A stretch of DNA of 64,000 nucleotides from Phycisphaerales bacterium. Lineage in GTDB: Bacteria; Planctomycetota; Phycisphaerae; Phycisphaerales; SM1A02. The position numbers and the translations under genes were made by a program. The notes below the pieces were generated by a model that saw nothing but the letters and a program-made list of their open reading frames with translations, did no database searches and was not told where the DNA came from. The stretch is taken from assembly GCA_009691725.1 (NCBI GenBank), contig SIAP01000001.1, positions 1 through 64,000 on the forward strand, given 5' to 3'. How positions within the stretch are numbered: position 1 is the stretch's first letter; every line of letters begins with the position of its first letter. Shown here one piece after another: positions 1 to 64,000 of this stretch.

Positions 1-2712
1 GCCTGCTGCGTTCCAGTTGTGGCGACCAATGGGGTGCGGTTTCACGATCCAACGCGCCGCCAGTTGCACGATGTTCTCACGGCCATCCGCTGCGGAACGA
101 CTGTTTCCGCCGTTGGATTTGCCACACTGCCCAACGCAGAGCGACATCTGCGCGACGGTGCGTGCATGCATGCGCGCTGGCGTGAGTGTCCACAAGCGAT
201 CGAACGCGGTCTCGAAATCGCAGAGCGTTGCAGGGGGTTTTCACTCTCCTCGCTGCGCTATCACTATCCAAGTGAGGTGGTGCCCGTTGGTACGACTGCC
301 ATGGATCACCTCCGTGCTGTCACGGACCGCGGCGCACACGAGCGATATCCACAGGGGATCCCAACCGATGTGCAGCAACAAATCGCCTATGAGTTTGCCC
401 TGATCGACGAACTGGGATACGCCAATTACTTCCTGACGGTCTTCGACCTGGTGCGCTTCGCACGCTCGCGCGGCATCCTCTGTCAAGGTCGCGGTGCGGC
501 GGCGAACAGCGCGGTCTGCTATTGCTTGGGTGTGACGGCAGTCGACCCTGCACGCACGAAGGTGCTCTTTGAACGGTTCATCAGTCGCGAACGGAACGAA
601 CCGCCCGATATCGACATCGATTTCGAGCATGAACGGCGTGAAGAGGTCATGCAATACATCTTCACGCGCTATGGTCGCATGCGTGCCGCACTCTGCGCCG
701 AAGTCGTCTGCTATCGACGGCGACTCGCGGTGCGCGAGACAGCGAAGGCGCTGGGATTTTCCTTGGATGCGGTGGATCGACTTGTCCGTGGACTGCCCAC
801 ATCGCCTACAGATGAAGACATCCGCGCTCTGGGCTTTGATCCAACGAGTGCTGCGATGGTCGCGCTCATTTGTCTTGCCGCAGAATTGGAGGGATTTCCC
901 CGTCATTTGTCACAGCACAGCGGTGGATTCATCATCACCGAGGGACCGCTCTGCGAACTCGTGCCCATCCGCGAAGCAACAATGGACGGTCGCACGATGA
1001 TTGAGTGGGACAAGGACGACATCGATGCGATGGGGATGCTCAAGATCGATGTGCTTGCGCTGGGAATCCTGACATGCATTCGCAAGGCTCTCGAATTGGC
1101 TGGGATGGCCGCCGAACTGGCACCGCAGTGCATCGAACAGACGGGCGTGCGCGAACTCGCACTGCACACGATCCCGCCAGAAGACCCAGCGACCTATGCC
1201 ATGATGACGCGCGCCGACACCGTGGGAGTCTTTCAGATCGAGAGCCGCGCCCAGATGTCGATGTTGCCACGGTTGCGTCCCCAGAATTACTACGACCTTG
1301 TGATCGAAGTCGCGATCGTGCGACCAGGACCTATCCAAGGTGATATGGTGCATCCATACTTACGCAGACGGTGCGGTGCAGAGGTTGCGACCTATCCAAG
1401 CGAAGCCGTGCGAGAGATCCTCGAGCGCACGCTTGGTGTTCCACTCTTTCAGGAGCAGGCGATGCGATTGGCGATCGTGGCAGCTGGGTTCACGCCAGGC
1501 GAAGCAGATCAACTGCGCCGTGCGATCGCGGCATGGAAACGCAACGGAAACCAACTCGCGCAATTTCAAGAGAAACTCGAAACAGGCATGATTGCGCGGG
1601 GGTATTCGACGACCTTCGCCAAGCAGGTGTTCATCCAAATCCAAGGCTTTTCTGGCTATGGTTTCCCAGAGAGTCACGCCGCCAGTTTCGCGCATCTTGT
1701 CTATGCCTCGGCGTGGCTGAAGTGCCATCACCCTGCTGCGTTCACATGCGCACTCTTGAATAGTCAGCCGATGGGCTTCTACGCACCTGCGCAACTTGTG
1801 ATGGATGCGCAGCGACATGGGGTGACCGTCCTTCCCATCGATGTGAATTGCAGTCAGTGGGATTGCACACTCGAACAGCAGTCGTCTCCGTCTGGTCACC
1901 CCAGTCTTCGGCTGGACCGTCGGCTGGACTTTCGGCTGGACCGTCGGCTGGACTTTCGGCTGGGACTTCGGCTGGGACTTCGCATGATTCGCGGTCTCGT
2001 CGAAGAGGATGGTCGGCGCATCGCAGCGACACGCGCCGCACACCGCGTCTACACATCTGTCGACGACCTCTGGCGCGCAAGCGGCGTCAGCATCCGCACG
2101 ATGCGCCAACTAGCGCGCGCCGACGCATTTCGTTCAATAGACCTCGATCGTCAAGCCGCACTCTGGCAAGCGCAGCGACTTCGCATCCAAGATGCACCGC
2201 TCTTTACAACCACTGCATGTCACGAGCCACCCGACACAACGGACGCGCTGCCGCCGATGAGTGCAATTGCACATGTCACTGCGGATTACGAACACAGTGG
2301 TCTCTCGCTCAAGGCGCATCCCATCTCATTCGCACGCGAGTGGCTCACGAAGCGGGGGGTGACATCGTGCGAGCAAACACAATGCGCGCTGACCTTCCCA
2401 TGTGGGAGTCGCACGGCGATCGCGGGCTTGGTTCTGGTCCGTCAGCGCCCAGCCACTGCCAAAGGCATCGTTTTCGTCACGATCGAAGATGAAACAGGAT
2501 CAGCCAACTTGATCATCCGCCCAAAGGTCTGGGAACGTGTTCGTTCGGTTGGTCGATTCGCATCTGCGATCGTTGCGCATGGAACGATTGAACGGCGCAA
2601 CGAATGCACGCACTTGATTGTCTCGCATCTCGAAGCATTGATCGGTGTGCGTCAAGGAGAGTTCACAACCCGCCACGCCCTCGACCCCGGCTCACGATCA
2701 ATGTCTGGATGA
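1..2712 (+). CDS. dnaE2: Error-prone DNA polymerase DnaE2/ImuC, 5' end cut by window
   Basis: C-family DNA polymerase alpha subunit of the DnaE2 (ImuC) type, which performs translesion synthesis in the SOS response together with ImuA/ImuB. The frame is already open at base 1 (reading ACCVPVVATNGVRFHDP), so the true start and most of the PHP domain lie upstream. The catalytic palm shows PDIDIDFE at residues about 202-209 of the visible part, with GRGAAANSAVCYCLG before it. The C-terminal OB-fold region (about residues 799-870, 'TAIAGLVLVRQRP') is present. The DnaE2-type ATNGV and RLGLRM-type motifs favour DnaE2 over the replicative DnaE1. A 72-bp tandem repeat lies in frame at residues 637-660. 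The 3' end overlaps the convergent downstream gene by 50 bp. imuA/imuB and any LexA box would be upstream and cannot be seen. Confidence 0.93.
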   Translation, partial: ACCVPVVATNGVRFHDPTRRQLHDVLTAIRCGTTVSAVGFATLPNAERHLRDGACMHARWRECPQAIERGLEIAERCRGFSLSSLRYHYPSEVVPVGTTAMDHLRAVTDRGAHERYPQGIPTDVQQQIAYEFALIDELGYANYFLTVFDLVRFARSRGILCQGRGAAANSAVCYCLGVTAVDPARTKVLFERFISRERNEPPDIDIDFEHERREEVMQYIFTRYGRMRAALCAEVVCYRRRLAVRETAKALGFSLDAVDRLVRGLPTSPTDEDIRALGFDPTSAAMVALICLAAELEGFPRHLSQHSGGFIITEGPLCELVPIREATMDGRTMIEWDKDDIDAMGMLKIDVLALGILTCIRKALELAGMAAELAPQCIEQTGVRELALHTIPPEDPATYAMMTRADTVGVFQIESRAQMSMLPRLRPQNYYDLVIEVAIVRPGPIQGDMVHPYLRRRCGAEVATYPSEAVREILERTLGVPLFQEQAMRLAIVAAGFTPGEADQLRRAIAAWKRNGNQLAQFQEKLETGMIARGYSTTFAKQVFIQIQGFSGYGFPESHAASFAHLVYASAWLKCHHPAAFTCALLNSQPMGFYAPAQLVMDAQRHGVTVLPIDVNCSQWDCTLEQQSSPSGHPSLRLDRRLDFRLDRRLDFRLGLRLGLRMIRGLVEEDGRRIAATRAAHRVYTSVDDLWRASGVSIRTMRQLARADAFRSIDLDRQAALWQAQRLRIQDAPLFTTTACHEPPDTTDALPPMSAIAHVTADYEHSGLSLKAHPISFAREWLTKRGVTSCEQTQCALTFPCGSRTAIAGLVLVRQRPATAKGIVFVTIEDETGSANLIIRPKVWERVRSVGRFASAIVAHGTIERRNECTHLIVSHLEALIGVRQGEFTTRHALDPGSRSMSG
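1909..1980 (+). repeat. 12-bp tandem repeat inside dnaE2 (6 units)
   Basis: Six head-to-tail 12-bp units, CGGCTGGACCGT alternating with CGGCTGGACTTT (four units), then two CGGCTGGGACTT. They are in frame and encode RLDR/RLDF/RLGL. They sit directly before the conserved DnaE2 segment that normally reads RLGLR followed by a conserved GL, so the array looks like an expansion of the native RLGL codons. Confidence 0.95.
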
Positions 2713-3853
2713 GAATGTCCGTCGGACCCTGACCGGGTTGTTCCAACTTGGTCTTGAGTCTGCAGAGTGCTGCGTACGAGGCTGTTCGACCAATATCGCT
2801 TGCCTTGGGCTTGGAGATGTCGAGTTCATGTGTGATTGGAACACGCTCATTGAAGTCTGCATCACTCCCGAATCCATCCCACGCCCTGTTGAGAGGGTGT
2901 GTGATCGAGATGCCTCCTCGGATCGCATCGGGATCAAATGGAACCCAGCCGATCTCTGGGATGAAAACTTCTCCCCACATAGAGAACCGTTCAGATGGAC
3001 CAGAACTCTTGCGTTTCGATTCGTTCTGAATCACTCCAATCACAGGGCGTGATGGGAAACCCATCGCACGAAGTAATGCAACACAGATGCAAGTGACATC
3101 CGCCTCGCCTCCCAGGTTCGACGAGAGTGCCTGTGCAACTCCCCACACTGGGATCCCGCGAGTCTTGACCCCCGAGGTGTGCCCCTCGCGATGATCGGCA
3201 TTGAGCAGCGCGCGACTTGCAGTGCGAACAATCTCTTTCGCGGCGTGGAGCGGAAAAGTGCCCGCCGGAAGCTTCTGCATCACCTGGCTGCGCAGCGCTT
3301 GAATCTGTGGATCGGCTGGATCAATACTGGGGCTTGCCTGTCGCCATCGCTCGACCTCTTGAGGCCAGGTGGTTGGCCACCCAATCCGCGCCGCTGCATC
3401 TTCATCCAAATGGCAGGACCACGACTCCACGATCCATGTGACCTCTGCGTACACGCGATTCTCGATGAAGTGTGGCAGCGGGATTTCCACTCGCGAATCG
3501 CCAAATCGATTCTGTGTGACGGTCAGCGGTGTCAGCGCCGGGGCAACTGGCACTGAATCGCAGAGAACCTTCGCTCGAAATGAACGGGGATCGACCTGCC
3601 ACCATGTATCGAGAATGCTGACTGGGACGAGGAGTGCTTCTCCAACAGCGTCGTTCTTGTGGATGTCTGGCAATTCCAGCGAGAGTTTGATCTCCCACAG
3701 TTTGGAATCCATTCGATGCAGCGCACCCTGGGGCGGACGACCTTCAGGCGGTGGCGCGGTCGCGGTTTCAATACTCGATTGCCTCGCATGAGCGCAGACG
3801 CTTACCGCGAGGGCCAGCAGAACTGCTTCAATCACACGAGCGGCAGAATTCAT
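2663..3853 (-). CDS. Secreted transglutaminase-like protein, apparently lacking catalytic Cys and His
   Basis: 396-residue protein with an N-terminal signal peptide (hydrophobic residues 7-20, then CAHA) and a transglutaminase-like core near residues 235-315. The core shows ALLRAMGFPSR, then FSMWGEVF and GWVPFDPD. Aligning these with the family pattern (C-x-D ... HAWVEV ... GWVPVDP) places the catalytic triad at residues 250, 291 and 307. Only Asp307 is kept: the Cys position reads Glu250 (GGEADV) and the His position reads Ser291 (FSMW). Spacings of 41 and 16 residues are normal for the fold, so this is probably a non-catalytic member. The ATG at 3853 was chosen because it overlaps the stop of the MlaE-like gene by ATGA; a longer frame upstream would run through that gene. 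Its 3' end overlaps dnaE2 by 50 bp in convergent orientation. Confidence 0.8.
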   Translation of the reverse strand: MNSAARVIEAVLLALAVSVCAHARQSSIETATAPPPEGRPPQGALHRMDSKLWEIKLSLELPDIHKNDAVGEALLVPVSILDTWWQVDPRSFRAKVLCDSVPVAPALTPLTVTQNRFGDSRVEIPLPHFIENRVYAEVTWIVESWSCHLDEDAAARIGWPTTWPQEVERWRQASPSIDPADPQIQALRSQVMQKLPAGTFPLHAAKEIVRTASRALLNADHREGHTSGVKTRGIPVWGVAQALSSNLGGEADVTCICVALLRAMGFPSRPVIGVIQNESKRKSSGPSERFSMWGEVFIPEIGWVPFDPDAIRGGISITHPLNRAWDGFGSDADFNERVPITHELDISKPKASDIGRTASYAALCRLKTKLEQPGQGPTDILIQTLIVSRGRGRGGL

Positions 3854-4683
3854 GGCATGAGCGTCGTCGCATCCCCGCTGAACAGCAGGTAGACGCTCCC
3901 GAAGAATTCGGCGAGCACCAAATTGAGCAGGATGATCGCCAAGAAACTCGCCACGAACGCATTCGTCGCGGCGCGACCAACGCCAGCAGCTCCAGCCGAG
4001 CAAGAGAATCCCTTGAAGCACGCAATGAATCCGATCGCGGCACCGAATGCCACTGACTTCAGCAATCCAGAAACGGGATCCCACCAGTCGAGGACTTGCG
4101 CGGTGTAGTACCAGTAGTCAACGCTTGCCACGCCGAAAACGCACACCGTCACGAACCACGCTCCCCATGCGCCCAGCAAGTCGGAATAGATCGTCAGGAG
4201 CGGGGTCATGATGATGCATGCGATCACCCTCGGCGCAACAAGGATTCGCAGAGGGTCTGCATCCATCGCACGCATCGCATCGAGTTGTTCCGTCACGGCC
4301 ATCGTGCCGAGTTCCGCCGCGAGTGCGCCGCCCACGCGCCCAGCCACCATCACGGCAGCGAGCACTGGACCGATCTGCTTGGTGACTGAGATATTGATGA
4401 GACTCCCAAGTCGCGACTCTTGACCGAGCGACGCAAACTGGTCGAATCCCTCAAGCGCCAAGATCATCCCGATGAATGCGCCGGTGATGGCCACCACTGG
4501 GATGCTTGCGACGCCGATGGAATAGAACTGCGGACCGAGGAGCGCCCACTTCATGCAGCGGAGTGGATGCGCTGCGAAACGTGCCAGCACCGCCCACACA
4601 AAGGTCGCAAAACTGCCAAACCCAGTGACTGACTCATAGACCAGCCAGCCAAAGCGAGATATCTGTTGGACAGCGATCGACAC
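3850..4683 (-). CDS. mlaE: MlaE/YrbE-family ABC transporter permease
   Basis: 277-residue multi-pass membrane protein with the MlaE permease core: VVAITGAFIGMILALEGF, a run around residues 85-105 ending in ISVTKQIGPVLAAVMVAGRV, and GGALAAELGTMAVTEQLDA. Family members form the inner-membrane part of ABC systems that move phospholipids between inner and outer membrane (Mla, TGD). The usual partners, an ATPase (MlaF) and an MCE substrate-binding protein (MlaD), are not in this window. The stop codon overlaps the start of the downstream transglutaminase-like gene (ATGA), so the two are probably co-translated. The gene fits a diderm envelope, as does waaA near the other end of the window. Whether the substrate is phospholipid cannot be read from the sequence. 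Confidence 0.9.
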   Translation of the reverse strand: MSIAVQQISRFGWLVYESVTGFGSFATFVWAVLARFAAHPLRCMKWALLGPQFYSIGVASIPVVAITGAFIGMILALEGFDQFASLGQESRLGSLINISVTKQIGPVLAAVMVAGRVGGALAAELGTMAVTEQLDAMRAMDADPLRILVAPRVIACIIMTPLLTIYSDLLGAWGAWFVTVCVFGVASVDYWYYTAQVLDWWDPVSGLLKSVAFGAAIGFIACFKGFSCSAGAAGVGRAATNAFVASFLAIILLNLVLAEFFGSVYLLFSGDATTLMP

Positions 4684-4737
4684 AGCTCTACGGTATCACG
4701 CACTCAACACAGCGACACAGAACTCAGCGATCGGCGA

Positions 4738-6963
4738 TCACTGCGGGCATTGACCCCAACCGCTGAGCAGCGTGGTGAGATCTGCGCCATTGCTCTGTCC
4801 ATCACCCGTGATGTCGCCGCCTGGGGTTCCCCAAGCGGAAAGCAGTGTGGTGAGGTCAGCGCCGTCGCGAGCACCGTTCCCGTCGTAATCGCCGGGGCAG
4901 GGAAGTGCACATGCCTCATTGGCAACTCCTGGTGTGTCGTCATGAGCAGCGATGATGTCAAAGGGTCCGATGTTCCAACATCCTGTCGCCTCGCATCGCC
5001 AAATGTGTCCAGGAACGAATGTGACATCTGGTCCAATCGTGTTTGGACCGTAGAACCACTCCGTCCCGACTGGCGGCACGGTGGTCGTGAAGATCAGAGC
5101 GATTGTGTCGTTGACCGATGCCCATGGAGTGACATCAAGAACGCCGTCGTCATTGGTATCGAGGTCTTGCGCGTTCGCGCCGGTAAACCCTTGAACCAAC
5201 ATGAATGTGACATTGTCACTGTTCTCGAAGTTCAAAGGATTGGTCCCAGTGAGTACGAGGTCGATGTTCGCAATGCCTTGGGTAAATGTCGCCTCAGAAA
5301 TCGCGTAGTGCCCATCTGCAGGGATGACTGCAGTTCCGAGCGAGACGACAGCTTCGATGGTTCCGCTGAGCCCTGTGCCGTCGCCGATGACGATCATGGT
5401 TAGTCCGGCCATGCTCGTCCCAGGCGCTCCAACGAATTCAACCCATTCGTCGGTGTCTGTTCCGGGATGGTCGATGCGGATTTCACTGAAGGAAACAGCA
5501 GCGCGTTCGCATGATGCGCCACCCGATTGGTTGCACGAAACTGCTGCAGCTGCAGCGCACGCCGCATCCCAGGTGACAAAGCAGCAGCTTGGTTGAGTGA
5601 CGCATATCAGCGTGCAGCACACCTGATCGTCGCAGTATGGATTGGCATGGGGAGTCGTGCACGAGCCAGCGCCGAGTTCTCCACACTCCAAGATGGGCGG
5701 CAATCCGCAGGCGCGGTTCTGTGTGCCGGGCGAATCTCCTCCTGCAAGATGGTCGTAGGCACCCATCGACCAAGTTCCAGCCGAGAAGCACCTGAACGCA
5801 TGAGCCGTTGTGTGCGTTACATCTGGCCCGACGATCGAAGTGGAGTAGACACAGGTCGTGTCCAAACCGGTCAGTGCGACTGAATCGATCACTGACGCCC
5901 ACGGCGCTGCGGCATCAAGAATGCAATCATTCCCGACATCGACATCTCCATTCAGCAATCCAGTAAACCCAGCAACCAAGAAATGCGTGACATTGTCGCT
6001 GTTTTCGAAGTTCATCGCAGTTGCGGGCACGACGAAGTCAGGGGTTGCGATCACCATCGTTGCCTTGCCAATCAGGAGCAAGCCATCGGCTGGAATGACT
6101 GCGCCATCGAGGGGGGTGATGCTCTCAATCGAGCCAGCAAGATCAACAGCACCGGTGGTGTTGTTGTCACCGATGACCACATATGTGTACCCGTTGAGGC
6201 TCGCTCCGGGAGTTCCTTCGATCTCGATGTACTCGTCGTTGTCGGTGCCGGGTTGATCGATCCGAATCTCCGAGATGCGAATCGTGATCGCGCTGCCGCA
6301 CGTCGCATTGGCAGCACCGGGCGAATCACTTCCGCCGACAGGGTCCGCTGCGCCTATGCGCCATCCGTTGCCGTCTTCACAACGCCAAGTATGCGAGGGT
6401 GATGTCGCGCCATCTGGTCCGACTCTGTTTGTGGAGTACACGAAGTCTGCGGTCATACCGTCGGGCGAATCGGTTTGGAGCAATGCGACTGAGTCCACAA
6501 TCGCAGTCCACGGCGCAGAGTCGAGCACACCGTCATCGTCCGTGTCGAGATCGTCACCATTGGCACCAGTAAAACCTGTCACCAAAAGAAATGTCACATC
6601 GTCTGGGTTCTCAAAGTTGAGGACGGCAGTCTGATCGGCAGTACCCAGTGCGAATGATGCTTCTGCAAGGACGAAGAACCCGCTTGCTCCAATCGTCCCC
6701 TTCAATGCGATGGCAGCCTCGATCGATCCGTTCTGTGCCGGTGGCGCCGCTCCGTCATCGTCACCGATGGCGAGGAGTGTGTAGCCAGCCAATGACTGAC
6801 CTGCAGTGCCCCGAATCTCAAGGTATTCGCTCAAATCCAATCCCGGCTGATCCACTCTGATTTCGTTCAGTCTGGGATCGACTGCTTGAGCATCCGAGCT
6901 GAAGGCGATCGAAAAAGGGATAGCGCCCAAGATGGCACACAGCCGAGTCATTCGGTAGGTCAT
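4738..6963 (-). CDS. Secreted protein with three lamin-tail-like domains and dockerin-like C-terminus
   Basis: 741-residue exported protein. ATG at 6963 is preceded by GGAG eight bases upstream and gives a signal peptide ending near SSDAQA. Three similar modules follow, each opening with a variant of SEIRIDHPGTDTDEWVEF and containing FENSDNVTFLLVxGFTG, typical of lamin-tail (LTD) domains in planctomycete surface proteins. Between modules two and three is a Cys-rich segment (CCTLICVTQPSCCFVTWDAA) also common in Phycisphaerae. The C-terminus carries two dockerin/EF-hand-like copies (DYDGNGARDGADLTTLLSAW and ITGDGQSNGADLTTLLSGW), which probably bind calcium. Each module also has a DxDTxDDGVLD-type acidic loop. 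Probably a cell-surface or secreted adhesion protein; the precise role is unknown. Confidence 0.85.
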   Translation of the reverse strand: MTYRMTRLCAILGAIPFSIAFSSDAQAVDPRLNEIRVDQPGLDLSEYLEIRGTAGQSLAGYTLLAIGDDDGAAPPAQNGSIEAAIALKGTIGASGFFVLAEASFALGTADQTAVLNFENPDDVTFLLVTGFTGANGDDLDTDDDGVLDSAPWTAIVDSVALLQTDSPDGMTADFVYSTNRVGPDGATSPSHTWRCEDGNGWRIGAADPVGGSDSPGAANATCGSAITIRISEIRIDQPGTDNDEYIEIEGTPGASLNGYTYVVIGDNNTTGAVDLAGSIESITPLDGAVIPADGLLLIGKATMVIATPDFVVPATAMNFENSDNVTHFLVAGFTGLLNGDVDVGNDCILDAAAPWASVIDSVALTGLDTTCVYSTSIVGPDVTHTTAHAFRCFSAGTWSMGAYDHLAGGDSPGTQNRACGLPPILECGELGAGSCTTPHANPYCDDQVCCTLICVTQPSCCFVTWDAACAAAAAVSCNQSGGASCERAAVSFSEIRIDHPGTDTDEWVEFVGAPGTSMAGLTMIVIGDGTGLSGTIEAVVSLGTAVIPADGHYAISEATFTQGIANIDLVLTGTNPLNFENSDNVTFMLVQGFTGANAQDLDTNDDGVLDVTPWASVNDTIALIFTTTVPPVGTEWFYGPNTIGPDVTFVPGHIWRCEATGCWNIGPFDIIAAHDDTPGVANEACALPCPGDYDGNGARDGADLTTLLSAWGTPGGDITGDGQSNGADLTTLLSGWGQCPQ

Positions 6964-7045
6964 TGTCTTTCTCCAAAAAATTAGAAACACAGAACAGAAT
7001 CGAAGCGCTCAAGCGAGTCAGAGTCCGTAGCAGTCTAATACGAAA

Positions 7046-7082
7046 AGCCCCCAATTCCAATCAAATACTGGATTTGGGGGCT
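7046..7082 (-). terminator. Rho-independent terminator after the OmpA lipoprotein gene
   Basis: A 14-bp stem with one mismatch (AGCCCCCAATTCCA pairing with TGGATTTGGGGGCT) around a 9-nt loop. On the minus strand the stem is followed by TTTTCGTATT, a short T-rich tract. It lies 110 bp downstream of the OmpA-type lipoprotein stop. Confidence 0.75.
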
Positions 7083-7192
7083 GATTGATCGGATTTCGCA
7101 AGATCTGAACGGTCGACTCTGTTTGGGACCAACTGCGGGAGTTGGTCCTGATCCAACTGCACTCCAGAATTTGCCGTCACTTGCCTAGCGCA

Positions 7193-8101
7193 TCATTTCG
7201 TCGGTTCTTCATTCGTTGCTTGGACTGGTGCAGCCAATTGAGCGGGAGCCAACTGATGGAGAGCCTGTGGCGATGTCGCCCCGCTCTCTGCCAGTGCTCC
7301 AGAACCTGGTTGCACGAAGTACGGCATCAGGTAGACGTCAACTCGACGGTTCTGCCCTGCACCAGTGGGACCGTTGGCAACAACCGGCCTGAACTCGCCA
7401 TAGCCAGCGACCAGGAATCGACCCGCCGAGACGCCATCTTGGGCAAGTTCGTCTCGAACGGCGATTGCCCGATGTGCAGAGAGATGCATGTTCGTCGGGT
7501 GCTGCGCGATGGATTTCTTGATGGGAACATTGTCCGTGTGCCCAACCACAACCACCTCGAACGAACTCGCCTCCGGCGAATTCAGGATCGTTGCAAGCTG
7601 ACCGAGGACTGACAGTGCATTCTGTTTCAATCCCACCGAGCCAGGATCGAAGGTGAAGTCTGCGGCAAATCGAATCATTCCACGCCGCTCATCGAACTGC
7701 AAGACATCGGGGTATTGCGCTGCAAGCGCGGCGAGAGCAGAATTCACCCCTGCTGGAAGCGGTCCACCGTTCATGCTTCCAATCTTCTCGAGGAGCGCTT
7801 CGTAGTCTGCGAGCAATTTGTCGACATCCACGCTTTGCCCATTTCGTAGGGCTTCGAGGCTCGAAAGATCGCCCGCAGCTTGCGCGAGTTGCGATCGCAA
7901 CTGCGACTCGTTGGCGCGTGTCGTTTCAAGATCGCCCTGCGTTCTCAACAATTGTTGTTGTTGAGATCGGTAGGCGAGTTCGAGGTCGTTGTACTTCTCT
8001 TGAGGGACACAGCCCACAGTGATCAACGACGCACTCACACCCCACAGCATGATTGGCACGATAAGTTTTGCGGTTCGAAGCGACGCGTCCATTGCGTTCA
8101 T
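7193..8101 (-). CDS. OmpA/MotB-domain peptidoglycan-binding lipoprotein
   Basis: 302-residue lipoprotein. The signal sequence ends in a lipobox (LITVGC, lipidated Cys31); residues about 35-90 are Gln/Glu-rich and probably coiled-coil; residues about 150-265 form an OmpA C-terminal domain with VVVGHTDNVPI, LSAHRAIAVRDEL and GAGQNRRVDVYL, the peptidoglycan-binding Asp and Arg being present. The tail is Ala/Gln/Pro-rich. The start at 8101 is preceded by AAGGAGG six bases upstream, a strong ribosome binding site; longer in-frame starts upstream would run through the divergent gene and lack such a site. Likely tethers the outer membrane to the cell wall. Transcribed alone, with its own terminator at 7046-7082. 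Confidence 0.88.
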   Translation of the reverse strand: MNAMDASLRTAKLIVPIMLWGVSASLITVGCVPQEKYNDLELAYRSQQQQLLRTQGDLETTRANESQLRSQLAQAAGDLSSLEALRNGQSVDVDKLLADYEALLEKIGSMNGGPLPAGVNSALAALAAQYPDVLQFDERRGMIRFAADFTFDPGSVGLKQNALSVLGQLATILNSPEASSFEVVVVGHTDNVPIKKSIAQHPTNMHLSAHRAIAVRDELAQDGVSAGRFLVAGYGEFRPVVANGPTGAGQNRRVDVYLMPYFVQPGSGALAESGATSPQALHQLAPAQLAAPVQATNEEPTK

Positions 8102-8265
8102 AAGAAACCTCCTTGTTGGGTGAAATAATAATGAAGTGTCTTGGAGATTGCAACGCCTGCGAAGAAATTTGTCACGATTCATTGTGGTTTTTTGCGGGAG
8201 TCGACGTGCGATCGCCGAACCATTCCTTCGAGGGCCGTCCCGACCCGATTCGGATACCCTCACAA

Positions 8266-8787
8266 ATGATGCCGAGCAACGACGAACAATCAGCAAACGA
8301 TCCCAGGGCAGCAAACGATCCCAGGGCAGCAAACGACCCCAGGGCATCAAACAGTCCCGGGGCATCGAACAGTCCCGGGGCATCTGGCACTCGCGGGGCG
8401 CCGCGTCCCACGAGCCCGTACCCCCCAGAGGCACTGCGCTTCGTCCAGGATGGGTTCGGTCACGCTTCTGACCACGCGTTTCGACTCGGTCACGGGGATC
8501 CAAGCCAACTTGCGACCGATGAGCGGCACTTGAGCGGTCAGCAGCTCTGCTTTGGGCTCTTGGAGTACGCAATCGACCAGTATGGAATGCTCGCTCCAAC
8601 CGTCCTTGAGCGGTGGAATGTTCAGCGAACGGAAGACTTCGGGAGGATCGTATTCGCGCTGATTGAGCGTGGCATCTTCCGCAAATCTCCAACGGATTCG
8701 ATCGAGGACTTCCGGTCTGTCTACGACTTCGGCGAGGTGTTTTCGCGCGAGAGGCTCAAGAAGCAACTGCTCTGCAGCAAGGGTTGA
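8266..8787 (+). CDS. Minf_1886-family protein
   Basis: 173-residue protein. The C-terminal 115 residues match the conserved Minf_1886 family of the PVC superphylum: YPPEALRFVQDGF, ERHLSGQQLCFGLLEYAIDQ, RTEDFGRIVFALIERG and DSIEDFRSVYDFGE. No biochemical function is known. The N-terminal tail consists almost entirely of an 18-bp tandem repeat (residues 10-45). The start is uncertain: two adjacent ATGs at 8266 and 8269 lack a clear ribosome binding site, and earlier in-frame ATGs at 8113 and 8131 are possible, although the sequence there does not look coding. The gene ends 3 bp before the AI-2E permease start, so the two are probably one operon. Confidence 0.82.
   Translation: MMPSNDEQSANDPRAANDPRAANDPRASNSPGASNSPGASGTRGAPRPTSPYPPEALRFVQDGFGHASDHAFRLGHGDPSQLATDERHLSGQQLCFGLLEYAIDQYGMLAPTVLERWNVQRTEDFGRIVFALIERGIFRKSPTDSIEDFRSVYDFGEVFSRERLKKQLLCSKG
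8293..8400 (+). repeat. 18-bp tandem repeat in the Minf_1886 gene (6 units)
   Basis: Six in-frame 18-bp units encode ANDPRA three times, SNSPGA twice and a diverged SGTRGA. The first three are near-identical (GCAAACGATCCCAGGGCA). The array fills the N-terminal tail ahead of the conserved domain. Confidence 0.93.
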
Positions 8788-8790
8788 TCG

Positions 8791-10137
8791 ATGAGCGAAG
8801 TGAATAAAGCGGATCCCTCAACCGACGGCAAAGATCGAACAACAAGGGGCGCCCAGCTGGAAACCCAGCTGGAAACCCAGCTGGAAACCCAGCTGGGCAC
8901 ATCGCTGGGAACGCCAGACTTTGCACGGTTGCACATCTGGCAGATCCAGGCATTTCGGGACTTTCTCGTCGTCGGCGTCATCGTTGGAGTGATTTGGGCT
9001 GGATATGCGATGCGGTTTGTGACGGTCCCGCTCCTACTTGCCTTCGCCTTGGCGTACCTCGTGGAACCGCTTGTTCGGTGGCTCTGCCGAGTTCTGAAAC
9101 TCTCGCGGCCTCTGGCAGTCTCGCTCATTCTCGTGTTGTCAGGCATCGGAGCGGTTGCGGGCGCATTGCTTGTGGTGCCTCCGATCATCGCGCAGACCAT
9201 CGATGTTTCCAACAGTGTGCGCGAGGGGAAGTTCGATGTGTGGATCAATCGGGTCCAGGCGGTTCTACCCACGCAGTATCAGGCAGATGTAGATCGAGCC
9301 CGACAGTTTTTTGGAATTGCCACTGTGGAGACCAAGGAGTCGCCGACCCAGAACTCTGCGCCAGTGGAGTCTGTCCTTTCGGTGAACGCGACTCCCACCA
9401 CAGCGCCAAACGCCGACATATCCATCGTGCAGTCACTGGTCAGCCCGACCGCACAGTCTGCACTCTGGAAGGTGCTCGATTTTTCAGGTCTTGTCTTTGC
9501 GTCCGTACTCATTCCCTTCTACTTTTGGTTTTTCAGTGTGGGATTTCCCGGTGCGCTCCAATTCCTTGGAAAACTCGTCCCGACATCCCACCAACCCAAG
9601 GTCTTTCGACTTGCCTCTGAAATGGACGCGGCGGTTGCAGGATTTATGCGCGGTCGGATCCTCATCGCTGCTGGGATGGGAGTCATGTTTGCCGGCGGTT
9701 GGGTCATCAACGGTGTGCCCTATGCGTTGACACTTGGGCTCCTCGCTGGAATCCTCTCGATTGTGCCATACCTCGGCGCAGTGGTGGTGCTGCCTGCGGT
9801 CGGGCTCTTGGCGGCATCACAACTCTCCGTCGAGGAGTCCCACCGGCTCGCGTGGTACTGGATCGTTGGAGGGCCACCACTCGTTTTCGTCATCGTGCAA
9901 TCCATCGAGGGGTATCTGCTGACCCCAATTTTTGCAGGTCGTGCGACAAACCTCGGACCCGTGTCGATCTTTGTTGCAGTCCTTGCTGGGGCAAGTGTCG
10001 CTGGACTCTACGGAATGTTGTTGGCGATTCCGGTCGCAGCATGCACGAAGATCCTTATGAAGGAAACGATGATGCCAGCGTTGCGCAATTGGGCTGAAGG
10101 TCGTTCAGCTGACCCGTTGCCCATGCGCCGCGAATAG
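8791..10137 (+). CDS. AI-2E-family transporter (TqsA/YdiK-like permease)
   Basis: 448-residue polytopic membrane protein of the AI-2E transporter family (PF01594), whose members export autoinducer-2, act as Na+/H+ antiporters or have unknown substrates. Hydrophobic pairs occur near residues 50-90 and 105-130, a soluble loop near 135-225, then a helical bundle to the C-terminus. Family motifs include VPLLLAFALAYLVEPLV, GRILIAAGMGVMFAGGW, IVPYLGAVVVLP and EGYLLTPIFAGRATNLGPVS. The cytoplasmic N-terminal tail holds a 12-bp tandem repeat (residues 22-41). ATG at 8791 lies 3 bp after the previous stop. The gene converges on ffh with 4 bp between the two. Substrate unknown. Confidence 0.9.
   Translation: MSEVNKADPSTDGKDRTTRGAQLETQLETQLETQLGTSLGTPDFARLHIWQIQAFRDFLVVGVIVGVIWAGYAMRFVTVPLLLAFALAYLVEPLVRWLCRVLKLSRPLAVSLILVLSGIGAVAGALLVVPPIIAQTIDVSNSVREGKFDVWINRVQAVLPTQYQADVDRARQFFGIATVETKESPTQNSAPVESVLSVNATPTTAPNADISIVQSLVSPTAQSALWKVLDFSGLVFASVLIPFYFWFFSVGFPGALQFLGKLVPTSHQPKVFRLASEMDAAVAGFMRGRILIAAGMGVMFAGGWVINGVPYALTLGLLAGILSIVPYLGAVVVLPAVGLLAASQLSVEESHRLAWYWIVGGPPLVFVIVQSIEGYLLTPIFAGRATNLGPVSIFVAVLAGASVAGLYGMLLAIPVAACTKILMKETMMPALRNWAEGRSADPLPMRRE
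8854..8913 (+). repeat. 12-bp tandem repeat in the AI-2E permease gene (5 units)
   Basis: Three perfect CAGCTGGAAACC units, then CAGCTGGGCACA and TCGCTGGGAACG, in frame, encoding QLET three times, QLGT and SLGT in the N-terminal tail before the first membrane helix. Confidence 0.95.
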
Positions 10138-10141
10138 CACA

Positions 10142-11605
10142 CTAGCGGCGGGGGCGTTGCTTGAATCGTGGCTTGGCACTTTCCGAACGCGCGCCGCCGA
10201 CTGGTGCACCCATTCCAGGGACTCCGCCCCCAGCAGCCATCTCGCGCATCGCATTCATCTTGCCTGCCATTCCGCCCGAACTCATCTGCTTCATCATCTT
10301 CTGCATCATCTCGAACTGTTTGGTGAGCCTGCCAACCTCCATCGGATCGGTTCCACTGCCCGCAGCAATTCGCTTCACGCGACTGCGGTCGATGAGGGTT
10401 GGCGTCGCGCGCTCCCTCTTGGTCATCGAACGAATCATTCCCTCAATGCGATCGAACTGGTTTTCGTCGATGTCAATGTCCTTCACCATCGACCCGACTC
10501 CGGGAAGGAGCCCGAGCAGTTGTTTCAGCGGACCCATCTTGCGCAGCGACTTCAGTTGCCCGAGAAAATCATCCATGTCGATTTGACCACGCGCCATCTT
10601 GGCAGCGAGTGCCGCGGCCTCTTTCTCATCGACATGTCCTTGAGCCTTCTCGACAAGCGACACCACGTCTCCCATTCCCAAGATTCGCCCCGCCATGCGC
10701 TGTGGGTCGAATTCATCCAACCCATCCCACCGCTCGCTGATTCCCACAAACTTCACGGGAGCCCCTGTGACACGACGAACGCTCAGTGCAGCACCGCCTC
10801 TGGTATCGGAATCCAACTTGGTGAGGATGACGCCGTCGATGGTGAGTCGCTGATGGAATGCCTTGGCGCTGTTGGCGGCATCCTGTCCAGTCATGGCATC
10901 GACAACCAAGAGGATTTCATGGGGCTCAACCGAAGTGTTGATCGATTCCAGTTCGCGCATCAACGCATCGTCGATGTGCAATCGGCCGGCAGTATCAACG
11001 ATGAGCACATCGAATCGCTCGTCGCGTGCCTTGCGCAGCGCGCGTTGCGCAACTCCGACCGCATTGCCGACTCCTGATCCATGCGCACGACATTGGTCTG
11101 GTTCGCCGTGAAATGCGATGCGACTTCCTCCAGCGGCGGCCGCCGCGTCGTGGATCACCACGCGCAACTGCTCGACTGCTGCTGGGCGCTGCAAATCGCA
11201 GGCGGCAACAAGCACGCTCTTGCCGCGCTTCCCAAGCCATGCGGCGAGCTTGCCACAAGTGGTTGTCTTGCCCGCGCCCTGCAGACCGCAGAGCATGACG
11301 ATGGTTGGCCCAGGCTCGACAAACGAAATGCGTGATGCGGTCGAACCCATCAGCGCCACCAATTGTCGATGCACGATGCCAATCATCTGCTCTTCAGGGC
11401 GCAGACTCTGCAGGACTTCCGTTCCGAGAGCCTCCTCAAGCACATCGCTGCAAAACTCTTTGACGATGGCTGCGTTGACATCCGCCTCAAGGAGTGCGGT
11501 TTCGATGGTCGACATCGCATCGCGAACATTGGACTGCGAGATTCGCCCTCGTCCGCTGAGTGATCGAAGGGCGCCTGAAAGTCTCTCGGTCAATGAGTCA
11601 AACAT
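10142..11605 (-). CDS. ffh: Signal recognition particle protein Ffh
   Basis: 487-residue SRP54-type GTPase that binds 4.5S RNA and nascent signal sequences and delivers ribosomes to FtsY at the membrane. Order: N domain (MFDSLTERLSGALRSLSGRG), G domain with P-loop GLQGAGKTTTCGKLA near residue 108, DTAGRLHID near 205 and TKLDSDTRGGAAL near 260, then a Met-rich M domain (FEMMQKMMKQMSSGGMAG) and a basic tail (KPRFKQRPRR). Length is normal (450-490). No SRP RNA gene was recognised nearby. It lies 41 bp after polX on the same strand. Confidence 0.98.
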   Translation of the reverse strand: MFDSLTERLSGALRSLSGRGRISQSNVRDAMSTIETALLEADVNAAIVKEFCSDVLEEALGTEVLQSLRPEEQMIGIVHRQLVALMGSTASRISFVEPGPTIVMLCGLQGAGKTTTCGKLAAWLGKRGKSVLVAACDLQRPAAVEQLRVVIHDAAAAAGGSRIAFHGEPDQCRAHGSGVGNAVGVAQRALRKARDERFDVLIVDTAGRLHIDDALMRELESINTSVEPHEILLVVDAMTGQDAANSAKAFHQRLTIDGVILTKLDSDTRGGAALSVRRVTGAPVKFVGISERWDGLDEFDPQRMAGRILGMGDVVSLVEKAQGHVDEKEAAALAAKMARGQIDMDDFLGQLKSLRKMGPLKQLLGLLPGVGSMVKDIDIDENQFDRIEGMIRSMTKRERATPTLIDRSRVKRIAAGSGTDPMEVGRLTKQFEMMQKMMKQMSSGGMAGKMNAMREMAAGGGVPGMGAPVGGARSESAKPRFKQRPRR

Positions 11606-11646
11606 GAGTGTTTGATCCTAGCGGAGCGCTCAAGCCAGCACAGCGC

Positions 11647-13434
11647 TCACGAATTGCTCCGACTCGGCCGATTGCCAAGAGCAGTGCGCTTGCGAGCGAG
11701 CCATGCGTGCAATTGTGGCGCGGGCCATGTGTTGATACATCCCGCTGCGATCACGCCGCCACGCCGTGCGGTGGCGATCCCCAATTCGAGATTGTCTGCG
11801 TCCTCGACCCTGTGAATATCGCAGTCGATCGCGATCAGGCAGCCCGCACGTGTTGCGGTGCGAACATGGCTATCTCGAAGATCAAGTCGCATCGCGTGGC
11901 AATTGATCTCAAGCGCTGTACCGCATTCGCGAGCAGCCTCGCACAGCAGGTCCATATCCGGCTCGAGTCCAGATCGACCGTTGATGATCCGACCAGTTGG
12001 ATGCCCCAGAATGTGCACAAGTGGGTGGCGGATCGCAGCGAGAAGTCGTGCGGTCGCCGCTTCGCGCGACTGTTTGAGCGCAGTGTGCGGACTTGCGACC
12101 ACAACATCCAGTCGAGCGAGTGTGTCGTCATCGTAATCCAGTCGTCCATCCGCAAGAATGTCGACCTCACTCCCCGCAAGAATTCGGATGCCGCCAAGGT
12201 CTGCTTCGACCTCGCGGATGGCGTCAATGTGGCGCAGGAGTCGGTCGATCGAGAGACCATTTGCTTGGGCACTCGCCCGACTGTGGTCGGTGACTGCAAT
12301 CGTGTGGAATCCCCGTGATTTCGCAAGTTCAGCAAGTTCGCGGATCGACAGCGAGCCATCACTTGCAGTGGTGTGCGCATGGAGTTCGGCGCAGACATCA
12401 CCGACGTCGATCAACTGTGGAGGTTCCCTCGTGAAGTCTGTGGTGTAGGTCTCACGCAATTCTGGCGGGTAACAGGGAAGGTCGAGCGCGTGGTAGATCG
12501 ACTCTTCGCTCTCGGCTGCAATGAGCGCGAGTTCACTCCCGTCAGCGAGGTCAGGCGGAGTGCGAAAGAGACCGTACTCGTTGAGGCGCATGTTTCGTTC
12601 GATCGCCCGCTCGCGCAGGAAAATGTTGTGGTCCTTGCTCCCGGTGAAATACATCAGCGCGGCGCCAAAGGCATCATCGCGAACAATGCGCAGATCCACT
12701 TGGATTCCTACCCGCAGTTGAACTGCACACTTGGTCTCTCCCTGCACGAGCACTTTGGCGATCTCATGCGACTTCAAGAATGCTTCGCGCGCCGCAGTTG
12801 GATTGGTGGTCGAGACCAGCAGGTCAAGATCGCCCACGCTCTCGCGACCTCGTCGCGCGCTACCAGCGAACGCGGTGCGGATCGAACCATCCGCGCACGC
12901 CAATCGCGCGAGAATTGCACGAGCCCACGGGAGCGCCTCGCCGAGCCGGTACCGAGTGGGATTCGCAGCCGCGGCCACATGAGCCGCAGCAGCGTCGCGC
13001 AGGTTCGCGATGGTCTTTGCTCCCATGCGGGGAATGCTGGCGAGCGCCCCGGAATCGATGGCGGCGAGCAGATCGTCCAGCGATGTCACCTTTGCCTCAT
13101 CCCAGAGGAGCTTGACCGTTTTGGGGCCGAGCCCTTGGAGTGTGAGAAGTGCAGGAAGCCCAACTGGGATTTTCCCGCGCAATGCTTCGAGTTCCGAGAT
13201 CGCGCCCGTGGTTTCGAGTTCGATGATCTTTGCAGCGGTGCCCTCACCAATCCCATCGATCTCTCGCAGTTTCGCAGGTGTTTCACGAGCCAACTTGCCC
13301 AAATCGGCAGACTCATCTTCGCAGACACGCGCTGCCTTGCGATAGGCGTTCACTTTGAAGCCGTTCGCACCAGTGATTTCCAGGAAATCAGCGATGGTGA
13401 AGAATGCCGCTGCACACTCTTTGTTGGTCGCCAC
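11647..13434 (-). CDS. polX: Family X DNA polymerase with PHP domain (PolX)
   Basis: 595-residue bacterial PolX, a gap-filling repair polymerase. N-terminal helix-hairpin-helix region (INGANGF-type start, IDGIGEGTAAKIIELE at about residues 55-70, LQGLGPKTVKLL later), nucleotidyltransferase palm with GSARRGRESVGDLDLLVS (paired metal-binding Asp), and a C-terminal PHP phosphoesterase domain from about residue 340 with AELHAHTTASDGS, VTDHSRAS, GSEVDIL and ASPHTALKQ. The PHP histidines are intact, so a 3'-5' exonuclease or 3'-end processing activity is likely. It lies between tRNA-Arg and ffh on the minus strand. Confidence 0.97.
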   Translation of the reverse strand: MATNKECAAAFFTIADFLEITGANGFKVNAYRKAARVCEDESADLGKLARETPAKLREIDGIGEGTAAKIIELETTGAISELEALRGKIPVGLPALLTLQGLGPKTVKLLWDEAKVTSLDDLLAAIDSGALASIPRMGAKTIANLRDAAAAHVAAAANPTRYRLGEALPWARAILARLACADGSIRTAFAGSARRGRESVGDLDLLVSTTNPTAAREAFLKSHEIAKVLVQGETKCAVQLRVGIQVDLRIVRDDAFGAALMYFTGSKDHNIFLRERAIERNMRLNEYGLFRTPPDLADGSELALIAAESEESIYHALDLPCYPPELRETYTTDFTREPPQLIDVGDVCAELHAHTTASDGSLSIRELAELAKSRGFHTIAVTDHSRASAQANGLSIDRLLRHIDAIREVEADLGGIRILAGSEVDILADGRLDYDDDTLARLDVVVASPHTALKQSREAATARLLAAIRHPLVHILGHPTGRIINGRSGLEPDMDLLCEAARECGTALEINCHAMRLDLRDSHVRTATRAGCLIAIDCDIHRVEDADNLELGIATARRGGVIAAGCINTWPAPQLHAWLARKRTALGNRPSRSNS

Positions 13435-13475
13435 GGGTACTCCTGCGAGAGGACGAAGAACGAGAGAAAGGGAAG

Positions 13476-13549
13476 CGCGGCCAGCAGGACTCGAACCTGC
13501 AACCCCGAGCTTCGTAGGCTCGTGCTCTATCCAGTTGAGCTATGGCCGC
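13476..13549 (-). tRNA. tRNA-Arg (anticodon ACG)
   Basis: 74-nt cloverleaf read on the minus strand. The acceptor stem pairs GCGGCCA (13549-13543) with TGGCCGC (13483-13477), followed by discriminator G. The anticodon stem CGAGC/GCTCG encloses loop CTACGAA, giving ACG (A34 read as inosine, CGN codons). The T arm has GGTTCGAGTCC. No encoded CCA. Confidence 0.95.
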
Positions 13550-13624
13550 GAGATTTCGGATCATAGCAATCCCATCAAGACGATGAGACGACCCAGTCAG
13601 CGCGATGCGAACCAGCGCGACGCA

Positions 13625-15232
13625 TCACGGCGCCGCAGGATCGACTGGTGTCGACTCTGACTGCGCGGACGTTGTGACCACGGGAGTGCGCTGAATCGCG
13701 CAGCGCGCCGCCTCCACCAATATCCCTGCACCTGCTGAGATGACGATGGTGCCGACGCCCAGTACCACCGCCGTGACCTGCGGCCACCGACTGGGAGTTG
13801 CGGTCACCTCTTCGCTTCGTGCAGCGGGCGGAGACACCAACGGCACGAGTGCCAAACGAAGGTAGTAGAGGGCGCTGACAGCACTATTGAGCACCGCAGC
13901 GAGGACCAGCCCAAACTGGTCCGCTTCGAACGCAGCAATGAAGAGATAGATCTTGCCAAAGAACCCGATGAATGGCGGCATGCCAACAAGGGAGGCCGCC
14001 GAGAGCGCGAGCATCCACGCCATCACTGGATGGCGAACTCGAAGTCCAGTGAGGTCGTCGAATGAGTTGAGCTCTTCGCCCTTTCGCTCGAGTGCGCAGA
14101 GTGCTGCAAATGCCGCAGTCGTCATCACTCCATATGCGACGAGATAGAAGTACAGCGCTTCGATGCCACCCTGTGCGCCGGCGATCAACCCAAGGATGAG
14201 GTACCCCGAATGTGCGATCGAACTGTACGCAAGCATGCGTTTGATCGAAGTCTGAAGCAAGGCGCCGATGTTCCCGAGTGTCATCGTCAAGATCGCAATC
14301 ATCCACAGGATTGCAGCGATCGAGGTCGGCAGTCCTTGGTAGGTGACGCGCACCCCATCCGCCGCGATCAGTGAGTGTCCGCTCCATCCAACGCAGGTGA
14401 GGATCAGAATGAGTGCCGTAAAACCCGCAACCTTTGGAACGAAGGAGAGAAACGCCGTGACATGCGTGGGAGCACCCTCGTACACATCCGGGGCGTAAAA
14501 GTGCATCGGAACAGCCGTGATCTTGAAACAAAGTCCAAGGATCGACAGCACGAGTCCAATCGTGGCCAGTGTGTCAATACCACTGCCCGCAGACTGCACA
14601 GCGAGCGCATCGCGTATGGCTGCGAACTCCAACGAGCCTGTCGAACCATAGATCAACGCGAAGCCGTAGAGAAACACTGCGGTGGACATTGCTCCGAGAA
14701 AGAAGTACTTGACTCCAGCCTCGTGGTTGCGTGCGCCTGTTCCACCCACTGCGACCATGATGTAGGTTGGGAGTGACACCAACTCGATGGCGAGGAAGAG
14801 CCAGATCAGATCATTCGCATTGCACAGCAACATTGCGCCCATGAGGCTCAACAGGAAGAATGCGTAGTACTCGCCTTGGACGACCCGCTGCGGATCAAAT
14901 GCCATTCGGCCACGTGCGACCGACTCCTCCAAGCGACGATCGACTGCACCGACCGACAAGAGCACGAGCCACACGCCAATGCCGGCGAGGAGTGGTTTCA
15001 CAAATCGACCAACCATCGGCAGCAGGAGTTGCGCTGCCTGCGCATTTTCAGCCGACCATGTGGCGCCGACTGCCGCGATGGATGCGATGAGCACTGCGCA
15101 CGTCACAAATGGCAGCGACGATCGGATCGCATGATTCCGTGAGAGTCCAAGGACAGCCACCAGCACCGCTCCCGCGAAGAGAATCATCTCGGGAACAAGC
15201 AGAATCAAACGGGGTGACATTGCCTCAATCAT
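13625..15232 (-). CDS. nuoN: NADH-quinone oxidoreductase subunit N
   Basis: 535-residue antiporter-like subunit of the complex I membrane arm, one of the proton-pumping modules, with about 14 hydrophobic helices. Recognisable parts: YYAFFLLSLMGAMLLCNAND, LFLAIELVSLPTYIMVA (conserved Glu), GVKYFFLGAMSTAVFLYG, FKITAVPMHFYAPDVYEGAP and AYSSIAHSGYLILGL. It is the last gene of nuoJKLMN, starting 6 bp after the nuoM stop. The C-terminus has a hydrophilic extension (about 40 residues, Thr/Ser/Pro-rich) beyond the usual end. Confidence 0.97.
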   Translation of the reverse strand: MIEAMSPRLILLVPEMILFAGAVLVAVLGLSRNHAIRSSLPFVTCAVLIASIAAVGATWSAENAQAAQLLLPMVGRFVKPLLAGIGVWLVLLSVGAVDRRLEESVARGRMAFDPQRVVQGEYYAFFLLSLMGAMLLCNANDLIWLFLAIELVSLPTYIMVAVGGTGARNHEAGVKYFFLGAMSTAVFLYGFALIYGSTGSLEFAAIRDALAVQSAGSGIDTLATIGLVLSILGLCFKITAVPMHFYAPDVYEGAPTHVTAFLSFVPKVAGFTALILILTCVGWSGHSLIAADGVRVTYQGLPTSIAAILWMIAILTMTLGNIGALLQTSIKRMLAYSSIAHSGYLILGLIAGAQGGIEALYFYLVAYGVMTTAAFAALCALERKGEELNSFDDLTGLRVRHPVMAWMLALSAASLVGMPPFIGFFGKIYLFIAAFEADQFGLVLAAVLNSAVSALYYLRLALVPLVSPPAARSEEVTATPSRWPQVTAVVLGVGTIVISAGAGILVEAARCAIQRTPVVTTSAQSESTPVDPAAP

Positions 15233-15238
15233 TGGACC

Positions 15239-16876
15239 TCACTCATTGGTCGCTCGCTCGTGGTCATTGACACTCGTCGTCGTTGTCAATTCGGGTGCGG
15301 ACGTGTGTTCCAGGTGGCGGCGAACTTCCTGCGGATAATGGGTGAGCATCCGCGCTGCGCAGGGAGCGATCGCGTCAAGCATCGGCTTTGGCTGGATGCC
15401 GAGCCAAATGCAGGCGATGGCAATTGGAGTCAAGATTGCGATCTCTCGAAAACACAGGTCTGGGCTCAGTGATGGGACGCCGCTCACGTGAGGATGATGT
15501 GTCGCACCATCATGTGGTTCGCGCAGCGGGCCCCACACCAATTTTCCCAGGAGAATCAAGAGATACATCGCAGAGAAGATGAGTCCCAAGCCGGCAACGA
15601 TTGCGTACCACGGACCGAGGACGCCTGGATATCCGGACTGTCCATCATGTTCTGCAGTAAATGCGCCGCCCAGACAGAGGAACTCTCCGATGAATCCATT
15701 GAGCCCAGGCAGACCAATGCTCGCCAGCGTGAAGAGCACCATAAAACACGCCCAAATCGGCATGCGCTTTGCCAATCCACCCAACACATCTGTGTCCTTG
15801 GTGTGATAGCGCTCGTAGAACATCCCGATGCAGAAGAAGAGCGCACCTGTCGATAGCCCATGGTTCACCATGTAGAAAACCGCACCCTCTGCGCCCATGG
15901 GATTGAGCGCGAAGAGTCCGAGCATGCAGAGCCCAAGATGCGCAACGGACGAGTACGCGACCAGTTTCTTCGCATCGGTTTGCACCCAGCAGATCAGCGA
16001 TCCATAGAGAATGGCGATGATCGCAAGAACCGCGACGACGGTCATGAGTTCGGCGCCACCAGCGGGCGCCATCGGAAGTGCGAATCGATAGTTTCCGTAG
16101 GTTCCAAGTTTCAGCATCGCAGAAGCGAGAATGACTGAACCAGCGGTGGGAGCCTGATCATGGGCAAGTGGGAGCCATGTGTGCAGTGGGAAGAGCGGAA
16201 CTTTGACCGCAAATCCAACCATCAATGCTGCGAAGAGCCAGTATTGATTTGCTGCGGGCAAGCGCACCGACGCGTCGATGAGCGAATCAATATCGAAGTT
16301 CCACGCACCCGATGTGATGCGAAGTTCCCAGGCCACATACAGCAGTGAGGCGAGCATGAACATCGACCCAAGAAAGGTGTACAGAAACATCTTGAGCGCA
16401 GCGACTCGCCGTTCTGTGCCGCCATAGATGGCGATGATGAGGGTCATCGGCACGAGTGTGAACTCGTACCCGATGTAAAAGAGGATTGCGTCCCGCGCCG
16501 CAAAGGCGAGGATGATCGACGAGCCTAGGAGCAGGAACCAACCGTAGTACTCCTTGCTGCGCTGGGTGATTGCGGTGAATGATCCGAGGATGCACAGCGG
16601 CATCAAGAAAGCAGTCAGCAGTGCAAGGAGCAGCGAGACTGTGTCGAATCCGACAGAAAGTGTGATGCCGGCCGCAGGGATCCACGCTGGTCCCGAGACG
16701 GATGGAAAGTGCTCGGCAGTATTCCAGGCTGGGAAGTTCCAGGCGAAAATGGCAAGTGCCGCCAGTGAAACGCTCGTCCCCACCAATGCAGTCAGGCGGG
16801 CACTCTTGGCGGATCCCAATGCCACCACGCACGCCGCAAGGACTGGGAACAGAATGCTGATCCAGATCATGAGCAT
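15239..16876 (-). CDS. nuoM: NADH-quinone oxidoreductase subunit M
   Basis: 545-residue complex I antiporter-like subunit. Motifs include YIGYEFTLVPMTLIIAIYGG (conserved Glu), FAVKVPLFPLHTWLPLAHDQ (proton-channel Lys), AYSSVAHLGLCMLGL and FNGFIGEF-type GLNGFIGEFLCL. A second-half Lys and Glu pair typical of the family is compatible with the sequence. It starts 1 bp before the nuoL stop region and ends 6 bp before nuoN, so it is clearly within one transcription unit. The C-terminal tail is hydrophilic (Thr/Asp-rich) and longer than in E. coli. Confidence 0.97.
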   Translation of the reverse strand: MLMIWISILFPVLAACVVALGSAKSARLTALVGTSVSLAALAIFAWNFPAWNTAEHFPSVSGPAWIPAAGITLSVGFDTVSLLLALLTAFLMPLCILGSFTAITQRSKEYYGWFLLLGSSIILAFAARDAILFYIGYEFTLVPMTLIIAIYGGTERRVAALKMFLYTFLGSMFMLASLLYVAWELRITSGAWNFDIDSLIDASVRLPAANQYWLFAALMVGFAVKVPLFPLHTWLPLAHDQAPTAGSVILASAMLKLGTYGNYRFALPMAPAGGAELMTVVAVLAIIAILYGSLICWVQTDAKKLVAYSSVAHLGLCMLGLFALNPMGAEGAVFYMVNHGLSTGALFFCIGMFYERYHTKDTDVLGGLAKRMPIWACFMVLFTLASIGLPGLNGFIGEFLCLGGAFTAEHDGQSGYPGVLGPWYAIVAGLGLIFSAMYLLILLGKLVWGPLREPHDGATHHPHVSGVPSLSPDLCFREIAILTPIAIACIWLGIQPKPMLDAIAPCAARMLTHYPQEVRRHLEHTSAPELTTTTSVNDHERATNE

Positions 16877-16877
16877 G

Positions 16878-19049
16878 TCAGTTGAACCCTCGCACCCAAA
16901 TCCAAGTCACCCATGCAATCACCAATGCGATACCACCCGCCATCGTGACGGCGTATCCCTGCAGCGCACCGCCGTAGAGCGGTCGAAACAGGCGCCCCAA
17001 TCCCAGTGGAATCTTGGCGAGCCCATCGACGAGAACTCCATCCAAGAAGTGTCGATCTCCAAAGCTCAAGATCTGCCCGCCCACCCACATGGGAAGCCGG
17101 AAAAAGACGTGAAAGACCTCGTCCACATACCACTTGTTCTCCATACAGATCGGCAGCCAGCCAATCCAGTATCGGCGCATGAGTGCGGCTCGGAGTTGAT
17201 CGGCCGCCTTTCGATTGCGCAGGTGGAAGAACCATGCGATCACGATGCCACCGATCGATGCAGTCGAACCCACCACTGTGAGTCCAGTGTGCGCATCCAT
17301 GCCGAGGATTGTTGCCTGATGCGCATCATGTCCAGCATGCGCATCCTCAATTCCCGCACCTTGATAAGCGCTCGAACCGGCGATCATGCTCTGCGCCCAA
17401 TTCTCCCGATGTGCAAAGACATGGTCGTAGGCGGGCACACCCACCAGCAGCGCGCCGATCGCCAGAATCACGAGTACTCCGTTGATGGCCAGCCGAGGTG
17501 CGTGTGGATGGAATACAGAGTGCCCCTCCCGTGCAGAGTGACTGGCTGGCGCAGGTTGAACACTGCTCGCCACAGTGCCATGCGACGCGACCGGTGTCTC
17601 GTGCCCAGCTGGTGTCTCGTGATGTCCCTCGGATCCACCTTCATAGTGCAGTGGTCCTGCACACACACGGAACCAGACTCGGAATGTGTAGTAGGCGGTG
17701 AGTGCTGCCGTGAAGAGCCCAAGCCATCCAAGGAATCGGAAGTCTCCGCGCTCGCTGGTGAGCGCTTGCAGCAGAATGGCATCCTTCGAGAAAAATGCTG
17801 CGGTGTATGGGAATGCGGCCAGCCAAAGGCAACCAACGAACATGGTCCACGAAACGATGCGCCATCCAGGAAGTTGCCGCAGGCCGCTCAACTTTCGCAG
17901 ATCCAATTGACCAGCGAACCCGTGCATGATTGCACCGGCGGTGAGGAAGAGAAGCGCCTTGAAAAAAGCGTGGGTCAGTGTGTGATAGCAGGCGCCGAAT
18001 GATGTTCCAACACCGAGTCCAAGGAACATGTATCCCAATTGAGAAATGGTGGAATATGCAAACACTCGCTTGATGTCGTACTGCGCCATGCCGATCGTCG
18101 CAGCGACGAGTGCGGTCGACCCGCCGATCCACGCCACGGTGGCGAGTGCCTCCGGATGCAATTCGAAGAATGGATAGAGGCGCGCGATCAGGTAGACGCC
18201 TGCAGTCACCATGGTGGCAGCATGAATCAGCGCAGAGACCGGCGTTGGACCCTCCATCGCATCTGGCAGCCACGTGAAGAGCGGAATCTGCGCGCTCTTT
18301 CCAAAGGCACCCAACATCAGGAGGAATGGGATCACTGAAAGATCCCAGTCCACGCTGGACTGTCCGCCGTTGTTCATCGCCGCGAAGAGTTCCGAGTATT
18401 GCAGGGTGCCGTAATTCGCCCAGAGCATGAATATGCCCAGCGCCAATCCCAGGTCTCCGATGCGATTCATGATGAAGGCTTTTTTGGCCGCTGCGACGGC
18501 GCTTGGTCGTTCGTAGTTGTAACCAATCAGCAGGTAACTCGCCAAGCCAACGCCTTCCCATCCGAGGTACAGCATGACGAGGTTGTCTCCCAGCACAAGC
18601 GCACTCATCGAGAAAAGGAAGACGCTGATGCCGAAGAAGAACCGACAGTAACCACCGCCTCGGTCACTCTCCATGTACTCGCTGGCATAAATGGAGATGA
18701 GCGTGCCGAGACCGGTCACAAAGAGCATCCAGAAGAGCGTGAGCGAGTCGATGTAGAGTGCGAAATCCGCAGTGAATGATTGGAACGACTGCGTTCCCCA
18801 CTGGAACGACATCCACTGAAAAATGGGAACTTCGACTGGTCCGGTGTATGCGAAGTACGCCGTCAAGATGATGACAAAGGACCCAGCGAGCGCGAGTGAT
18901 GTGATGATCGCCGGCGCCTTGCTCTTGACCCGCAGTGCAGCGCAGAGCGCGCACGCGCAGGCCGAGAGCAGGGGAAGCAAGAGTGCCAATCCAACCCAAC
19001 CGAGTTCGGGGGCGAGTGCGGCGGCTCGAATCGAGTGCTCGTGGATCAT
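16878..19049 (-). CDS. nuoL: NADH-quinone oxidoreductase subunit L
   Basis: 723-residue antiporter-like subunit that includes the long lateral helix bracing the membrane arm. Motifs: LYLGWEGVGLASYLLIGYNY, FGKSAQIPLFTWLPDAMEGP, AYSTISQLGYMFLGLGVG, HGFAGQLDLRKLSGL. ATG at 19049 overlaps the nuoK stop (ATGA), which is why a GTG 21 bp upstream was not used. The protein is about 100 residues longer than E. coli NuoL. Part of the extra length is a soluble His/Ser/Ala-rich insert at about residues 470-510 that contains two copies of GHETP, encoded by an 18-bp duplication near 17600-17635. The C-terminal half has the extra helix seen in many non-proteobacterial NuoL proteins. Confidence 0.97.
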   Translation of the reverse strand: MIHEHSIRAAALAPELGWVGLALLLPLLSACACALCAALRVKSKAPAIITSLALAGSFVIILTAYFAYTGPVEVPIFQWMSFQWGTQSFQSFTADFALYIDSLTLFWMLFVTGLGTLISIYASEYMESDRGGGYCRFFFGISVFLFSMSALVLGDNLVMLYLGWEGVGLASYLLIGYNYERPSAVAAAKKAFIMNRIGDLGLALGIFMLWANYGTLQYSELFAAMNNGGQSSVDWDLSVIPFLLMLGAFGKSAQIPLFTWLPDAMEGPTPVSALIHAATMVTAGVYLIARLYPFFELHPEALATVAWIGGSTALVAATIGMAQYDIKRVFAYSTISQLGYMFLGLGVGTSFGACYHTLTHAFFKALLFLTAGAIMHGFAGQLDLRKLSGLRQLPGWRIVSWTMFVGCLWLAAFPYTAAFFSKDAILLQALTSERGDFRFLGWLGLFTAALTAYYTFRVWFRVCAGPLHYEGGSEGHHETPAGHETPVASHGTVASSVQPAPASHSAREGHSVFHPHAPRLAINGVLVILAIGALLVGVPAYDHVFAHRENWAQSMIAGSSAYQGAGIEDAHAGHDAHQATILGMDAHTGLTVVGSTASIGGIVIAWFFHLRNRKAADQLRAALMRRYWIGWLPICMENKWYVDEVFHVFFRLPMWVGGQILSFGDRHFLDGVLVDGLAKIPLGLGRLFRPLYGGALQGYAVTMAGGIALVIAWVTWIWVRGFN

Positions 19050-19402
19050 GACTCTCCGAGCTCCGACCACGCATCTGCGTTAAGTGTTTCACGCCGACGA
19101 TAGAGCAGAACCACCAGCCCCAGCGCCAGTGCCGCCTCTGCGGCCGCCACCGTGAGGATGAAGATCACGAACACCTGCCCAGAAACATCCATTCGCATTC
19201 GCGAGAATGAAACCATCGCCAGCGCAGCCCCTTGAAACATCAATTCGGTACACAGGAACATGATGATCATGTTTCGTCGGCAGAGGAATCCAATAATTCC
19301 CAGGGTGAAGAGCAACGCGCTGATCATCAATGCAATCGAGATCTCGGCTGGAACGGCGAGCGTGAATCCACTCGCCACACCAATGTCCAGCGCTGCGTTC
19401 AT
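19046..19402 (-). CDS. nuoK: NADH-quinone oxidoreductase subunit K
   Basis: 118-residue three-helix membrane subunit of complex I. Motifs: IGFLCRRNMIIMFLCTELMF (membrane Glu in the second helix), then FVIFILTVAAAEAALALGL with a second conserved Glu, both central to the proton path, and LLYRRRETLN at the C-terminus. It overlaps nuoJ (ATGA at its start) and nuoL (ATGA at its end), indicating tight translational coupling. The N-terminus is about 15 residues longer than in E. coli. Confidence 0.97.
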   Translation of the reverse strand: MNAALDIGVASGFTLAVPAEISIALMISALLFTLGIIGFLCRRNMIIMFLCTELMFQGAALAMVSFSRMRMDVSGQVFVIFILTVAAAEAALALGLVVLLYRRRETLNADAWSELGES

Positions 19403-20376
19403 CTGGTCAGCGCTCCCGATGCGTTGTCGCGCTGCGCAACTGATGCAGCCAGCGCACGCTTCTCGTCGTCCCCGTGCATCGTGTGGCGGCGCGCGAGCAC
19501 CACTGCGCCAAACATCGCCATGAGCAGAATGATGCCCGCAAGTTCGAGACTGACAGGGAATCTCGTGACCAGTGCCATGCCGACTCGTGATGTGTTGTCC
19601 GGAAGGAGTGCTGGTGGGAGTGTCAAGTCAGTTGGAGTGGATTGGTTTGCGCGCACGACGGAGAGGATCGCGGAGTGATCGGATTGAACGGCGACAAACT
19701 GCCCGTTCCCGCGTCGCACCACGGCCGTCACCGTTGCGTCGGCCTGCCGAGCCTGTGCAAGAAGCAACGTGGGCATCAGCGCGAGATCCCGCCAACCCTG
19801 ACGAATCGCGCGATCCTGGTCGAGGGTCGCTGGCGGGTTGCTTTCGTGAACACGAAACACGCTGCCGCCAAGGACTGCGAGAATGACAAATCCCGCGATG
19901 ACTGCGCTGGCTGGTTCGCGCTGAATTCGGTCGTACTCAACGGCATCCGTGGAGCCGATATCCGCTGGGGACTGCTGCGCCAGCATCAGAACAAAGAGGT
20001 AAGTAATCAGGATGGCACCCGCATACACAATGATGAGTGAAAACGCCACGAATTCAGCAGAAAGCAAGACAAACACCGCCGCTGAACTGACGACCACCAA
20101 GACGAAGTAGAGCGCGCAGAACACAGGTCTGTGATGGGTGATCACACGAACCGCAGACGCAACCGACACGAATGCACAGAGCGCGAGAACACCAATTGGA
20201 GCGAGTGCATCACTGGGCGCACCAATCGATCGGACAATTTGGACCAAGATCCACGCAATTCCTGCGAGACCCATGATGCTTGCGCCAAAACGCAGCGTGC
20301 GTCCCTGCGGCATGAGCAGCAGCGCGAGTCCTGCGGCGGACATCGCGCACGCGACATAAAAAAAGATTGGCACCAT
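19399..20376 (-). CDS. nuoJ: NADH-quinone oxidoreductase subunit J, enlarged
   Basis: 325-residue NuoJ; typical proteins have 165-200. The core is clear: ALCAFVSVASAVRVITHHRP, ALYFVLVVVSSAAVFVLLSA, FVAFSLIIVYAGAILITYLF, FVLMLAQQ, and a last helix near ELAGIILLMAMFGAVVLARR. The extra length comes from an additional N-terminal pair of helices (residues 1-50) and from an approximately 90-residue hydrophilic segment between the last two helices, presumably periplasmic. First gene of the nuoJKLMN unit; the 124 bp upstream separate it from divergent pgsA and should hold both promoters. nuoA-I are absent here. Confidence 0.93.
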   Translation of the reverse strand: MVPIFFYVACAMSAAGLALLLMPQGRTLRFGASIMGLAGIAWILVQIVRSIGAPSDALAPIGVLALCAFVSVASAVRVITHHRPVFCALYFVLVVVSSAAVFVLLSAEFVAFSLIIVYAGAILITYLFVLMLAQQSPADIGSTDAVEYDRIQREPASAVIAGFVILAVLGGSVFRVHESNPPATLDQDRAIRQGWRDLALMPTLLLAQARQADATVTAVVRRGNGQFVAVQSDHSAILSVVRANQSTPTDLTLPPALLPDNTSRVGMALVTRFPVSLELAGIILLMAMFGAVVLARRHTMHGDDEKRALAASVAQRDNASGALTR

Positions 20377-20500
20377 TGCGGCTTCGATTCTCCGAACTCA
20401 AACGAATCCGATCACATCCGTGTGTCGGTGGAGCGGGGAAGATAATGGCGAATCGCATTGCCTGCAACGACCTGCACGCAGTGCGTAGCATCCTCACCCG

Positions 20501-21133
20501 ATGCGCGACATTCGTCAGTCACTCCCCAACGCAATCACTCTCGCTCGGCTGCTCTTGGCGGTGGTCTTTTTTGTTGCCATCGCAGGAGTTTCCTGCCAAC
20601 CTGGCGAGGATCCAGGGCGTGCGTGGTTTGCAGTCTGGGTCTTCATTGTGGCGGCCGTCAGCGATGTTCTTGACGGATATCTCGCACGGCGGTGGAAGAC
20701 CGTTTCTCCTTTCGGTCGGATTCTCGATCCAGTCGTCGACAAGATTCTGGTCATTGGAGGATTGGTGTTCCTCATCGCCCCACCTTTTTCATCCGGGAGC
20801 GGCATCGTCCCGTGGATGGTGGTCGTTGTGATCGGTCGCGAACTCCTGGTGACCAGCGTTCGCGCGGTGATCGAGGCACAGGGGACTTCGTTTCCTGCTG
20901 ACTGGGGTGGCAAGTTCAAGATGCTCGTGCAGTGCGTCGCTGTCCCAGTGTGCTTTGGAAATGCGGCGATTGAATCGAAGCGCACCTCGGACACATTCAA
21001 CATCTTTGCAGAGGTGATGGTGTGGCTCATGATCGTCGTGACGGTCTCGAGCGCATTCCCTGTGCTGGCGAGGGCACGGCGTCATTTTCGTGGGTCGAAA
21101 CCAGCAGCGCGCGCGCTTGGGAGTTCGCGTTGA
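20501..21133 (+). CDS. pgsA: CDP-diacylglycerol-glycerol-3-phosphate 3-phosphatidyltransferase
   Basis: 210-residue integral membrane enzyme that makes phosphatidylglycerol phosphate from CDP-diacylglycerol and glycerol 3-phosphate. The CDP-alcohol phosphatidyltransferase signature is complete: DGYLAR, eight residues, then GRILDPVVD (D-G-x2-A-R-x8-G-x3-D-x3-D), near residues 58-80. The N-terminal SLPNAITLARLLLAVVFF is typical of PgsA. It overlaps pgpA, the next enzyme of the pathway, at its stop codon. The C-terminus (about 25 residues, Arg-rich) is longer than usual. Confidence 0.96.
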   Translation: MRDIRQSLPNAITLARLLLAVVFFVAIAGVSCQPGEDPGRAWFAVWVFIVAAVSDVLDGYLARRWKTVSPFGRILDPVVDKILVIGGLVFLIAPPFSSGSGIVPWMVVVVIGRELLVTSVRAVIEAQGTSFPADWGGKFKMLVQCVAVPVCFGNAAIESKRTSDTFNIFAEVMVWLMIVVTVSSAFPVLARARRHFRGSKPAARALGSSR

Positions 21134-21678
21134 GCGCTGGACGTCGCGTGCCAACTGCTCTTGGGGCAATTGAAACGATCGCAGTGACTGTGTGCGGGCT
21201 TGGATTGCTTCGACCCGCGCCTGGTTCGTGGGGCTCGCTTCCACCAGTCGCAATCACGCTGCTCATCATGTGGAGCGGCGCGCCATGGTGGGTGATCGAA
21301 GTGTCATTGGTGTTGCTGGTCATCTTTGGAGTGATCGCCTGCGTGAAGTATGGACGAATTGCGGAAGAAGCCTTTGGGGCAAAGGATCCATCCTCCGTGG
21401 TGGCAGACGAAACTGCCGGATGTGCGGTCGCGCTGCTGATTGTTCCATGGTGGATGATTGGGACGGAGAGCCATTCATCGCTCATGCGCGGAGCAATCGT
21501 CTGCGCAGTTGGATTGTTCTTCTTTCGACTCTTCGATGTCTGGAAGCCCGGCTCCGTCGCAGACCTTCAAAACAAGCCGTATGGATGGGGAATCGTGCTC
21601 GATGACATCGCCGCAGGCGCATGGGCGTGGCCGCCTGTGATTCTCGCCACTGCGGTTGCGATGCACCTCTACAAGTGA
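21130..21678 (+). CDS. pgpA: Phosphatidylglycerophosphatase A
   Basis: 182-residue membrane phosphatase that removes phosphate from phosphatidylglycerol phosphate. Motifs: TVCGLGLLRPAPGSWGSLPP (family start), DPSSVVADETAGCAVAL (acidic active site), FFRLFDVWKPGSVADLQ and GWGIVLDDIAAGAWA (second acidic motif). The likely start is TTG at 21130, overlapping the pgsA stop as TTGA; it puts the PgpA family N-terminus about 17 residues before the GSWGS motif. An upstream GTG at 21022 would add 36 residues encoded inside pgsA and is less likely. Order pgsA-pgpA gives a two-step phosphatidylglycerol unit. Confidence 0.93.
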   Translation: MSAGRRVPTALGAIETIAVTVCGLGLLRPAPGSWGSLPPVAITLLIMWSGAPWWVIEVSLVLLVIFGVIACVKYGRIAEEAFGAKDPSSVVADETAGCAVALLIVPWWMIGTESHSSLMRGAIVCAVGLFFFRLFDVWKPGSVADLQNKPYGWGIVLDDIAAGAWAWPPVILATAVAMHLYK

Positions 21679-21702
21679 GTCTCTCCAAAATGTCGCGGCT
21701 TG

Positions 21703-22164
21703 TCAGAGCGGGCGAACCGTTCGCATATCGACGCGTGCTTCAAACACCGTCCGAAGATTGCAGAGGTACCACCTCCAACTCTCCGCATCTTCTGCCATTG
21801 CCATCAGAGCTTCCGGATCCGTGCCAACGGGCCCCATGCGAAGAACCACTTCGCTCCCTTGTTCAACCGAGGGGTTGACGGTCCATTCGATGCGCACGAA
21901 TCTTTCGTCGACCCGTGATGGCCAATGCCATGTGACCTTTCCTCCCGCATCGAACTCTTTGATTCCGATGGTGAGTTTTCGTTTGAACTTGCGATCCCAT
22001 CCAAGCACCACCGATCCGCCAGCGCGCAGATCGACTTGCGCAGCAACTGGAAACCAACGGATCAGTCCAGCTTCTGTGGTGAGCGCTGCAAAGACCTCCT
22101 CCGGATGAGCGATAATAGTCTCCCGAAGGATTGTCCACACACCATGCTCGTCGCGAATCACCAT
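21703..22164 (-). CDS. SRPBCC (AHSA1/START-like) domain protein
   Basis: 153-residue single-domain protein. Segments typical of the AHSA1-like SRPBCC fold: RETIIAHPEEVFAALTTEAG, LIRWFPVAAQVDLRAGGSV, GKVTWHWPSRVDERFVRIEW and a C-terminal helix with SWRWYLCNLRTVFEAR. These proteins bind hydrophobic ligands or act as co-chaperones; the ligand here is unknown. It lies 21 bp after lysA on the same strand and converges on pgpA, so it may be the distal gene of a lysA transcript. No enzymatic residue pattern is evident. Confidence 0.8.
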   Translation of the reverse strand: MVIRDEHGVWTILRETIIAHPEEVFAALTTEAGLIRWFPVAAQVDLRAGGSVVLGWDRKFKRKLTIGIKEFDAGGKVTWHWPSRVDERFVRIEWTVNPSVEQGSEVVLRMGPVGTDPEALMAMAEDAESWRWYLCNLRTVFEARVDMRTVRPL

Positions 22165-22185
22165 GGGAAGACTCGAATCCTAGCG

Positions 22186-23475
22186 TCACGCCCGTTCGTG
22201 CTGGATGAGGTCGGAATAGGACTCTCGCTCTCGAATGACTCGAAACGTCGACCCCTCAACCAACACTTCCGTTGGGAGTGGATGACTGTTGTATCGGCTC
22301 GCCATCGTCATCCCATACGCGCCAGCGGAATAGACCGCAAGCAAATCGCCTCGGTCGAGTGGTGGCAGCATTCGATCCTGCGCGAGGAAATCGCCTGTTT
22401 CACAGAGCGGACCAACCACTTCCGTCCGCTGCAATCCCGGGAGAATGATCTCTCTCGCGCGTCGCGGGGGAACGAGGGAGACATCGACCTCGGCGGGCCA
22501 CACGAAATGGAATGCGTCGTAATGACTCGGTCGCAGCAGCGTGTTCATGCCAGCATCACAAATCGCAAAGGTGCGATCGCCCGATCGTTTCACATACTCC
22601 ACTTTCGTGAGCAAGATCCCCGCGTTGGCTGCAATTGTTCGACCTGGTTCCAGAATGATGCGCAGGCCCCGTGCAACCCGATCACAGAGGAGAGGAACGA
22701 TGGCATTGGCGTACTCCGTGGCAAGAGGAGTTTGGTCGCTCTCATAATCGGCACCGAATCCACCGCCGAGATCGAGCGTGTCGACGGGAAATCCAGCACG
22801 AGCAAGGTCGTCGATCAGCGCGAGTGCCTTCACCACGCTCTGGAGATACGGCGCGGTTGAATAGACCGGCGAACCAATATGCAGATGGATGCCGCGGAGC
22901 GCGATGTGCGGATCGCGACCATAGGCATGAAAAAAAGCCACCGCTCGCTCAAGGTCGACGCCAAACTTGCTCTCGCGCTTTCCGGTGGTGGTGTGGCGAT
23001 GCGTCTTGGGATCGACATCCGGATTGACTCGCAGCGCGGCCCGCGCCGGGGTGCCGGTTTCATGCGCCAACCGCGAGAGGTTTTCGAACTCCATCTCGCT
23101 CTCGACATTGAAGAGACCGATGCCATGTTCAAGCGCGAGGCGAATCTCTGCGTCGCTCTTGCCAACCCCTGCGTACACGAAGTGCCGTGGGTCGGCGCCC
23201 GCTGCACAGGCGCGAAAAATCTCGCCGCCTGACACCACATCCATTCCCGCACCGAGTTGGGCGAGGCGTTTGAGAATCGCCAGATTCGAGCAGCACTTCA
23301 CGGAATAACACAGCAGTGGAGAGAGCGGGGCAAAGGCATCTCGCAGTTTCGTGAAGTGCGACTCAAGCGTTGCGCCCGAGTAGACATAGGTGGGAGTGCC
23401 CACAGCACGGGCGATGTCCTGCACGGCAACAGATTCGCAGTAGAGCGAGCCGTGCAAGTAGCGAAAGTCATCCAT
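22186..23475 (-). CDS. lysA: Diaminopimelate decarboxylase
   Basis: 429-residue PLP enzyme for the last step of lysine synthesis (meso-diaminopimelate to lysine and CO2). Fold type III motifs: YSVKCCSNLAILKRL with the PLP lysine (residues about 57-71), GMDVVSGGEIFRA, FGVDLERA, HIGSPV (usually HIGSQ), LDLGGGFG, ILEPGRTIAANAG, CDAGMNTLLRP and CETGDFLAQDR (Cys from the neighbouring subunit), then AGAYGMTMASRYN. Length is normal. The PLP-lysine motif is usually YAVKANxN; the CC pair here is unusual but the lysine is kept. Confidence 0.95.
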   Translation of the reverse strand: MDDFRYLHGSLYCESVAVQDIARAVGTPTYVYSGATLESHFTKLRDAFAPLSPLLCYSVKCCSNLAILKRLAQLGAGMDVVSGGEIFRACAAGADPRHFVYAGVGKSDAEIRLALEHGIGLFNVESEMEFENLSRLAHETGTPARAALRVNPDVDPKTHRHTTTGKRESKFGVDLERAVAFFHAYGRDPHIALRGIHLHIGSPVYSTAPYLQSVVKALALIDDLARAGFPVDTLDLGGGFGADYESDQTPLATEYANAIVPLLCDRVARGLRIILEPGRTIAANAGILLTKVEYVKRSGDRTFAICDAGMNTLLRPSHYDAFHFVWPAEVDVSLVPPRRAREIILPGLQRTEVVGPLCETGDFLAQDRMLPPLDRGDLLAVYSAGAYGMTMASRYNSHPLPTEVLVEGSTFRVIRERESYSDLIQHERA

Positions 23476-23524
23476 GGCAGCAGTCTAAAAGGGTTTGCGA
23501 CCTATCGCGTGGTCGCTGTGTTCT

Positions 23525-24337
23525 TCACTGAACTCTCGGTGGTTCTGATTCTCGTTGCACTCGCCGCATCTGGAATGCCCATCCCGCGAGCGTGAGCGCC
23601 GCACCGACAAGGATCCATGCCGCGGTGGACTTCGGCAGGGGAATGGTTGGTGCGTGCTTCTCCATGAGGGGGATGCCGCAAGCTAACAACAGGAGTGTGC
23701 CAAGCGCCGACGACGCACCGGCGAGCGCCCACCGTGCGAAGACAACCCCCACACCAAATCCGATGATTGCGCCAGCAGCCGTCGATGCAAGGAGGAAAGT
23801 TCTGGTTGGTGCAGGGACCAGATCCCACCGACTCTTGGCAACGGCACCGATTCGTGATCCCGCCCCCGCAAGTCGTGCGAGCGTTTCGGTCGGCGTCGAG
23901 CCTCCCTGCGTCTGACCGAGAATTGTCTGCATGGATTCGCTGAACCCACTGCGCGCTGCTCGAACTGCCTGCGCTGGAGTTGAATCGAGTTGCGATGTTG
24001 GTGAAACATCCGCATCAGCATTGGGCGCAGTCGGAGCGATTCCGCGTTCCACGAGGATTCCTCCGATGAGCGCACCAATGATCGTCCCTGCCGCTCCAAA
24101 CCCAACTGCGACGGCGGGGCGGATGAAGAGTGCTGCGAGCGCAGCGCACGCGACGCTGGCGACAGTCGCGCAGATGGCGGGGGACCACTCCGGAATCAGT
24201 GTTCCGTGGATGACTCCGCCGAGACACCATCCGAGGATCCCGCCCGAAACAGCTGCCACGAGTCCAATCAGACGTAGCCCGGCGATCACCAACAGGAATC
24301 CAAGCGCACAGAGCAGAATGAGGACAAGCGTCATCAT
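23525..24337 (-). CDS. Predicted membrane protein of unknown function
   Basis: About 270 residues with four hydrophobic helices in the first 105 residues (including LILLCALGFLLVIAGLRLIG and GFGAAGTIIGALIGGI), a soluble Ser/Thr/Ala-rich middle (residues about 105-165, with SMQTILGQTQGGSTPTE), then three more helices and a short charged tail. Gly-rich helix faces suggest close packing. I do not recognise the family. ATG at 24337 is used; a GTG at 24349 is an alternative and neither has a good ribosome binding site. Same strand as lysA, 49 bp upstream of it, so possibly co-transcribed. Confidence 0.65.
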   Translation of the reverse strand: MMTLVLILLCALGFLLVIAGLRLIGLVAAVSGGILGWCLGGVIHGTLIPEWSPAICATVASVACAALAALFIRPAVAVGFGAAGTIIGALIGGILVERGIAPTAPNADADVSPTSQLDSTPAQAVRAARSGFSESMQTILGQTQGGSTPTETLARLAGAGSRIGAVAKSRWDLVPAPTRTFLLASTAAGAIIGFGVGVVFARWALAGASSALGTLLLLACGIPLMEKHAPTIPLPKSTAAWILVGAALTLAGWAFQMRRVQRESEPPRVQ

Positions 24338-24468
24338 GTTGTGAAACACTATCGACCGATCGACGGGCCGAGGTTGAAGCCTCGTTCACCAGCGGGGTCG
24401 TGCTTTCGTCGAAATCGCCGCCTGAAACCCTTGATGCGCACTCTACGGCAGATCGCTAGCCTTGAAAC

Positions 24469-25038
24469 ATGTTTCGCGTACTCCTGATCTCGACAGGCGG
24501 CACCATTGAGAAGACCTACGACGCTCGCGCAGGCGTACTCACCAACCGATTGGGATTGGACAAAATGGGATTGGACAGATTGGGTGTCCTCGATGCCATG
24601 TTGGAGTCACTGGAACTCGGAGGCGTTGTCATCACGCGCCTGGAGTTGATGAACAAAGACAGTTTGGAGATGACGGAAGAGGATCATCAAACCATTGCCA
24701 ACGCTGCGATTCGCGGCGGTTGCAATCACGATGGGATCGTCATCGTTCACGGGACGGATCGACTTGCACACACTGGAGAGGTCATTTGGCAGGCGTGGTC
24801 ACACGCTGGCGCGCCTCGGATCCCCGTCGTCCTGACTGGCGCGATGCGACCCTACGAAATGCGTCAGACGGACGCGCTGCAAAACCTCACAGAATCTCTG
24901 CTTGCTGTACAGATCCTCGCAGTTGGTGTCTATGCGGTGCTGCACAACAAGGTGCTTGCATTTCCACATGTCGTCAAAGATCCACAGCATGGGACGTTTG
25001 TGCAGACCGAGCAGCGCGCAGCTGCGACGCGCCAATAG
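24469..25038 (+). CDS. Single-domain L-asparaginase-like protein
   Basis: 189-residue protein equal to only the N-terminal domain of the L-asparaginase family (normally 320-350 residues). Catalytic motifs are intact: STGGTIEKTYD (first Thr) at residues 8-18 and IVHGTDRLAHTGE (Thr-Asp pair) near 90, then VVLTGAMRPYEM with the lysine position of classical enzymes replaced in MRP context. Such short asparaginase-like proteins occur in several bacterial groups; the substrate is not known. Residues 27-38 carry a 15-bp tandem duplication. The stop is 54 bp from the convergent end of smc. Confidence 0.85.
   Translation: MFRVLLISTGGTIEKTYDARAGVLTNRLGLDKMGLDRLGVLDAMLESLELGGVVITRLELMNKDSLEMTEEDHQTIANAAIRGGCNHDGIVIVHGTDRLAHTGEVIWQAWSHAGAPRIPVVLTGAMRPYEMRQTDALQNLTESLLAVQILAVGVYAVLHNKVLAFPHVVKDPQHGTFVQTEQRAAATRQ
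24547..24588 (+). repeat. 15-bp tandem duplication in the asparaginase-like gene
   Basis: CGATTGGGATTGGAC followed by AAAATGGGATTGGAC and a partial third copy AGATTGGGTGTC, in frame, encoding RLGLD, KMGLD and RLGV. It lies in a loop between the nucleophile motif and the next helix. Confidence 0.85.
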
Positions 25039-25092
25039 TCGCTCCCGTGACGGTGGTGCGCACGGGACCAGCAGGTGTTCCTGCGATGTGGA

Positions 25093-28000
25093 CTATCCCG
25101 CGCGTGTGGCGGGCTGTTCTTGCGTCGAACCGACGGGACTGTCTTCTTCGCTCAATGCTGAATCGGCGATCCGTCCGCCGACTCCAACTTGTTCGAAGCG
25201 AACCGTCACACGTTTCGAAACACCGCGCTGAGGCATGGTCACGCCGTGGAGTCGATGGCATGCTTGCATCGTCCGCTTGTGGTGGGTGATCACGATGAAG
25301 TGGCTCTGATCGAGGAATCCACCGAGCGCATTGCAGAATCGTTCGACATTGGACTCGTCGAGCGCTGCATCGACTTCGTCAAGAATGCAGAAGGGTGCTG
25401 GCTTACTCTTGAAGATGGCAAGCAGCAGTGCAACGGTTGTCATCGACTTCTCGCCGCCAGAGAGTTGGGTGATGATCCGAGGTTCCTTGCCCGGCGGTTT
25501 GGCCCGAATCTCGATTCCAGAGGCCAACCAATCGATCGATCCATCTTCCATCGGAAGGAGATACATATCGGCACTGCCGCCACCGAACAACCGTCGGAAC
25601 ATGCCATTCGTGCCGCCGAAGTTCTCGCGCACCATGTTGAAAGTCTCTTCGAAGCGCACGCGACTCGTCGCATCGAGTTCCACAACGAGTTTTTCGAGGT
25701 GACCCTTGGCGGAATCGATATCCGTCAATTGACTCGCCATCTCCTGCGTCTTGGACTCCAACTCGTTCAGTTCAGTCATGGCGTCGAGATTGACATTTCC
25801 AAGCGCGCGAATCTCATCGCGAAGTTGATCCGCTTCGAGCGACGCGCTCGTCCGATCCGTGAGGACAAAGGCTCCAGACTCGCGCTCTGCAAGGTGTTCA
25901 GTCCACAGCGTCTCCAGCTCAAGCCCAAGTTCATCGCGAGCCTGTGCGGTGAGCGACTCCAATCGCATGCCACACTCACGTCGAGCAAGTTCAGCTTCAC
26001 TCCACTGTCGTTCAGTCTCCGTTGCCCTCTCGCGCAGTGCGCGAAGCGCCTCGCCAGCGGCATCATTCGCCTTGACGGCGGTCGCCAACGACTGCGCCAG
26101 TTCCGCCAACTGCAGGGCGATCGCATCATGCTTCTGTTGGGCGCGTTGGGCGATGGCGCGGGACTCCGAGATCGACTCCTCGAGAGTCTCGACATGCGTT
26201 TCCCGTCGCCGTAGTTGATCCTCGGCGGTGACCCGCTGGCGTCTGGATTCGACGAGTGCGGTGTCGAACATCGCCTGTTCTTTCCGCGCGCCCTCAGCCC
26301 GACTCATGGCATCGCCGAGAGCCAGTCGAGCCGAAGAGAGTTCTTCCTGAGCATGATCCAAGACCTCTTGGAGATGGACCGATTGTTCGCGCGCCGTGGT
26401 CGCGTTGGCATCCGCCATCGCCAGTGCTGCATCAGCAACGACCAGTCGCTCGCAAATCAGACCGCGCTCTTCCTGTGCCAATTGAGTGCGGCGAGCAATC
26501 TCAGCCGACTCAGCGCGCAATGCGCTTTGTTCTCGTTCGATTCGGGTGATGAGGTGCAGCGTTCTCTCGAGCTGAAACTCACACTCAATGGCAGTTCTGC
26601 CAGCCGCTTGCAGGGCCACATCGCGTTCGTTATGGCGGGTGCGCGCAGCCGATCCGAGCGCTGCAACTCGCGATGCATCCTCTTCCAAGTCGTGGATGCG
26701 TGCGCTTTGCAGTTCGATTGATGTCGCCAGTTCCGTCAGTTCCGCACGGCGCGTCACCGATCCGCCTGCGCCACCCCTCATCTTGCCAACGGTCACTGTC
26801 TGCAGGTGGTCGATGACCTCTCCGGCAAGTGTGACGAACCGCGCCTGCGAGTGCTCGACCGCTGCAAGCCGAAGCGCAGTTGCCAAATCGGCGACCAAAA
26901 ACGTCTCGCGCAACAGAATCTCGACAAAGTGTCGCGCTTGACCGGTGATCCGTATTGACGCCAACAATGGCTGCGCATCGGCAGGACAGGGGCGTGGAGC
27001 ATCGAGGCTCTCGTCCAAACGCACCGGAGCAAAGGTCACACGACCATCCAACTCGCAGGCGTGGGCGAGGAGCAGTGACGCCTCGAGGAGTCCCTCGACC
27101 ACGAGGCACTCGAGCCACGACCCCAGCGCAGCTTCGACTGCAATGGCATGCGTGCGATCAGTTGAGACGAGGTCGCCCAAAGCACCGTGCACGCCCGGAA
27201 ATCTGCTCGGTTCACTGAGCACTGTGCGAACAGCGCTGCCCAACCCCTCACGCGCGGATTCCATTTCTTCCAGCAGCGATCGTCGACTCGCATCACGCGT
27301 GCGCTCGTCGCGCAGTCCGCCGAGCCGCGTGCTGATCTCGACCCCTTCTTCGCCGTAACTCTCGATGTTGCGAAGTTCTTCGGCCACTTCGGACTGCACA
27401 CGCTCCGCAATGGTCTGCGCCTCCGCGCGGCGCGTCGTGGCGAGATCACGCGCTGCAACATGAGATTGCAACTCGCGTTGTTGGTCCTGCGCCCTAGCGG
27501 TCATGCGGTTGGACTCTGCGTCGATCGTTGCGATGCGTTCCTCAGCAGCATGGCGACGCGCCGCGAGACGGGACTTCTCACGCTCAAGGGTGAGGTGCTC
27601 CTCGCGCCATCGCATGTCCGCGTCTCTCGCTGCCGAAGCGTCAGCGGCGCACTGCGCGCGTGCGTCCGCCGCAAGTGCATTCTGTTCTTCGGCAGTCGAC
27701 ACGGCGAGCGTTGCAGCGGAACTCACCGAAATCAAGTCCGCCAACTGCTGCGCATGTTGGGCGACACGCGCATCAAGGGCGCCGATCGCCATGGCATCCT
27801 GCTCGAGCGCGGCGCGGGTCTCTGCGAGGGACTGTTCTGCGAATTCGGAGCGCTGTTGCGCCTGTTTCACAGCGCTTGCCGCCTCCAACCGATCGCGCTC
27901 AAGACTCTGCTGATCCAGCATCACCGCATCGCGTTGCGACTCCCGCTCGCGCTTGGTGTGCTCGGCCTCCTCGAGTGATCTGGTCAGCGCCTCGCGTGCG

Positions 28001-28881
28001 GCCTGCGCACCCGCGACCGCCGCTTCACACTGTGCCACTTTGGAGCGCTGCTCGTAGTAGAGATCGAGCGTGAGTGCAGAGCGAAGGGCACGCCGGCGTG
28101 AATCGAGTTCGACAAATCGCTTTGCCTTCTCTGCCTGACCGCGCACAATGCGAAGCCTCCGTTCTGCGCTCGAGAGTTGCTCTCGAAGGATGACGAGATT
28201 CTTCTCAGCCAACTCGAGCTTGCGCGCAGCCTCTTCCTTGCGCGCCCGAAACTTGGCAACCCCTGCGGCTTCTTCGAGGATGCCGCGCCGCTCCGCTGGG
28301 TTTGCTTCGAGAAGTGCGGCGACCTTTCCCTGCTCGATGATGGAGTAGGCATCCGTCCCAATGCCTGTGTCCATGAAGAGTTCTTTGATGTCGCGCAATC
28401 GAACTTTGCGACCGTTGATGAGGTACTCGCTGCGGCCATCGCTGTACAGCCGTCGGGTGACATCAACTTCATCCGCATCCACGGGAAGACTTCGATGGCG
28501 CACATTGTCGCGGCACACAATCGATGCCTCGTCGTTGGTCGCCGAGACATCTTCTGCGTCGACCGATTCTCCGTCCGCGTTGCCTCGATCGATCGGCACC
28601 TGCAATGGCGCATCGAGGATGCCATTGGCAAAGACCAAGGAGACTGACGCACACCCCATCGGCTTGCGCACTGCACTCCCAGCGAAAATCACATCCACCA
28701 TCGCGCTGCCACGCAGGCTCTTCGCGCTGCGCTCACCAAGAACCCACTTGATGGCATCGACCACATTGCTCTTGCCGCAACCGTTGGGTCCGACAATGCC
28801 GATGATGGGTTCATCAAATCGGAACTCTGTGTGATCTGCGAAACTCTTGAATCCGTTGAGAATAAGTTTTGATAGGCGCAC
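25093..28881 (-). CDS. smc: Chromosome segregation protein SMC
   Basis: 1262-residue SMC ATPase that compacts and helps segregate the chromosome with ScpA/ScpB. Order: N-terminal head with [18 protein letters not shown] and Walker [10 protein letters not shown] (about residues 32-40), QRGKVAALL-type Q-loop ([15 protein letters not shown]), long coiled-coil, hinge near residues 480-640, returning coil, signature [20 protein letters not shown] and Walker [16 protein letters not shown]. The start is GTG at 28881, preceded by GGAGG five bases upstream and giving MRLSKLIL, the family-standard N-terminus; upstream ATG/GTG codons add 55 residues with no homology-like content. Slightly longer than usual (about 1180) because of the C-terminal tail and coil. 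scpA/scpB are not nearby. Confidence 0.97.
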
Positions 28882-28975
28882 ACCGACCTCCAGTCGCAAC
28901 TCTGATCGACCTTTCATCCGTGAAAGGCTTGCCCAGTTGGGCTGCCCAATGGTCTTTCCAGGTTGGGCTCTGACG

Positions 28976-30844
28976 CTACCGAGGTACTGTATCGCGAGTC
29001 GCGCTGTTGGGATCGGTCGTTGGCTTCGGTTGCGCCGAAACTCCAATCTGGGGAGTCAACCCAGGGACCATCGAAGCAGGCAGGGAGGGTTGAGCTTCAG
29101 TTGGAAGCACCTCATCATCGATGAACTCAGGACGATCGCTTCTTTCGGCTTCCGCGCCAGCAGTCGCGATCGCCGCGAGGATTCGATCCTGCTCCATCTT
29201 CAATCCACCGGTCAGCGAACCATTGACATTTAGCGCATGGAGGGCGCTGATGGTCTGACTGAAAGTCATCCCCAACCCAGGAGCGGGATGCGCGGCATCC
29301 GTTTTGTGTCCGAGGAATCGAATGAGCTCTGGAACCCCGACACTGACACTGTCGACGATCGGGGTTGCCCCAAAACTCCGCCTGTAGAACACATCGATCG
29401 AGTCTGCGCCAATCTCGCCCTTGAACAGCAAGTCCCCACCCCATGCGCGCACATGGAGCGGCATCTTGACCTTCAACTCGTCATCGAACACGGTGATCGA
29501 TGGGTCGCCGGTCTGACTGATGTAGATCATCGGGAACGTGCTTGGAACGACGTCGATCCTGAACTTGGATCCGACCATCTGACTATGCACGATGAGGTCA
29601 CCGCGCGCCCTCAAGACCTCATAGGCGGCGAGACGGACATCCACGTCGCTGTCGTTGAGCAACGGTCGCAGCCCAAGGTCGATCGCTGGATTGATGCTCA
29701 TCCGCCGCAGAAGTTTGATGCATGGGACGCGCAGTTCGGTACTTCCCCCGGTTGCCATCGCCAACAAGTGTGGCACGACGAGTGCGTCATCGAGCCTCGC
29801 TCCCGCCTGAAGCGCAGCGAATCGAGGTTGCTCTTCGGGGTAGTCGTAGAGCGAACGAACTGATGCCAGGCTCTTTTTCCCGAGCGCTTGCCAGCGCAGA
29901 CTCGCTGATCTCGCAGCGCCTGGGTTGTTCGTCAGAGCGCTTTTGATAGCAGATGCGGTTGCATCGATCGGACCAACATGCACCGAAGTGTGGCGGAGCA
30001 ACTCGACGAATTCATCTGAGTGATCGCGCCATGAGGGCGGAACGGCCACAGTAATCAACTCGCCAGAGTGACCGATCGCAGTCTCGCCTCGTTGGGTTGG
30101 TTCGCGTGGATAATTTGAATTGATCGCACTGGTGATGAGTCGTGCGCGCGAATGACTTGGAGTTGCCATCACCAACTTGATCGGGAGTTCTCGGATGGAA
30201 TCCCCGCCATTGAGAACGCGTCCGCTCAGCTGATTCACCATCGTCTGGCTCCGATCCGCATCATCCGCAAATGGATTGATGATGATCGGACCTTGCGCCT
30301 CTGCAATCGCTCGGGTTGTTCGACTTCCCACCAGCAGCACTCCCGGTCGCAGATCGGTCACCCACAATGTTCCGCCTTCGAGACTCGTGGTGCTCGTGCC
30401 AGGTGCGGCGTAGACGCGAACGTCAAATCGCGTGTGCTTCGGTGCACCTGCTGGAATCACCGCTTCAACGATGACGATCGCCGCGTCCTCCGATGTGAGC
30501 AACGCCTCTGGTTCGATGGTTGGACCACTTCCAGAATCTTCGCCAATGCCTCGGCGCATCATCTCGCGCAAGATGTACTGCCGAACTTCGGCAGGGGCGG
30601 TTCGACTTCCCGTTCCCTTGAGTCCAGTGACGAATCCATATCCGCGCACGACGACTGGTTGATAGCCCATGACGATGGTCTCGCTCGCCACCGTGCCACG
30701 CATGATCGGATCCACATCGAGCGGTATCGGAGGGCGCTCAACCCTCTTGGTCGCGACGCCGGTGTCGGCCTTCTCGATATTCGTGCACGAACCAAGAGCG
30801 AGGCAGCACAGGGGGATGAGGATGGGGAGACACTTCACACGCAT
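28976..30844 (-). CDS. FlgI-like (flagellar P-ring domain) lipoprotein with HEAT-like segment
   Basis: 622-residue lipoprotein (lipobox LALGSC, Cys20). The N-terminal half resembles FlgI, the P-ring subunit of the flagellar basal body: [60 protein letters not shown] and LWVTDLRP. It then departs from FlgI: a helical, HEAT-like stretch ([39 protein letters not shown]) and a hydrophilic tail. Canonical FlgI is about 360 residues and has a cleaved Sec signal rather than a lipobox. No other flagellar gene is in the window. Possibly an outer-membrane or periplasmic ring component of some other system, or a lineage-specific flagellar part. Its stop is 94 bp upstream of smc. Confidence 0.75.
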
Positions 30845-30865
30845 GAGACTCTCGAAGAAAACGAA

Positions 30866-30939
30866 TGAGCGCTACAGGATTCGAACCTGTGACACCTGCC
30901 ATGTAAGGGCAGTGCTCTAGCCAGCTGAGCTAAGCGCCC
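30866..30939 (-). tRNA. tRNA-Val (anticodon TAC)
   Basis: 74-nt cloverleaf on the minus strand. Acceptor GGGCGCT pairs with AGCGCTC (one G-U pair), discriminator A. Anticodon stem CTGCC/GGCAG with loop CTTACAT, anticodon TAC. T arm GGTTCGAATCC. No encoded CCA. 21 bp upstream of the FlgI-like gene. Confidence 0.95.
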
Positions 30940-31012
30940 AAGGCGGAAGATCATAGCGGCGAGTCCATCGGATCAGTCCAACGATGTGATGCGAATGCCC
31001 CACGAAACCGAC

Positions 31013-34000
31013 TCACTTCGGTGAGATGAACTCGTCGAGCCAGTTGCGATCTGGCCATGCGTATGGTCGGAACTTTTCCTGCGTGCCCGATTCCTCACTA
31101 TGCAAGAGGGCACGTTGCGGTCCAAGGCGACTTGCGACGGGCGAGTCGATCAGCGTGCTCGAGTCGGATGCGCTGACTTGGAAGAGGAGCCGCCACTCGA
31201 ACTCACGGATGGAATTGCGATCGAAGGTGCGTGCGAGGTTGGTCGATCCGTCGCAGGTCACCATCACATGGATGCCGACCTGAGGTCCCTCGCGCAGAAT
31301 GGTCGCCAACATCCGATCGGCGGTCTGTGGTGTGTCGCCTGACGATCCATATCCAAAGTCATCTTCATTGCGCCGGAGCGAACGAAATCGATGTGTGGCA
31401 TGCACCAAGACCAGATGTGCAGGAGCGAGCGTCGTGTGATCGTTCTGGCGAGTCGCCAATTCTGCGATGACTTCAGCGAGCACAGTTTCGCAATCGCGCA
31501 GACTGCCGCTTGCTCCGGCCAATCCAAGACGCACCTTCAGCGCCGCGAGTTGTCCAAACTCGGCGGCGTCCGGCGGGGTTCCATCGAGGAGATGCACCGC
31601 ACACGCGCCGCTCTGAAACTGCGCCGCCATCGAAACCAGCGCTCCTGCGGACACACCCAGCGCAGCGTCTTCTCGTTGCCCGACGAGCATGATATTCGTG
31701 CCGGTCTGCCGACGAAGCGCAACGGCAGTTGGGTCCTTGATTGAGATTGCATCGCCAAACCACAGCAGCGGCGTCCCCTCGAATGGCCGTTGATCTCGTG
31801 CGCACCGCGCGGCATGCATCAGCGGGTTGCCTGAAAGCAACGCAGCGGCGCTTCCCTCAAAGATGATCATCGGCGGTCGTTTCGATGGGGGCGAAGCCGC
31901 AGCGCGAGTTCGAATCTTCGCGAGCATTCGATCGCGTTCCTCGTCGGAGAGCCACACCACTTGGAATGGGTTGTTCCCCTCGACGAGACCGCCGGCATCG
32001 TTGTAGATCGCCTCGCCCGGACGCGAGAGCAATCGCGCCGCGACATTGTCATCCGAGAGAATCAACTGCGAATCAGCCTCGGTGCACTGCAGCGCAATTC
32101 GCACCGCCATCTGTCCCATGGTGGCGCGAGCGATGGAATACGCACCGCCGAGCGTCTGTGATCCGAGGATCACATGAATGCCGAAGGCGCGCCCTTGGCG
32201 CACGAGGCGGTCGAGCAGCAGTGCCGACTCTTCCGAGACTCGGTCGTCCTCCGTGAAGAGTTCTTGGAACTCGTCGACGATGAGGAGTGTGCGCGGAATG
32301 ATCTCCGACGCTCCGAGCCGCCGATATCCCGCCAGATCTTGCACGGATCGATCGCGAAACAGTTCGCCGCGTCGTCGAAGTTCAACATCCAGTCCGCGCA
32401 GCACCGAAAGACCAAACTCTCGATCGCTCTCGACAGCGACCGCACGCGCATGCGGGAGGCGATTGGTGGCGTAGGTTCTAAACTCAACACCTTTCTTGAA
32501 ATCCACGAGCCAGAGCTCCGCTTCGTCGGGGCTGTATCGAAGCGCAAGGTTTGTAATCAGTGCATGGAACAGCGTGGACTTTCCAGAGCCGGTCTTCCCG
32601 GCGATCAATGCATGCTGGCTGGTCCCGATACCCAGAGTGATCTGCTGCAATCGCATGGCGCCCGCACGACCCAGTGCAACTGTGATGGAATGGGCGGCTG
32701 ATTCCTTCCAGATCCCATCATCTGCAGGGGCGATGGCGCTGAATGGGACCTCCACGCGCATTGCACTCTTGGCAGTTGCACCGATGCGCCGCAGCAGGGC
32801 GATTGTCGATTCACTCTCTGGAACGGACCCTGGAGTGAATGGGAAATCCCCAAATGGTGGCGTGCTCATCACCAGTCGTTCATCGCGCGAATGAATGCAG
32901 AGCGACCGATTGCGGATCTCTGCGATGTCGATCTCTGGTGGCACGGGCTGTCGGGTGTCGCGCAGAATGATCGTGAAGACGCCGCACCGCGCGCCGCTCG
33001 TGACGATGCTCGCAAGTCGACGGGCTGCGATGTCCGACAATCCCGTAGGGAAGTCTGCGAGAACGAGGAAGCGATAGGGCTCGGCGATTTCGCCCGCCTG
33101 CGCGTTGTAGGCATCGATGTCTTCAAACTCATTGCGCAAGAACTTCTGGATCACAGTCTCCATGTGCTCGCACAAGGCGACGAGTCGCTGCTCGATGTGC
33201 CGTGTGTCAGTCCAAATCCGTTCGCCGATGACATGGGGTGCCTCGTCAGTAAGGTGCATGAACGCGGCGAATGGTTCGCCAAGTCCCACGGGATCGATGA
33301 TCGTGAAGCGGGCACGGCCGGGTGGGAGCGAAGTCAGTATTCGAAGAATCGTCTCCTGCAAGAGCGCGATGCCAGCAGCTCGACCAACTTGATCAGTTTC
33401 GACAAGTAGTGAGGCCTGTGCCGGAAATGCGAGCGTTATGGGCAAGTGCAAGACTCGCGGTGAACCCGCTGGCCATGCCAAATCAGGGTCGCTCGGCAGT
33501 GCCCCGGGGATTGCATGCATTGCGACAGCGATCGCACCGATCTTTGCCGCGCCAATGGATTGGGTCTGTCCGCGAAAACGAACCCACATCGGGTCGCTCC
33601 ATGATGGAAAGAGTTGATGATCGCAGTGCATGACCGACTGCGTATCCACACGCATCTGCTCACGCGCTATCTTCCATGCACTCCGCAATGCCTCGTCACG
33701 CGCCGCCTCGACTGCGGCAATCTCGCGCATTCGGCCGGCATGGCGAGTCTGCTGTGACTCGACGGCTCGGTCGTACTGGGCGTGGAGTGCTTCGCACTCT
33801 CGTGTCAATGCAAGACCGATCGCCTCGTCAGCCGACTCTGCCTGTGCGCTCGCGTTGCGCCGATCCCGCTGCGCCGTTGCTCGAATGACTTGCGCGCGCG
33901 CGCGCGCTGATTCGCGGACCTCATTGCGCTTTGGCGCAGCTGCGCCATCGAGCGCTGCACGTTCTGAAAGATGTCCAGAGCGAAATCCCGCTTCTTGCTG

Positions 34001-34939
34001 CTGGCGAATTGCTCGAGCAGCCTCCAACCCGCCCGTCGCTGCGGTGCGAACCGACGCCTGAATCTGCGCTGTGGTGGTTGCGAAACGGATCAGTCGTCGT
34101 CCAGCTGCGGTCCAGATGGCAGCCTGCAGGAGCAGGATCGGAACGACCGCAACGGCGAGGGTGCTCAATGCCGTCGCGTGACTCCATCCAAAGGCGACTC
34201 CGATGAGCAGGGCGGTCGCAGAGAGCAGCAACAGCGTTGAGCCAAGATGGGCCAACCAATTCCGCATGATCAGCGCCATCGACTCCTTGCGCAGCCGCTC
34301 GAGCGTGGTTCGTGCCAGAGTGCCTTGGTTCTCGAGGATGGCGCGATGATCATCGAGCGTGCGACTCTCACTCGCCAGCACGTCGAGAGACTCGCCGCGA
34401 TGCGTCATGCTCGCCCGTCGGAGCAGCCGATCGAGTTGCTCGACAATCTGGTCAACGTCTTGCACGCATCGCTCGATCGCAGCGCGCGTGACTTCGAAGT
34501 CGGCGCGGGGACGCGGCGCGAGGTTTTCGTAGATCGCGTCGGCAGTCCATGATGTGTCCTCATGAACGCGGTCAATCTCGCCGAGTTGCTCTTCAAATTT
34601 CTGAGTGAGTTCTTCCACCGCCGCACGCTCGTGATTATCAATCTTGGTGAGGTGTCGCTTGGATCTCGCCTTCGCGCTCTCCCTACCGGTGGATTGTTTC
34701 GCGGTGAGCGCTTCGAGCGCAGCATCTCGTTCGACCCTCAACTGCTCGAGATGAGCGAGATGATCGCGATCTTCGGGCGCTTTCGCGCGCGAGGAGAATT
34801 CTGCCAAAGAGTGCTCGGCTGCGATCCGCTGCGCAGTGGCTTCGAGCAGCGTCACCAATATTCGTCGCCCCACTGGAACGAGGTCTTGTCCACGAATCGT
34901 CGTCGGATCAGTGATTGACGATTCCATGTTCGGAATCAT
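31013..34939 (-). CDS. FtsK/SpoIIIE (EccC/EssC-like) ATPase of a type VII-like secretion cluster
   Basis: 1308-residue membrane ATPase. Residues 1-225 are charged and coiled-coil; two membrane helices lie near 230-250 and 255-278; a second coiled-coil spans about 285-440. Three FtsK-like modules follow. The first (about 470-730) lacks a Walker A (LLVETDQVGRAAG) and its Walker B is degenerate. The second (about 740-1000) is intact: IAGKTGSGKSTLFHALI (Walker A near residue 779), LVDFKKGVEF, and TLLIVDEFQELF (Walker B near 885). The third (about 1040-1308) is degenerate (NIMLVGQREDAALG). Multiple FtsK modules on one membrane chain are the hallmark of type VII secretion ATPases (EccC/EssC), not of DNA translocase FtsK, which has one module and a gamma domain. 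Last gene of a four-gene unit headed by a WXG100-like protein. Confidence 0.88.
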   Translation of the reverse strand: MIPNMESSITDPTTIRGQDLVPVGRRILVTLLEATAQRIAAEHSLAEFSSRAKAPEDRDHLAHLEQLRVERDAALEALTAKQSTGRESAKARSKRHLTKIDNHERAAVEELTQKFEEQLGEIDRVHEDTSWTADAIYENLAPRPRADFEVTRAAIERCVQDVDQIVEQLDRLLRRASMTHRGESLDVLASESRTLDDHRAILENQGTLARTTLERLRKESMALIMRNWLAHLGSTLLLLSATALLIGVAFGWSHATALSTLAVAVVPILLLQAAIWTAAGRRLIRFATTTAQIQASVRTAATGGLEAARAIRQQQEAGFRSGHLSERAALDGAAAPKRNEVRESARARAQVIRATAQRDRRNASAQAESADEAIGLALTRECEALHAQYDRAVESQQTRHAGRMREIAAVEAARDEALRSAWKIAREQMRVDTQSVMHCDHQLFPSWSDPMWVRFRGQTQSIGAAKIGAIAVAMHAIPGALPSDPDLAWPAGSPRVLHLPITLAFPAQASLLVETDQVGRAAGIALLQETILRILTSLPPGRARFTIIDPVGLGEPFAAFMHLTDEAPHVIGERIWTDTRHIEQRLVALCEHMETVIQKFLRNEFEDIDAYNAQAGEIAEPYRFLVLADFPTGLSDIAARRLASIVTSGARCGVFTIILRDTRQPVPPEIDIAEIRNRSLCIHSRDERLVMSTPPFGDFPFTPGSVPESESTIALLRRIGATAKSAMRVEVPFSAIAPADDGIWKESAAHSITVALGRAGAMRLQQITLGIGTSQHALIAGKTGSGKSTLFHALITNLALRYSPDEAELWLVDFKKGVEFRTYATNRLPHARAVAVESDREFGLSVLRGLDVELRRRGELFRDRSVQDLAGYRRLGASEIIPRTLLIVDEFQELFTEDDRVSEESALLLDRLVRQGRAFGIHVILGSQTLGGAYSIARATMGQMAVRIALQCTEADSQLILSDDNVAARLLSRPGEAIYNDAGGLVEGNNPFQVVWLSDEERDRMLAKIRTRAAASPPSKRPPMIIFEGSAAALLSGNPLMHAARCARDQRPFEGTPLLWFGDAISIKDPTAVALRRQTGTNIMLVGQREDAALGVSAGALVSMAAQFQSGACAVHLLDGTPPDAAEFGQLAALKVRLGLAGASGSLRDCETVLAEVIAELATRQNDHTTLAPAHLVLVHATHRFRSLRRNEDDFGYGSSGDTPQTADRMLATILREGPQVGIHVMVTCDGSTNLARTFDRNSIREFEWRLLFQVSASDSSTLIDSPVASRLGPQRALLHSEESGTQEKFRPYAWPDRNWLDEFISPK

Positions 34940-34979
34940 AAGTCAAACGCCAAAGCGAGACAGCGCGTCCAGTTGCCAA

Positions 34980-35198
34980 CTAGCGAGCGTCACAGTCACG
35001 TCGCGCCCGCTCCATTGCGTCGGAGAGTTGGTCGAGTGCGAGGGTCGCAATCCGAACAGCGTCCTCGGAGGGTTGGATCGCTTCCCGCTCGATGGATGCG
35101 CTTGCTGCATCCCTCCACTCTGCCCGGAGTGCAAGCCACTGCTCACGAAGGACTCGAATCGTGTCCTTGAGTTTGGCCTTGTGTGTCGCGTTACTCAT
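34980..35198 (-). CDS. Small helical protein of the WXG100/FtsK cluster
   Basis: 72-residue, highly charged, all-helical protein (LKDTIRVLREQWLALRAEWR; then a second helix with ALDQLSDAMERARRD). The start at 35198 overlaps the stop of the upstream 208-residue gene by 8 bp, indicating translational coupling; the FtsK-like gene follows after 40 bp. I do not recognise the family. Size, helicity and position would suit a second small export substrate, a chaperone or an adaptor, but no WXG motif is present (a central LRAEWRD has W but no following Gly). Confidence 0.6.
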   Translation of the reverse strand: MSNATHKAKLKDTIRVLREQWLALRAEWRDAASASIEREAIQPSEDAVRIATLALDQLSDAMERARRDCDAR

Positions 35199-35817
35199 CG
35201 CGGTGACCCTCCGTGGAGTCTTTCGATCCCCCTCGGCGCATGGAGGACTCGGCATCGGTGCGCAGGTCTGGAAGTTGGAGGCTTTCGGGCGCAGCGTTTG
35301 CGATTGCATCGAGCTCCGGCTCCAACCCCTTTGGACCGGTCGAGAGGTACGAATCGATCGCCTCTCCCATTCGGTTGAGCGAGGCGACGGATGCGGGGAT
35401 CACCTGATCCACATAAGTCGAAAGGGGCCCCATCCCTGCACGAAAGAGCGCCAAGACACGCTGGTACTCGATCGCCCACCGCCGCAACTCGCGAAGGCAA
35501 TGTTCGGCGTGGCGGACCGCCTGTTCAGTTCGCGCAACGGTGCGCCGCTCGTCGACGGTCGAAGGTGGTCGACCATCCGCGGTCATCTGGATCTCCTTGC
35601 GAAAGAGCGCCGCACGATCGCCATTGAGTTTCTCGGTCAACTGTCGCCGCTGCCGTTCCCAGTAGGTAGGGCCCTCGCTCGAAAGCCACATTCCAAAGCG
35701 TTCTGCATCGGATCGGGACTCCTCAATGGCCGTCGCAAAGCCGCGCGCAGCCTTGGTCAGGATTGCCTTTGCCGCCATGATCGTTCGAGTGTCGCGAAGG
35801 TGTGCGCCTTGGTCCAT
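35191..35817 (-). CDS. Uncharacterised helical protein of the WXG100/FtsK cluster
   Basis: 208-residue soluble protein, predicted mostly helical: AAKAILTKAARGFATAIEES, a Trp/Tyr-containing helix YWERQRRQLTEKLNGDRAAL, a long helix TEQAVRHAEHCLRELRRWAI, and an acidic, Ser/Gly-rich, poorly structured C-terminus from about residue 165. No signal peptide or membrane segment. ATG at 35817 follows the WXG100-like stop by 11 bp with a GGTGA before it; an internal ATG at 35778 is possible. I do not recognise the family. Its fixed place between the WXG100-like gene and the ATPase suggests a component or substrate of the same system. Confidence 0.65.
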   Translation of the reverse strand: MDQGAHLRDTRTIMAAKAILTKAARGFATAIEESRSDAERFGMWLSSEGPTYWERQRRQLTEKLNGDRAALFRKEIQMTADGRPPSTVDERRTVARTEQAVRHAEHCLRELRRWAIEYQRVLALFRAGMGPLSTYVDQVIPASVASLNRMGEAIDSYLSTGPKGLEPELDAIANAAPESLQLPDLRTDAESSMRRGGSKDSTEGHRDE

Positions 35818-35828
35818 CGAGAGATCAC

Positions 35829-36101
35829 CTAGCGCTGTTGGAGGTACTCATCGATCCGGTCTGCCTTGCGCAACAAGAATGGGATGTGTTCTTCGCTCAC
35901 TTTCATGAGTCGTTGAAGCACCTTCAGTGTCTGATCGAACTCCTCCGCAAACTTCTGCTGTTCTTGGTCTCTCCATGTCTGAGCCAATGTGTTCATGCGC
36001 CCGCCGATCGTGGAGATGCCGGACTGCAAGTCTTGGTTGAACTTGCGCAAATCAGCAGCAAACCGCCTCAATTCATTGGGATCGACAACAGCCTTTGCCA
36101 T
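35829..36101 (-). CDS. WXG100-like small helical protein (candidate type VII substrate)
   Basis: 90-residue protein built as a helical hairpin: helix one DPNELRRFAADLRKFNQDLQ, a turn around residues 38-46 with Trp43 (QTWRDQEQQKF), helix two FAEEFDQTLKVLQRLMKVSE. This matches the WXG100/ESAT-6 pattern in length, in the central Trp, and in the following Phe, but the usual Gly two residues after Trp is Asp (W-R-D). ATG at 36101 is used; a TTG two codons earlier is less likely. First gene of the unit that leads to the EccC-like ATPase. No signal peptide, as expected of type VII substrates. Divergent from the aldehyde dehydrogenase gene, 31 bp away. Confidence 0.78.
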   Translation of the reverse strand: MAKAVVDPNELRRFAADLRKFNQDLQSGISTIGGRMNTLAQTWRDQEQQKFAEEFDQTLKVLQRLMKVSEEHIPFLLRKADRIDEYLQQR

Positions 36102-36132
36102 GGACAAAGTGTAGCGGTGCTAGCCTCAATCG

Positions 36133-37572
36133 ATGGAGAATAGAAATCTGATCTCTGGTGAGTGGAGGGGTGCGCTCGATGGATCCACCTTCGGAGTATG
36201 CGATGCGGCAACAGGCAGGGAGATCGCACGCGTGCCACACTGCCATGAGATGGAAGCGCTCGAGGCGGTGGAGGGTGCGGCGAATGCACTTGGAGCGTGG
36301 CGCAGTCGATCGCTTGAGGAGCGCGCGCAGTTCTTGCGCGCAATTGCTGCTGCGTTGCGGTCGCATGAGGATCAATTCGCACACGTCATCACGGCCGAAA
36401 ACGGAAAACCGTTGAGCGAGGGAAGGGGCGAGGTCGCGTACAGCGCAGACTATTTTTCATCTGCTGCCGACGAGGCACTTCAGCTGCATGCGATCAACAT
36501 TCGATCGCGAAGTGAATTGCGTGTGCTTCGCGCCCATCCCGAACCGATTGGAGTCGTGGCAGCGATCACGCCGTGGAATTTCCCACTCGCGATGATGGCG
36601 CGGAAGACCGCTCCTGCATTGGCTGCAGGATGCACGCAGGTGATCAAGCCAGCTGAACTCACTCCACTTACCGCGCTCCTCTTTGCTCGGGTCCTCGCGG
36701 ATCTTGGACTTCCACCGGGGGTGGTCAATGTTGTGACTGGTGATCCCGCAGCCATTGGTCAAGCATGGCTCGATGATGGCCGAGTGCGCAAACTCTCCTT
36801 CACGGGCTCGACTCGGGTCGGGCGATTGCTCATGCGAGGCGCGGCAGAACAGGTGGTTCGCCTCTCACTCGAACTGGGAGGTCACGCTCCATTCATCGTC
36901 TTGCGGGATGCCAATGTCGCTGCTGCGGTTGATGCAGCGGTGGCGGGGAAGTTCCGTGCGGCTGGGCAAACATGTGTCTGTCCAAATCGATTCCTGATCG
37001 CCGATGAGATTCACGACGAATTCGTCGAGCGGTTCGTGACCGCCGCGCGACTCCTTCCCGTGGGGCGAGGCTTGGATCTGGCGACGCGCGTGGGACCGCT
37101 CATCAGTGATGAGGCTGTCGCGCGTATGCGCCGACACATTGACGATGCACTCGCCAAGGGTGCGACGCTCAGAACGGGCGGTTCCACGATTGCGGTGGAA
37201 GGGTGCGTCGATCGATTCTTCGCCCCGACGGTCGTGACTGAAGCGTCATCGAGAATGGTGTGCTTTCAGGAAGAGACATTCGGACCGCTCGCACCGATCG
37301 CCCGCTTCCACGACGAATCGCATGCGATTCAGATTGCCAACGAAACACCCTTTGGGCTTGCGGCGTATGTCTTCAGCGAGGATTCCACTCGACTCGCCGC
37401 GGTGAGCGAGGCAGTGAACTGCGGAATCGTCGGCGCAAACACCGGAATCATCAGCGATGCCTACGCTCCGTTTGGTGGGCGTGGATGGTCTGGCTTCGGC
37501 AGAGAAGGGGGTCGATGGGGGATCGAGGAGTACCTCTCGTGGAAATATGTATGCACTGGCGTGCATGGGTGA
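36133..37572 (+). CDS. gabD: NAD(P)-dependent aldehyde dehydrogenase, succinate-semialdehyde type
   Basis: 479-residue aldehyde dehydrogenase closest in pattern to succinate-semialdehyde dehydrogenases. Motifs: ITPWNFPLAMMARKTAPALA (cofactor/active-site Asn), KPAELTPLTA, SFTGSTRVGRLLM, LELGGHAPF with catalytic Glu247, GQTCVCPNRF with catalytic Cys281, and EETFGPLAPI. All catalytic residues are present. Start ATG at 36133 gives ENRNLISGEWRGA, the usual N-terminus. The preceding intergenic gap to the divergent WXG100-like gene is only 31 bp, so the promoters must overlap. The substrate is inferred from family resemblance, so the symbol is tentative. Confidence 0.88.
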   Translation: MENRNLISGEWRGALDGSTFGVCDAATGREIARVPHCHEMEALEAVEGAANALGAWRSRSLEERAQFLRAIAAALRSHEDQFAHVITAENGKPLSEGRGEVAYSADYFSSAADEALQLHAINIRSRSELRVLRAHPEPIGVVAAITPWNFPLAMMARKTAPALAAGCTQVIKPAELTPLTALLFARVLADLGLPPGVVNVVTGDPAAIGQAWLDDGRVRKLSFTGSTRVGRLLMRGAAEQVVRLSLELGGHAPFIVLRDANVAAAVDAAVAGKFRAAGQTCVCPNRFLIADEIHDEFVERFVTAARLLPVGRGLDLATRVGPLISDEAVARMRRHIDDALAKGATLRTGGSTIAVEGCVDRFFAPTVVTEASSRMVCFQEETFGPLAPIARFHDESHAIQIANETPFGLAAYVFSEDSTRLAAVSEAVNCGIVGANTGIISDAYAPFGGRGWSGFGREGGRWGIEEYLSWKYVCTGVHG

Positions 37573-37637
37573 GTGCCACACCGCAGGTCGTATGGAACTG
37601 CGGATTCAACGGCGCGTCCAGCCCACAGGATTACGCT

Positions 37638-37703
37638 CGCAAAGTCCAGCCCGCAGGATCCCAAGCCCGCAAGAGCCAGCCCGGAGGACTGGTCTTGCGA
37701 GGT
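37638..37703. repeat. Inverted repeat with short direct repeats between gabD and rpoD
   Basis: CTCGCAAAGTCC (37638-37649) pairs imperfectly with GGACTGGTCTTGCGAG (37688-37703). The loop holds diverged direct copies of AGCCCGCAGGA. It lies in the 171-bp gap between two convergent genes and may act as a two-way terminator, although no strong T tract follows on either side. Confidence 0.4.
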
Positions 37704-37743
37704 TCTTCTAGCAGGGCGGCTTCACGACGAACCGTCACTCCGC

Positions 37744-39654
37744 TCACCCGGCAGTGTTCTGAACATCTGGCTCGCCGCCATCATCGGACTCCATAAAACT
37801 CATCAGACGCTGGCGACGGACTGGATGTTGCAGTTTCTTCAGTGCCTTGCTCTCGACCTGACGAACGCGCTCACGCGTGACCTTGAAAATTCGCCCAACC
37901 TCTTCCAAGGTGTAGGTGTAGCCATCGCCGATGCCGTAGCGGAGTTTCAGGATCTCCCGCTCGCGGTAAGTCAGCGTCTTCAGCACGTCGTTGATGCGGC
38001 TGCGCAGCATTTCGCTTGCAGCAGTAATGCTTGGCGCTTCTTGCCGTTCGTCTTCGATGAAATCTCCGAAGTGAGAGTCTTCGCTCTCGCCGACGGGTCG
38101 ATCGAGTGAAATCGGATGGCGAGAAATCTTTAGTACCCGTTTGACTTCTTCGACTGGCATCTTCGCCTTGGCTGCGACCTCATCGTTGTTTGGCTCATGC
38201 CCGAGTTCTTGGAGGAGGTGCTTCTGGATGTTTCGAAGCTTCGACATGGTTTCGATCATGTGCACGGGAACGCGAATCGTGCGTGCGTGATCGGCGATCG
38301 CCCGAGTGATCGCCTGTCGAATCCACCATGTGGCGTAGGTTGAGAACTTGTAGCCGCGCTTGTACTCATACTTGTCAACGGCTCGCATCAGTCCCGTGTT
38401 TCCCTCTTGAATAATGTCAAGGAAGGGCAGACCACGATTGCGATACTTCTTGGCGATTGACACGACGAGGCGAAGATTTCCCCCCGACAGTGCCCGCTTG
38501 GCGAGTTCATGTTCGACAAAAACCTTGCCGATTGCCCGGACCCGCAGGGCGAGTGACGCTGGCGACTCGAGCACAAGGTTTTGCATTCCAGCGAGTTCCT
38601 CGCGGTGCACCTCGGTGTCTTCTGCGTCATAACGCTCAGGGTGCTGGGCAGCTCGTTCAATCAAGCTCGCCAATTCCTCGCACTTGCGATTGACCGAGTT
38701 CAGCTTGCGCATGAGCGGTTGAATGCGACCCGTACGCAAACAACATTCCTCAATCAGGGTTGCAATGCGGCGTCGATTCGCCCACAACTTCTGCGTGATC
38801 GTCTCGACGCGCTCAGGCGTATTCCCATGCGCTTCCAATTGCGACCAGAGGCCATCATTCTGGTCGAGCTTGGTCCGCACGGTCGCAAGGTTGTATGGAA
38901 TACGCGCTGCGATCCGATCCTTTGCATTCGATTCAGCCGTGGAGATGCGCATCGTCCGATCAAAGGGCAATGTGCCCTCATGGACCTGCTGCAAGATCTC
39001 AACCGCTTGGCGGGCGCAGTAATCGCTCTCAAGCACCATGCGCCGAAAAATGTAACGGCTCATTTCAATCTTCTTCGCCAAGCGAATCTCTTCCTCGCGT
39101 GTCAAGAGGGGGATCGAACCCATCTGAGTGAGGTACATGCGGATCGGGTCGTCAATGCGAATTGGATTGGGCTCGGCGATCGCGAACTCAAGCGAACCCT
39201 GCAAGTCATCGTCCAGTCCATCATCTTCGGTCGCTGCCGTATCAGTGCTCTTCCCACCACTATCCTGGTGCCGCATCTTAATGCGCGCCGCAGCGACAGC
39301 CGCAGCTGCCGCACCGACGAGCGGTCGCGGCGCAGCGGGTGCAACTGCCGTAACCGTGGTGATCTCTCCGACGTGTCCACGCTTTGCCTTTTTGTCCGTG
39401 TCGCGCAGAAATCGCAGATCGGTCTGCAACTGTGCCGGGAAAGCGCGATGATGATCCCGCCGCATCTCAATCTCATCGATGAGTCGGATGTTGCACTGAT
39501 TCAAGAGCACGAGCAACTCATCAAGTGGATATGGATCGACGAAATCGTCCGGCAGGCAGGTGTTCAGTTCTTCGTAACTGATCCAGCCGCGCTTGCGACC
39601 TGCGTGAACGAGCGAACGGAGAACGGGATGCAATTCTTGGATTAAAAGACTCAC
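37744..39654 (-). CDS. rpoD: RNA polymerase primary sigma factor RpoD
   Basis: 636-residue sigma-70. Region 1.1-like start ([20 protein letters not shown]), region 1.2 ([20 protein letters not shown]), region 2 ([59 protein letters not shown]), region 3 and region 4 ([38 protein letters not shown]). Start GTG at 39654 has AAGGAG eight bases upstream and gives a sensible region 1.1; earlier in-frame starts run into dnaG. A non-conserved region of about 190 residues sits between 1.2 and 2.1, as in many group 1 sigmas, and an Ala-rich stretch ([11 protein letters not shown]) precedes 1.2. Located 70 bp after dnaG, as in the E. coli macromolecular synthesis operon. Confidence 0.97.
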
Positions 39655-39724
39655 GGTCAATACTCCTTGGTCGGTAATTCCCGACCGGTATTGGGGGATG
39701 ATAGAACACAAATCAGTCGCATCA

Positions 39725-41713
39725 TCATGATGCACTCCTCGCCGTCCTGGCGATGGCAGAGGGTCTTGACCCAGCCGCGCGAATTCGTTCGAGCCGCTGT
39801 GCCAGTTCCTCGGATGTCGTAATTGATGGAGCCAACGCAAGCTCCGACCGTCGCTGCAAGCGATCGAGCGCGTTGGCCGCAATCACCAACCCAGCTCGCG
39901 CCTGGGCCTCGTCGCCGAAGCGCTTCGTACCAAGCGCGTAGAGCTCGGTTGCCAAAGCCTTCAAGGCTGGATCGGAGAGTTCAGCAAGGAGTTCTTGCAT
40001 AGAGAAAGACCTGCCATCCTCGATCCATTCAAAGATCGGCGCATACAACGCGCGAGCGGAGTTGTCCTCGATCGAAGTTGGAATGATGAACTCGGTCAGT
40101 GCAGATGCGTCACCATCGTCATGTGCGATGCGCGTGTCACCGATGGTGGGCCATGCGATGAGAATGGACAGGAAGTCCCGCTCGCCATGACCACGCGCCG
40201 TGGCATCGGGGATCTGAATCGCATCAACCGGTCCAGCGGATGTCGCCTCGTCGTAGCGCGCACCGTTCGTGGCGCGCCGAATTCCACCCAGCCCAACACC
40301 CGGCCCAACACCCGGCCCAACACTCGGCCCAACACTCGGCCCAACACTCAGCCCAATGCCTTCCAAACTGCGAGCAATCTCGCTTGCAGGGATGCCAGAT
40401 GTCTGTGAAATCGAATCCACCACCAACTGTCGTCGAATGCCCTCGAGCCCGTTGAATCCGAGTGCGACGAACTTTGTCAGCATCTCAGTGACGATGCGTT
40501 GGCGTGCAGACAAACCAGGATGCGTTTCCAATTCCTTGCGAAACTTGCCGACCAGATGGGTGAGCGCATCTTCAGACGCAGCAATCGCTGCATCAAAGCG
40601 CTCGCGTCCACCCTCTTGTCGCAAGAGTTCATCTGGATCGAGTTGATCGGGCAATGTGCAGATCTTCAGATCCACCTGTGACGCAAAGAAGATCTCCAGC
40701 GCTCGATCGGCCGCTCGTTGCCCGGCGATGTCGCCATCGAAGAGCAGAACGATCGTGTCACACAATCGCTGCAAGATGCGTGCATGATCACGGGTGAGAG
40801 CGGTTCCGAGCGTTGCGACGGCATTCTCAATTCCAGCACGGTGACAGGCGATCACATCCGTGTAGCCCTCTGTAATGATTGCTGTGCGCGACTGGATGAT
40901 CGCGCGCTTTGCCAAATGGATTCCGTAGAGCGATTTGGATTTATGAAAAACCGCGCTCTCCGAACTGTTGAGGTACTTGGGTTGATCCTCTGCGGCGATC
41001 GCCCGCGCGCCAAATGCAATGCAACGACCGAGTTCGTCGGCGATCGGGAACATCACTCGATTCTGAAATGAATCCACGAGCGATCCCCGTTTTCGCAGCA
41101 ATCCAGCGGCTTCAAAGGATGCTCGAATCACATCAGGGTCGACGGCATCGTCCGATCCTGCGTTCTGATGCGCCACAAGCATCTCAACATAGTGCGCGAG
41201 TCCGTCGCGTTGAGATGGCGCTGCGCCCAGTCCAAATCGTTCGATCATCTGGGAGTCAATGCCGCGAGTCGACAGAGCGGCGCGCGCATCCGCACCAAGA
41301 ATGGGATCGCTCAACGACTTTTGGAAAAAACGCAGCGCGGCCTCATTGGCACGACGAAGCGCGGACGGACCATCCGCACCGCTCGTGTGACGAACACTGG
41401 ATCCGCGTTCCTGCAGTTGAATTCCAGCACGCTGAGCAAGGAACCGAAGGGCCTCGAGAAAGTCCATTCGGTGATGGTTCATCATGAAGTCGATCGCATT
41501 CCCGCTTGCCCCGCAGGCGAAGCAATTGAAGAAGGCGTTCCCCTTGTGCGTGACGACTGCGAAAGAGGGTTTTTGATCGTCGTGAAATGGGCAAAGACCA
41601 ACATGCTCGCGGCCCTTTGGGCGCAGAACCACAGACTCGCCGATGAGGGCGACGAGGTCAGTCAATTCGAGAACGCGGTCTCGATCAGAGGTTCCGATGC
41701 GGGAGGGGATCAT
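39725..41713 (-). CDS. dnaG: DNA primase DnaG
   Basis: 662-residue replicative primase. CHC2 zinc finger: [14 protein letters not shown] then [16 protein letters not shown] (residues about 40-75). TOPRIM/polymerase domain: [18 protein letters not shown], then [20 protein letters not shown] with metal-binding acids, and [12 protein letters not shown]. The C-terminal part (from about 480) is the helicase-binding helical domain. A 12-bp tandem repeat at residues about 452-475 encodes a GPSV/GPGV linker between polymerase and C-terminal domains. The gene precedes rpoD on the same strand. A candidate promoter lies about 370 bp upstream (42082-42109). Confidence 0.97.
40289..40360 (-). repeat. 12-bp tandem repeat inside dnaG (6 units)
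   Basis: On the plus strand the array reads CAGCCCAACACC, CGGCCCAACACC, three copies of CGGCCCAACACT, then the diverged CAGCCCAATGCC. On the coding strand it gives SVGP/GVGP repeats in frame, in the linker before the helicase-binding domain. Confidence 0.95.
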
Positions 41714-42258
41714 GTTTCAGATGCTTCAAACCAAACAGGATGCACGGACGGGGAGATACGACTGATGCCACAAAAAAGTTCCAACCACTTTGGATCAAGC
41801 AGTCGGATCATTCAGACTTGGATCAGGGACCAACACCGACAACGCCCGCGCATCACAAACGCGCGGGAACCCCTAAAACAATCATTGATCCAAAAAAAGA
41901 AACCACTGGATCCAAACTGATGAAACTCGCGACCCAGACTGAAGCGTCACCGAAGCGACGGACCATCCAGATCAATGTCACCGGGAATCCGGCCTCGCAG
42001 GGAAAAAACGCTCAAAGTGATCGATTCCCCCGTGGTACCGATTCCGACTTGACTGAGCCTGGATCCTCTGCGAACTGTGCAATTATACCCCAAATATGCC
42101 AAAAGGCAAGAAGTTTTTTGAAAAGAGCCGCTGAACCACGGATTGCGGATCACGCCAACTGTGATGGGCTCTCCACCTGCTTCAACTTTCGTGTGGGTCT
42201 CTGGAACCCAGATTTTGCGCCAACCATGCCAGATTCAGACCGATCCGACGGTCCAGAT
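41714..42258. other. 545-bp gap between rpmB and dnaG
   Basis: No convincing gene. It holds a perfect 7-bp inverted repeat (CCCGCGC 41845-41851, GCGCGGG 41861-41867) without a T tract, a candidate minus-strand promoter at 42082-42109, and a minus-strand open frame (about 42235 to 41947) that lacks a start codon until 42153. A 24-bp-period repeat begins at its right edge. If the promoter is used, dnaG has a leader of about 360 nt. Two poly-A/T-rich patches flank GATCCA-type direct words near 41795-41915. Confidence 0.6.
42082..42109 (-). promoter_or_regulatory. Candidate sigma-70 promoter for dnaG-rpoD
   Basis: On the minus strand TTGCCT (42109-42104), a 16-bp spacer, and a perfect TATAAT (42087-42082). 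The -10 is ideal and the -35 matches 4 of 6. Orientation points at dnaG, with the expected transcription start near 42074. Confidence 0.5.
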
Positions 42259-42268
42259 TCAGACCGAT
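42229..42268. repeat. 16-bp direct repeat at 24-bp period across the rpmB stop
   Basis: CCAGATTCAGACCGAT occurs at 42229-42244 and again at 42253-42268, exactly 24 bp apart. The second copy covers the last codons and stop of rpmB. The 24-bp period is twice the 12 bp seen at other loci. Confidence 0.85.
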
Positions 42269-42540
42269 GCCGCTGAAATCGCGAGTTTTCTGGTGTACGC
42301 GAACTTGCGCCGGATTGGTTTCACAACCAGTCCCGTGCGGATGGCCCTCGTGCTCGCCAGAATTCGCACTGGACTGCCATCAACGAGTGCCTTGACTCGC
42401 TGCAGATTCGGTTTGAATTTGCGCTTGGTGAGGCTGGTGGTCTTGATGCCAACGCCGCCGAGGTACTTCGCCTTACCGCGGCGGGTAATACGGTGTCCAG
42501 TGGCAGTACGGGCTCCAGTAAAAAAGCAAACGCGTGGCAT
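42259..42540 (-). CDS. rpmB: 50S ribosomal protein L28
   Basis: 93-residue L28. Motifs: MPRVCFFTGARTATGHRITR, KAKYLGGVGIKTTSLTKRKF and KPNLQRVKALVDGSPVRILA, followed by STRAIRTGLVVKP. ATG at 42540 has GGAGAG just upstream and gives the family-standard N-terminus; a longer upstream reading has no L28-like content. L28 usually has a zinc site in some lineages; only one Cys is present here, so this is the zinc-free (C-minus) form. Transcribed toward dnaG, 545 bp away. The C-terminus is Arg/Lys-rich (KFAYTRKLA). Confidence 0.93.
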   Translation of the reverse strand: MPRVCFFTGARTATGHRITRRGKAKYLGGVGIKTTSLTKRKFKPNLQRVKALVDGSPVRILASTRAIRTGLVVKPIRRKFAYTRKLAISAASV

Positions 42541-42619
42541 AGTTCTCTCCGATGGGGGGCGGTGAGCATAGGCAGTGATCAAGGATTCCGCAAGGGGAAT
42601 TGCCGAAAGAATTGAAAAC

Positions 42620-43072
42620 TCAGGGCGACGCAAGGCTTGTTGCGATGCCAGCTTCGTTGAGCACCAAAGCGAACTGGTCGAGGTGGTCGTTGGTGAAGTG
42701 GTCGATCGAGTGACTGTCGGCGTCAAGAACACCCCACACGCTGCCATCCGCTGAAAAACATGGCAGAATCAACTCGCTTCGGTCGCGGGGATCGCATGCG
42801 ATGTATCTCGCGCCCAAGGTACGAACATCTCGCACGATGCTCGCCTGTTTCGATTGGAGGCATTGGCCGCAGGCACCGTGGATTCCAATTGGGCTGCATG
42901 CTGGTCCGTTGCGGCAGGGACCGAGGACCAGTCGACAGTCATCGGGCTGATCAGGGTGGTCGAGATAAAAGCCGACCCACGAGAGCCCGGCAGATGCGTA
43001 CTCCTCCCACAATCGATCGACGACCGCTTGCATCGAGGCGGACGTCTGCGACGAGCGAGTTGGCAGAGTCAT
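42620..43072 (-). CDS. msrC: GAF-domain protein, free methionine-(R)-sulfoxide reductase-like
   Basis: 150-residue single GAF domain resembling fRMsr (E. coli YebR/MsrC), which reduces free methionine-R-sulfoxide. Pattern: SWVGFYLDHP, LGPCRNGPACSPIGIHGACG, VRTLGARYIACDPRDRSELI, and WGVLDADSHSIDHFTNDHLD. The three redox cysteines of the family appear to be kept (Cys59, Cys68, Cys93 in PACS, GACG and IACD). ATG at 43072 has no strong ribosome binding site. The 118 bp upstream, shared with the clpX end, contain a 12-bp repeat array. A different GAF role (ligand sensing) cannot be excluded. Confidence 0.8.
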   Translation of the reverse strand: MTLPTRSSQTSASMQAVVDRLWEEYASAGLSWVGFYLDHPDQPDDCRLVLGPCRNGPACSPIGIHGACGQCLQSKQASIVRDVRTLGARYIACDPRDRSELILPCFSADGSVWGVLDADSHSIDHFTNDHLDQFALVLNEAGIATSLASP

Positions 43073-43104
43073 CCTGTGAACTGACCTGTGGACAGACCAA
43101 TGGA

Positions 43105-43164
43105 TCGGTCTCCGCCTCGGTCCCCGCCTCGGTCCCCGCCTCGGTCCCCGCCTCGGTCCATCAC
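43105..43164. repeat. 12-bp tandem repeat between clpX and msrC (5 units)
   Basis: TCGGTCTCCGCC, three perfect TCGGTCCCCGCC, then diverged TCGGTCCATCAC. It is located outside any supported coding sequence, between the stop of clpX and the start of the msrC-like gene. Confidence 0.93.
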
Positions 43165-43190
43165 TAGACCAGTGACTCGGTCTGCGAACC

Positions 43191-44642
43191 TCACGCGCTT
43201 TCTCGAATGCGATGTCGTACCGATTCGACTGCGATTGTTCCTGCGCGCACCGATGCTTCGTCGATTCGATACACCGTGTTGGTGTTATCGAGGTCGGGAA
43301 GTTGATACATCAGATCGGTCATCAGTTCATCGACCACAGCGCGCAAACCGCGCGCTCCTGTATCGCGAGCCATGGCACGATCTGCAATCGCTTCGAGTGC
43401 TCCGTCGGTGAACTCGAGGCTCGTGTTCTCGAGCGAAAAGAGATGTTGGTACTGCTTCACGAGCGCATTCTTTGGCTCCGTCAGAATCTGAATCATCGCA
43501 GCCCGATTCAGCGGCAGCAGAGCGCATGCAACTGGGAGCCGACCAATCAACTCTGGAATCAGTCCGAATTCAAGCAGATCTTCCGGTTGAATCTGACTGA
43601 GCATGGCGCTGTCGTCTTCTGCCTTGGTCAGTTGATTCGTGCCGTCGATGGAGAAGCCAATGCGTCGTTTTCCGATGCGGCGTCGAACGATGTCTTCGAT
43701 TCCGACAAAGGATCCGCCGCAAATGAAGAGAATGTGCGTGGTGTCAAGTTGGATGTACTGCTGCTCGGGGTGCTTGCGACCACCCTGCGGAGGCACATTC
43801 GCAACGGTTCCCTCCAACATTTTCAGCAGCGATTGCTGCACACCCTCGCCAGAAACATCGCGGGTGATCGAGACATTCCCGCTGGTCTTCCCGACCTTGT
43901 CGAGTTCGTCGATGTAAATGATTCCGCGTTGTGCCGCTTCGACATCAAAGTCCGCAGCTTGGAGGAGTTTGAGGAGGAGATTCTCGACATCTTCTCCGAC
44001 ATATCCCGCCTCTGTGAGCGTGGTCGCATCGCCGATGGCGAATGGAACATTGAGGATTCGAGCAAGCGTCCGCGCGAGAAGCGTCTTGCCAGTCCCAGTC
44101 GGTCCGACGAGGAGCACATTGCTCTTATCCAACTCGACGGGAGCATCTTGGTTTTCAATCTGCGTCAGGCGCTTGTAGTGGTTGTGAACTGCGACTGAGA
44201 GCGATTTCTTCGCGCGATGCTGATCGATGACATATTGATCGAGATATTCCTTGATCTGTCGTGGTGACGGAATCTGCGTCAGCGCGGGAGCGGCACCTGT
44301 GACGCGTCGCTTTTCTTGCTTGAAGATGTTCTGGCAGAGTTCGGTGCAATTTGCGCACACGTAGACATCATTGGGTCCCTCAACCATCGGACCAACTTCA
44401 CGACTCGTCTTTCCGCAGAAGCTGCATGTGGTGACCTTGCGTCCGCGGAAGCCGCCGTCGCCACTAGACCCGCCACCTCCGCCCGCGCCATCTCCAGAAG
44501 TGCCAGAACCCGAACCAGAGTTGCCCGGACCGGATGGTCCAACTGGACCAGGGCCATCGCTCTTTCCGCCGCCCCGTCGACCGCCACTTCCTGGAACTGC
44601 TGCGTGGGGTTGTGCGAGTCCAGATCTGTTGTTGTTCATCAT
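43191..44642 (-). CDS. clpX: ATP-dependent Clp protease ATP-binding subunit ClpX
   Basis: 483-residue AAA+ unfoldase. The N-terminus is extended by a Gly/Ser/Pro-rich tail (residues about 10-65, runs of Gly), then the zinc-binding domain ([29 protein letters not shown]), ATPase with Walker [35 protein letters not shown], Walker [11 protein letters not shown] and [12 protein letters not shown], and the C-terminal small domain. Pore loop context ([17 protein letters not shown]) is normal. ATG at 44642 overlaps the stop of the SHOCT gene (ATGA). clpP is not next to it. Confidence 0.96.
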
Positions 44643-44950
44643 GGGTGTGCCTTGCGAGAACTTCCTGTTTCAACCGCTGGTTTTGCGGCGGACTGTTTCT
44701 TGACCCGAGCGATCATCGCATCTCGTGCTGCGCGAAACTCGCTCTCTGTGATGTCGCCCGACGCGAGCATCTCGCGCAAGTCACCCAACGTAAACCCAGT
44801 CGGTCCATCCCTGTTGAGCCACTTCCCCATTCGACGAGCCCCAAACACTGCAAGGCCGCCCAACAGGACGATCCCCAAGAAACTCCCCAGCGCCAAGATG
44901 ACAGACTCAGCTGCACTCGCCTGCATGGTCATCATCGGTGGAGCGGACAT
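44639..44950 (-). CDS. Small single-pass membrane protein with SHOCT-like domain
   Basis: 103 residues: a membrane helix at about 15-38 ([20 protein letters not shown]), then a short C-terminal domain with [20 protein letters not shown] and [13 protein letters not shown], the SHOCT pattern (short helical oligomerisation domain with a typical L..G.IT..E motif). Start overlaps the tig stop by one base (TGATG on the minus strand) and its stop overlaps the clpX start, so tig, this gene and clpX are translationally coupled. Function unknown; its place hints at a link to folding or proteolysis at the membrane. Confidence 0.8.
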
Positions 44951-46368
44951 CAGTCCTTGGCCTTGCCTTTGTGCTTTTTCTTCGCGACATTAGCGGTCTT
45001 CGACTGCGCCTCCGTGTTCCACTCGGAGGCGGGGATGTCGCTGATGACGGCCTTGGAAATCACGCGGTCCGCTGCCTTGTGTTCGCGGATCTGCAAGGCG
45101 ACCTCGCCGAGCCTGTTCGATTTCTCGAGTTCTTCACGCATTGCATCGGGGCGCATTCCACGCGAGCGTGCGATTGCGGCAATCCGCCCGTTCACTTCGC
45201 CTTCGGTCGCTTCGACTCCGAGTGTCTCGGCCAGCTTGGCCAAAACAAAGAACAGTTTCAGGCGGCGTTGAGTTTCGCTTGTGGTGGCAGACCTGGATTC
45301 TGCGAGTTGCGCCTCGACTCGTTCTGGATCAACGCCTCGGTAGAGCATTTCGAGTCGCTGTCGTTCGAGGTCGCGACCGACCTGAGCTTCTGACAATCGA
45401 GTTGGAAGATCAAAGTCGACTTGCGCAGCGAGTTGCTCGAAGACCTGATCGCGCAGCGCAGACCGCTGCTCATCATCGCGACGACGCTCCAACACTCCCC
45501 TGAGATTCTCACCCATCAGGTCGACATTTTCCAACCCGATGCGTGTTGCGATTTCTTCTTTGGTTGCTGGCGTGATGCGTTCAGCAGCCGTGATTGTGTA
45601 CTGGACTGAAAGCGGCTTGCCACGAATCTCCACGATTTCATGACCTTCTGGACCTGGCATCGAGATCGTCACAACATCACCGACCTTCTTGCCAAGGAGG
45701 ATCTTGTCGAGCCCTTCGACGAGCAGACCCAGAAAGGGTCCCTTGCCTGCGTCGTCCTCGGCGGGGACAACGGCGAGTGCGTTCTCGCTCTCGAAGAAAA
45801 CCTTGTCGTCTCCTTCGAGGCGGACAACGGTTGTGCCGACCATCCGGTCGAGTGGTTGAAACGGACCCTCTATCTGGGCAGTGACACCGAGGCGGTATGA
45901 GAGTCGCGCGACCTCTTCCTCGATGTGCTTCGGTTCGATCTCGAGAATCGGCTTTCGCAGTGCCAGTCCCTCCCAGTTGGGAAGGACGAACTCGGGCATC
46001 ACTTCGACTTCGACTGCGAGTGAGAATTCCTTCCCTTGGGCGAATTCACTCTCCGTTGTCCCTGCGGCGAGTTCAGGCTGACCAATTGGCCGAATCTTGT
46101 TGCCTTCGAGTGCCTGTTGATACGCCTGCGATACCAACTGCTGCTTCGCTTCCTTCAGCACATCTGCACCGAAGCGTTTTTGCAGCAGGCTGCGCGGGAC
46201 ATGACCCTTGCGGAATCCTGGAATCACAGCCTGTGCTGCAAGCCCGGAGAATGCACTTTCTATCTGCTCGCTCACTTTCGCACTCGGGATGGTGATCGAA
46301 ATGCGTTTCAGTGCGGGACCTGCGTCGGTCACGATGACGGTGTTGTCGAGAGTCGTTGCGTTGCTCAT
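44950..46368 (-). CDS. tig: Trigger factor
   Basis: 472-residue ribosome-associated chaperone and prolyl isomerase. N-terminal ribosome-binding domain with the signature-like GFRKGHVPRSLLQKRFG (family GFRKGKVP), PPIase domain (MVGTTVVRLEGDDKVFFESE), then long C-terminal helical arms. The start at 46368 has AAGGAA eight bases upstream. The basic C-terminal tail (AKKKHKGKAKD) and about 40 extra residues make it a little longer than E. coli TF (432). First gene of tig-SHOCT-clpX. Confidence 0.95.
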   Translation of the reverse strand: MSNATTLDNTVIVTDAGPALKRISITIPSAKVSEQIESAFSGLAAQAVIPGFRKGHVPRSLLQKRFGADVLKEAKQQLVSQAYQQALEGNKIRPIGQPELAAGTTESEFAQGKEFSLAVEVEVMPEFVLPNWEGLALRKPILEIEPKHIEEEVARLSYRLGVTAQIEGPFQPLDRMVGTTVVRLEGDDKVFFESENALAVVPAEDDAGKGPFLGLLVEGLDKILLGKKVGDVVTISMPGPEGHEIVEIRGKPLSVQYTITAAERITPATKEEIATRIGLENVDLMGENLRGVLERRRDDEQRSALRDQVFEQLAAQVDFDLPTRLSEAQVGRDLERQRLEMLYRGVDPERVEAQLAESRSATTSETQRRLKLFFVLAKLAETLGVEATEGEVNGRIAAIARSRGMRPDAMREELEKSNRLGEVALQIREHKAADRVISKAVISDIPASEWNTEAQSKTANVAKKKHKGKAKD

Positions 46369-46470
46369 TCAGTGATTTCCTTCGATGAGAGAGAGTCGAT
46401 GAGTATAAAGAGGCGGCGCACATTCGTGCCGCTCGGCGGGCGATTTTCTCGATCACTGAAGTCGGTGGTC

Positions 46471-48624
46471 CTACCGCATCAAGAGCATGGTTGCGTAGTT
46501 GGGGAGCGGCCAGAGATCTGCTGGGATGGTGCCTTCGAGCGCATCACTCAATTCGCGCACCCGCTCGATCGTCGGGACGACAGATTCACGGAAATGACGG
46601 ACGCGCTTGACAACATCTGTCACCTCCATCGCGTTTGCACTCTGCAGTTGCTGGAGCGCGATCCGCAACGCGGCAACCTGTCCAGCAAGCGACCGCAATT
46701 CGGATTCGCTCTCGGGGCAGGGGACTCCTGCGTGTTGCGTACTGGCCACGATATCTGCCAACTCTCCTTGGGCTCGTAGTGCGGCAGGCAGGATTTGAGT
46801 CGCCACCATTTGCGCAAGCGTTCGTCCTTCGATTTGGACAATCTTGCAGTACTGCTCCATCTGGATTTCAGAGCGAGCATGCAATTCGCGTGGAGAGAGC
46901 ACTCCGTACGTGGAGAAGAGTCTCTCCGCTTTCTTGGTGGCGAGTGCAGGGAGTGCATCCGCCGTGGAGGGATAGTTTGGGAGTCCGCGCTTGGCGGCCT
47001 CTGCGTGCCACTGAGCGCTGTAGCCGTTGCCATCAAAGCAGACGCGACGATGGCTCTTCACAAGTTCCTTGAGCAAACCGCGCACCGTCGACTCGAGTTT
47101 GGTTGGGGAGGGATTCTTCCCAGCTTTCCTTTCCAATTCCGTGGCGATCACGTCGAGGCTTTCAGCAACAATGGTGTTCAGCACAGTGTTTGGCCATGCC
47201 ACAGATTGAGATGATCCCACAGCACGGAATTCAAACTTGTTTCCAGTGAATGCGAATGGACTCGTGCGATTGCGATCACTGGAGTGGCGCGGGATCTGGG
47301 GAAGCGTGCGAGCGCCGAGATCCAGTTCAGCACCCTTGGCGGACTTCTTGGATTCTCCCTTCTCGAGTTGGTCGAGAATTCCAGTCAGCATCTCTCCGAG
47401 ATAGATCGACATAATCGCCGGCGGAGCTTCGTTGGCACCGAGTCGGTGGTCATTGTGCGCACTGGCGATCGAAGCCCGTAAGAGATCAGCATGCAAGTCG
47501 ATCGCGCGAATGACCGCCACCAAGAAAATCATGAATTGCATGTTGGTGTGCGTGTCGTCCCGTGGGTCAAACAGGTTGACCCCAGTGTTGGTCGACAGTG
47601 ACCAGTTATTGTGCTTTCCAGAGCCATTGACGCCTGCGAAGGGCTTCTCGTGGAGCAGGCACTCCAATCCGTGTCTGCGTGCAACAGAACGGAGAATGTG
47701 CATCGTCGTCATCTGGTGATCGACTGCAACATTGGAATTCTCAAATGTCGGCGCAAGTTCGTACTGTCCAGGTGCGACCTCGTTGTGTCGAGTCTTGACC
47801 GGAATCCCCAACTCGAAGAGGCGCTGTTCGCATTCCGTCATGTATGCCAGGACAGACTCCGGGATCGCGCCGAAGTAGTGATCTTCGAGCTGTTGACCCT
47901 TTGGCGCAGCGGCGCCGACAAGTGTGCGGCCGCAGACCACGAGGTCGAGGCGTTGGAGAAAGAGTTCGCGGTCGACGAGGAAGTACTCCTGCTCGCAACC
48001 GAGAGTTGCAATCACATGGGTTGCCTTCTGATCACCAAGGAATCGAACGATGCGCAGAGCATGTTTCGTCACCGCTTCGATGGAGCGCAGCAAGGGGGTC
48101 TTCTTGTCGAGCGCCTCACCCGTCCAAGACACGAAGGCAGTTGGGATACACAGAGTCTTCTGACCATCTTGACCACGCAGCAGGAACACGGGGCTCGTTG
48201 CATCCCACGCCGTGTAACCGCGTGCCTCGTACGTATCTCGAATTCCGCCAGAGGGAAAACTGGACGCATCTGGTTCGCCTTGGATGAGAGCGTCTCCAGA
48301 AAACTTTTCAAGCGCTCCGCCGTCGTCTGTCGGTGAGAGAAATGCGTCGTGCTTTTCTGCTGTGAGACCGGTCAGCGGTTGGAACCAATGGCAGTAATGC
48401 GTTGCACCATGTTCGATAGCCCACTCTTTGATCGCAGCAGCCACCGTGTTTGCAATCGACCGGTCCAGAGGCAATCCGCGTTGCATGGTCTGCTGCAGAT
48501 TCATGAACACCTCTGGGGGAAGTCGTTTCAGCATCACATCGCCGCTGAAGGTGAGTGACCCGAAGTAATCGGACGCGCGGGGGTGGGTGTTCGAGGTCAT
48601 GGGAATGGTGAAGGGGTGGTTCAT
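46471..48624 (-). CDS. glnN: Type III glutamine synthetase (GSIII)
   Basis: 717-residue GSIII, the long dodecameric glutamine synthetase found in Bacteroidetes, cyanobacteria and planctomycetes; joins ammonia and glutamate using ATP. N-terminal [20 protein letters not shown] is the GSIII-specific start, with [71 protein letters not shown] and [21 protein letters not shown] at 48624 is preferred over a GTG at 48648 that lacks a ribosome binding site. Catalytic Glu and His residues in these motifs are present. Confidence 0.95.
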
Positions 48625-48682
48625 TGTCTGACATGATCCAAGATTCACCTACGAATCGCAAGGGGGGAAGTTCACTCGACAA

Positions 48683-49783
48683 TCATGGGTGTTTTCGTTG
48701 CCGACGGCGGGTCACGAACACGGACGGTGCGAACCATCCTCGCCGCCAAAACACGAAGGTCAAACTCAGAGCAATCGCCAGCATGAGCGCGAGCGACAGG
48801 TAGTACCCGATCGGCCATTCCAATTCGGGCATGTACTTGAAGTTCATCCCGTAGACACCCGCAACAAAGGTGATCGGAATGAAGATGGTTGCAATCATGG
48901 TGAGGAACTTGGTGACCTCGCCGAGGCGTGCGTTGGCGATCGCAATCGAAAGTTCCATGAGATCCGACGCAAGCATCCGGTCGGAGTCGAGTATGTCGAT
49001 CACTCGGTTGACATGATCGAGTGCGTTCCGCAAGAAGAGGCGATGTTCGAGATCAAACCAGCTCTCCATCGACATCAGTTGCGACACCGCATCGCGCATC
49101 GGCCAGACTGCCTGACGCATCTTGGCCAACTCGTGCTTTGCGTCGCGTATCGCAAACATGTCAGGGGTTCCATTCTTCGCCACAATGCCCTCCTCAATTG
49201 CATCGATCCGTTCGCCGAGAGAGTTGGCGATGGGAAAGTAGTAGTCGAGGACCGCATCGATGATCGCCACGGCGAGATATGCCGACCCCTTCTCTCGGAT
49301 GCGACCCTCGCGATGTCGGATCCGAGTGCGAATGCAGTCGAGGCAATCGCCGCCTGGATACTGCTGAATCGTGATCAGAAAGTTCGGGTTCAAGAAGAGC
49401 GCCAGTTGCTCCGTCGAAAATGGACCCCCATGGGTCAACGGCATAGGAAGGACGATGAAGAGAGTGGCGCCAAATGACTCCACCTTGGCGCGCTGAGATG
49501 GATTCAACACATCTTCAAGAGCAAGCGAGTGCAATCCGTAGATGCGTTCGAGTTCCTGCAACGTCGCAGTGTCTGGAATGCCGTCGAAGTTCAACCATCT
49601 CACAGGCAGGTCCGAATGGAGTTCGGAGACCTCCTGAAGTGACTGTGGTTTCAGTTCAATGAATGTCTCTGGACCAAACGCAAAGAGGGAGAGTGTCGAT
49701 GGCGCTGCGGGGGTTGGATGCTGCAGTGATCCCGGAATCGCACCCACCGGATGAATTCGTCGGTGATTGAGGCGGTGACTCAT
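48683..49783 (-). CDS. corA: CorA-family magnesium/cobalt transporter
   Basis: 366-residue CorA channel. The large N-terminal cytoplasmic domain is followed by two C-terminal helices; the first ends in the signature YGMNFKYMPELEWPIGY (GMN motif), preceded by TMIATIFIPITFVAGVYGM. LVTMMSW-type stem-helix elements (DIFAIRDAKHELAKMRQAVW) fit the family. The C-terminus is basic (RRQRKHP), as usual. Normal length. Same strand as glnN, 58 bp upstream of its start. Confidence 0.95.
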   Translation of the reverse strand: MSHRLNHRRIHPVGAIPGSLQHPTPAAPSTLSLFAFGPETFIELKPQSLQEVSELHSDLPVRWLNFDGIPDTATLQELERIYGLHSLALEDVLNPSQRAKVESFGATLFIVLPMPLTHGGPFSTEQLALFLNPNFLITIQQYPGGDCLDCIRTRIRHREGRIREKGSAYLAVAIIDAVLDYYFPIANSLGERIDAIEEGIVAKNGTPDMFAIRDAKHELAKMRQAVWPMRDAVSQLMSMESWFDLEHRLFLRNALDHVNRVIDILDSDRMLASDLMELSIAIANARLGEVTKFLTMIATIFIPITFVAGVYGMNFKYMPELEWPIGYYLSLALMLAIALSLTFVFWRRGWFAPSVFVTRRRQRKHP

Positions 49784-49792
49784 GGGCGCAGG

Positions 49793-50314
49793 TTACGCGT
49801 CGATGGGCAGAAACTCCACGCTGCCCGCGTGGGGAGTCACGAGTGCGACGGTGTAGACCTTGGCTCGAGAGAGGGCTCCGGGATTGACGACCCGTGGGTT
49901 CGATTGAGTTTCATCTGCTGCAAGATGCGTGTGTCCATGGAAGAGCCACGCAGCGCCGGACTCCCGCGCCCAGCGAAGTTCCATTGAATCGTCTCCGTGC
50001 ATGAATCTGATTTCACAGCCGTCCACCGTGAGTGCGCCCACTGATCCATGAACCTGAATTCCCAGATGTTTCGCATACGACTCAATATCCGTTGGCTCAT
50101 CACAGTTGCCAAAGCAAATGTGCGCATTCAGCCCGGCGAGGGCATCGAGGCATTGACGATCTTCGAAGTCGCCGCAGTGGATGAAGATGTCTGCGCCTCG
50201 GTGCACCAGCACTTCCACAGCGCGGCGGGTTCGGTCGACTTCGCCGTGGCTATCAGAGAGCAACCCAATGCGTGTTGGATCCCTCCCACCCTCATGACTC
50301 CTGCTAGATTTCAC
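49793..50314 (-). CDS. YfcE/MJ0936-type metallophosphoesterase
   Basis: 173-residue calcineurin-like phosphodiesterase. Metal motifs in order: IGLLSDSHGEVD (D-x-H), IHCGDFED (GD), FGNCDEPTD (GNCD), FMHGDDSM (H) and LFHGHTHLA (GHTH), then NPGALSRA. All di-metal ligands are present. The start is the GTG at 50314; no in-frame ATG exists before the first motif. It is divergent from gltX (39 bp). The family hydrolyses phosphodiesters such as cyclic nucleotides or bis-pNPP in vitro; the natural substrate is unknown. Confidence 0.92.
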   Translation of the reverse strand: MKSSRSHEGGRDPTRIGLLSDSHGEVDRTRRAVEVLVHRGADIFIHCGDFEDRQCLDALAGLNAHICFGNCDEPTDIESYAKHLGIQVHGSVGALTVDGCEIRFMHGDDSMELRWARESGAAWLFHGHTHLAADETQSNPRVVNPGALSRAKVYTVALVTPHAGSVEFLPIDA

Positions 50315-50353
50315 GGCGTGATCCTAACCGCCGAGTTGGGATCGAAAGCGAGC

Positions 50354-52015
50354 ATGAGTCACACCACACCAACATCTGCTGTTGTCACGCGATTCGCGCC
50401 GAGTCCATCCGGTCACTTGCACGTCGGCGGAGCGCGCACTGCGCTTTTCTGCTGGGCGTTCGCCAAGGGGCGCGGAGGAAAGTTTGTCCTGCGCATTGAA
50501 GACACCGATCAAAAACGATCGAGCGACGCAGCGAGTATCGGATTCGTGAGAGACTTGCTGTGGCTTGGGATCAACTTTGATGAAGGACCCGAGTATGAGG
50601 GGCAGGGCGGCGGAGCCCATGGGCCCTACTTTCAGGCGCAGCGATTGGATATCTATCAGAAGTATCTCGATCAACTGCTTGAACAGGGCAGTGCGTATTA
50701 CGCCTTCGAGTCGCAGGAAGAACTCGCCGCCATGCGCGCACAGGCGAAGGAGAAGAATCAACCGTTTCGGTACACGGGCGACGCCGCCCGGCGGCGTGAC
50801 CCAGCACAGACTGCGCAACGCCTGAAGGCGGGAGAGCCAGCAGTGATTCGGTTCCATACTCGGGCAGGAGCGATCACGATTCATGATGAGATTCTCGGCG
50901 ATGCAACGCTTCCAGATGGTGAAGTGGATGACTTTGTTATACGAAAAGCAGATGGATTCCCGACCTACCACTTCGCCGTCGTGGTGGACGATGAGCTGAT
51001 GGGTGTGACGCATGTCCTGCGCGCTCAGGAGCATTTCAACAATTCCGCCAAGCACATCGTGCTTCAGGATGCGCTCGGTTTTCGCCGACCTGTGTATGGT
51101 CACCTTCCTCTCATTTTCAACCCAGATGGGTCGAAGATGTCAAAGCGCGACAAAGACAAGGTGCTGCGCAAGGTGGTCGCGCAAGGGGGGATCACTGCGC
51201 CGCCGCTTGGAACGGTCGACCCCGTTGTGTTTGCTGCCTGGCTGAAGGACAAGAACACGCAGTTGGAGATTGAACCGGCGCAGCGGCTCGCGGAGTCTCT
51301 TGGTGCAGAACTTCCCGAGATCAATGTTGACGACTTCCGACGGTCTGGCTATCTCCCGGAAGTCATTTGCAATTTTCTCTCGCTCAATGGATGGAGCCCT
51401 GGTGGCGATGTCGAGAAATTCGACAATGCATTCTTGCAGGCGAATTTCGACCTTTCCAGAGTGGTGAAGACGGCGGCAAAGTTTGATCGCCTGAAGCTTT
51501 TGGCGTTCAATCTGCACGCGATCCAAGGGATGAGCCGCGAGGAGTTTGTTCGGCGCACACGTGCGCATGGGGCACTGATGCACCCAGAATTCATGGCGAA
51601 ACTCACCCCCGAGCAGTTTCTCGCGCTTTGTGATGCGAGCCATGAACGGAGCAAGACACTTGAGGATCTCTTTCGCACGAATGGCTTCATCACGATTGCT
51701 GATGATGCACTTGAATGGGATGCGAAGGTGGTTGCGAAAGTGCTTCGCGGCGACTCACCCTGTGGTTTGGATCACCTTCGTTCACTCAGAGTTGTGTTGC
51801 GGGATTGCGATGATTGGTCTTCGAGCTCACTCGAAGGCGTCATCAAGCCCTTTGCAGATACGCACTGCGAGGGGAATGTCGGAAAAATCGCCCAGCCACT
51901 TCGTGTCGCAGTCTGCGGCGGCTCCGTGAGCCCACCGATTTTCGACACGCTCATGATTCTGGGAAAGGCGAGTTCGATGCGTCGAATCGATCGATGCATC
52001 TCGACGCACGGATGA
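50354..52015 (+). CDS. gltX: Glutamyl-tRNA synthetase with insertion after KMSKR
   Basis: 553-residue class I synthetase charging tRNA-Glu (possibly also tRNA-Gln). Motifs: TRFAPSPSGHLHVGGARTAL (HIGH equivalent), VLRIEDTDQKRS, DGFPTYHFAVVVDDELMGVTHVLR-type active site, and GSKMSKRDKDKV (KMSKR) near residue 260. Typical enzymes then go straight to the ...FREMGYLPEALVN element; here about 58 residues (268-325, VVAQGGITAPPLGTVDPVVF, then DKNTQLEIEPAQRLAESLG) are inserted before DFRRSGYLPEVICNF. ATG at 50354 is chosen because the N-terminus matches the family; upstream in-frame codons lie in the divergent phosphodiesterase gene. Confidence 0.96.
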   Translation: MSHTTPTSAVVTRFAPSPSGHLHVGGARTALFCWAFAKGRGGKFVLRIEDTDQKRSSDAASIGFVRDLLWLGINFDEGPEYEGQGGGAHGPYFQAQRLDIYQKYLDQLLEQGSAYYAFESQEELAAMRAQAKEKNQPFRYTGDAARRRDPAQTAQRLKAGEPAVIRFHTRAGAITIHDEILGDATLPDGEVDDFVIRKADGFPTYHFAVVVDDELMGVTHVLRAQEHFNNSAKHIVLQDALGFRRPVYGHLPLIFNPDGSKMSKRDKDKVLRKVVAQGGITAPPLGTVDPVVFAAWLKDKNTQLEIEPAQRLAESLGAELPEINVDDFRRSGYLPEVICNFLSLNGWSPGGDVEKFDNAFLQANFDLSRVVKTAAKFDRLKLLAFNLHAIQGMSREEFVRRTRAHGALMHPEFMAKLTPEQFLALCDASHERSKTLEDLFRTNGFITIADDALEWDAKVVAKVLRGDSPCGLDHLRSLRVVLRDCDDWSSSSLEGVIKPFADTHCEGNVGKIAQPLRVAVCGGSVSPPIFDTLMILGKASSMRRIDRCISTHG

Positions 52016-52066
52016 TGGTGTGATTGCTTGCTCAATCCTGTGCACCGTCATAGGATGCGATTTGAC

Positions 52067-52140
52067 GGACCGTTGGCGCAGTTGGCTAGCGCGCCTCCAT
52101 GACACGGAGGAGGTCACTGGTTCGAGCCCAGTACGGTCCA
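52067..52140 (+). tRNA. tRNA-Val (anticodon GAC)
   Basis: 74-nt cloverleaf. Acceptor GGACCGT pairs with ACGGTCC, discriminator A. Anticodon stem CCTCC/GGAGG with loop ATGACAC, anticodon GAC. T arm GGTTCGAGCCC. No encoded CCA. Located 51 bp after gltX. Confidence 0.96.
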
Positions 52141-52220
52141 TTCTCGGTGAGCGCGCAATCTGTGGTTGCCGCCCTGCCAGTCGCCGGTTCCATGCCACAC
52201 CGATCGGCTAGCCTCTGGGT

Positions 52221-53147
52221 GTGAATTTCACGCGCATGCAGGAACTCCGACTGGATTCGCAGAGCACAACTGGATCGAACGTGGAGGCATCGGTTTGCAG
52301 CGCAGCGGTTCCCGGGGAATCGATCACTCGGACCGCGATCATTCGGGTTGAATTGGGCGCTGAATGCATCGCAGAGGATTCGGTGGCAGTCGAGGAACCG
52401 CTCGAGATTCGACTGAGTTACTGCGACGATTCGATGCGTCGTGAGAGGAGTCTGTCGATCACCATGCGAACTCCCGGAGCGGACGAGGATCTCGCCATCG
52501 GTTTTCTGCTTTCGGAGGGAATTGTCCATGCGCGCGATGAGATCGAAGGCGTCGATCATCCTCACTCGACTCGAGCGCGCGAGAACATCATCATCGCGCG
52601 GCTCGCAGAACACGCCAAAGTGAATTGGCCAACGATGGAACGCCACTTCTATGCGACATCGAGTTGTGGAGTCTGTGGCAAGTCTTCACTCGACGCGCTC
52701 GAATCGCCTGGGCTTGCAGCGATCGCGAACGATGGAGCAACGACGACAGCGGCGATCATTTGCTCTCTCCCTGCCACCATGCGAACACATCAGGCGACAT
52801 TCCAATCGACGGGCGGATTGCATGGCGCAGCGTTGTTCCAATATGACGGCAGCCTGATCGATCTGCGCGAGGATGTCGGCAGACACAACGCCGTGGACAA
52901 GCTCATCGGGAGCCAATTCATGGCTGGTGGGGTGCCGCTTTGTGGACGCATCCTTGTGCTCAGCGGACGGGCTAGTTTTGAACTTGTGCAGAAGGCCGTG
53001 ATGGCAGGGGTTGGGATGATCGTCGCCGTCGGTGCTCCGTCGAGTCTTGCGATCGAGCTGGCTCAGCGATTCAACGTCACGCTGGTGGGATTCGTGCGCG
53101 GCGAGCGGTTCAATATCTACTGCGGTCGGCACCGCATTCGCGCGTGA
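52221..53147 (+). CDS. fdhD: Formate dehydrogenase accessory sulfurtransferase FdhD
   Basis: 308-residue protein that passes sulfur from IscS to the molybdenum cofactor of formate dehydrogenase-type enzymes. Key motif SSCGVCGKSSLD (Cys-x2-Cys, sulfur relay), with LAIGFLLSEGIVHARDEIEG, TGGLHGAALF, REDVGRHNAVDKLIG and SGRASFELVQKAVMAGV. A GTG at 52221 is used; an in-frame ATG at 52236 is also possible. It ends 3 bp before the molybdoenzyme gene it probably serves, so the two form a functional pair. Confidence 0.95.
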   Translation: MNFTRMQELRLDSQSTTGSNVEASVCSAAVPGESITRTAIIRVELGAECIAEDSVAVEEPLEIRLSYCDDSMRRERSLSITMRTPGADEDLAIGFLLSEGIVHARDEIEGVDHPHSTRARENIIIARLAEHAKVNWPTMERHFYATSSCGVCGKSSLDALESPGLAAIANDGATTTAAIICSLPATMRTHQATFQSTGGLHGAALFQYDGSLIDLREDVGRHNAVDKLIGSQFMAGGVPLCGRILVLSGRASFELVQKAVMAGVGMIVAVGAPSSLAIELAQRFNVTLVGFVRGERFNIYCGRHRIRA

Positions 53148-53150
53148 CCT

Positions 53151-55460
53151 ATGGTTGATGCTCGCGGTGCATCATTTGTGAGTCCAGAAATCCTCGATGC
53201 TGGACTGGCGATTTCAGCGCCGATGGAGTCCGTGGGTGGGCCAGTTGCTGTCGCGACGGCACTCTCCATGTCCGTCAAGCAGATGGGTGTGGCGCGCACG
53301 ATCGCGACGCTTTCAGCAGTCAATCAGTCGAGCGGATTCACCTGTCCTGGTTGCGCATGGCCGGACCCCAGCGACCGGCGATCGGTCGCGGAGTTTTGTG
53401 AAAACGGTGCAAAGGCGGTCGCCGAAGAAGCAACGCTCGCGCGCGCAACACGCGATCTGTTTCGCGCCCGATCAGTGGTGAGCCTTTCACAGGAGAGCGA
53501 CCTGTGGCTTGGACGGCAGGGGAGACTCACCGAGCCGATGTATCTGGCACGGGGTGCGCAACACTACGAACCGATTTCGTGGGAGAGTGCATTCGCAACG
53601 ATCGCAGCAGAACTGCGCGCACTGGATTCGCCCAATGAGGCGATCTTCTACACATCCGGTCGGACAAGTAACGAGGCCGCGTTTCTCTACCAGTTGTTCG
53701 TGCGCCTCTATGGAACGAACAACCTTCCAGATTGCTCGAACATGTGCCACGAGTCCAGCGGTCTGGCCATGACTCAGACGATTGGAACTGGAAAGGGAAC
53801 AATCTCGCTCGAGGACTTTGACCACGCTGATTGCATCGTGGTGATCGGTCAGAATCCAGGGACCAACCATCCACGAATGTTGAAGACGTTGCAGGCTGCG
53901 GCGCGCCGAGGTTGCACAATCGTGAGCATCAACCCGCTCGCAGAAGCGGGACTCAAGGCCTTTGCGAATCCGCAGGAGATCGGCGGACTGCTCGGTGTGA
54001 CCACCGCTCTTGCATCGATCCACCTGCCAGTCAAAGTCAATGGAGATGTCGCACTTCTGAGGGGGATTCAGAAGGCGATATTGGAAGATGCTCCCGCGTG
54101 CATCAACGGCGCGTTCATCGAGCGATACACCCACGGCTTCGAACTGCAACGCGACTCTCTCGTGGCGGAAAAGTGGAGTGTCATCTCCGAAGGATCGGGC
54201 ATCTCCGAGCCATCCATCCGAAGCGTTGCGATGCTGATTGCGAAGTCCAAGGCGATGATCTGCTGTTGGGCGATGGGCGTCACCCAGCATTGCAACGCAC
54301 TGTCGAATATTCAAGAGATCATCAACCTGCTGCTCCTTGGAGGTCACTTCGGTCGCCCCGGCGCTGGGGCTTGCCCAGTGCGTGGGCACAGCAATGTGCA
54401 GGGGGACCGCACGATGGGAATCTGCGAGCAGCCGACGGAGGAATTCCTGCGGAGGCTCGGGAGTGAGTTCCAGTTTTCGCCCCCCACGCAACATGGGTTC
54501 GCGACAGTCGGTGCGATTGAAGCGATGCACGCGGGAAAGGCGAAAGTGTTTTGTGGGTTGGGGGGAAATTTTCTCTCTGCGACACCCGACACCGCAATGA
54601 CTGCGCGCGCTCTCAATCGCTGTCGCTTGACCGTCCAGATTTCAACGAAGCTGAACCGATCTCACTTGATCGCAGGGGAGCATGCATTGATTCTCCCATG
54701 CCTTGGTCGAAGCGAGCGAGATGTGCAGCGGGGGGGAGCCCAGTTTGTCACGGTGGAGAATTCGATGGGTGTCGTGCAAGCGTCGCAGGGTCATCTGCAA
54801 CCCGCGAGCGAGAGCCTGTGGAGCGAAACCGCGATCGTGGCAGGTGTTGCTCAGGCCACATTGGGAGTCGATTGGTCCGAGTTCACGGGTGAGTACGACC
54901 GGATTCGCGATCGAATCGCGCGCGTGATCCCGGGGTTCGAGGAATTCAATCGTCGGGTGCGCGCCGCGAATGGGTTTGTTCTCGCTCACTCGGTGCGCGA
55001 TCGATGCGAGTTCAATACGCCAAGCGGACGTGCGCACTTCACCCCCAACTCAATCCCGGTGAGTGCAGTTGGACCGAATCAGTTCTTGTTGACCACCATT
55101 CGATCCCACGATCAATTCAACACCACGATGTATGGCAACGATGATCGCTACCGGGGTGTCCGCGCTGGGCGGCGGGTCGTGTACATGAACAGAGATGACA
55201 TCGTCGCGCAGGGGCTTGTCGCCGGTGACGCAGTTGATCTCATCAGCCACCACAGAGGTGTGCAGAGACGAGCGCACCAGTTTCGGGTGGTGGCTTTCGC
55301 CATTCCACCTGGATCGGTTGCGACCTACTTTCCTGAGGCGAATGTGCTCGTGCCCATTGACCACTTCGCGCAGGGAAGTCAGACCCCTGCGTCTAAGTCG
55401 GTGGTGGTCTCGGTTGAGAAGGTGGCCCACAAGTACTCGACGACGCGCGCTGCGCTATAA
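53151..55460 (+). CDS. FdhF/YdeP-family molybdopterin oxidoreductase
   Basis: 769-residue bis-MGD type oxidoreductase of the FdhF/YdeP family (TIGR01701). N-terminal FTCPGCAWPDP with only two Cys (65, 68) where formate dehydrogenase has four for a 4Fe-4S cluster, followed by AEFCENGAKAVAEEAT. Later: FYTSGRTSNEAAFLYQLFVR, NNLPDCSNMCHESSGLAMTQ, VVIGQNPGTNHPRMLKTLQA, GRPGAGACPVRGHSNVQGDR and RGGAQFVTVENSMGVVQAS. No in-frame TGA (selenocysteine) is present. Probably a cytoplasmic enzyme; the substrate is unknown (YdeP is linked to acid resistance in E. coli). 3 bp after fdhD, 8 bp before ppk2. Confidence 0.92.
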   Translation: MVDARGASFVSPEILDAGLAISAPMESVGGPVAVATALSMSVKQMGVARTIATLSAVNQSSGFTCPGCAWPDPSDRRSVAEFCENGAKAVAEEATLARATRDLFRARSVVSLSQESDLWLGRQGRLTEPMYLARGAQHYEPISWESAFATIAAELRALDSPNEAIFYTSGRTSNEAAFLYQLFVRLYGTNNLPDCSNMCHESSGLAMTQTIGTGKGTISLEDFDHADCIVVIGQNPGTNHPRMLKTLQAAARRGCTIVSINPLAEAGLKAFANPQEIGGLLGVTTALASIHLPVKVNGDVALLRGIQKAILEDAPACINGAFIERYTHGFELQRDSLVAEKWSVISEGSGISEPSIRSVAMLIAKSKAMICCWAMGVTQHCNALSNIQEIINLLLLGGHFGRPGAGACPVRGHSNVQGDRTMGICEQPTEEFLRRLGSEFQFSPPTQHGFATVGAIEAMHAGKAKVFCGLGGNFLSATPDTAMTARALNRCRLTVQISTKLNRSHLIAGEHALILPCLGRSERDVQRGGAQFVTVENSMGVVQASQGHLQPASESLWSETAIVAGVAQATLGVDWSEFTGEYDRIRDRIARVIPGFEEFNRRVRAANGFVLAHSVRDRCEFNTPSGRAHFTPNSIPVSAVGPNQFLLTTIRSHDQFNTTMYGNDDRYRGVRAGRRVVYMNRDDIVAQGLVAGDAVDLISHHRGVQRRAHQFRVVAFAIPPGSVATYFPEANVLVPIDHFAQGSQTPASKSVVVSVEKVAHKYSTTRAAL

Positions 55461-55468
55461 CACGCACC

Positions 55469-56371
55469 ATGAAGACCGATGTCATTCGAGGGGCGGCCCG
55501 CGCCATTTCCAAGAAGTATGCAGTGACGAACGGCGATCGATTTCGATTGAAGCATTGCGATCCATCGGAGTCAGACGGGTTCGCGGGAATCAAGAAGGCG
55601 CAGGCTCCGCAGCACCTCGCAGCTGGACAGGAAGTTCTGAAGGACTTGCAAGAAATGCTCTATGCGCAGGATCACTGGTCGATCCTGCTCATCTTCCAGG
55701 CGATGGACGCTGCTGGCAAGGATGGCGCAATCAAGCATGTCATGTCGGGAATCAACCCGCAGGGATGCAGCGTTCACTCGTTTAAGGCACCATCGACTGA
55801 AGAACTTGATCATGAGTACATGTGGCGCGCGATGCAGCGACTGCCAGCGCGGGGCATGATCGGCATCTTCAATCGCTCCTACTACGAGGAAGTGCTCGTC
55901 GTGCGTGTTCATCCCGAAATCCTGAGTTCACAGAAGACACCTCCCTCGCTCGTTGGAAAGAACCTCTTCGAGCAGCGCTATGAAGACATCCGCAACATCG
56001 AGTCCTACCTCGCGCACAACGGGACTGTCGTGCGAAAGTTCTTTCTCAATGTCTCACCCGAAGAACAGAAGAAACGCTTTCTCGAGCGCATCGATACCCC
56101 AGAGAAACACTGGAAATTCAGCGCAGGCGATGTTCGAGAGCGCGGCCATTGGAATGAGTACATGGAGAGTTACGAACGGATGATCCAAGCGACATCATCC
56201 AAGGAATCACCATGGTTTGTGATTCCAGCGGACAGCAAGTGGTACACGCGCCTTGCCGTTGCGGGGGTCGTGATCGACACGCTCTCATCGCTTGGGCTGC
56301 ACTATCCCAAGGTTGATGCACAGCGCATCGCCGACTTGAAAGCGGCGCGTGCGAGTTTGACTTCTGAGTGA
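55469..56371 (+). CDS. ppk2: PPK2-family polyphosphate kinase
   Basis: 300-residue PPK2 kinase, which uses polyphosphate to phosphorylate nucleotides (or the reverse). P-loop-like LIFQAMDAAGKDGAIKHVM (residues about 74-92), lid/second motif IFNRSYYEEVLVVRVHPEIL, then FFLNVSPEEQKKRFLERIDT and KHWKFSAGDVRERGHWNEYM. All belong to the single-domain class I-III PPK2 set. Whether it prefers ADP, GDP or AMP cannot be told. It follows the molybdoenzyme by 8 bp on the same strand, so may be co-transcribed with fdhD and it. Confidence 0.95.
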   Translation: MKTDVIRGAARAISKKYAVTNGDRFRLKHCDPSESDGFAGIKKAQAPQHLAAGQEVLKDLQEMLYAQDHWSILLIFQAMDAAGKDGAIKHVMSGINPQGCSVHSFKAPSTEELDHEYMWRAMQRLPARGMIGIFNRSYYEEVLVVRVHPEILSSQKTPPSLVGKNLFEQRYEDIRNIESYLAHNGTVVRKFFLNVSPEEQKKRFLERIDTPEKHWKFSAGDVRERGHWNEYMESYERMIQATSSKESPWFVIPADSKWYTRLAVAGVVIDTLSSLGLHYPKVDAQRIADLKAARASLTSE

Positions 56372-56424
56372 GGCACGCCGTAGGTCGACCGCGCCACGCC
56401 GCGGCGCTACGCCGCATGTCGAAG

Positions 56425-56457
56425 GTGTCATGCGTGTCATGCGTGTCATGCGTGTCG
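56425..56457. repeat. 9-bp tandem repeat downstream of ppk2
   Basis: Three perfect GTGTCATGC units and a partial fourth, in the 119-bp gap between convergent ppk2 and the DUF3553 gene. A GC-rich imperfect palindrome (CGCCACGCCGCGGCG region, 56390-56414) lies just before. Confidence 0.85.
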
Positions 56458-56490
56458 CAGTCCGGCTCGCTTGCCTGACGGCCTCAGCGG

Positions 56491-57183
56491 CTACTTCAAA
56501 GACGATTGCAGTCTTCGAACGCTCTTGACTGCGAGTGGTGGCGCAGTGAGGAGCACCTGATCAATGACAGCGCGTTCGCGGCGGAGTTCGCCAAGCAACT
56601 TTGCGACATGGGCATCGAGATTGAAAATCCAGCGCTTGTAGAGTTGCTCGAGTTCCTGGCGATTGAAGCGCGACATTGGGTCATCAAGGCCGCTCTGTGC
56701 GATCGACCATTCCACCAAGCGTGCTGGAGTGCCATCGAATCGATAGAGGTTCGTGGAGAGTTCCAAGCGCCGACGCAAACTGCAGAATGGATCAGTCGCT
56801 TCACCGGGGAGGGTGGTCATCAAATCATCGGCGGTCTTCTTGGAAATCGATGCCAGCCACCCACCACCCGTCGCAACGTCCACATCGATCACCGAGGGGC
56901 GCGCATGGAGCGAGGCTGAAAACCCAGCAGAAAACCCAGCAGAAGACCCAGCAGAAGACCCAGCAGAAGACCCAGCAGAAAATTCCTTGTTCTCGACGAG
57001 TTCCAGCTTTGCAACGCTTGCAAGCAAGGTCTTCTCTCCCACTGACGGAAATCGGACCCACACTCGGAGATCCGTGGATCCAGTGCGCGTCACAATTTCG
57101 ATCTTGTTCACGACACCAACTCCCCACTCTGTTCGGGATGGATGACGAACGCGATCGCCCTTCTTGTATGTTGCTTCAATCAT
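56491..57183 (-). CDS. DUF3553-domain protein
   Basis: 230-residue protein. The N-terminal 65 residues match DUF3553 (KKGDRVRHPSRTEWGVGVVN, RVWVRFPSVGEKTLLASVAK), a small beta-barrel related to the CarD/Tudor-like interaction folds. A 12-bp tandem repeat then encodes a Ser/Ala/Gly linker (SAGS/SAGF; residues about 68-87), followed by a helical C-terminal part (FCSLRRRLELSTNLYRFDGT, DPMSRFNRQELEQLYKRWIF, HVAKLLGELRRERAVID) with no recognised family. Function unknown; a role in protein-protein or nucleic-acid contacts is possible. Divergent from the YmdB-type gene. Confidence 0.78.
   Translation of the reverse strand: MIEATYKKGDRVRHPSRTEWGVGVVNKIEIVTRTGSTDLRVWVRFPSVGEKTLLASVAKLELVENKEFSAGSSAGSSAGSSAGFSAGFSASLHARPSVIDVDVATGGGWLASISKKTADDLMTTLPGEATDPFCSLRRRLELSTNLYRFDGTPARLVEWSIAQSGLDDPMSRFNRQELEQLYKRWIFNLDAHVAKLLGELRRERAVIDQVLLTAPPLAVKSVRRLQSSLK
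56923..56982 (-). repeat. 12-bp tandem repeat in the DUF3553 gene (5 units)
   Basis: On the plus strand CCCAGCAGAAAA, three CCCAGCAGAAGA, then CCCAGCAGAAAA. In frame on the minus strand it encodes SAGS/SAGF in the linker between two domains. Confidence 0.95.
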
Positions 57184-57243
57184 TCAGTGACGATCGCAAC
57201 CACCAAGTCGGTGCAGAGTCGCGTCGCCTTGTAGAGTGTAGCG

Positions 57244-58077
57244 ATGCAGGGCGGAATTGTGATCGCTTTTTTTGGAGATTGTGTCGGGCAACCTGGCAAG
57301 CGCGTGCTCCAGCAGGCGATCGTGACGACTCGAGAGTTGCACCAGCCAGATGTCATCATCGTGAACGGTGAAAACATGCGAAATGGTTCGGGGATTACAC
57401 CCGATCTGTACATGTCGTTGCGCGACCTCGGCGTGGATGGAGTGACCCTTGGGGATCACGCATTTCGCGATCCGCGCATCACTCCAATACTCGACGACCC
57501 GACTGCGGCAATCGCCAGACCAGCAAACCTCTCGTCGAAGGCACCGGGAAAACGTTGGATTCGGATTCCAAAGTCGCCCACACGACCGCGGGACGTCTTT
57601 GTTGTCACCGTGCTTGGTCGCGTCTTTATGACTTTGCCAGCGGACGATCCGTTTGCTGCGGTCGACTCCGTCATTGCTTCCCTTCCTGAACCGAATCCAA
57701 TCGTTATCGTCGAAGCGCATATGGAGGCGACCTCGGAAAAGGCTGCGCTCGCCCACTATCTCGATGGGCGTGTTGCCGCCGTGATTGGCTCACACACGCA
57801 TGTTCCAACTGCGGATGCGCGGATTCTCGCGCGTGGCACGGCGTTTATCACTGATGTCGGAATGTGCGGTCCCTACGCCAGCATCATCGGACGCAATCCT
57901 GTGGGAGTGTTGCGCGCGATGACGACGGGAGTGCACACAAACTTTGAGATGGGTGAAGGGGGCGAGCGCGCGTGCGGGTGTCTTCTCGAAATCGATTCGA
58001 CCACCGGTCGTGCGCGCCGCATCGAACGACTCGACTTTGCTGCCGATTTGAGCAGAGCTCCCTTTGTGCGGGCGTGA
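57244..58077 (+). CDS. YmdB-type metallophosphoesterase (TIGR00282)
   Basis: 277-residue di-metal phosphoesterase of the YmdB/DR1281 family, which in Bacillus hydrolyses cyclic nucleotides and affects biofilm and nanotube formation. Motifs in order: AFFGDCVGQPGKR (Asp12), VNGENMRNGSGITP (Glu43, Asn44), GVTLGDHAFRDPRI (position 71), IVEAHMEATSEK (His) and VIGSHTHVPTADARIL (two His). The third ligand is normally Asn in a GNH motif; here it is Asp71 (GDH), still able to bind metal. Length matches the family (255-280). Start ATG at 57244. Confidence 0.9.
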   Translation: MQGGIVIAFFGDCVGQPGKRVLQQAIVTTRELHQPDVIIVNGENMRNGSGITPDLYMSLRDLGVDGVTLGDHAFRDPRITPILDDPTAAIARPANLSSKAPGKRWIRIPKSPTRPRDVFVVTVLGRVFMTLPADDPFAAVDSVIASLPEPNPIVIVEAHMEATSEKAALAHYLDGRVAAVIGSHTHVPTADARILARGTAFITDVGMCGPYASIIGRNPVGVLRAMTTGVHTNFEMGEGGERACGCLLEIDSTTGRARRIERLDFAADLSRAPFVRA

Positions 58078-58111
58078 GCTGCTCCTGACTCAACAGCGGG
58101 GCAGCCGCGAG

Positions 58112-61100
58112 TCAGCCTGATGGTTGAGCACGCGCGTCTGTCCCAAATCCACCACCGCCAGGAGTTTCGATTTCAATCGCATCGCCCGCTTCGATTGAGA
58201 TCCCCACGATGCCCGGCAGTTCCTCGGTGATGCCGCTGGCACGAATCACTCGCTGTGCCCCGCATCTGCCGGGAAATCCTCCCTCCATTCCAAAGGGCTG
58301 TTCGATGCGATGCTGCGAGAGGAAGGAAAGTTCGACTGGTTCGAGAAACCGCAATCGGCGAACGAGACCATCGCCTCCGCGATGCGCACCAACACCACCC
58401 GAGTTGGTGCGAATCGAGAATCGTTCGAGCCGTACTGGGTAACGCCTCTCAAGCACCTCGGCATCGGTGATGCGCGTATTGCTGATGTGCGTGTGCACGC
58501 CGCTTGCGCCATCGCCGACCACAGAAGCCCCAGCGCCACCGCCGATGGTTTCGTAAAAGCCGAAGGATGAATTCCCAAAGAGCAGATTGTTGACTGTCCC
58601 CTGGCTGCATGCCGCAAGTTGGAACGCACGCCACAACAGATCCACGAGTCGCTGACTCGTCTCGGTCTGACCGATGGCGCACGCAGGACTCACCTGCGGC
58701 GACGCGCTGAAATCTGGAGCGAGAATCGTGCCATGTGGCACGACGATTTCGACCGGATCGAGGAGTCCTTCATTCATCGGAAAAGCAGGACCATCCACGC
58801 CGAGATCGAGTCCAACCAAGACGCGAATGGAGTACATGATCGCGGCGCGCGTCACCGCAATTGGCGCATTGAGGTTTCCAGAATGAGTTGAACCGCTCCC
58901 CGAAAAGTCGATGGTGAGCCGCAGAGGATTGATCGACCGATGCATCCGCACAACGAGGGAAGTCCCATCGTCAAGACGTTCTGTGAGCGGTCCAATGTCA
59001 AGCGGCAATGTGCTGATTGCTCGTTCGCTTGCGGTGCGAGCAGTTGCGCGAAGTATGGTCATCGCCTCGCGAATGCAGGGAGTCCCGCGCAGCGCGTGCA
59101 GGGCACGAACTCTCTGCAATGCCAACTCGTTTGCTGCGACTTGAGCACGCAGGTCTGCAAGGTTGTCTTCAACGAGTCGGCTTGGCCATGGACCACTTCG
59201 CAGCAGACTCTCCACTCGATCAAAGCACGCGATGCCACCCTCCACAAGCAGTGTGGGTGGAATCACGACACCTTCCTGCGCAAGGGTGGTCGCACTGGGA
59301 GGCATAGATCCTGGGCGCATTCCGCCGATTTCCGCATGATGCGCTCGATTTGCGGCATATCCCAGAAGTTCGCCAACTGCGTTGTGGATGGGTGTGATCA
59401 CCGTGAGGTCTGGCAGATGCGATCCACCACAACCCGGGTGATTCACAACCAGCACATCGCCGGGGGCACACTTGGAGTGCGTCGCCACTGCACGAACGCA
59501 GGCACCCAAAGCACCGAGGTGAATGGGAATGTGTGGCGCATTCACCACGAGGAAACCAGTGTGGTCGAGCAGTCCACAGGAAAAATCAAGCCGATCTTTG
59601 ATGTTGGGCGAGAGTGCGGTCCGACGCAATTGCTCTCCCATGTCCGTTGCGATGGCGGTGAGTTGCGCTGAGATCACTTCGTGTCTGGAGGCCTCTGCGG
59701 AGTGCATGGGCGCACTCTCTGCGGAGGGAGTCATGATGATCGCACCGCAGGGATGCTCTCTCGCGGACCAACCCTCTGCAAGAAACGCGCTCGCATCCCG
59801 CCGCATGATCGAGCAGGGTGCGATGAACTCCTCGAGAGTGCGAGTCGAATCGAGGGGAACGGGGTGCTGCTCACCACGGGCCACCTCCATGCGCAGTCGG
59901 ATTCGTTCGACTTCGAGATGGCGATGGGGATCTGGATCGAACCCGTAGACCGACTTGTACCGCTCTGCGAAGCGCGACCGCAGCGTTGCTTCGGTCGCAG
60001 TCGCGTGCCCACCCTCCGACACATCGATTTCCACACACTCCTCGTGACCGTGCAGCCGAATCATGGCGACTTCGCCGCTGACCACTCCCTCGGTTGCATC
60101 AACTCCGTGCGTCTCCAGTTCACTGCGCGCTCGAGCGGCCAACTGGTGAAACGCGTCCGACATTCGCGACGCAAACACCGCAAGTGGCGCAAGCACCAGC
60201 GAAGCAACGATGCGAGTGATCGGCGCTTGCGAGATCCCACTCGCGCAGAGGAGCCCAGCCTGGTGAGGGAAAATGACTGCAGACATTCCCAGTCGCCTCG
60301 CGACCGCGCAGCCATGCAACCCGCCTGCGCCGCCGAAGCACACCAGCGCATGGTCTGCTGGGTCGACGCCTCTGCGTGTCGTGACCGTTCCAATCGCGCC
60401 CGCCATCGCCTCTGTGGCAATCTCGACGAAGGACTCCAGCAGATTCTGCAGCGTGCATCTGCGACCGCATGATGTCACCGCTGCATGCACTTCGTCGGCG
60501 CGGCTCTGCGCATGCGAACGAATGATCGGAATGGGCATGTGTGACTCGTCGATCCGATTCAGAAGCAGATTCACATCGGTAATGGTGAGCGGGCCACCTC
60601 CGCCATAACACGCAGGTCCCGGCGAAGCACCGGCACTTCGAGGTCCCACGCGCAGGACCGAGCCATCCCACCAGCAGATCGAGCCTCCACCCGCGGCAAC
60701 ACTCTCGACTGCGATGGAGGGTGATGCGATCGTCGTGGATCCGACAGTTGTTTCGTCGCGAAGTTCTGGGACGCCATCAACACGCGCGACATCGGTACTC
60801 GTGCCACCCATGTCGAGCGTGACTGCGCGACTGAATCCACACGCACGCGCAATCATGGCTGCCGCTGCAACTCCGCCTGCGGGACCAGAGAGCAGGCTCT
60901 CGCGTGGGGAAAATGCCGCCTCTGGGAGGAGCCCTCCAGCACTCGTCATCATCAGGATCTCAGCGCCGCACGCATCGCGTTCGAGCGCCGCGATGAATTC
61001 GCCAACCGGTCCAGAGAGCGCAGCGTCCACCACGGCAGCGCGGGCACGCGGTTCAAATCGACTTGTCGAACCGCATTGGTGAGAGGCAGTCACCCAGTCG

Positions 61101-61936
61101 AATCCCTCCTCGTTGAGAATCGTGACGATGCGCTGCTCATGCAGCGAACTGCGACCAGCGTGAAGGAGTGCCACCGCAGCGATGTGTGCGCCGCGCATTC
61201 GCGCAGCCGCGGCACGACTGCGCAACAGTGCTTCATTCAGTGGTTGTGTTTCACTTCCGTCGGGATCCATGCGAATGGGAACTCCAATGGCACGCCCTTC
61301 GAGGGTTGGGCTCTTGGTCGGGGTGCGAGCAAAGATGTCGAGCCTGCGCTGATCTCCGATGGCCAGCAGATCCTCGAGCCCCTCATTGATAAAGAGCGTG
61401 ACATCGCTCACCCTGCCCTCAAGGAGTGCATTTGTGCCACGCGTGGTTCCGACACAGATTCGGCAGTCGGCAAGCGATGCTGGATGGGGTCGATTGAGCG
61501 CGAGGCGCAGCGCCAGGATCGGTGCCTCGAATGGAGCGATGAGATCGACGAGCATTCCTGGCGACAACGGTGTGTGGCTCCTCCCACTCTCTCGATGCGG
61601 TGTGAGTCTGCATTCCACTCGTCCATCGAAGCAGGAGCGCGCCCGGTCGATTGTGGGATGGAGTGTGCCGGCGTGATTCATCCCAGTTGGACAGAGCCAG
61701 AATCCGCGAAAGAAATCCGCGACACACTGCGGGTCTGGAAGGGCACTCAGCTCGACTGTGACGGATGATCCAACAACGTTGACGACGACACCGCGAAGTG
61801 CTGCGGTGCTGAGGACTTTCGATCGGCAGGTCACGCCAGTCGCTGCGCGTGCAACGCAATCAGTAAATGTGCCGCCCGTATCAACGCCGACTTCCCACTC
61901 AAAAGCCCTGCGAGAGTTCGATGAGTGATCACGCAT
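58112..61936 (-). CDS. Fused hydantoinase A/B (5-oxoprolinase-like) protein
   Basis: 1274-residue protein joining both halves of the ATP-dependent hydantoinase/5-oxoprolinase family. HyuA part (about 1-690): [88 protein letters not shown]. HyuB part (about 740-1270): [56 protein letters not shown], and a C-terminal GGGGFG. It resembles eukaryotic-type 5-oxoprolinase (about 1290), in which both parts are fused. The substrate is not determined by the sequence. ATG at 61936 is used; the upstream gap to waaA is 46 bp with divergent starts. Confidence 0.92.
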
Positions 61937-61982
61937 CACGGTTGCGTTGCGAGGCTAGCGGGTCGGATAGTCTTTGGATCTC

Positions 61983-63281
61983 ATGGGATTGGTGGTCGAT
62001 CTTGCCTATATCGTCGCAGCAGTTGCGACGTCGCCGTTTTGGCTGGTTTCAATGTGGATTCGAGGGAAACTGAGGACCGACTGGGCTGCGCGCATTGGGT
62101 GGGCGCTCCCGCAGATACCAGCCCGCGACCCCGCGATGCCGCGCCGACCCAATGTCCTCGTCCACGCCGTCTCCGTTGGCGAGGTGAACTCGATTCGGAT
62201 ACTTGCGGATCGACTTGCGAGCGCTCCGCTTCACGCGAGGGTCATCGTGAGTGTCACCACGGATACGGGCATCGCGCGAGCACGACAGCTCTTGGGGCCT
62301 CGCCACACGGTTGTTCGTTTTCCTTTCGATCTCTCGTGGGCGATGGGGCGATTCATCCGTCGCGTTGATCCGGATCTTGTGCTTCTCGCTGAACTTGAGC
62401 TCTGGCCGAATTGCACAAGGATGTGCGAGCGCCGAGCAATTCCAGTGGCCGTGATCAATGGTCGTCTCAGCGCGCGCAGCTTTAGGCGATCGCATCGATT
62501 GCGTTGGATCCTTTCGCCGATGTTCCGTCGTCTGGCTCATGTCTGTGCTCAAGATGCGCAGTATGCGCAGCGGTTTGCCGCGATGGGAGTCCCGACCGAT
62601 CGAATCACCGTGACGGGAACCATGAAGTGGGACACCGCCGAGATCGCCGACCACGTCGCGGGCGCCGACGACCTTGCGCATGAACTTGGAATTGATCGCA
62701 CCAGACCATTGATCGTTGCTGGATCCACCGCGCCTGGCGAAGAGGCACTGCTCCATGCTGCGTGTCCACCCGGCGCACAGTTGCTTTGTGCGCCGAGAAA
62801 GCCAGAGTGGTTTGCAAGCGCCGCGCGTGCGCTCCCGGGAGTTGCACGGCGCAGTCGAGGGGAGCGGGGGAGTGCAAGTGGACGATTTCTGCTCGACACC
62901 ATTGGAGAACTGCGCAAGGCCTATGCGCTCGCCGATGTGGTCGTGATGGGGAGGACATTCGGCATCTTGCACGGTTCGGACATGATGGAACCCGCTGCGC
63001 TCGGCAAGGTTGTTGTTGTTGGTCCCCGCGTTGGGGATTTTCAAGCGACCGCAGATGCGTTGATCGCCGGCGGGGGGCTTGTGCAAACAACTCAAGAGGA
63101 TCTTCCTCGAGTGCTCGCAGAACTTCTCAGCGATCCTGCACGGAGAGCGTCGATCGCACGCGCAGCGCGCACCGTGGTCGCACGGGAACAGGGGGCTTCT
63201 CATCGGCACGCTCAACTTGCGGAGCGACTTGTGACGGCGCACGCCACGACCCAATCAACAGATCCCAAAGGATCCCGATGA
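61983..63281 (+). CDS. waaA: 3-deoxy-D-manno-octulosonic acid (Kdo) transferase
   Basis: 432-residue GT30 glycosyltransferase that adds Kdo to lipid A precursors; its presence shows an LPS-type outer membrane. Motifs: N-terminal membrane anchor (VVDLAYIVAAVATSPFWLVS), VLVHAVSVGEVNSIRILADR, VSVTTDTGIARARQL, LVLLAELELWPNCTRMCERR, AVINGRLSARSFRR, TGTMKWDTAE and the C-terminal GRTFGILHGSDMMEPAALGK (donor binding). ATG at 61983 is used; a TTG three codons earlier is unlikely. Its stop overlaps the thiL start (ATGA). Confidence 0.95.
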   Translation: MGLVVDLAYIVAAVATSPFWLVSMWIRGKLRTDWAARIGWALPQIPARDPAMPRRPNVLVHAVSVGEVNSIRILADRLASAPLHARVIVSVTTDTGIARARQLLGPRHTVVRFPFDLSWAMGRFIRRVDPDLVLLAELELWPNCTRMCERRAIPVAVINGRLSARSFRRSHRLRWILSPMFRRLAHVCAQDAQYAQRFAAMGVPTDRITVTGTMKWDTAEIADHVAGADDLAHELGIDRTRPLIVAGSTAPGEEALLHAACPPGAQLLCAPRKPEWFASAARALPGVARRSRGERGSASGRFLLDTIGELRKAYALADVVVMGRTFGILHGSDMMEPAALGKVVVVGPRVGDFQATADALIAGGGLVQTTQEDLPRVLAELLSDPARRASIARAARTVVAREQGASHRHAQLAERLVTAHATTQSTDPKGSR

Positions 63282-64000
63282 ACCGTTCAAGTCGAGAGAT
63301 CCAGATCGTCGCGGCGATTGTGGCTGCAAACAAGGATCTGCCATCGCATGTCTTGATTCCGCCAGGCGATGACATGGCGATGATCGACTTCGGTTCAAGT
63401 CGGATGCTGGTGGCGGTTGATCAGGTTGTCGAGGGGGTCCATTTCATCACTGGGACTTCGATGGATCTCATCGCGCGGAAAGCAGTTGCTCGCAATATCA
63501 GTGACGTTGCTGCGATGGCGGGGCTCCCAATCGCCACCCTCGCCTGTGCAACTCTGCCCCGCGAAATGTCGCAGGACATCGAAGCAGAACTGCTCAGCGC
63601 AGTGCGGCGCTGGACCGCGGCATGGGGAGCGCCGCTCATCGGAGGTGACACCACGATTCACCGCACTTCGTCCGCACCTCTCGTGCTATCGATCACGGTG
63701 ATGGCACGACCTCGCAGTGACGGTCGTGTCCTGACGCGCAGCGGCGCGAAAGTGGGCGACATTCTTGTCGTCAGCGGGTCGCTCGGCGGATCCTTTCACA
63801 GCGATGGCACGGGACGACACTTGACGTTTTCCCCTCGGGTCGAGGAAGCGCACGACCTCGTCGACCGTCTTGGAACGAGTGTGCACGCCATGATCGATCT
63901 CAGTGATGGTCTCGGACTGGACTGCGCACGAGTCATCCGCGCATCGTCGGCCCACTGTGGATGCACTCTGCAAGCGCGCCTTGATGCGGGATCAATTCCA
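63278..64000 (+). CDS. thiL: Thiamine-monophosphate kinase, 3' end cut by window
   Basis: The first 241 codons of ThiL, which phosphorylates thiamine monophosphate to thiamine pyrophosphate. No stop occurs before the window ends. Motifs: LIPPGDDMAMIDF, VAVDQVVEGVHFITGTSMD, ARKAVARNISDVAAMAGLP, then WGAPLIGGDTTIHRT and MIDLSDGLGLDCARVIRA, all typical of the AIR-synthase-like ThiL fold with its acidic metal ligands. ATG at 63278 overlaps the waaA stop (ATGA). About 80 residues are missing at the C-terminus. Confidence 0.93.
   Translation, partial: MNRSSREIQIVAAIVAANKDLPSHVLIPPGDDMAMIDFGSSRMLVAVDQVVEGVHFITGTSMDLIARKAVARNISDVAAMAGLPIATLACATLPREMSQDIEAELLSAVRRWTAAWGAPLIGGDTTIHRTSSAPLVLSITVMARPRSDGRVLTRSGAKVGDILVVSGSLGGSFHSDGTGRHLTFSPRVEEAHDLVDRLGTSVHAMIDLSDGLGLDCARVIRASSAHCGCTLQARLDAGSIP

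Follow-up and report, generated by a model that had tools for sequence, protein, structure and literature searches.

A set of four co-directed genes on the minus strand of the window (the whole stretch of 64,000 nucleotides analysed), running from position 36101 to 31013, combines a WXG100-family hairpin protein with an EccC/EssC-like ATPase and thereby bears out the type VII-like core that a preliminary description of this DNA had proposed. The set is reminiscent of the central part of the type VII machines of tuberculosis and Staphylococcus bacteria. Given that all four genes are inherited jointly in related genomes, they probably form a real minimal machine. Our preferred reading, to which we assign a probability of about 0.6, is that this machine would be anchored in the membrane and act as a type VII-like exporter of minimal composition; the pair of proteins encoded in its second and third slots, P0002 and P0003, may be its cargo.

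Conservation and co-inheritance of the locus

The four open reading frames were found where the preliminary description had placed them (31013-36101), with spacings of +11, -8 and +40 bp along the operon. That description had tied its proposal to a gene order conserved among relatives, and the order is indeed kept: 35 of 41 order-level loci show it, as do 44 named loci, a recurrence that argues against a chance arrangement. It is also shared between loci from Planctomycetota and Verrucomicrobiota, so that the system is not specific to the Planctomycetota. In 29 of 35 loci, the reading frames of slots 2 and 3 overlap. A search for further conserved neighbours, in which antisense ORFs lying over the four genes were left out of the count, returned just these four genes as conserved across phyla. 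Other shared neighbours, namely a sigma factor, a primase, an SMC and a FlgI-domain gene, are found in no more than about 20 loci, which we attribute to close kinship.

Among 201 genomes of the order, all four families are present together in 97 of the 104 genomes that have any of them, nearly always as single copies. The co-occurrence of slot 1 with the ATPase is particularly tight (98/3/3/97; Fisher p 1.5e-49), and slots 2 and 3 are found in the same genomes. Moreover, the four genes are co-retained even after their separation, as exemplified by the near-complete genome G035, which makes the component list directly testable. Co-occurrence thus upholds both of the unfamiliar proteins that had been put forward as new components, although the smaller one turned out to have a recognisable family (see below).

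A W-x-D hairpin protein, a probable second one, a predicted helical rod and a putative membrane-anchored motor

The protein in slot 1, WXG90 (35829..36101, minus strand), exceeds the cut-off of PF06013 (35.8 versus 27.3 bits), and its relatives match this family as well (27/27 members at E <= 0.01), in line with the WXG100-like identity originally suggested for it. Its profile yields the HP0062 hairpin structure (3fx7) as the best PDB match (E 1.8e-11), also recovers EsxB, and aligns over nearly its full length with the solved hairpins 3fx7, 4j42 and 2vs0. By homology to these structures, WXG90 is predicted to adopt the helical hairpin fold that had been anticipated. All 35 aligned homologues are exactly 90 residues long. 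The turn motif, W43-R44-D45 (35967..35975), departs from the canonical W-x-G, which is absent from this slot: W and D are invariant, giving W-x-D in 80/80 homologues. Judged by its profile matches, WXG90 is a W-x-D offshoot of the WXG100 superfamily rather than a canonical member. Its C-terminus ends in YLxQR and does not contain the export motif YxxxD/E. A solved W-R-D hairpin dimer is known from H. pylori, where the gene for HP0062 lies near that of an FtsK/SpoIIIE-domain protein (PMC3397514, PMC4978471); the comparison made here covers the HP0062 protein of this HP0062/HP0066 pair.

The 72-residue protein in slot 3, P0003 (34980..35198, minus strand), had been described as lacking a recognised family. 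This view no longer holds, because matches to PF06013 at E <= 1 were obtained for 10 of its 32 family members (best E 1.5e-6). The P0003 copy in the window has no Pfam match itself and reaches TIGR03930 below the cut-off (18.4 bits, E 0.0019), and, for slot 3, the A1-A3 profile comparison gave a probability of 43% (E 2.5e-4). A W28-R29-D30 motif (35109..35117) has W28 and D30 as invariant columns, with W and D in 84/84 homologues, and C69 is conserved as well (C in 78/84). From these sequence features, P0003 is probably a second WXG100-like (W-x-D) hairpin rather than an orphan.

The 208-residue protein in between, P0002 (35191..35817, minus strand), remains helical and without a recognised family, as initially described. 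Its AF2 model (mean pLDDT 85.9) is a two-helix rod with long helices at residues 10-76 and 88-160, followed by a disordered tail in which the motif SMRRGG occurs. Searches of Pfam, NCBIfam and PDB returned no credible match, and Foldseek retrieved generic coiled coils only (best E 0.095); database matches to MHC were short and weak and were set aside. None of 35 P0002 members has an LXG or PPE Pfam match, no toxin domain was found among them, and profile comparison detected no kinship to WXG90 or P0003. Relatives on plasmids have similar slots, and one of them carries a WHH/colicin-DNase toxin and a SUKH immunity protein in slot 2. The resemblance of P0002 to plasmid slot-2 proteins is weak and falls on the coiled coil (best 24.4 bits in a 26-protein search).

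P0004 (31013..34939, minus strand), the 1308-residue FtsK-family ATPase in slot 4, matches TIGR03924/03925 at E about 1e-29. Its sequence retrieves EccC (4nh0, E 8.7e-34) ahead of FtsK (2.1e-13) from the PDB, and Foldseek, run on a model of residues 226-1308, likewise places EccC/EssC at the top (4nh0, E 4.8e-30) and FtsK next (1.9e-12). Both sequence and modelled fold thus put the ATPase closer to EccC/EssC than to FtsK. It stays below the NCBIfam equivalog cut-offs of TIGR03924, TIGR03925 and TIGR03928 (about 104, 104 and 89 bits versus 509, 347 and 778), which marks it as a relative of EccC/EssC and not an orthologue. Matches of its profile to apolipoprotein A-I fall on a helical coiled-coil stretch and were discounted. 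The genome also encodes a separate, full FtsK.

Hydropathy, model and PF01580 agree with the proposed architecture of two membrane helices and three FtsK-like modules. Two adjacent predicted transmembrane segments (residues about 228-282, 34094..34258; hydropathy peaks 2.09 and 2.26) precede the ATPase modules, and at least two such peaks are seen in 85 of 96 full-length homologues. Module 1 (residues about 464-740, 32720..33550; a partial PF01580 match of 24.2 bits, and the model) and module 3 (residues about 1020-1305, 31025..31882; structure model) are degenerate and have no Walker A motif. The Walker motifs are confined to module 2 (residues about 749-995, 31955..32695; PF01580 at 749-929), which is predicted to be active: it contains the sole Walker A motif of the protein, G-K-T-G-S-G-K-S (32576..32599; G781 and T783-S788 invariant), and the Walker B acidic pair D889-E890 (32270..32275), both residues being invariant columns. 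A single Walker A motif is present in 94/96 homologues. A Pfam search found no FHA domain.

Proposed export and competing readings

In the exporter that we propose, P0004 would be held in the inner membrane by its two transmembrane segments and act as the motor, hydrolysing ATP in the middle module only. WXG90 may be an obligate small hairpin in the role of EsxA, needed by the motor or co-exported with it, while P0002 and P0003, whose genes appear translationally coupled, could form the cargo or a pre-export complex and work like the LXG toxin/Lap or PPE/PE pairs. In the distant plasmid relative, the cargo slot holds a nuclease toxin with its immunity gene; as the toxin domain is missing here, the system would release the rod itself, or a tail domain, into the periplasm or onto the surface of the cell. 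This reading draws on the homology of the ATPase to EccC/EssC in sequence and fold, the WXG100 membership of slot 1 and the kinship of slot 3, the co-occurrence of the four families and their co-retention when unlinked, the frame overlap of slots 2 and 3, the similar slots of the plasmid relatives, and the parallel of an operon with two WXG100 proteins, a coiled-coil nuclease and a middle-active EssC-like ATPase (PMC11090510). Against it stand the lack of a YxxxD/E motif in WXG90, the weak sequence homology of P0002 to slot-2 proteins from the plasmids, the lack of LXG or PPE matches for P0002, and our failure to find an outer-membrane or periplasmic partner.

The last point would also suit an intracellular machine made from type VII parts, in which the ATPase and its helical partners act at the inner membrane on DNA, the envelope or the division apparatus, with the WXG proteins as adaptors and nothing exported. 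Consistent with this idea, the FtsK motor domain ranks directly behind EccC/EssC in the structural comparison, the near-universal single-copy inheritance in the family (66 of 67 genomes) resembles that of housekeeping genes, and related operons whose ATPase has no transmembrane helices reside in TerY-P/CoCoNuT stress and defence islands (PMC11090510). However, a full FtsK is already present elsewhere in the genome, EccC/EssC surpass FtsK as matches, the motor is accompanied by one clear WXG100-family partner and a second, probable one, and most ATPase homologues have transmembrane segments, so that we regard this alternative as unlikely. Interbacterial toxin delivery, with toxins encoded elsewhere in the genome and WXG90 and P0003 as targeting factors, appears quite improbable. 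T7SSb LXG toxins do act with small partners (PMC9600955), a plasmid relative has toxin and immunity, and 7 of 35 P0002 proteins bear Imm33-like tails, but nearly all carriers are devoid of paralogues of WXG90, P0002 or P0003, which argues against a toxin family with a common targeting domain, and the P0002 members have no detected toxin domain. Least credible is a decaying or mobile selfish remnant with no fixed function. The family has been called mobile (Zhang et al., 2012; PMC3482391) and is patchy at the phylum level (39/294 genomes), but its frames are intact, the length of WXG90 is invariant in the 35 aligned homologues, the tree groups by phylum, and the scattered genes of G035 are co-retained. 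For the PVC group, we disfavour a mobile element in view of the single-copy inheritance and the phylum-wise clustering.

Returning to the exporter, it is tempting to speculate, albeit tentatively, that it represents a domesticated, toxin-less four-protein form, vertically inherited and nearly fixed in some diderm PVC lineages, which may move a structural two-helix rod and its W-x-D partner over the inner membrane, perhaps to the surface, without an equivalent of EccB/D/E or EsaA/EssA/EssB/YukD. Type VII secretion has mostly been described in Gram-positive phyla and mycobacteria, and the individual need for many of its membrane parts is uncertain. A four-protein unit retained in diderms would help define the irreducible type VII core, suggest that a substrate slot can persist after toxin loss, and provide a simple system in non-pathogenic bacteria for testing motor, adaptor and cargo.

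Relation to known type VII systems

Three of the usual accessory parts, whose absence the preliminary description had stated for the neighbourhood, were searched for genome-wide and not found. None of 12 carriers has YukD/EsaB or YukC/EssB above cut-off, with one control genome above it in each case, and EccB is above cut-off in 0/12 carriers and likewise in none of the control genomes. The locus shares an FtsK-type membrane ATPase and a WXG100 protein with T7SSb (Ess/Yuk) and T7SSa (ESX), but differs from both in these absences, in the restriction of Walker motifs to the middle of three modules, and in that no FHA domain was found. T7SSc-T7SSj (Garrett et al., 2024; PMC11217815), reported only from Bacillota and Actinomycetota, are altered type VII gene sets that likewise have ATPase and WXG100 as their basis. 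They differ in an (almost) universal YukD/EsaB-like protein, in other membrane parts and in an ATPase for which four NTPase domains are predicted.

The kind of system is already known. A footnote to a published table (Zhang et al., 2012; PMC3482391, Table 1, footnote 6) describes a solo WXG protein with a YueA-like ATPase of three FtsK/HerA modules, of which the middle one alone is active, in planctomycetes, verrucomicrobia and some proteobacteria, and P0004 with its adjoining WXG gene answers this description in phyla, module number and Walker motifs. Unlike in that solo-WXG, mobile account, the WXG gene is inherited here along with a rod and a further WXG-like protein, and in PVC genomes the family groups by phylum, with a single copy in nearly every case. 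The novelty lies in an obligate composition of four parts, in the membrane hairpin, and in a form that lacks a toxin and is inherited vertically. We found no detailed account of this PVC operon in the open-access literature, and the main text of essential-gene papers on two PVC species is silent on these genes. A close parallel in composition is the CoCoNuT/TerY-P-associated operon (PMC11090510; 2024), which likewise pairs two WXG100-type proteins and one coiled-coil protein with an EssC-like ATPase that has an N-terminal coiled coil and is active in its middle module alone. Unlike in the PVC operon, its coiled-coil protein has a nuclease, its ATPase is free of transmembrane helices, and its flanking genes are of the VWA, kinase, phosphatase and restriction kinds. 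A similar operon is also present on the Caballeronia plasmid NZ_CP049321.

Kinship with type VII secretion systems

The four genes at positions 36101-31013 (minus strand) form an operon as the preliminary description had observed, with spacings of +11, -8 and +40 bp, and encode, in this order, the small protein WXG90 (90 aa), the predicted rod P0002 (208 aa), P0003 (72 aa) and an ATPase (1308 aa). Its reading of this operon as a minimal type VII-like secretion system is well supported as regards kinship, by the EccC/EssC and WXG100 matches, and partly supported as regards mechanism, export itself being putative. WXG90 scores 35.8 bits against the PF06013 HMM, identifying it as a member of the WXG100 superfamily, and the same model matches all 27 aligned homologues. 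Its length is exactly 90 residues in 35 of the 35 homologues first aligned, and W-x-D replaces W-x-G in each of the 80 homologues of a wider set. The best solved relatives are EsxB and H. pylori HP0062 (3fx7, E 1.8e-11), a helical-hairpin dimer that shares the WRD motif of WXG90 and is encoded close to an FtsK/SpoIIIE-domain protein (PMC3397514, PMC4978471).

The ATPase combines two transmembrane segments with three FtsK-like modules, and its Walker motifs are confined to the middle module. Both by sequence and by structure model, EccC/EssC rank ahead of FtsK as its kin; TIGR03924 and TIGR03925 score alike on it and do not single out the EccC domain equivalent to the middle module. Apart from it, the assembly (2.07 Mb, 51 contigs, 92.6% complete) has a single strong FtsK-type gene, which encodes an ordinary FtsK of 889 aa; named relatives of this assembly include Phycisphaerales, its probable order. 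A genome-wide search limited to YukD, YukC/EssB and EccB placed all three below cut-off in 12 carriers, with one control genome each above cut-off for YukD and YukC/EssB and none for EccB.

P0003 is probably a second WXG100-like hairpin: the copy studied here scores below cut-off against TIGR03930 (18.4 bits), but PF06013 matches 10 of 32 relatives (best E 1.5e-6). W28 and D30 are invariant in the homologue alignment, and 78 of 84 homologues have a cysteine near the C-terminus. P0002 is predicted to form two long helices (residues 10-76 and 88-160; mean pLDDT 85.9), followed by a disordered tail that often carries a loosely defined S-M-R-R-like motif; searches assigned it to no family and gave no structural match of any specificity. 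Some P0002 homologues within the order have an extra C-terminal region (L056, L057, L059, L060, L062, L075-L077), and an Imm33-like domain (PF24719) occurs in 7 of 35 members, among those with a longer C-terminus. At 29 of 35 loci the P0002 and P0003 genes have overlapping reading frames, which would fit equimolar partners.

Co-inheritance and rearrangement

Of 41 order-level loci sampled, 35 share this gene order. It also recurs in 44 named loci, which come from Planctomycetota, Verrucomicrobiota, a Desulfobulbaceae cable bacterium and a contig with the label Bacteroidetes (L127). The ATPase of the latter nests inside Verrucomicrobiota, and the contig may belong to a mislabelled bin. Among the 201 genomes of the order, 101 carry the full-length ATPase, 101 WXG90, 99 P0002 and 98 P0003. 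WXG90 and the ATPase occur together in 98 genomes, each alone in 3 and neither in 97 (p 1.5e-49, a value that overstates independence given the kinship of the genomes). All four genes are found in 97 of the 104 genomes having any of them, and in several of the seven exceptions a gene is cut by a contig end. The full-length ATPase is present in 66 of 67 genomes of the family to which the window belongs; at the phylum level the distribution is patchy, with the ATPase in 39 of 294 Planctomycetota and WXG90 in 16 of 289 genomes from the phylum to which one Verrucomicrobiota carrier belongs.

In six sampled genomes the ATPase lies elsewhere, often after miaA and topA, and five of these keep the three small genes side by side; so does G060, where a full-length ATPase was not found. 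G035 (two contigs) has the genes at three separate sites, one with WXG90, one with P0002 and P0003 and one with the ATPase. WXG90 is present elsewhere in 11 of 12 named genomes whose ATPase lacks an adjacent match, and 8 of these copies adjoin P0002. This retention of unlinked genes speaks for a joint action of the four products, irrespective of what they do.

Solo WXG proteins with a three-module, middle-active ATPase have been noted before in planctomycetes, verrucomicrobia and some proteobacteria and termed mobile (Zhang et al., 2012; PMC3482391). New here are the two additional co-inherited genes, the transmembrane segments that most homologues have, and a tree in which the sequences group by phylum. 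Judging from this fast tree, which has some long branches, the operon does not appear mobile among PVC bacteria.

Plasmid relatives and the second position

Distant relatives of the ATPase are encoded on six plasmids. An operon on a Helicobacter sp. plasmid (L184:4728-9130) comprises a WXG-like gene (89 aa), a nuclease with a helical N-terminus and a WHH/colicin-DNase end, a SUKH immunity gene, a 77-aa gene and an FtsK-type ATPase. A Caballeronia plasmid encodes a WXG protein, a 436-aa coiled-coil protein, 113-aa and 76-aa proteins and the ATPase, adjoining VWA, PP2C, kinase and CARF genes, and comparable sets with another gene order occur on plasmids of Rhodococcus and Deinococcus. The WXG90 profile matches a small protein in each of these four plasmids; the correspondence of their second-position genes to P0002 lies in position and helical character more than in sequence (best 24.4 bits). 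These sets agree with that described for CoCoNuT systems, in which a coiled-coil nuclease and two WXG100 proteins go with an EssC-like ATPase whose middle module alone is active (PMC11090510). Together, they suggest that the second position is plausibly the cargo slot and that the toxin is plausibly missing from the PVC form. Mechanistic analogues of P0002/P0003 are LXG toxins with their Lap1/Lap2 partners, and also PPE/PE pairs (PMC9600955); a Pfam search of 35 P0002 members assigned none to the LXG or PPE families.

Surroundings of the operon

A divergent aldehyde dehydrogenase ORF (36133-37572) begins ~31 bp from the WXG90 start (36101-36133), so that any promoters in this gap must overlap. 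Directly downstream of the ATPase lies a gene for a 622-aa FlgI-domain protein (28976-30844, minus strand; PF02119, 74.7 bits) with a lipoprotein-like start, followed by an SMC gene; such neighbours recur in close relatives only. The ATPase gene has been relocated behind miaA- and topA-like genes in several genera, as read from the sequence upstream of it (L065, L067, L070, L073). Rhodopirellula-type genomes have differing 400-515-aa genes upstream of the ATPase (L165, L161, L154), that of L165 appearing TelA-like by eye, and in L165 and L154 a hairpin-like gene of 86-87 aa lies in between. To judge by eye from the sequence, a toxin-antitoxin pair has apparently been inserted into the operon of a Verrucomicrobiota genome, where P0002 and P0003 are separated by two genes, one RelE/HigB-like and one of HTH type (L118:3199-3800).
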